DNA of 22,925 nt from a virus. This document shows positions 1 through 22,925 of this stretch, one piece after another. The notes beneath the pieces are model-generated. The model made no database searches. It was given only the letters and a program-made list of their open reading frames with translations, and had not been told where the DNA came from. The DNA lies in the IMG/VR virus record IMGVR_UViG_3300043436_002055, positions 1 to 22,925 of that record. One strand, written 5' to 3'. The translations under genes and the position numbers were made by a program. Numbering within the stretch: the first letter of the stretch is position 1; each line of letters begins with the position of its first letter.

Positions 1-1233
1 GAAGAGAATATTGATTACTCTGTGGCCCAGGTTCCTACTGGACGGGCAACTGATTATCAACGGATTGAACCTGGAACATTCCTCGATATTCCAAAGGGAA
101 TGAACTATGTGAAGCCTCCTGGTGCGGATTCTGCAAAAGACCACCTAGATATCTTCCAAGCCCTTCTACGCTCGGCTGGCAACCGACATAACGCACCAGA
201 GTGGTTGTCATCTGCCAATGTGTCTGGCGCAAATTATGCCTCCTCACTTACTGCCGAATCCCCATTCCTTCGCAACTGCGTAAGGCTTCAATCATACTAC
301 AAACGGGCGTTCACCAAGGTTGTGTACGAGGCAATTCGTCACGCTGCCCAAATGGGAGAGATACCCATCAATATTCTTGAGAACATCGATTTGATTGTGA
401 CTCCTCCAGGAGTGGAGGCCCGTGACAAGATTGCCGATTCCCAAGCCGATCAAATCTACTACAACTTGGGTGTTAAGTCTGTCCAGACTATTGCTCAAGA
501 GCGGGGCTTGGACTTTGAGCAAGAGCAGCACAACATCGACCAGATGCAAGAAAAGCTGGCTGAAGAAATTGTTCCGGGTGAGGATGATGGAACGCAAATG
601 TCTGATTCCGCGCTAAACGGTCTACAGATTGAGAATCTGACGGCAATCGTCATGCGGGTTGCGACAGGTCAGATTCCTGTCTCGGTTGGAAAAGCCATTG
701 CAAAGGCGGCGTTCCCATTGATGCCGGAAGAGAACCTGAGTGAGATTTTCCCAGATGATCTTGAAGCGATTCATACGCCTCCCCCCAAATCCGCCGGGGG
801 CATGAAGCCGGTCAAGGAATTGCCAACGGGGGCCGATAAGGATTTGCAGAAACCGCCGGAACCTGACCAACCGATTGCCGAAAACCTGCAAGAGGATGTT
901 AAGGGGAAATATGACCACATTGAATTCCACCCTCCAAAACAGGTTCGTAGTGCTGCCCAAAAAGGCCTAAAGTTGCGTGAAAAGTATGGCAGAGGCGGAA
1001 CTGCTGTTGGTCTTGGAAGAGCTAGGGATATTGTTGGCGGCAAGGAAATGACCCCCAAAGTAGTTAACAAAATGGTTTCCTTCTTTGCTCGCCATGAAGT
1101 TGATAAAAAGGGTGAAGGATGGGGTGTTGATTCTGCTGGCTATATTGCTTGGCTCCTGTGGGGTGGAGATGCCGGTTGGGCCTGGGCTAAAAAGGTTCAA
1201 GGTCAAATGGAAGCAGCGGACAAGAATGGATAA
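1..1233 (+). CDS. Phage portal protein, C-terminal part, with extra C-terminal domain (5' partial)
   Basis: The frame is open from the first base, so this is the last 410 residues of a longer protein. The segment around NVSGANYASSLTAESPF and the following RNCVRLQSYYKRAF stretch has the character of tailed-phage portal proteins, which form the dodecameric DNA channel at the capsid vertex. The position, just upstream of a MuF-like gene, a protease and the major capsid gene, fits this. After a Pro/Lys/Glu-rich linker (about bases 780-930) comes a separate basic domain at bases 934-1209 with the motifs KYGRGGTAVG, FFARHEVDKKGEGW and WGGDAGWAWA. I have seen this domain type appended to phage structural proteins, but its function is unknown to me. 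The GTG at base 22 is probably an internal valine. The portal call is by motif resemblance and context; the N-terminus is outside the window. Confidence 0.8.
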   Translation, partial: EENIDYSVAQVPTGRATDYQRIEPGTFLDIPKGMNYVKPPGADSAKDHLDIFQALLRSAGNRHNAPEWLSSANVSGANYASSLTAESPFLRNCVRLQSYYKRAFTKVVYEAIRHAAQMGEIPINILENIDLIVTPPGVEARDKIADSQADQIYYNLGVKSVQTIAQERGLDFEQEQHNIDQMQEKLAEEIVPGEDDGTQMSDSALNGLQIENLTAIVMRVATGQIPVSVGKAIAKAAFPLMPEENLSEIFPDDLEAIHTPPPKSAGGMKPVKELPTGADKDLQKPPEPDQPIAENLQEDVKGKYDHIEFHPPKQVRSAAQKGLKLREKYGRGGTAVGLGRARDIVGGKEMTPKVVNKMVSFFARHEVDKKGEGWGVDSAGYIAWLLWGGDAGWAWAKKVQGQMEAADKNG

Positions 1234-2308
1234 AAGAACACGCCAATTCAACGAGGAGTTGGCATCGTTAATCGGAATCCAGAATATCGAATTGCAATAT
1301 TCGATTAACCGCATTTCCCGCGAGGCTATGGGTATAGTCTCACGGAGGATGCGGTTTGCTACTTCGTATGAACAAATAAACAAGGCATACGATGTTAAGT
1401 ACAATATTGATATTATTTATTCTGAGATTCAGACATTCATTGAGAAAAAATCAGAAAGATTGATGGAACTTTATCTTAGAAACCTGGGCGTAATTATCAC
1501 TTCGACTTTAGAAAAATACTCAATGTTGGAAGCAAGGAAGACCATCAACAAGACTTTCTTCCCTGGAGTGCCTAAAGAACAAATCCTCCGCATAATTCGT
1601 GGGGAAAATATTGGCAAAAGAATGCTGGCCAAGATGGCGAAAAGCGGAATGTCTCCAACCGTACTTTCGTCGCTGGCGTTGATTCAAAACGATCCAATGA
1701 AACGACAGAGAATAATTTCTGAATATTTTGTAAGGATGCGAAACAACGCATACACCATTGCCCGCACCGCTATGTCTGGAATGGCTGGAAAAACCGGCAA
1801 GGCGGCATACGAGGCTTTGCCCAGAGATTTGGTTGGGTTCCAAGTACATGGGATACTGGATGACAGAATTCGCCCTGCCCATCGAGCTAGAAACGGAACC
1901 ATCTACTACAAGAAACCTCAGTACGAAAATCCTGGCTTAGACCAGATGCCCAATCCGCCTTTAGAAGCAGATGGATCAATAGCATACAATTGCAGGTGCT
2001 GGTTAACTCCGATCATGTCATTGGATGCCAATAAGTTTTACGACTTCAAAGGCAGACTTATTCCAAACGCCAAAATATTTGATGAATGGTTTTCGACCAG
2101 TTCCAAAGACAGGCAAATATTGGCCATTGGTGTACGAAGATATAGCGCAGCGGTTAAGCGGTTAAAGAAGGGTGAGAAATTAAAGTGGGAGCAACTGCTT
2201 GATCCGGTCACGGGAATGCTGCTCGACGAAAAATCCATAAAGGCCGAATCACCGCAGAAAAGAACGGCCAGGATAAAAAAAGCTAAAAAAATTATTATCG
2301 GGACTTGA
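1226..2308 (+). CDS. MuF-like minor head / head morphogenesis protein
   Basis: This 360-residue protein has the Mu gpF-like minor head signature near its C-terminal half. There is an AR-TAM segment (residues 179-183), a DDRIRPAHR motif (212-220) and a closing YNCRCW motif (254-259). Family members bind the portal or sit inside the head. The N-terminal 170 residues are helical and charged. About 100 residues, rich in Lys, follow the MuF core. The frame is open further upstream inside the portal gene, but the ATG at 1226 is preferred: it overlaps the portal stop by 8 bases, typical of translational coupling, and gives an ordinary family length. The role in capsid morphogenesis is inferred from the family. 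Confidence 0.85.
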   Translation: MDKRTRQFNEELASLIGIQNIELQYSINRISREAMGIVSRRMRFATSYEQINKAYDVKYNIDIIYSEIQTFIEKKSERLMELYLRNLGVIITSTLEKYSMLEARKTINKTFFPGVPKEQILRIIRGENIGKRMLAKMAKSGMSPTVLSSLALIQNDPMKRQRIISEYFVRMRNNAYTIARTAMSGMAGKTGKAAYEALPRDLVGFQVHGILDDRIRPAHRARNGTIYYKKPQYENPGLDQMPNPPLEADGSIAYNCRCWLTPIMSLDANKFYDFKGRLIPNAKIFDEWFSTSSKDRQILAIGVRRYSAAVKRLKKGEKLKWEQLLDPVTGMLLDEKSIKAESPQKRTARIKKAKKIIIGT

Positions 2309-2332
2309 CAGTATAGACGCAATAACCATTAT
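2305..2332 (+). promoter_or_regulatory. Possible sigma70-type promoter in front of the protease gene
   Basis: A perfect TTGACA lies at 2305-2310, overlapping the MuF stop codon. CATTAT (4 of 6 matches) follows at 2327-2332 after 16 bases; TATAGA at 2330-2335 is an alternative with a 19-base spacer. Start-site spacing from the first choice would place transcription near the ATG at 2339, giving a nearly leaderless message. This is pattern matching only. Confidence 0.25.
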
Positions 2333-2338
2333 AGAGAT

Positions 2339-3703
2339 ATGCAAAATACCGAATTGCTACTTGAAGATTTGAGCGGCCTTGTCCATTTTGGGGCACAACA
2401 AGGCGGCAAGAAACTACTTATTGACCGGGAAAAAGGCATAATCAAGGGCGTAAAGATTATAGGGTTCAACTCCCAGAATGGTAGAAAATACCTTCCCGAA
2501 GCATTAAAAGATGCCGTGCCGATGTACGAGGGTATCAAGGTAAACATCGATCACCCGGAAAAAGGCCCAACCCAGCAGCGGTCAAGCCATGATCGGTTCG
2601 GCAAATTCATCAATGTTCGCTTCGTGGAGGGTGAGGGAGTATACGGCGATTTGCTGTATCTTAAGAATCACCCGCTGGCTGAATCAGTTTGCGAAGCTGC
2701 TGAACGGGAAGAGCTTAACGATGTATTCGGTATGAGTCACAATGCCCAAGGCGAGGGCATGGTAGACAAGAAAAATGTTTTTGTGGTTTCCAAAATCACG
2801 GAAGTCCGTCATGTCGATCTCGTCGCAGACCCGGCAACGACAAAGTCACTTACGGAATCGCAAGCTCCAAGAGAGCAGGAAACAGAAGAAGCAGCGGGAA
2901 ACAGAGTTCGTTATAAGAGCAAAAAACAAGCTGTTGGCGCAAGGCGCAAGTTCACAAAGTCGAAATCCAAGAGCGCAAATAAGCCTACTGGAACTCTGAA
3001 AGAAGGCGAAGACGATACAGAGGTTCCTATGCATAATTCAGAAAAAGAAATGAAGGATTTGCATGAGAAAGTCATGCAGATAATAGTCAAGCACGATATG
3101 GCTGATGACAAAAAAGCCGACTCAATTATTGATTTGATTTCCAAACAGGTTGGGGGCCAAGAAATGAGCGCAACAGAAGCAATTGAAGAGAAGATTGAAT
3201 CCAAGATGGAGGAGGCCAAGGACGATGAGAAGTCCTCCGGTAAGCCTTCCATGAAGGATGAGAAAGAAGAAGACGAGATCAAGGAAGGTGCTTCTGTTTG
3301 CGAGAAGTGCGGGTCTTCCTACTCAAAGATGGAAGCCAAAGAAGAAGAGGAAGATGAGGACGAAGATCACGAAGACGAGAAGCAAGACAAGAAGATGATG
3401 AAGAAAGAGATCAAGAAGGCTATGAAGGAGTCGAAAGACCCTTCCGAAAGACTCGCATACTACGAAACTAAAGAAGAGATTCGTGAGATTTGCGAAGCTA
3501 ACAATATCGATTTTGAAGAGACATTTGTCGATGACCTTTCGGGTTTGACTCGCGCCTCTAAGGAGCGTTTGATTAAGCGGATTGCCGCAGCAAACGCATC
3601 CGCAAAGCCCAAATGTTCGCCCACTCAGGCTACCTTCCAGGAGTCTAAGAGTGGCGACAAGTTGCCAGAAGGTGAGTCTCTGTTCCGTTGGTTGTCTAAC
3701 TAA
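2339..3703 (+). CDS. Prohead protease fused to capsid scaffold
   Basis: This 454-residue protein has two parts. Residues 1-170 look like a prohead serine protease. An NIDHPEKG motif (candidate catalytic His72) and a GMSHNAQGEG motif (candidate Ser133) sit in the order and spacing of capsid maturation proteases, followed by the conserved-looking VRHVDLVADPATT segment. A basic Lys/Arg/Ser linker follows at about 180-220. The remainder is highly charged, Lys/Glu/Asp-rich and predicted helical, as expected for a scaffold that is degraded during maturation. A lone CEKCGSS lies at about residues 320-326, which is unusual for a scaffold. The ATG at 2339 has only a weak AGAG upstream. The gene lies just before the decoration and major capsid genes. 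Catalytic assignments are by motif, not alignment. Confidence 0.8.
   Translation: MQNTELLLEDLSGLVHFGAQQGGKKLLIDREKGIIKGVKIIGFNSQNGRKYLPEALKDAVPMYEGIKVNIDHPEKGPTQQRSSHDRFGKFINVRFVEGEGVYGDLLYLKNHPLAESVCEAAEREELNDVFGMSHNAQGEGMVDKKNVFVVSKITEVRHVDLVADPATTKSLTESQAPREQETEEAAGNRVRYKSKKQAVGARRKFTKSKSKSANKPTGTLKEGEDDTEVPMHNSEKEMKDLHEKVMQIIVKHDMADDKKADSIIDLISKQVGGQEMSATEAIEEKIESKMEEAKDDEKSSGKPSMKDEKEEDEIKEGASVCEKCGSSYSKMEAKEEEEDEDEDHEDEKQDKKMMKKEIKKAMKESKDPSERLAYYETKEEIREICEANNIDFEETFVDDLSGLTRASKERLIKRIAAANASAKPKCSPTQATFQESKSGDKLPEGESLFRWLSN
3029..3703 (+). CDS. Candidate internally initiated scaffold protein
   Basis: An in-frame ATG at 3029 lies exactly at the start of the acidic helical part of the protease-scaffold gene. 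It is preceded by AGAGG at 3019-3023 with a 5-base spacer, a stronger ribosome binding site than that of the full-length start. Initiation here would give a 224-residue protein lacking the protease domain. Phage lambda makes its scaffold Nu3 in this way from within the protease gene C. The nested product is inferred from the start signal and the domain boundary. Confidence 0.55.
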   Translation: MHNSEKEMKDLHEKVMQIIVKHDMADDKKADSIIDLISKQVGGQEMSATEAIEEKIESKMEEAKDDEKSSGKPSMKDEKEEDEIKEGASVCEKCGSSYSKMEAKEEEEDEDEDHEDEKQDKKMMKKEIKKAMKESKDPSERLAYYETKEEIREICEANNIDFEETFVDDLSGLTRASKERLIKRIAAANASAKPKCSPTQATFQESKSGDKLPEGESLFRWLSN

Positions 3704-3725
3704 TCCTAGAAAGGGGTCTTGAGCA

Positions 3726-4265
3726 ATGAGTACGACTTTTGGTGGGGCTAGGCTTTACAAACCAGCAACCGATACGGTTATGAATCTGCCTAGCGCAGCT
3801 TCAACCGCCATCACTCCTGGTGATCTTCTGTATTGGGACAGCACCAATAAAGTTCTGAAGCCTTTCGATGCGTATGTAGCAACTGGGACGGTTAACACCG
3901 ACCAAGCTGCCATCCGCGCGGTTTTCGCTGGAGTAGCACTCCAAGGAAAGTTGGCGGCTGATGCTAGTGCTGGTTACCCAGCTTTCAACGGCGAAGGCAT
4001 CACCTTTACGCCTGATGCGCTGTATGAAGCCACTTGTGCAGCAGCAACTTTTGAACCCGGTGACTTGGTTGCAGCTTCGGTTGCAGCAACTGCTGGTGCT
4101 GGAAATGTTGCAGCACAGAGCGTTGTAAAGACCACCGATTCTGGTGAGGCACTTGGTTATGTAGTCGAGCGTTATGCATCGAATACCACATCGGTGCGGG
4201 TGCGGTTGATTGGGCGTTGGTCGCCTTACAACTTCGCTGATTACAACACCATCACCTCGGCCTGA
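3726..4265 (+). CDS. Probable capsid decoration / head accessory protein
   Basis: This 179-residue protein is rich in Ala, Thr and Val and has no charged helices, suggesting a beta-rich fold. It contains ITPGDLLYWDS near residue 30 and the repeated theme EPGDLVAASV near residue 110, typical of small virion proteins encoded between protease and major capsid genes. AAGGGG at 3711-3716 is a reasonable ribosome binding site. Capsid stabilisation or decoration is inferred from location and composition. It could instead be a head fibre base. Confidence 0.5.
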   Translation: MSTTFGGARLYKPATDTVMNLPSAASTAITPGDLLYWDSTNKVLKPFDAYVATGTVNTDQAAIRAVFAGVALQGKLAADASAGYPAFNGEGITFTPDALYEATCAAATFEPGDLVAASVAATAGAGNVAAQSVVKTTDSGEALGYVVERYASNTTSVRVRLIGRWSPYNFADYNTITSA

Positions 4266-4295
4266 TCCACAACACAATAAGAAAGGTACTGATCC

Positions 4296-5639
4296 ATGAA
4301 CACGATGAAGCTTCGCAGTTTGTACGAGTCCCGCAGCAAGGAAGGCAATGGCCGCTGGCGTTTCCTAACCGAAATGCGCCAAGGCCTGGGTCTTTGCGAC
4401 AAGGACGGCAACGACAACCGGGATTTTGCCGGGAACCTAAAGCTCGGTGAGCGCAGCTTGCGCCCTGAGCAATTCAGCCTTCAAGAGTTGGCCGAATCCA
4501 TTATTGGCCCAAGCTGGCGTTCCCTGTTCAATCCCGATTCACGGGCACTTGGACAGTACACCCAAGCCGCGTCGATGATGGAAAACAACGGCTATGCTGG
4601 TGACAAGCGGGCCTTGTTGGAAACAACCGGGTTCGGTCTTGACCCATCCGCCTTCTTGAACATCAACACCTTCACCGCTATCGTTGGCGGTCTGGTGGAA
4701 GTCAAGATTCTGGAAGCCTTCCAGAACCCTGCCCTGATTGCTGATCGTCTGATGCCCGTCGAGGCTACCAAGCTTAACGGTCAGAAGATCATCGGCGTTC
4801 AGAACATTGGTGACCGTGGTCGCAAACGCGCCCCCGGTGAAACCCACACCAGGGCACAGTTCGGTGAGCGTTGGATTCAGACCCCAGAGACCCGTGAAAA
4901 CGCACTCGCCATCGATGTGCTGAAAGAAACGGTGTTCTTTGACCTGACTGGTCAGATTCTCCAGCAGGCTGGAAATGTTGGTCTTGAGCTTGCATACCGC
5001 AAAGAGTTGGAAGTTATCGACACCATTATCGGTGTGAATAACTCCTTCATCTACAACGGTACGGGTTACAACACCTACCAAACCAGCCGGACCCTGGGTG
5101 TTCTGAACTCCCATACCAACCAGCTGATCGACTGGACCTCACTCCAATCGACCGTCCTATTGTTCACCCGTATGGAAGACCCCCATACTGGCAAGCGTCT
5201 GCTGATCACGCCTAACACCATCTTGGTGAATCCCGCCAAGCTGGCAACGGCGAACTTGATAGTGGGTGCTAGCGGAACCGAAAGGCGTACTGCCCCAGGT
5301 TCCACCCAGTCTAGTGTCGATGTTCTTAACATCAGCACCGGAAGTAGCAACCCATACTCAGGTCAGTTCCAGATTCTCTCCAGCCCTCTGTTCGAGCAGC
5401 GCGCTCTTGCAGCGGATGGTCTGAACCTGAACCAAGCCAACTCCGACGGCTTGTGGTTCATGATGGAAGCCGGTAAGAGCTTCAAGTACATGCAGAACTA
5501 CCCGCTGACTGTTCAGCAGGCTGCACCTAACCAGTACGAAATGCTTGATCGTGGTATCGTTGCGAGCTACTTCGCCAACGAGCGCGGTATCCCAAGCATC
5601 TGGTCACCTTGGCATGTTGTTAAGAACAACAATGCCTAA
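4296..5639 (+). CDS. Major capsid protein
   Basis: The 447-residue product follows the protease-scaffold and decoration genes and precedes the neck genes, the usual place of the major capsid protein. It has the size of HK97-fold capsid proteins. The N-terminal 110 residues are charged and helical and could include a delta or scaffold-like arm removed by the upstream protease. The central part (RLMPVEATKLNGQKIIGV and the later PETRENALAIDVLKET) and the C-terminal NYPLTVQQAAPNQYEMLDRG segment resemble capsid proteins of this class. AAAGG at 4282-4286 is the ribosome binding site. Codon choice is more GC-rich and regular than in the tail genes, as expected for a highly expressed gene. Cleavage is not shown by the sequence. 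Confidence 0.85.
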   Translation: MNTMKLRSLYESRSKEGNGRWRFLTEMRQGLGLCDKDGNDNRDFAGNLKLGERSLRPEQFSLQELAESIIGPSWRSLFNPDSRALGQYTQAASMMENNGYAGDKRALLETTGFGLDPSAFLNINTFTAIVGGLVEVKILEAFQNPALIADRLMPVEATKLNGQKIIGVQNIGDRGRKRAPGETHTRAQFGERWIQTPETRENALAIDVLKETVFFDLTGQILQQAGNVGLELAYRKELEVIDTIIGVNNSFIYNGTGYNTYQTSRTLGVLNSHTNQLIDWTSLQSTVLLFTRMEDPHTGKRLLITPNTILVNPAKLATANLIVGASGTERRTAPGSTQSSVDVLNISTGSSNPYSGQFQILSSPLFEQRALAADGLNLNQANSDGLWFMMEAGKSFKYMQNYPLTVQQAAPNQYEMLDRGIVASYFANERGIPSIWSPWHVVKNNNA

Positions 5640-5656
5640 TTAGAGGTAATGAGCTA

Positions 5657-5848
5657 ATGCAACCCACCCAGCAAAAGCCTCAAGTATCTCAGCCGGTAAT
5701 GCGCCCTTGGGAAGTCTCAGGAATGGGACTCCCAAGGGTGTTTATCCAAGCTTATACGAGAGAGCAAGCAAGGAACGAATATCGCATTCGTTTCCATTTG
5801 CACGAATCAAGACCCGTCACAGCAACGGAGTTTAAAGATGGCAGCTGA
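5657..5848 (+). CDS. Small hypothetical phage protein
   Basis: This 63-residue protein of unknown function has a clear AGAGG at 5642-5646 ahead of the ATG. It is Gln/Pro-rich at the N-terminus, with a central PWEVSGMGLPRVFIQAYT stretch and a basic C-terminal half. It overlaps the next gene by 11 bases. Its position directly after the major capsid gene suggests a virion or assembly role, but no family is recognised. Confidence 0.6.
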   Translation: MQPTQQKPQVSQPVMRPWEVSGMGLPRVFIQAYTREQARNEYRIRFHLHESRPVTATEFKDGS

Positions 5849-6056
5849 AAGTGATCTTGATGCTGCTGTAGACAATCTCGCCGCAGCAATAAGGCAGGCG
5901 ACGATTGATCCCAAGCCAAACTACACGGTTGACGGTCAGACTGTTAACTGGGGCGATTACCTGCATATTCTGACAACAAAAATGGAAACCCTGGTGAAGG
6001 TCCGTCAGCTTGTGGCTGGTCCTTATCAGCGTATGACGAGGATGAAATCCAAATGA
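5838..6056 (+). CDS. Small hypothetical phage protein of the head-tail region
   Basis: This 72-residue protein has an N-terminal helix (LDAAVDNLAAAIRQA) followed by YTVDGQTVNWGDYL and a second helix. A compact two-helix protein containing this kind of motif is common beside phage capsid genes, but I cannot name a function. It overlaps the previous gene by 11 bases and the next by 4 (ATGA), implying coupled translation. Confidence 0.6.
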   Translation: MAAESDLDAAVDNLAAAIRQATIDPKPNYTVDGQTVNWGDYLHILTTKMETLVKVRQLVAGPYQRMTRMKSK

Positions 6057-6370
6057 AATACGCCAAAATTGACGCATCTACAGTTGGATCGAACACCATT
6101 GTTGCTGCTGTTGCAGGTAAAAGAATCTTGGTCTTAGTATATTCGCTTATGGGTTCAGGCAATCAAAACGCATACTTTTGCTCAAATGCTACGGCGATTA
6201 CTGGAACACTCTATTTAAACAATCACATACGATCTACGGCAGCATATGGGGCCACAACTCCAGCTGGTGCTGTTGGGTTGTTTAGGACTGAGATTGGCGA
6301 GGCCTTGAATTTGGTTCTGAGTACAACAGCAAATGTTGGTGGTCATCTCACTTACTTGGTAACTGATTAA
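6053..6370 (+). CDS. Small beta-rich virion-like protein
   Basis: This 105-residue protein contains VAAVAGKRILVLVYSLMG, a central Asn/Thr-rich part (ITGTLYLNN) and a closing GEALNLVLSTTANVGGHLTY segment. This pattern is familiar from small phage proteins annotated as hypothetical or virion-associated and suggests an immunoglobulin-like or jelly-roll fold. The start overlaps the preceding stop by 4 bases and the end overlaps the next start by 1 (TAATG). Virion attachment is inferred. Confidence 0.55.
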   Translation: MKYAKIDASTVGSNTIVAAVAGKRILVLVYSLMGSGNQNAYFCSNATAITGTLYLNNHIRSTAAYGATTPAGAVGLFRTEIGEALNLVLSTTANVGGHLTYLVTD

Positions 6371-6858
6371 TGGCACTAGGCGTACTTTTTGAGCTTCGTT
6401 ATGAATCTCCCAAGGGTGTGCCTGATTGGTATACCCCTGCGAAGGTTTCCACGAAAATCAGGAATGTCGCCAAGGACATTATCAATCAGCACAAGGAAGA
6501 TATAAACAGGAATTACTACCCAGGAAAAGTTGCGTCAAAGCCTGGGAAATTTCCAAAGAAAAGAACCGGAAAGCTTCGCAAAAGCGTCAGGATGCAACCA
6601 ACCAGCATTACCGCTAAAGCTTTCAAAAAGATAACCCAGCTTGTTGTTGAGCTTGGATACGACGAGCAAACCTTGGGTTCCTATCCCTACTGGAAAGCGT
6701 TGCGCTCAGGAAAAAGCATGAGGGGACCAAGGCTGATGCTCGATGCTACTGCCATGAGCGTCATCCAGGTTTCCTTGGCCAAAAGCAATCCTGACCCGTG
6801 GACTCCTCAAGCGGAATGGAAGCCGCTTTCGTGGAATGTCAGGGAGATGGGCAAATGA
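6370..6858 (+). CDS. HK97 gp10-like neck / tail component
   Basis: This 162-residue protein contains FPKKRTGKLRKSVRM at about residues 64-78, the GxLRxS-type motif of HK97 gp10-like proteins. These proteins act at the head-tail junction in siphoviruses. The N-terminal half is basic and helical. Its C-terminus overlaps the next ATG (ATGA at 6855-6858). Position between capsid and tail tube genes agrees with a neck role. Assignment rests on the motif and gene order. Confidence 0.65.
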   Translation: MALGVLFELRYESPKGVPDWYTPAKVSTKIRNVAKDIINQHKEDINRNYYPGKVASKPGKFPKKRTGKLRKSVRMQPTSITAKAFKKITQLVVELGYDEQTLGSYPYWKALRSGKSMRGPRLMLDATAMSVIQVSLAKSNPDPWTPQAEWKPLSWNVREMGK

Positions 6859-7193
6859 TCACCCTAGATATTTCTGGTGATTTCGCAATCTTCGATAACA
6901 CCGAAGTTGTGACCATCCAGAACAAGGACGAGAATCCGATAATCATTGAGAATGTCAAAAGGCAATCTGCAATGCTTGGGACCGATTTGGGCGGTTCTTC
7001 TCTGGTTTACGGGGCGGCAATTGAATTCCAAGTCTGGAAAAATTGCGCTCCCGTCAGTTTTATTCCAAAGCTGAATGCCAGAATCACGGATCAGTTTGGC
7101 AAGCATTACCGGGTAGATTCAATTGAAGACATGGCTTGGCGCACAAAGTGGAGTCTAAAAGCAACATCCGAAGCGTCAGAAGGCACTAACTAA
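6855..7193 (+). CDS. Head-tail connector candidate
   Basis: This is a 112-residue, mostly beta-rich protein. The frame is open upstream, but the ATG at 6855 is chosen because it overlaps the preceding stop as ATGA and has AGGGAG at 6841-6846. The C-terminal part includes ITDQFGKHYRVDSIEDMAW, resembling small neck or closure proteins that also handle a residual beta domain. Function is inferred from position only. Confidence 0.55.
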   Translation: MITLDISGDFAIFDNTEVVTIQNKDENPIIIENVKRQSAMLGTDLGGSSLVYGAAIEFQVWKNCAPVSFIPKLNARITDQFGKHYRVDSIEDMAWRTKWSLKATSEASEGTN

Positions 7194-7630
7194 TGTCCAG
7201 CGTTTTCTTTGAGATAATGAGCGCGGTAAGGGACAGGGTTAAAGCTCTGCCGAAGGCGAATAATTGTGTCATCAGGAAGCGGCCAATACTTCTCCAAGAA
7301 GACTCATTGCCAGTAATCATCATCTCACCTGGTCAAGAGCAGGTGGCAGAAGAGGCTTTTCAGAACACAGTTGTCTACAACTACTCAATTGAGATAAGCA
7401 TCATCCAGGCCGGAAATCGCGTCTACGAGGCCGATGTGGCAACCCTGTTTGATCTAAGACAATCCATAAGGAATGTCTTGTTCCAGCCCCTTCTGGATGG
7501 TGCTGTGACTGTCTATGACTGCCAATTAGAAACTAATCCGGCTTTTGAGGTTGTAACTGGGCAAGCAAGTAATTACGATATTTCAGGTATGGTAATTACT
7601 TATAAGAGTATCGAAACGAGGATTTCTTAA
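7193..7630 (+). CDS. Tail terminator-like protein
   Basis: This 145-residue protein starts with an amphipathic helix (FEIMSAVRDRVKAL), then has a beta strand pair around LPVIIISPGQEQV and YNYSIEISIIQAG, a helix and a final strand region. This helix-strand arrangement and size resemble tail terminators that cap the tail tube, and the gene lies just where they are encoded. Starts and stops abut neighbours as TAATG. The call is by fold impression and gene order. Confidence 0.5.
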   Translation: MSSVFFEIMSAVRDRVKALPKANNCVIRKRPILLQEDSLPVIIISPGQEQVAEEAFQNTVVYNYSIEISIIQAGNRVYEADVATLFDLRQSIRNVLFQPLLDGAVTVYDCQLETNPAFEVVTGQASNYDISGMVITYKSIETRIS

Positions 7631-8010
7631 TGGCAATTACTCATACCGCTGGTATTACATTCAGTTCAAATAATGGTTCGCCAACCGTATTTTCAATCAG
7701 CCAGGCCGCCGATGGCGAGATAAACCTGGATGTTGTGATTGCCGCAGCAGCATCTAACTTCTCAGTTGTCTGCCCAATCTCGTCTTCTTTGGTCAAATCG
7801 GTACTGATTTACGCTGATGCTGCAATGACAGTACTAACCAAGAATAGCGGGGGCACAACGGTTAACACCTTCACGATGGTAGCCAATAAGCCATTGCTAT
7901 GGCAATTTGGTTTCCCGACAGCCTGCCCCATTACAGGGGATTGTGCGACATTGTCCGTGACCAGCACTCCAGGTGGCAATCTCCGAGTGTCAGTCCTTGA
8001 GGATGTATAA
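7630..8010 (+). CDS. Hypothetical beta-rich virion protein
   Basis: This 126-residue protein is rich in Thr, Ser, Ala and Val, with alternating hydrophobic residues and no obvious helices. Three cysteines occur (in VVCPISS, TACPI and GDCATL). It overlaps neighbours by one base on both sides. No family is recognised. Location between terminator and tube candidates suggests a tail or decoration protein. Confidence 0.5.
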   Translation: MAITHTAGITFSSNNGSPTVFSISQAADGEINLDVVIAAAASNFSVVCPISSSLVKSVLIYADAAMTVLTKNSGGTTVNTFTMVANKPLLWQFGFPTACPITGDCATLSVTSTPGGNLRVSVLEDV

Positions 8011-8492
8011 TGGCACTTAGTCTGGCATCTGTAACCGGCAATCTGTCTTGGACACAAACCAAGACGAATACCGGATTTCAGGACAGCATTCAAGGACTTG
8101 ATGCCGTCTCCGCATCTGCGTCACCAGCCATTACAGGGGCTACGCCTGCTAATGTTGTTTATGCTGAGCAGAGAACTCTTGCTGCTGCTGGAACGCAAAC
8201 CTACGACCTGCAAAGCATGACTGACTTTTTGAATCAGTCATTGACTATGACCAGAGCGTTTGCGATTGCCGTCTCTTGCTCGTCTGGACAGGTGACTCTC
8301 CAGCAGGGAGCAACAAATCCACTTACTTGGCCATTATCTGGAACCGCCCCGGCTTTGATTGTGACGAGCGGTAGTTTCTTTATCCTTGGACAGACGACCG
8401 CGCAAGCAGTAAGCGGAAGTGCCAAGACCTTGAAAATCACAGCTGGTGGTTCTGGGGCAACTTACAAAATAGCTATATTGGGAGGTCAATAA
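8010..8492 (+). CDS. Hypothetical Ser/Thr/Ala-rich virion protein
   Basis: This 160-residue protein begins LSLASVTGNLSWTQTKTNTG. Repeated Ala/Ser/Thr segments are followed by an apparent beta-sandwich half (LTMTRAFAIAVSCSSGQVT to GGSGATYKIAILGG). It resembles the preceding protein in composition and ends similarly, but the two cannot be aligned by eye as certain duplicates. Function is unknown; a structural role is inferred from the operon. Confidence 0.5.
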   Translation: MALSLASVTGNLSWTQTKTNTGFQDSIQGLDAVSASASPAITGATPANVVYAEQRTLAAAGTQTYDLQSMTDFLNQSLTMTRAFAIAVSCSSGQVTLQQGATNPLTWPLSGTAPALIVTSGSFFILGQTTAQAVSGSAKTLKITAGGSGATYKIAILGGQ

Positions 8493-8493
8493 T

Positions 8494-8844
8494 ATGCCGT
8501 TCTATGCTGGTAAAGGTGGTTCTTTTTCAATTGGTGCTACAGCTTATCCGATGGATACCTGGAGCGTTTCAGTTGATGTTGATGAAGTCGAAGTGACCAA
8601 CTTTCAGTCTTCTGGCAATAAATCATTGATTGCCGGTGTGCAGGGTGGTTCTGTTTCGGCATCTGGTCCTTACAACGGTGGCACAATTACTTCTGGTGCT
8701 TTAGCCAATTTCACATTCGGTGTTGCAGCTGGGTTAAGTGTTGGAACCTTTCAGGTTCTTATTACTTCTGTAAAAATTGATACGAGCGTTAAGGAAAAAG
8801 CAACCATTGAGGTTACTGGATCGCTTGCAGCAAACCTGGGGTAA
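8494..8844 (+). CDS. Tail tube-like protein 1
   Basis: This 116-residue protein has a strong GGGAGG at 8480-8485 ahead of the ATG. The N-terminus (FYAGKGGSFSIGATAY followed by MDTWSVSVDVDEVEVTNF) and the C-terminus (FQVLITSVKIDTSVKEKATI) resemble compact phage tail tube proteins, which form hexameric rings. The next gene looks like a diverged relative. Either could be the main tube protein. The assignment is by pattern and by position before the tail assembly chaperone. Confidence 0.5.
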   Translation: MPFYAGKGGSFSIGATAYPMDTWSVSVDVDEVEVTNFQSSGNKSLIAGVQGGSVSASGPYNGGTITSGALANFTFGVAAGLSVGTFQVLITSVKIDTSVKEKATIEVTGSLAANLG

Positions 8845-8849
8845 TCTGA

Positions 8850-9341
8850 ATGCCAGGAGCGTTTGGCGATTATCCGACAAGAGTAACTACATCCCCGTTC
8901 TATTCTGGTTATAGAGCGGGGTTGAAGTTTGATGACATATTCATGCAGGCTGATAGCTGGTCTGCTGAAATAAAAGACGATCCGATTGAGCTTAACACGG
9001 TCAAGATTTACAGGGATTCAAACATAGATGAAGCACTTTCTGTTGATTACCCATTGTGGTATGTCAATGGAACACCTGCCACTTATGTGAAGGGTGGAAT
9101 CAGGGATACCAGCTTTAAAGTTCATGGATTTCATAAAGACGCACTAAACCTACCAACATTTGGCAAAATAGCTGTTTTAACTCTATTTGTTGGTGGTGTT
9201 GAATTCTTCAGGTGTGAAAGAGCAATAGTTGTTGCTGCATCATATAATGTTAGTGTAAAGGGTGCTGTTGAATTCCAATTTGATTTAAAAGCATCTGCTA
9301 CATCGACAACTATAGATACGGATGCCCTTCCGAGGTTTTAA
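8850..9341 (+). CDS. Tail tube-like protein 2
   Basis: This 163-residue protein shares the plan of its neighbour: SPFYSGYRAG, then a D-x-F-M-Q-ADSWSAEI segment, and a C-terminal strand-rich part (AASYNVSVKGAVEFQFDLKA). It lies 5 bases after the preceding gene with little ribosome binding site. It may be a second tube subunit or a tube-associated protein. It is distinguishable from the first by a longer central insertion. Confidence 0.45.
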   Translation: MPGAFGDYPTRVTTSPFYSGYRAGLKFDDIFMQADSWSAEIKDDPIELNTVKIYRDSNIDEALSVDYPLWYVNGTPATYVKGGIRDTSFKVHGFHKDALNLPTFGKIAVLTLFVGGVEFFRCERAIVVAASYNVSVKGAVEFQFDLKASATSTTIDTDALPRF

Positions 9342-9342
9342 T

Positions 9343-9777
9343 ATGCCCATCAATACGGTTTCTGATGTACTTGGGAATTCTGGTGAACCTCTTGAGTGGA
9401 CAGGCTCAAATGGTAAGAAGTACCAGCTTTCGCTGATTAATCTAAAGTCTCAGTCAAAGATTGAGAGGATGATTGAGTCAGACGCGATTGAGGCAATCAA
9501 GGCGCATCGTGAGTTGATTGGGGAAGAGGAATACGGAAGGCAAATCTCCAAGATTTTAAAAGATATCTCCCAGGGTCGCTTCAGCTTTGGTGGAGAGTTG
9601 TGCCAAGATGCGCTTGAAACCATAAAAGGTGTTAGCGCATTAGTCGCAGTAATATTCAATGTCAGCAGGGAAGAGGCAATTGAACTGGTTGCTAACGAGC
9701 CTGAGACTAAGAATGTGATGGAGATGGTGACACAAAGGTCTTACCCAAAAAAAGTGAATCAGCCAGCGGCGGTATAG
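9343..9777 (+). CDS. Tail assembly chaperone, 0-frame product (gpG-like)
   Basis: This is a 144-residue soluble, helical, acidic protein directly upstream of the tape measure gene, where gpG-type chaperones lie. The frame is open to 9322, but the ATG at 9343 is chosen because GAGG at 9332-9335 is well spaced and the upstream gene ends at 9341. The central KIERMIESDAIEAIKAHREL and the RQISKILKDI segments are helical. Near the C-terminus the codons CCA-AAA-AAA form a slippery run, after which ribosomes can shift to the -1 frame to make a longer product. Confidence 0.8.
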   Translation: MPINTVSDVLGNSGEPLEWTGSNGKKYQLSLINLKSQSKIERMIESDAIEAIKAHRELIGEEEYGRQISKILKDISQGRFSFGGELCQDALETIKGVSALVAVIFNVSREEAIELVANEPETKNVMEMVTQRSYPKKVNQPAAV

Positions 9778-10061
9778 AAGAACCTAACTGGCCACAGTTA
9801 GTCGCTGGCTTGCTTGACGAACCATTTTGCCTCCCTCTGGAGAGTATTGCAAATCTGACCCTGCGTCAGATTTTCCTGCTTTACTATAGAGAAAGAGACA
9901 ATAAAGGTGTTCCAAAACCTATAAAGCAGATGTATGATTACGACGAGGACGGAACTCCTATCGACCGTTCTAAAGATGACTTTTTAAATCTTGGGATGGC
10001 ATTAGGCCTAACTCCAGAAGAACTGGAGCAAAGGTGGGAGGAAGCACAAGGTGGCAAATAG
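9343..10061 (+). CDS. Tail assembly chaperone -1 frameshift fusion (gpGT-like)
   Basis: Ribosomes slipping by -1 on CCCAAAAAAA (9744-9753) would join the chaperone to the downstream open frame and give a 239-residue product, 137 residues plus 102. The downstream part has no good start: its first in-frame candidate is a TTG at 9810 without a ribosome binding site. It lies in the -1 frame and is open from the slip site to 10061. It contains LRQIFLLYYRERDNK and an acidic LGMALGLTPEELEQ helix, consistent with a T domain that binds the tape measure. This arrangement is standard in lambda-like phages. Confidence 0.85.
9744..9810 (+). promoter_or_regulatory. Programmed -1 frameshift site with nested hairpin
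   Basis: The slippery run CCCAAAA (9744-9750, read C CCA AAA) overlaps A AAA AAA (9747-9753); both fit the X-XXY-YYZ rule. A 7-base spacer (9754-9760) is followed by an 8 bp perfect stem, AGCCAGCG at 9761-9768 with CGCTGGCT at 9803-9810. Inside it is a second hairpin, TAACTG (9785-9790) with CAGTTA (9795-9800) around a GCCA loop, extendable by one C-G pair. Confidence 0.85.
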
Positions 10062-11841
10062 CTTCGGACCACAGGGTGGACCTGATAAAACCTTTAGTGA
10101 TGCCGTAAAAGGCATCATTCCAAAAGAAGCCGTTGCAGAAATAAATAAATCAGCAAAAGCCATTAGTTCAGCAATCTCAAGCTTTGCCAAAGGAATGATC
10201 AAGGGCGCGGAAAATCTAAAGGAAGCATCGGTAGAGAGGCAGTACAATTTTCTTGAAGAAATTAGAAACGAAAAACAATTTAGAAAAGAATTCGCCGCTT
10301 GGGTAAGGCAAGAGGCGAATGAGGAATTTCAATATAGGAAAGAAATTGCCTCATTAGTGAAGCAAGAGGCTAAAGATGAGTTGCAGTACAAGAAAGATAT
10401 TGCAGCATTAATGGCTCAAGAAGCCAAAGATGAAATTAAATATAAAAGAGATATTGCAAACGCAATCAAAGAGCAGTTCCAATATGAAGAAGATTTTTAC
10501 AATTTAGTAAAAGTTACTAATGAAAAAATAGCAAGTGAAGAAAGAATGGCTTCTGAAGAAAGAATCAGAAGGCTAAGAGAAGATATTCAGGCAAGAGCAT
10601 CAATTGAGGATGAGGCAAGAAGAGAGAGGGCAAGCATTATTGCCGCTCAAATTAGTTTGGAAAATCAAAAATATCGAGAAACTGAGCAAAACAAAAAAGA
10701 AATACTTGATGCTGCAATAAAACTTGAAAAGCAAAAATACGAGGAGATGGAACGCAATAGAAAAGATTTTCTTAATTCGGTATTGAGTCTTGAAAAGCAG
10801 AAATTCACCACAAAAGAAAGAAACAGTAGGGAAATTCTTGCCGCTCAGATTAGTCTGGAGAATCAGAAAGCTGCTGCCCTTAGAGAACAGCAACTTGAAA
10901 AAGACCGGGAAAAGATTGGGAAATTACGATCTGAAGATGAATACCGCAAGGGTGGTGTTGGTCGCCTTATGGAGGCAGTCAATGGGGTTGTTGGGGCATT
11001 TAGAAGTTTTACTGGGATGCTTTCCAAAGCAACCAGTTTTGTAGCTGCTTTAAATCCTGGATTGGTTTTGCAACTTGGATTTGCCTTCAAGGATTTATAC
11101 GCCACTATAGGACTTGCTCTTCAACCAGTTGTTGAAGGGATGATTGCTGGAATAAGAACTCTGGCAGATTTCCTTGTGCCAATATCCAAGGAACTTGCTC
11201 CATTATTTGCCAACCTAACAACAGCATTTCTTGATTTGTTCGTAAGCTTGTTCCCATTCTTCAGGGATTTACTTAGCATAGTTGGTCTTTTAATCCAATG
11301 GTTTACATTGTTTATCAAGGCAATAACCTTTCTGATTGATCCGATTATAATGGCTTTGACCGGGTTTGCCTTTGTGTTAGTTTACCAAGCCATAGAAGCT
11401 ATAATAGCTTTTGCAACATCTGCATTAATAATGTCAACATTAATGACGGCTGGTATTAGCTTGGTTGTTGGGGCATTAGCATCTTTAGCTTTCTGGTTTT
11501 TGCGTACTGTTGGCGTGTTTAAAAGCTTTGATTTTAAGCCTGGGGTTTCTGCTGGAATGGGTGCGCGGCAAGCCAGCTATTCTGGAATATCCGAATTTGG
11601 TAAGAACCTTCTCCAACAAGGTCTTGGTAGTTCAACCGCTAATGCTGGTCTTCAAACTGCTAATAATACCAAGCGTTGTGCAGACCTTCTTCAAGACATG
11701 AAGGATGGTGGCGGATGGAAGAAGGCGGCAGGCAAAATAATGTTTGGTGGTCCTGGAGTTAAAGTTGAAAAAGTTGGTGGCAAAGATGTTAATCAAAATC
11801 CAAATGGATTTTTAAAATTTGTAGGGGGGTTAATGTTTTAA
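10051..11841 (+). CDS. Tape measure protein
   Basis: This 596-residue protein follows the frameshifted chaperone gene, the diagnostic place for the tape measure. Residues 20-300 are almost entirely helical and charged. They hold two repeat sets: 18-residue units at 77-130 (YRKEIASLVKQEAKDELQ type) and 22-residue units at 201-288 (IKLEKQKYEEMERN type). Residues 330-490 are strongly hydrophobic with several membrane-like stretches (for example ILIDPI-type segments around 405-485), as in tape measures that help DNA cross the host membrane. The C-terminus is Gly/Lys-rich. The start is a GTG at 10051 with GGAGG at 10037-10041. If extended as a helix (about 0.15 nm per residue), the length would predict a tail near 90 nm. 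It is short for a tape measure. Confidence 0.8.
   Translation: MANSFGPQGGPDKTFSDAVKGIIPKEAVAEINKSAKAISSAISSFAKGMIKGAENLKEASVERQYNFLEEIRNEKQFRKEFAAWVRQEANEEFQYRKEIASLVKQEAKDELQYKKDIAALMAQEAKDEIKYKRDIANAIKEQFQYEEDFYNLVKVTNEKIASEERMASEERIRRLREDIQARASIEDEARRERASIIAAQISLENQKYRETEQNKKEILDAAIKLEKQKYEEMERNRKDFLNSVLSLEKQKFTTKERNSREILAAQISLENQKAAALREQQLEKDREKIGKLRSEDEYRKGGVGRLMEAVNGVVGAFRSFTGMLSKATSFVAALNPGLVLQLGFAFKDLYATIGLALQPVVEGMIAGIRTLADFLVPISKELAPLFANLTTAFLDLFVSLFPFFRDLLSIVGLLIQWFTLFIKAITFLIDPIIMALTGFAFVLVYQAIEAIIAFATSALIMSTLMTAGISLVVGALASLAFWFLRTVGVFKSFDFKPGVSAGMGARQASYSGISEFGKNLLQQGLGSSTANAGLQTANNTKRCADLLQDMKDGGGWKKAAGKIMFGGPGVKVEKVGGKDVNQNPNGFLKFVGGLMF
10279..10440 (+). repeat. Three tandem 54-base repeats coding 18-residue helical units
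   Basis: Residues 77-94, 95-112 and 113-130 of the tape measure align without gaps, each starting Phe/Tyr-Arg/Lys-Lys and sharing a QEA core. A partial fourth copy follows (YKRDIANAIK). The 18-residue period equals five turns of a straight helix. Confidence 0.75.
10651..10914 (+). repeat. Four tandem 66-base repeats coding 22-residue helical units
   Basis: Tape measure residues 201-222, 223-244, 245-266 and 267-288 align without gaps, each starting with Ile/Leu and L-E-x-Q-K. The 22-residue period is two undecads (11 residues), typical of right-handed coiled coils. AAQISLENQK occurs twice (198-207, 264-273) with mostly third-position differences in DNA, pointing to duplication followed by drift. 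Confidence 0.75.
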
Positions 11842-11842
11842 A

Positions 11843-12907
11843 ATGCCTACTAATCCAACGACTGCATTGGCAGCTGAAACTACCGGAAGAACTAGTCCAT
11901 CAAAGGCTAGTTTCTCAATGGGTGGCGGTTCAGCATCAATGGACTTTGTCATCCCTCGATCTGGGATGGGTAGGCTAATCCAGCAAATCTTGGGTTCAGC
12001 TGAGATAACCGCCCAGGGTTCATTGAAGCGAGAACTTCCAGCAGCGCACCCATATTACGATTGGCTGTATGCAAGCCGGATAAGCAACATTGAAGGCATT
12101 ACCTTGGATGGTTTAGCTGTTGCTGACCAATATCAAAGGATCATCCAGACGCATTTCAAAGACCTTGCTATTTACGAGAACTACAGGGTAACAGTTGAGT
12201 TTGAGCCAAGGCCTTACATCCTAATCCCAGATGACATTTTAAAAGCATCATGGGAGGCAAATGTCCCAAATTACTACAACATAGCTAACGACTTCACCAC
12301 ATTCTTGGATTGTGCTGAGTACAAAAGGTTTGTCGAAATATCCTTGGAACCAAGTGGTGAATTTTTAACTACGGCAGTAAATAGTTTTATTTACAAAAAC
12401 GGTGATGCAGCACCCACATGGATTAACTCCACAAACGGAAGCGGCGTAAATGTTTTGATCTGCAAGCCAACTTTGAAACTAACTTGGTACTTCGTCCCAT
12501 ACTTAATGGTCTTTTCTAAAAATATCCAGAACGCTTTAGGCAAAGTGAATCAATATCCTTTTTATGGATACCCTGCTGGCAGTCTTTTGTTTAAAGGTGT
12601 TGAGATCAACAAGTATTCTCCACCATATCAAACATTGGCTCAAGGCCCAGGTACTAGTCCTGAGATGACACGGATGTGCGATATAACATTCGTTTTTGAA
12701 TTGTTTGCACAATCACCAAATGACATTGCTGACGAAGAACCTCTTAATCCCAGCACGAACTTTAAAAAGTTTTACGGGCACAATTTAGTAATATGGGCGC
12801 AAAATATGAAATATTATACTGCTGAAATATCCCCAGAAAGAAGAGGGGCCGGAAGACCAATTTATGCTTCTTATCGAATGGAACAGCTTTTTAGGTATGA
12901 CGCATAA
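11843..12907 (+). CDS. Tail protein of unknown family following the tape measure
   Basis: This 354-residue protein has a low-complexity N-terminus (Thr/Ser/Gly-rich, to about residue 30), then a mixed alpha/beta body with many aromatic residues (YDWLYASRISNIEG, NYRVTVEFEPRPYILIPDD, KLTWYFVPYLMVF). Its place just after the tape measure is that of distal tail or baseplate proteins, but no Dit motif is visible. No clear ribosome binding site lies at usual spacing; GGGGGG at 11824-11829 is 13 bases upstream. Translation may be coupled to the tape measure stop 2 bases before. Function is inferred from position. Confidence 0.55.
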   Translation: MPTNPTTALAAETTGRTSPSKASFSMGGGSASMDFVIPRSGMGRLIQQILGSAEITAQGSLKRELPAAHPYYDWLYASRISNIEGITLDGLAVADQYQRIIQTHFKDLAIYENYRVTVEFEPRPYILIPDDILKASWEANVPNYYNIANDFTTFLDCAEYKRFVEISLEPSGEFLTTAVNSFIYKNGDAAPTWINSTNGSGVNVLICKPTLKLTWYFVPYLMVFSKNIQNALGKVNQYPFYGYPAGSLLFKGVEINKYSPPYQTLAQGPGTSPEMTRMCDITFVFELFAQSPNDIADEEPLNPSTNFKKFYGHNLVIWAQNMKYYTAEISPERRGAGRPIYASYRMEQLFRYDA

Positions 12908-13350
12908 TGGCTACAGCAAGCAGAATTCCAATGTCTGTAGATGGGACAACATCTGTTCCAAGCGAATGGTTCATAGCCAGAATTACAGAGGTTGGTGCAT
13001 CAACTATTGGTTCGGGTTCTTGTGTTGGTTATGCTCATGCTTGGATTGAACAACAGATTTGCGCCAACGGTTATGACTACGAGGATATGCCTTCCTCAAT
13101 AGCTAGATACGGAACAATAGGAGCAACTGTATCTCAGCCAGCATTCGCCTTGGATGGTTCGCAAAGTACTGTTGGCGCGATTGTTCTAATGAGGCCAAGG
13201 TCTATCGCTGGAAACAGTTATACTGTCTTTGAATTCTTTAAAGGTGGTAGTGGTGGTGGCAACACAATGGATTGCCCTCATGTATCATCAGTCCAATGTA
13301 CTGGTGGTTTATTAATTGTTACTTATGACACAACTTGTGTGGCCCCATGA
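12907..13350 (+). CDS. Tail-associated protein with W-I-E / MRPR motif pattern
   Basis: This 147-residue protein contains FIARITEVGAS, YAHAWIEQQ and a later VLMRPRSIAGNSYTVFEF segment. This FxARI ... YAxxWxE ... VxMRPR order occurs in many uncharacterised phage proteins, in my memory often from planctomycetes, and looks like a beta-barrel domain. Gly-rich and Cys-containing residues close it. It abuts the previous gene as TAATG and the next as ATGA. A tail tip or fibre accessory role is inferred. Confidence 0.5.
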   Translation: MATASRIPMSVDGTTSVPSEWFIARITEVGASTIGSGSCVGYAHAWIEQQICANGYDYEDMPSSIARYGTIGATVSQPAFALDGSQSTVGAIVLMRPRSIAGNSYTVFEFFKGGSGGGNTMDCPHVSSVQCTGGLLIVTYDTTCVAP

Positions 13351-13802
13351 CGACTGAATCACTAGATTGCTCTAGCGTTGCTCCACCACCAGCGGCTAGT
13401 AGGATTTACCATCCATGCTGGGGCAATAGGGCATTACCCAGCACCTTAAATTTCTCAGCTGGTCCTTCAACTCCAATTCCACCAAACACCTCATGTAACA
13501 CGGGATGGCCAACAACGGTTGTAACTGGAACACTCTCCAGGACTGGAGTCTGTGATTTTGCCTGGGGCTATTCAACCGGATCATTCGGCATCCTCTTCGC
13601 TTGGACAGTTGGCGGACCCCCGTTAAGTTGTTCAATCAACCAGGCTGAAATGTTTCCAAACTGGTCATTGAATAATGTGACTGGTACTCCTTCAGGTTCG
13701 TGCAGTCAAAATCCGTCAACTGGAATAGTGACGATGACATTCACGGGCATAATCAGCGATGGGTTTTGTACTTGCCCGGTAACTGTAACATTTAGCGGGT
13801 GA
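13347..13802 (+). CDS. Cys-containing Ser/Thr/Pro-rich tail protein
   Basis: This 151-residue protein has eight or nine cysteines, mostly spread as single residues, and Thr/Ser/Pro-rich segments (PPNTSC, VTGTLSRTG). It is likely a beta-rich extracellular virion protein. The ATG at 13347 is chosen over the in-frame TTG at 13335 because it overlaps the previous stop as ATGA. Its TGA stop at 13800-13802 is followed 3 bases later by the ATG of the next gene in the same frame. No family is recognised. Confidence 0.55.
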   Translation: MTTESLDCSSVAPPPAASRIYHPCWGNRALPSTLNFSAGPSTPIPPNTSCNTGWPTTVVTGTLSRTGVCDFAWGYSTGSFGILFAWTVGGPPLSCSINQAEMFPNWSLNNVTGTPSGSCSQNPSTGIVTMTFTGIISDGFCTCPVTVTFSG

Positions 13803-13805
13803 TCA

Positions 13806-14873
13806 ATGGGTGCTGGGGCGTATGCGAATCTTCTTGCTGGAAACTGCTTGGTAGAACCTGTAAGGTTCTGCTCACCGTTCAAGGAGTTTTGCGTTCACAC
13901 TTTGGGTTCAACCCCGGCATTAGCATCATATCCAGATTCCGGACTATTTGGCTGTAATTCATATTCGACCAATGCTGGAACTCAGCTACTTGATAATCCA
14001 CGCATCCCTGACGCATTGACACGGCATCGACTATACGGGCAGACCACTTCAGATGTAACATTGCCGACATACTTTCAGACGGCAGACCTTGCCCCGTGGA
14101 GATCGCGCAGGGTCATCATGCCGACAGACCCGTACAACATTCGAGCCAGCGGGCCTGCTGTAAGACAAGCCCATATGTATACGATGCTTCGCAGGCGATT
14201 AAAGCGGTCAGCATCGCCCAACAACAACAACTATGCAAACAAGTCAGGGTTCTATTTTACGGATGCCTCAACCGCTTATAGCAATCAACAAGATTGGCTA
14301 GGCTTCCTTCATCCTGGAATGTATTTGTGGACGAACAAAGATGTTTCTGAGCCATTCAATGCCGTCTCGTATTACGAAGATTCCGGTACAAATCCCGTCT
14401 ACACGGATACCTATAACAAGCAGATAATCCCGTTCTGCACCCCTGTGAACACTTACAATGCGGCGGGCACTCTTCTTGGACAGTATATCGGCTACACGAT
14501 GATGTTCGTATTCGGCATGGCGTTCCTCAAGTATCCAATCCCAGGATTCAAGCCGGAAGATTATTACAGCACTAGTCCAACACCACCAGAAGTCACACCG
14601 ACATTTCAATTCTTTTCAATTGACTGTCATCTTTTTATGGTTGGTTCACCAGCATCTGGTCAGACCTTGAAGTCTCCCAAGATCGGATCGACGCGGTATT
14701 GGACTTACAATAAAGATGGGACAACTTGGAATATTTGTGACCAGTATATGTATATGCTCAACGGTTTATATACATCTAACTGGAAATTCAATGTTGCGTT
14801 CAACTATGTTGGAAGCGGCAATGAGACAATCCTGTTTAATATGTCCAACCTAAATGTGTATGTGACCCCATGA
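13806..14873 (+). CDS. Hypothetical tail / baseplate protein
   Basis: This 355-residue protein is rich in Tyr, Asn, Pro and Ser. It has a basic patch (MLRRRLKRSASPNNNN) near residue 130 and aromatic beta-like segments towards the C-terminus (STRYWTYNKDGTTWN, NWKFNVAFNYVGSG). A hydrophobic turn around QYIGYTMMFVFGMAFLKYP (residues 225-243) is noteworthy. GGTGATC just before the ATG matches the far end of the 16S anti-Shine-Dalgarno complement, and the gene abuts the one before in the same frame. No family is recognised; virion role is inferred. Confidence 0.55.
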   Translation: MGAGAYANLLAGNCLVEPVRFCSPFKEFCVHTLGSTPALASYPDSGLFGCNSYSTNAGTQLLDNPRIPDALTRHRLYGQTTSDVTLPTYFQTADLAPWRSRRVIMPTDPYNIRASGPAVRQAHMYTMLRRRLKRSASPNNNNYANKSGFYFTDASTAYSNQQDWLGFLHPGMYLWTNKDVSEPFNAVSYYEDSGTNPVYTDTYNKQIIPFCTPVNTYNAAGTLLGQYIGYTMMFVFGMAFLKYPIPGFKPEDYYSTSPTPPEVTPTFQFFSIDCHLFMVGSPASGQTLKSPKIGSTRYWTYNKDGTTWNICDQYMYMLNGLYTSNWKFNVAFNYVGSGNETILFNMSNLNVYVTP

Positions 14874-16915
14874 CAACCTACAACCAGAATGTTGCCCAGA
14901 ATGTTTGTGGTCCATTGCCGGTCACAATTCCGGTCAACATTGATTGCAGCTTATGCGCCATAGGATTCCCCCAGGCTGGTGGGATGATTGGCATCAATTT
15001 TTTTGGGCCAAGATGTATTGCAGGGGCTGATCCAAGTCCAAGTTATTGGCTTGGATTCAACACCAAGATGGCTCAATGGAAATGCCCCAATCCAGGTCAA
15101 GATGCCGAGCCTGAACCAAATACTTGGGTGGCTACCGGGTTCTTTGGTGGAGCGTCATCCGGCGGATGTTCCAATCAATACAGATTTGACGCAACTTTGG
15201 TAGCTTTGAACTCATCCCAAATAAGTATCAGCGTAAGCGTCAAGGTTCTGGCGCAAACAGCAGGTGTATGGTCATGGCAAAGCTATATGTCTTGGTCAGA
15301 AACCCTGACGGAAATAGTTAATGCGGACACTACCCGCTACCGGGGAAGGGCATTTGCAAGCCCAGATTTCATCTCAGTAACGCCATCGTCCGTTGGGGGG
15401 ACTGGTGACCCGGTAAGTTTTGTAAAGACGATTGTAGGCTTAACATCTATGAGGTCTGGGTGTGGCTCAGTAAACAATGCCGTTCCAGATGTATGCGGAT
15501 TTTGGGATGGGACTCAATGGCTCAGTTGTCTTCGTGGAATGGTACTGTCCACCGGAAGCACAACTATTCGCGGCTTCACCCAATTCGGATTCAACACGCC
15601 AACCTGCAACACCTTGGACTCTTGCGGGTGCGACAGAATAATTCTGTCATCCGTATCCCCACCAGCAGGGACTTGTGTTTATAACAGCAACGCTTTTGCA
15701 GCAACCTATGGGGTTCTTGGTCTTCCTGGAGGAGTGGAATCTGTAGGTGCGATTCAACAGGTTCAATACGCCCCTGCTGTTGCTGGGATAGACATTATCG
15801 TCAAGCAGGTTAATGGCGGGACTATTTACATCTGCACCAATGACAACGGGGCCGGTTGGGTAATATCGGCGGCAACTGTATCACAAGCCAAGGGGCCAAG
15901 GATTTTAACGGCTAGTAGGACTGGATTCGATGTTTATTTGTATTCTTTGAACTTCCCTAATGATAACCTGCTTGCCGATTCTTGCTCTTCTGGTGGACAG
16001 TATCCAACACCTGGGGAAGGTGATCCCTACTGGTGTACTCCTAGCGGTTGCTTACAATCGCCCCTCCAGCCAGCAGGTGCGTATGGTGGACCTTATTCAA
16101 CCAGCGGGGCTTGCGCTACAGCCTGCGCGGCATTAACGCCACCCAATCCGCCTTACTGGTGCGTTAGTGAGGTCTGCGTCCAATCGTCAACCCCTCCAGA
16201 AGGATACACGGGAGGCCCATACGCTTCACTAGTCTTATGCCAAGCTGCATCATGCGAACCTGCGCCTCCATCAGGTGATTACTGGTGCTTGTATGGCAAT
16301 TGTGTTCAAAACGCCACTAGTCCAGATGCATCGGCTACTGGACCGTATGCAACTCTAGGGGCTTGTTCAGCAGCTTGCACAGAAACTGCCCAGATGGTTT
16401 GGCATTGTTCAGATTTGGGCTGTGGGACGATAACCAGGTCTAGTGCAATAATGAATGGTTACACCTATTACCTTACGGAGGCAGCTTGTAATTCTGCCTG
16501 CCCAACACAGTTCTGGTGTGTTGATTTTGCTTGTTTTGAATACTGGACTGGTTATACGCCAACAAGTCCGTCTGCCGGGCCCTTTGCAAACATAGAAGCT
16601 TGTTATACAGAATGCAGTACCGGGGCCGGTTGGTACTGCCTTAGTGGAACTTGTGGTTATTATCCAGACAGGCCACCTGGAGCAACAGGTCCAAGGTCAG
16701 GGAGTTATTTAGAATGCCAACCAAATTGCTTTGTGCTAGAGGGTTTTGAAGGAACAATGCCTCCACAGGAGGAAGAAACAGTCCCAGTTGTGGCCTATGG
16801 TGGAAGACCAGTTGTTTCAAAAGCATTGGTTAAAAATATAACAAACGAACAGATGCAAAGAATAAAGCTGCCATGCATCCACAGGGGTGAGAGATTGGCA
16901 TCGGGATTTACCTGA
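14870..16915 (+). CDS. Cys-rich repeat tail protein ending at an in-frame UGA
   Basis: The 681-residue product starts as ATGA over the previous stop. Residues 1-370 are beta-rich with scattered cysteines and a Trp/Ser-rich core (VWSWQSYMSWSETL). Residues 387-620 hold six repeats, each Tyr/Phe/Trp-Trp/His/Tyr-Cys-x4-Cys, about 20 residues with Pro/Gly, then Cys-x3 or 4-Cys. This is a disulfide-rich or metal-binding array likely exposed on the tail. A linker with PPQEEETVPV follows, then LPCIHRGERLASGFT and TGA. The frame continues past the TGA for 39 codons that complete a Cys/His motif, so the true C-terminus may lie at 17035. Role in tail adhesion is inferred. Confidence 0.65.
   Translation: MTTYNQNVAQNVCGPLPVTIPVNIDCSLCAIGFPQAGGMIGINFFGPRCIAGADPSPSYWLGFNTKMAQWKCPNPGQDAEPEPNTWVATGFFGGASSGGCSNQYRFDATLVALNSSQISISVSVKVLAQTAGVWSWQSYMSWSETLTEIVNADTTRYRGRAFASPDFISVTPSSVGGTGDPVSFVKTIVGLTSMRSGCGSVNNAVPDVCGFWDGTQWLSCLRGMVLSTGSTTIRGFTQFGFNTPTCNTLDSCGCDRIILSSVSPPAGTCVYNSNAFAATYGVLGLPGGVESVGAIQQVQYAPAVAGIDIIVKQVNGGTIYICTNDNGAGWVISAATVSQAKGPRILTASRTGFDVYLYSLNFPNDNLLADSCSSGGQYPTPGEGDPYWCTPSGCLQSPLQPAGAYGGPYSTSGACATACAALTPPNPPYWCVSEVCVQSSTPPEGYTGGPYASLVLCQAASCEPAPPSGDYWCLYGNCVQNATSPDASATGPYATLGACSAACTETAQMVWHCSDLGCGTITRSSAIMNGYTYYLTEAACNSACPTQFWCVDFACFEYWTGYTPTSPSAGPFANIEACYTECSTGAGWYCLSGTCGYYPDRPPGATGPRSGSYLECQPNCFVLEGFEGTMPPQEEETVPVVAYGGRPVVSKALVKNITNEQMQRIKLPCIHRGERLASGFT
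16028..16729 (+). repeat. Six Cys-rich repeats of about 33-35 residues
   Basis: Protein residues 387-419, 429-462, 471-503, 511-544, 548-582 and 588-620 share aromatic-x-C-x4-C, then a Pro/Gly-rich stretch ending in GPY or similar, then C-x3/4-C. Copies 1-3 are most alike; 4-6 have drifted but keep all four cysteines. Linkers of 3-9 residues separate them. Confidence 0.75.
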
Positions 16916-17035
16916 GCAAGTCGCACAAATTACTCATGCGGTCTGCATGGAACCTGCTCTTTCTTCAAATCCGAAGGCATTAACAAGGAATGCATGACTT
17001 GTGAAGATTATTCTGGAAAGGACATTGCCAATTAA
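16913..17035 (+). other. In-frame continuation of the Cys-rich protein beyond UGA
   Basis: From the TGA at 16913 the frame stays open for 39 codons to TAA at 17033. The encoded residues include SRTNYSCGLHGTCSFF and ECMTCEDYSG. Together with LPCIHRGE before the stop this gives C-x-HRGE ... C-x2-HG-x-C ... C-x2-C-x-D-Y, a motif order I know from uninterrupted phage and planctomycete proteins. In related proteins a Cys sits near the position of the TGA, and TGA is one base away from Cys codons. The extended protein would have 721 residues. Whether it is made is unknown. Confidence 0.55.
16914..16959 (+). promoter_or_regulatory. SECIS-like hairpin directly after the in-frame UGA
   Basis: GAGCA (16914-16918, including the last two bases of the UGA) can pair with TGCTC (16955-16959). 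An apical stem CATGC (16935-16939) with GCATG (16945-16949) closes a GGTCT loop. The UGA-to-loop distance is 24 nt, and a GGUCU apical loop also occurs in the Escherichia coli fdhF selenocysteine element. The large asymmetric internal loop weakens the case, and short stems occur by chance. Confidence 0.35.
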
Positions 17036-17054
17036 TATATATATTTAGTAGACT
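17025..17054 (+). promoter_or_regulatory. Possible promoter in the AT-rich gap before the membrane protein gene
   Basis: TTGCCA at 17025-17030 (5 of 6 matches to the -35 consensus) and TAGACT at 17049-17054 (4 of 6) are separated by 18 bases in an AT-rich stretch with TATATATAT. It would serve the membrane protein and fibre genes. The -35 lies inside the possible extension of the upstream gene. Weak evidence. Confidence 0.25.
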
Positions 17055-17092
17055 ATTTTATCCACCGTGTGAGAACCTGGGGACTCTATGGC

Positions 17093-17368
17093 ATGGAATG
17101 GCTTAAATTCGCAGAACAATACGGAATCGCGTCTGCCGGTTTAGCTGCCATCTTCTGGTATGTAGTTTTACCTCTAAAAGACCGGCATATTAAATTTCTA
17201 GATACAACTGAAGAAACGAATAAATCATTGGCTAGAACGATTGAAAAGCAGGCTGAAATACTTGAAGGCGTACAAACTGGCCTAGATAGGATGAATAGTA
17301 AAATAGACAAGATGGAAGAAGTAGTTGAGAAACTAAGCGTTGTAACTCAGCATCTTCGGATGCCGTAA
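17093..17368 (+). CDS. Small membrane protein with coiled coil (holin-like or tail accessory)
   Basis: This 91-residue protein has one transmembrane segment at about residues 12-28 (ASAGLAAIFWYVVLPL) followed by a charged heptad-like coil (38-85, with TIEKQAEILEGVQTGLDRM). The ATG at 17093 has GGGGA at 17079-17083; a GTG at 17069 would add 8 residues. Size and one-span plus coil architecture resemble small phage lysis or membrane-anchoring proteins, but holin activity is not shown. It lies between tail genes and no endolysin is visible nearby. Confidence 0.6.
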   Translation: MEWLKFAEQYGIASAGLAAIFWYVVLPLKDRHIKFLDTTEETNKSLARTIEKQAEILEGVQTGLDRMNSKIDKMEEVVEKLSVVTQHLRMP

Positions 17369-17381
17369 TTAGGAGCAGATC

Positions 17382-17819
17382 ATGCCAAGTCTTGTTTACA
17401 ATTCGTTCATGCGAGACATAGCAACCGGGCAAGTTGATTGCGATACCGACACTTTCAAAATGATGCTTGTTAACTCAAGTTACACGGCATCGAAATCACA
17501 CTCAAAGCGTAGCGATATTAAATCGCCAACAGATTATGAAGTGACAGGGGTTGGCTACACCGCTGGCGGTAATGCTTGCGCCTTGACGGTTGCAGCTACT
17601 GACAATGTGAACAACGATGTTGAGATCAGTTTCTCCGTCACCTCTTGGACAAGTGCTACGATCACCGCAAGGGCTGGTGTGATTTATAAGTCAAGAGGCG
17701 GTCTTGCTACAGCTGACGAGCTTGTTGGCTATGTCGATTTCTTGTCAAACATTACATCAACAAACGGCACTTTTGCCGTAACCGTGTCCACTCCATTGAG
17801 TCTGACAAACCCAAGCTAA
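17382..17819 (+). CDS. Phage tail fibre-associated structural protein
   Basis: This 145-residue protein has AGGAG at 17371-17375. Its features, VDCDTDTFKMMLV near the N-terminus, then EVTGVGYTAGGNAC, SWTSATITARAGVIYK and STNGTFAVTV, match a common group of small phage virion proteins encoded beside tail fibre genes. The fold appears beta-rich. The exact role is not known to me; the placement next to the large fibre gene suggests fibre attachment. Confidence 0.65.
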   Translation: MPSLVYNSFMRDIATGQVDCDTDTFKMMLVNSSYTASKSHSKRSDIKSPTDYEVTGVGYTAGGNACALTVAATDNVNNDVEISFSVTSWTSATITARAGVIYKSRGGLATADELVGYVDFLSNITSTNGTFAVTVSTPLSLTNPS

Positions 17820-17835
17820 TTTAGGGTGACCACCA

Positions 17836-20800
17836 ATGGCATTGATTAAATCTGATAGGGTCAAGGAAACATCCACAAGCACCGGCAATGGAACATTTTC
17901 TCTTGCCGGTGCTGCTACAGGGTATCGGACCTTTGCGTCCGTATGCGTTGTGGGAGATACTTTCTTTTATGGAATTAGCAATCAAACTAGCGGTGAATGG
18001 GAGACTGGATTAGGAACCTATTCTGCTACAAATACGCTGACAAGAACAACAGTTCATGCCAGCAGTAATTCAGGGGCAATTGTCACATTTGGAGCAGGAA
18101 ATAAGGAAGTATTCCTGACGGCATCCGCTCGTTATTTAGAGCGCATAGTCGATAATGAACTGTTCACTTCAGTTGGATCATCAACTTCAGTTGTCGCCGT
18201 GAATGACGGGCCTCAACCGCAGCTTGATTTGGCATTCTCTGCGGATAAGACGCTGACTGCTCGATACGGACCAACGCCATCGTTCAGCCGGGCATCGACT
18301 GGAACAGTTACCAACTCGTCTGGCGTGTTGACTTCTGCTGCTGTGAATGAACCTCGATTTGACCATGTGCTTGAAAATGGAGTGTGGGTTAGTAAGGGGC
18401 TGTTGATTGAAGAGCAGCGGACGAATCTCTGTTTGCAATCCAATGTGACAAATACAACTTGGACTTCTTATAGGGCGACTTGTACGACCAATTCAATTTC
18501 CTCGCCAGATGGAACTATCAATGCTTCGCTAATTGTCGAGGGCTCTTTTAATGATGTTCATTATCACAGACAAAATCTTTCTATTTCATCTGGAACATAC
18601 ACGGTAAGTGTTTACGCAAAAGCAAAAGAAAGGTACATCGTAAGTTTTGGCGGAGCTGCTACTGGAAGAAAGTATTTCAACCTTCAGACTGGAACAGTTG
18701 GATCAACTGCTTTTGGATCACCAGCGTCTACATCCATCACGCCAGTTGGCAATGGTTGGTACAGATTATCTGTAACAGGTCCATCTTATGCTGGTGGTTT
18801 AGGCGAACATATTCAATTAATCCTTGCAAATAATATTGAAAATGAAACATATTCAGGAGACGGAACTAGCGGTGCCTATTTCTGGGGCGCACAAGTTGAA
18901 GCAGGTTCATTCCCCACCAGCTATATTCCAACAGTTGCAACCTCAGTAGTACGCTCAGCAGATGTATGTCAGATTACTGGTGGTGATTTTAGCGGGTTTT
19001 ATAATCAGAGTGTAGGATCGATTGCTATTGAATACGACATGGCTACAACGGCGTTAGGGTCTGCAATTCAAAGACCTCTAACAGTTTGGAATAGTGGCTA
19101 CACTAGCGGGATTGTATTAGACAACCGATCAGCAGGAACAACTATAGAACTTGGGACAAATGCTGGGGTTGACTTCGGATCAGTAGTCAGTCCAAGCAGC
19201 ATTGCAATGGCGTACAAAATAAACGATTTTGCAGCGTCCAGAAACGGTGCAGCAGTATTAACAGACACTTCTGGAACCGTTGTATCAAGTCCAATTTTGA
19301 TGAACATTGGCAACAATGTTAGTAGTTTATTTCACAACGGCCACATCGCCCGCCTACGCTACTTCAACACTCGCCTTGCTAATCAAACTCTCGTCCAACT
19401 AAGCGGTGGAATCAACAATCTCGTCTACAAATCCATCACGGGAAGCGGTAACGCTACTGTTACGAATGGCTACACCAATATCAATGTAAGCGTCCCTAAT
19501 CCGCTACCTGTGGCTAATGGTGGTACTGGTGGAACTACTGCCGTTTCTGGAGCAGTTAATCTAATTAAATCTGCGCCTAATGATGGTGCGGAATACACGC
19601 TCAAGAGCAAGCAAATTAGCGGTACGCCATCGTTCTATTGGGTCGATTCGACTGGATACGCTCCGACATTGGATCTGTTGTTTGCTGCGGATAAATCACT
19701 TACGGCGTATACTGGGCCGACTCCTTCATATAGTCGAGCAAGCACGGGCACTTATTTCAATGCGTCTGGGGTACTAACCACAGCAGCGATTAACGCTCCC
19801 CGTTTCAATCATGTCTACAACGGGTCTAGCTGGGTGTCTAAAGGGTTGTTGATTGAGGAGCAGAGGACGAATATAATTCTGCAAAGCCAAGACGCAAGCA
19901 ACGTATCGTGGACGAAACTTGCGGTCACGACTACTCCGAACTCTGGCATATTCGTCGATGGTACGCAGACCGCCGCTTTGATAACAGCAAGCATTTTGGA
20001 CACGAATCGACACCTAATCTACCAAACTGTTACCGCCGCCGCTGGCACTTACTCATTTAGCACGTTCATCAAGAAGACGAACAACAGGTATGCCGCTGTC
20101 GGCATCAACGACAACGGCATCAGACGTTACGGCGTGAACTTCGACTTCGATACAGGCGCAGTCACGCATACTGATTCTCAAGGTACTCCGACCGGAACAG
20201 GTTACACAATTATCAATTGTGGATCTGGATGGTATCGAATTACTGTAACGATGACCAGCACCGGAACAAATATTACCGGCAATGTCGGCCTGAGTAATTC
20301 CGCTACGCCAACATGGTCATTCTCCATGCCGCAGTTTCTGAACACTGGCACAGAATCCATGCTGGCAGCAGGCTTTCAGATGGAGCTTGGCGCATTCCCC
20401 ACTAGCTACATCCCCACCACCACAGCAGCGGTGACAAGATCGGCAGATGTATGTCAGATTACTGGGACGGATTTTAGTGGGTTTTATAATCAGAGTGAAG
20501 GAAGTTTTGCGGTTGAGTTTGATGTTATATCGGAAAATGAATATCAAAGCTCTTTATATTTAGCACATCAAAGCGGAAGTAGTTGGATCGGTCAAAGGCG
20601 AAGCACAGGCTTAGGTATCTATTTCGATGTCTATAATTCCAATGTACAGCAGGCTAGATTAACTGCGACAATGCCTACTGCCGGAACTTTATTTCGCTCT
20701 GCTGGTTGCTATAAGTCCAACGACTTCGCCTGTTCTTTCAATGGTGCTGCCGTGTTGACTGATGCGGTTGGATCGCTTCCATCGCCAACATCACTAGCTA

Positions 20801-20907
20801 TTGGAAACTTTCCAGCTTATGGCGAATATCACAATGGCCATATCGCCCGCCTACGCTACTACCCAGTCCGCATTCCGAACGCCACACTACAGGTGCTATC
20901 AACATGA
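17836..20907 (+). CDS. Large tail fibre / receptor-binding protein with duplicated module
   Basis: The 1023-residue protein is rich in Ser, Thr, Gly, Ala and Asn. Residues 1-125 form an N-terminal attachment part (LIKSDRVKETSTSTG, later FGAGNKEVFLTASARYLE) typical of tail fibres. Two long homologous modules follow, at about 130-524 and 612-1023. Each begins LDL-x-F-x-ADK, has PTPS(F/Y)SRASTGT, then SKGLLIEEQRTN, a concanavalin/LamG-like beta-sandwich region with GNGWYR or GSGWYR, a QITG-x-DFSGFYNQS segment and a final GHIARLRY. Between them lies a linker with LPVANGGTGGTTA, common in fibres. AGGGTGA at 17823-17829 is the ribosome binding site. It probably binds a surface glycan, by inference. 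Confidence 0.8.
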   Translation: MALIKSDRVKETSTSTGNGTFSLAGAATGYRTFASVCVVGDTFFYGISNQTSGEWETGLGTYSATNTLTRTTVHASSNSGAIVTFGAGNKEVFLTASARYLERIVDNELFTSVGSSTSVVAVNDGPQPQLDLAFSADKTLTARYGPTPSFSRASTGTVTNSSGVLTSAAVNEPRFDHVLENGVWVSKGLLIEEQRTNLCLQSNVTNTTWTSYRATCTTNSISSPDGTINASLIVEGSFNDVHYHRQNLSISSGTYTVSVYAKAKERYIVSFGGAATGRKYFNLQTGTVGSTAFGSPASTSITPVGNGWYRLSVTGPSYAGGLGEHIQLILANNIENETYSGDGTSGAYFWGAQVEAGSFPTSYIPTVATSVVRSADVCQITGGDFSGFYNQSVGSIAIEYDMATTALGSAIQRPLTVWNSGYTSGIVLDNRSAGTTIELGTNAGVDFGSVVSPSSIAMAYKINDFAASRNGAAVLTDTSGTVVSSPILMNIGNNVSSLFHNGHIARLRYFNTRLANQTLVQLSGGINNLVYKSITGSGNATVTNGYTNINVSVPNPLPVANGGTGGTTAVSGAVNLIKSAPNDGAEYTLKSKQISGTPSFYWVDSTGYAPTLDLLFAADKSLTAYTGPTPSYSRASTGTYFNASGVLTTAAINAPRFNHVYNGSSWVSKGLLIEEQRTNIILQSQDASNVSWTKLAVTTTPNSGIFVDGTQTAALITASILDTNRHLIYQTVTAAAGTYSFSTFIKKTNNRYAAVGINDNGIRRYGVNFDFDTGAVTHTDSQGTPTGTGYTIINCGSGWYRITVTMTSTGTNITGNVGLSNSATPTWSFSMPQFLNTGTESMLAAGFQMELGAFPTSYIPTTTAAVTRSADVCQITGTDFSGFYNQSEGSFAVEFDVISENEYQSSLYLAHQSGSSWIGQRRSTGLGIYFDVYNSNVQQARLTATMPTAGTLFRSAGCYKSNDFACSFNGAAVLTDAVGSLPSPTSLAIGNFPAYGEYHNGHIARLRYYPVRIPNATLQVLST
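18223..19407 (+). repeat. Tail fibre module, copy A
   Basis: Codes for residues 130-524. It aligns with copy B over its whole length at protein level. The stretch coding for GLLIEEQRTN and that coding for ADVCQITG are also close at DNA level. The central 200 residues are less alike, suggesting different binding surfaces. Confidence 0.75.
19669..20904 (+). repeat. Tail fibre module, copy B
   Basis: Codes for residues 612-1023. The end of the copy (ATCGCCCGCCTACGCTACT) is identical in DNA to copy A, which points to a recent exchange or strong constraint at this spot compared with the drifted centre. Confidence 0.75.
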
Positions 20908-21239
20908 TCGACCTACTTCTAAAGTTCCAATCGCAAGAGCAAGCGGGGCTAATCGGTGAGCAGCTTGGCTACACGACCCGTGATCCTGAAACGGGTGAGT
21001 TCAGCACCACGCAAGCAACGCTAACACTAGCCATTTGCGTAATAGGTGTGCATTACTATCCAGACGGAACGACAAGCGAAGGACCGAACGGTGAGCAGGT
21101 TCCTAATCTGGTAGCTGATAATCAATACTGGGTGATGGTGCGCTCGCTAGTGGACATGGTTATTCCTCCTGAGATTCAGCCGTTTATTGTTGAGCGTAAT
21201 CCAGAAGATCCTACTCAACCGCAGCAGCGTTGGGCCTAA
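20904..21239 (+). CDS. Small protein coupled to the tail fibre, possible fibre assembly factor
   Basis: This 111-residue acidic protein starts as ATGA over the fibre stop. It begins IDLLLKFQSQEQAGLIGEQL and includes CVIGVHYYPDG, a central LVADNQYWVMVRS strand-helix and a Pro/Glu-rich tail (ERNPEDPTQPQQRW). Small proteins in this position may be fibre chaperones or virion proteins. I do not recognise the family; the coupling suggests joint production with the fibre. Confidence 0.55.
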   Translation: MIDLLLKFQSQEQAGLIGEQLGYTTRDPETGEFSTTQATLTLAICVIGVHYYPDGTTSEGPNGEQVPNLVADNQYWVMVRSLVDMVIPPEIQPFIVERNPEDPTQPQQRWA

Positions 21240-21240
21240 T

Positions 21241-21939
21241 ATGTTTGGCGGTTATCCATTAGCCGATGCACCAATAAGCTACGGTGGATTCTTCACCGCA
21301 TCGGCTAGTGGATCATTCGTGTCTATAACTATTGTAAAATTGAATGGATCGGCTGTAGGTGGAGCATCCGCTTCTGGTCAATCAAGAAACATTGTAATTG
21401 CTTCTCAAGCAGGGTCAGCTACGGGGAGCGGTGGAGCATCTGGTCAATCAAATTCCATCGTAATATCCAAGCAGCTTGGTTCTGCTACTGGTACAGCAGC
21501 TGCTTCCGGTGCATCGAATAGCCTAGTAATCTCCAAGCAATTAGGTTCTGGTTCAGGTTCCGCTTCTGCTTCAGGATTGTCCAATACAATCACCATATCA
21601 ACTGTCCAGAGTGGAACGGCTACTGGTTCTGCTTTAGCATCTGGCTTAAGTAATTCAATCGTAATCGTAAAGCAGGATGGATCTGGTTCTGGATCGGCTA
21701 CAACATCTGGATCAATCGGCTCAATAACAATCCAGCCTGTTGCAGGATCGGCTTTTGGATCAGCTGTAGCCAACAGCGACATGACTTTTGTGGCTATCGT
21801 CCATCAAGACGGTTCAGCCAAAGCATTCAATCCACCAGGCTGGGCGCGCGCCAGGTTAAAAAGATTGACAATTGCTACATCTTATGTCAAAAAAGTAAAT
21901 AATCCGCGAGCCGTCGAATTCGCAAGACCTATAAACTGA
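21241..21939 (+). CDS. Gly/Ser/Ala-rich 22-residue repeat protein, possible adhesin tip
   Basis: This 232-residue protein starts at ATG 21241, one base after the previous stop. The in-frame upstream start at 21187 would overlap the earlier gene. The N-terminus (FGGYPLADAPISYGG) is a short anchor-like region. Residues 29-183 hold seven repeats of about 22 residues: a strand of type I-V-I, a polar K-Q-x-G turn, and a Gly/Ser/Ala run ending A-S-G-x-S-N-S. This suggests a stacked beta-solenoid or polyglycine-type adhesin, comparable in kind to glycine-rich receptor-binding tips of T-even phages. The C-terminus is basic (WARARLKRL). Receptor binding is inferred. Confidence 0.6.
   Translation: MFGGYPLADAPISYGGFFTASASGSFVSITIVKLNGSAVGGASASGQSRNIVIASQAGSATGSGGASGQSNSIVISKQLGSATGTAAASGASNSLVISKQLGSGSGSASASGLSNTITISTVQSGTATGSALASGLSNSIVIVKQDGSGSGSATTSGSIGSITIQPVAGSAFGSAVANSDMTFVAIVHQDGSAKAFNPPGWARARLKRLTIATSYVKKVNNPRAVEFARPIN
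21325..21789 (+). repeat. Seven tandem repeats of about 66 bases
   Basis: Units code for residues 29-50, 51-72, 73-94, 95-116, 117-139 (23 residues), 140-161 and 162-183. The core is [IL]-[VT]-I, then G-S-A-T-G or G-S-G-S-G, then A-S-G. The first and last copies are more diverged, and an incomplete eighth (VAIVHQDGSAKAF) follows. Confidence 0.8.
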
Positions 21940-21946
21940 GGCAATT

Positions 21947-22231
21947 ATGTCATACGATATAGGTGACTCAGTCAGGTTAAGCGTGAACTTCTGTGATGCG
22001 ATTAATTTCGCTACCGTCGATCCTACTGGCATTGACCTACTAATAAAGACTCCTGATGGTGTTGAATCAACTCAATCATACCCATCTACAGTTCTTAAGG
22101 AATCAGTTGGAAACTACTACTTTGATTATGCAATTAGTCAGAGTGGAAGGTACTGGTATCGCTGGCAAGGTACTGGGGCATTTTCTTCCGCCGTGGAAGG
22201 TTACTTCGTTGTAAAGCCAAGTCAATTCTAG
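21947..22231 (+). CDS. Small immunoglobulin-like virion protein
   Basis: This 94-residue protein has TGAGG at 21937-21941 ahead of the ATG. Alternating strands (SVRLSVNFCDA, IDLLIKTPDGV, NYYFDYAISQSGRYWYRWQG) and the closing EGYFVVKP have the look of a beta-sandwich domain of the kind found in phage tail accessory proteins. It appears to be the last gene of the tail unit, followed by a probable terminator. Role is inferred. Confidence 0.6.
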   Translation: MSYDIGDSVRLSVNFCDAINFATVDPTGIDLLIKTPDGVESTQSYPSTVLKESVGNYYFDYAISQSGRYWYRWQGTGAFSSAVEGYFVVKPSQF

Positions 22232-22237
22232 GTGGTC

Positions 22238-22273
22238 CAACCGAAATATCCGGGGCAAGGCGGGGTTGTTTTT
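22238..22273 (+). terminator. Imperfect rho-independent terminator after the tail genes
   Basis: CAACC (22238-22242) and CCG (22250-22252) pair with the continuous CGGGGTTG (22261-22268), leaving a 7-base bulge on the 5' side and an 8-base loop. Five T residues follow at 22269-22273. Position just after the last tail gene fits. The bulge makes it uncertain. Confidence 0.4.
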
Positions 22274-22296
22274 GCTGTTTCCTGACACGCCTCATG

Positions 22297-22329
22297 CCAC
22301 TCCAGAAGATGAACAGCGTCATGGAGTGG
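22297..22329 (+). promoter_or_regulatory. Hairpin upstream of the metallophosphoesterase gene
   Basis: CCACTCCA (22297-22304) is perfectly complementary to TGGAGTGG (22322-22329), with an inner TGA/TCA pair (22310-22312, 22319-22321). No T-run follows, so it is not a terminator. It may influence message stability or translation of the gene that starts 35 bases later. Confidence 0.4.
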
Positions 22330-22364
22330 TTGCCCCGGTTATCTTTTCCTTACTGGAGAGTCTA

Positions 22365-22925
22365 ATGGATTGGTCAATTCGTCAAACTGATCCTCATGCC
22401 TACCGCTTAGACTTTTCAGGGTTAAAAAATAACGACAGAAAACGGGTTATGCTCTTATCTGATCTGCATTGGGATTCAGCCCAATGTAATCGAGATCTAC
22501 TCAAGCGCGATCTAGATGAGGCATTGGAAACAGGAACTCCCGTAATCCTGGTTGGCGATACATTTGATATTATGCAGGGCAAATTCGACAAGCGGAAATC
22601 AGCTAAATCCCTTCGACCAGAACACCAAACCGACAACTACATTGACACAGTAATTGATGATGCAATTGACTGGTTCACCCCTTATGTAGATATTCTGGCA
22701 ATGGTATCCAAGGGCAACCATGAAACATCCTGGGAGAAGTACCATGATACGGATGTTTGCGCTCGATTCGTATCAGGCCTGAAGCGCAACAAGTCCTCAG
22801 TACTTCTTGGAAAGTACTGGGGTTTTGTACAATTGGGCCTAATTGAAAATCCAAAACATAGGGTATCTAAAACACTATTTTTTCATCATGGCGCAGGAGG
22901 GGGCGGAGAAATAACCAGAGGTCTA
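22365..22925 (+). CDS. Metallophosphoesterase (3' partial)
   Basis: The first 187 residues of a calcineurin-like metallophosphoesterase are present. Metal ligands lie in LSDLHWD (Asp33, His35), LVGDTFD (Asp65, possibly Asp68) and KGNHE (Asn118, His119), followed by FFHHGAGGGG (His174/175). Family enzymes use two metal ions to hydrolyse phosphate esters, including nucleic acids and nucleotides; the substrate here is unknown. GGAG at 22355-22358 supports the ATG at 22365. The frame is open further upstream (TTG at 22266 or 22272), including an odd LLFPDTPH run, but without a ribosome binding site. The gene probably belongs to the next transcription unit. Confidence 0.85.
   Translation, partial: MDWSIRQTDPHAYRLDFSGLKNNDRKRVMLLSDLHWDSAQCNRDLLKRDLDEALETGTPVILVGDTFDIMQGKFDKRKSAKSLRPEHQTDNYIDTVIDDAIDWFTPYVDILAMVSKGNHETSWEKYHDTDVCARFVSGLKRNKSSVLLGKYWGFVQLGLIENPKHRVSKTLFFHHGAGGGGEITRGL

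Follow-up and report, generated by a model that had tools for sequence, protein, structure and literature searches.

The cysteine-rich gene and its surroundings

The stretch of viral DNA analysed in the present work, referred to throughout as the window, is 22,925 nucleotides long, and a reading frame on its plus strand at 14870-16915 encodes 681 amino acids and ends at the TGA at 16913-16915. Beyond this codon the same frame stays open for a further 39 codons, as far as the TAA at 17033-17035, giving 721 residues in total, a layout which had been pointed out in a preliminary description of the DNA and which was confirmed by frame analysis of the window. The features of the locus are the following.

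14870..17035, plus strand: the full gene when read through the UGA, 721 residues, of which 44 are Cys, not counting the UGA residue; the central part of the protein has Cys-rich repeats and the C-terminus a small Cys/His domain
16862..17032, plus strand: the C-terminal Cys/His domain, CxH(R/L)G ... (U/C) ... C-x2-HG-x-C ... C-x2-C-x-(D/E)Y, delineated by alignments and split by the UGA in the window
16913..16915, plus strand: the in-frame UGA, which corresponds to residue 682 and is the candidate selenocysteine codon; the same codon occurs in seven other contigs, and the masked residue aligns with an invariant Cys
16914..16959, plus strand: a predicted lower stem pairing GAGCA (16914-16918) with UGCUC (16955-16959), from RNA folding; clearest in the relative L008 and not predicted in every relative
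16934..16950, plus strand: a SECIS-like apical hairpin, UCAUGC (16934-16939), GGUCU (16940-16944), GCAUGG (16945-16950), which fits the model in PMC13188914 in loop, stem length and spacing
17033..17035, plus strand: the true end of the extended frame; TAA in the window, TAG in L002, L007 and L058, TGA in none

The C-terminal domain has no match in Pfam or among solved structures (PDB), and its predicted structure is of low confidence (pLDDT 49); for the protein as a whole, no family was found in Pfam, PHROGs or PDB. Between 15980 and 16740 the protein consists of repeated Cys-rich units of the form WC...C...P...GPY...C...C, the copy number of which varies among relatives, the units being mostly missing in L051 and L052 while L058 has one extra. 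Downstream of the gene, at 17836-20907, lies a 1023-residue tail-family protein, the two halves of which match each other (hits to PHROG tail families cover two stretches) and whose relative in the contig of L002 has 1602 residues; that contig also encodes a protein with a PAPS reductase-like domain near the terminase (L108, 318-1055). The 447-residue protein encoded at 4296-5639 of the window, which by position is a possible major capsid protein, matches none of the 50,697 deposited phage records.

Taken alone, a 39-codon extension has no significance, because the plus strand of the window contains 419 TGAs and, after 50 of them, the frame stays open for this length or more. What places the extension above chance is the conservation, in divergent relatives, of the UGA, of the protein encoded downstream of it and of the hairpin.

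Conservation of the UGA among relatives

Using the read-through protein as query against IMG/VR, we obtained 18 loci, to which pattern and profile scans added others. A UGA is present at the same position in seven other viral contigs, drawn from five samples, and the UGA forms fall into three groups: the window with L008; L002 with L007; and L034 with L035, L037 and L058. Because L034 and L035 are identical across the UGA region, the eight UGA-bearing contigs amount to seven distinct sequences; the in-frame UGA is conserved in these homologues, with coding conserved on both sides, the domain diverging by about 50% at the amino-acid level between groups. A further search for UGA forms by loop variant and upstream motif returned only those already known. 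In the close relatives the hairpin is conserved, the extension is present throughout, and a Cys codon never takes the place of the UGA. A recent nonsense mutation or a sequencing error, both listed among the options of the preliminary description, or an error of assembly, would require a change of only one base from TGC or TGT; all three can be excluded for practical purposes, since the same codon was met again in seven further contigs, which come from several independent samples, and across so divergent a set of domains.

The kinship of the two parts of the protein does not agree. Over the N-terminal part, the L034 protein is approximately 36% identical to that of the window, while the UGA-free proteins of L003 and L010 reach 68% and 65%; over the C-terminal domain, the UGA form L037 is 57% identical to the window as against about 40% for L010. 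This disagreement suggests that the UGA-bearing domain may travel as a module, or that the UGA-free forms may have replaced the domain.

Probable translation beyond the UGA

Downstream of the UGA, comparisons between groups give 0.59-1.0 synonymous differences per site (pS) and 0.35-0.41 non-synonymous differences per site (pN), with pN/pS ratios of 0.36-0.63, so that synonymous changes approach saturation although the amino-acid sequence is conserved, which argues that the downstream codons are translated and under selection. The UGA is invariant across the forms, while the final terminator alternates between TAA and TAG. The next gene lies 153 nt away if the UGA terminates translation and 33 nt away if it is read through, and the intergenic gaps elsewhere in the window are mostly shorter than 35 nt. 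It could still be supposed that the UGA is a true terminator and that the part beyond it is either a remnant in decay or a peptide with a start of its own. The selection acting on the downstream codons across groups speaks against a remnant, and a separate start was rejected for want of a suitable start codon, since the sole in-frame ATG is codon 27 of the 39 and the codons ahead of it include neither GTG nor TTG; we therefore regard this alternative as very improbable.

Nor is there reason, apart from the in-frame UGA itself, to suppose that the host has an altered genetic code in which UGA is a sense codon (code 4 or 25). UGA terminates nine of the 28 ORFs counted in the window (the frame at 14870-16915 included), with an ATGA overlap at 14870, and it is likewise an ordinary stop in the ORFs of the relatives, again with ATGA overlaps, so that it keeps its stop role outside the candidate gene, much as the preliminary description had maintained. 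A scan for other conserved in-frame UGA extensions, moreover, gave overlapping or adjacent genes and no further candidate. Reassignment is accordingly scarcely credible.

The residue at the UGA position

The UGA was masked as X, and six UGA forms were aligned with 12 UGA-free sequences under three MAFFT settings. For four of the six forms (the window, L037, L034 and L058) the masked residue was placed in a column occupied by Cys in all 12 UGA-free relatives, in keeping with the earlier suggestion that related proteins tend to have Cys at this site; in L002 and L007, where one codon is deleted, it fell one column off the invariant Cys. The second Cys of a CxxC pair, present in most UGA-free forms, is missing in the UGA forms, so that the UGA position may be under changed constraint, and some other relatives have CxC in place of CxxC. 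An apparent second copy of the domain at 40112 of the contig of L002 was rejected as a chance Cys match.

The hairpin downstream of the UGA

All seven distinct UGA forms have a hairpin of the form UGC-loop-GCA, with a loop of GGUCU or AGUUU located 21 or 24 nt after the UGA and a stem of 6-8 bp when one bulge is allowed, while none of the nine UGA-free relatives tested has this hairpin at the equivalent position. The bacterial SECIS model specifies an upper stem of 4-16 bp, a distance of 16-37 nt from the UGA and a minimum free energy of -7.5 kcal/mol or lower (PMC13188914), and the loop, stem length and UGA distance of the phage hairpins lie within it. Segments of 54 nt beginning at the UGA fold with energies of -9.8 to -18.5 kcal/mol, and the apical hairpin alone with -6.5 to -8.9 kcal/mol, so that the longer segments lie below the energy threshold while some of the apical hairpins alone do not; in L002, L007 and L037 the minimum-energy global fold of the longer segment differs from the SECIS hairpin. 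The fit to this model in loop, stem and spacing, together with a near match to the element of E. coli fdhF, upholds the likeness to a bacterial selenocysteine insertion element that had been proposed from the window, while two details of the proposal require qualification: the spacing of 24 nt holds for the start of the GGUCU loop but not for the helix, and the inclusion of the UGA in base pairs holds for its G and A in the folds predicted for the window and for L008, though not for every relative.

When synonymous codons were randomised with the protein kept unchanged, the fraction of sequences having a hairpin at the same position, with GU in the loop and an equal or better energy, was 0.030 for the window, 0.018 for L002, 0.015 for L037, 0.005 for L034 and below 0.0005 for L058, five values which are not independent because the sequences are related. 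The hairpin energies by themselves are modestly better than those of synonymous controls. The covariation signal is weak, as is to be expected with only seven sequences: one pair has changed on both sides, in either register, and shuffled alignments often reach the observed values.

The element of E. coli fdhF (formate dehydrogenase H) resembles that of the phages in that the UGA is followed by a hairpin within the coding sequence, of the form UGC-loop-GCA and with GGUCU in the loop. The fdhF element is UGCaGGUCUGCA, with GGUCU 18 nt after the UGA (read directly from NC_000913, it is UGCAGGUCUGCA), and the phage element is UGCGGUCUGCA, with a spacing of 24 or 21 nt. The phage protein, on the other hand, is unrelated, the phage loop is one base shorter, and a 3'-side bulge or an AGUUU loop occurs in some of the phage relatives. 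An E. coli-type SECIS requires a bulged U17 on the 5' side together with G23 and U24 in the loop (PMC8659212); the loop GU is present in all of the phage forms but the 5' bulged U in none, and E. coli SelB may for this reason not read the hairpin.

The two loop variants are found in otherwise nearly identical phages. L035 and L037 have 15 differences in 11,494 aligned positions, two of which (positions 8094 and 8097) fall in the loop and separate GGUCU from AGUUU, and the AGUUU loop also occurs in the more distant L058. Both variants keep the central GU, and in both the first and last bases can pair (G-U or A-U). The chance that at least two of 15 substitutions hit the five loop bases is about 1.6e-5, for a loop that was chosen post hoc. 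It is possible, though we think it unlikely, that these phages have a family of virion selenoproteins in which selenocysteine replaces the conserved Cys of the Cys/His domain and in which switching between GGUCU and AGUUU is an adaptation to different host SelB proteins.

Proposed selenocysteine insertion and the readthrough alternative

The reading we prefer, to which we assign a probability of roughly 0.77, is that a phage gene of the structural region encodes a Cys-rich protein with a selenocysteine in its C-terminal Cys/His domain, inserted by the machinery of the host. A ribosome arriving at UGA 16913 would receive selenocysteine from host SelB carrying Sec-tRNA and docked on the downstream hairpin through its G-U-containing loop, and translation of 39 more codons would then complete the domain; failed insertion would leave the 681-residue form, in which the domain is without its C-terminal half. 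From the evidence above we infer the inserted residue, the use of host SelA/B/C/D, the location in the virion and the role of the protein. The selenium, since it would stand at the position of an invariant Cys in the relatives, probably acts as a metal ligand or a redox thiol. A role in the virion is suggested by the position of the gene just upstream of the tail-family gene and by the 44 Cys, the designation "tail protein" deriving from gene order only.

The main rival is programmed readthrough of the UGA by a near-cognate tRNA (for example tRNA-Trp), aided by the hairpin, which would yield a small share of extended protein as it does in phage Q-beta, where UGA readthrough likewise extends a virion protein (the coat protein) with a standard residue inserted and no SECIS needed. 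Such readthrough would account for the conservation of the UGA and the extension, and a stimulatory hairpin would be conserved as well. Against it speak the coincidence of the UGA with an invariant Cys and the fdhF-like loop at SECIS spacing in every UGA form, and the extension supplies half of one small domain rather than an added domain. The base following the UGA, furthermore, is G or A in all forms and C in none, UGAC being the leakiest UGA context. The pairing of UGA with Cys, the fdhF-like loop and the occurrence of the hairpin in UGA forms only favour selenocysteine, one of the options originally put forward for the window, and we consider plain readthrough improbable, although it is by some way the most serious alternative.

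Readthrough gains some support from the machinery, in that SelB was not found in the seven phage contigs searched, and the search of phage contigs for tRNA-Sec gave nothing that passed the cut-off; the absence of both is nevertheless what would be expected if the host supplies both. A tRNA-Sec-like stretch in the contig of L002 was rejected, as it scores 19.5 bits against a cut-off of 47 bits and ARAGORN finds no tRNA there. Relatives sought in bacterial genomes and deposited phages for host assignment were not found, and the matches to terminase and portal proteins are too distant and too mixed to serve this purpose.

Known systems and implications

Selenocysteine is known from cellular proteins and from a few enzymes of eukaryotic viruses. 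Surveys of bacterial selenoproteins have relied on conservation of the UGA in two or more different sequences, on the existence of several Cys homologues and on a SECIS-like hairpin (PMC1088965, PMC12013277), all of which the phage gene possesses; the families in those surveys are cellular and mostly redox proteins, whereas the phage product is a protein of the structural region with no known enzyme domain. The glutathione peroxidases of the poxviruses molluscum contagiosum and fowlpox show that a viral gene can draw on the selenocysteine machinery of its host (PMC8310308), as we suppose the phage gene to do, but they belong to eukaryotic viruses, are captured host enzymes and depend on a eukaryotic SECIS. 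A link between phages and selenocysteine is also suggested by the tRNA-Sec genes annotated in huge phages, which are predictions only and which, in the part of that source drawn on here, are not accompanied by an identified selenoprotein gene (PMC10747093). The reviews and methods papers on prokaryotic selenoproteins consulted here make no mention of phages or viruses, and the open-licence papers searched contained no report of a phage selenoprotein, the matches concerning other viruses.

It is probable that these uncultured phages make a selenium-containing protein, for which no earlier phage case was found in the open-licence literature searched. If this is true, infection by these phages would depend on the selenium metabolism of the host, SelB could limit their host range, and standard gene calling would truncate such phage proteins. 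The UGA and hairpin region forms a short cassette, of about 170 nt, in which the proposal can be tested.
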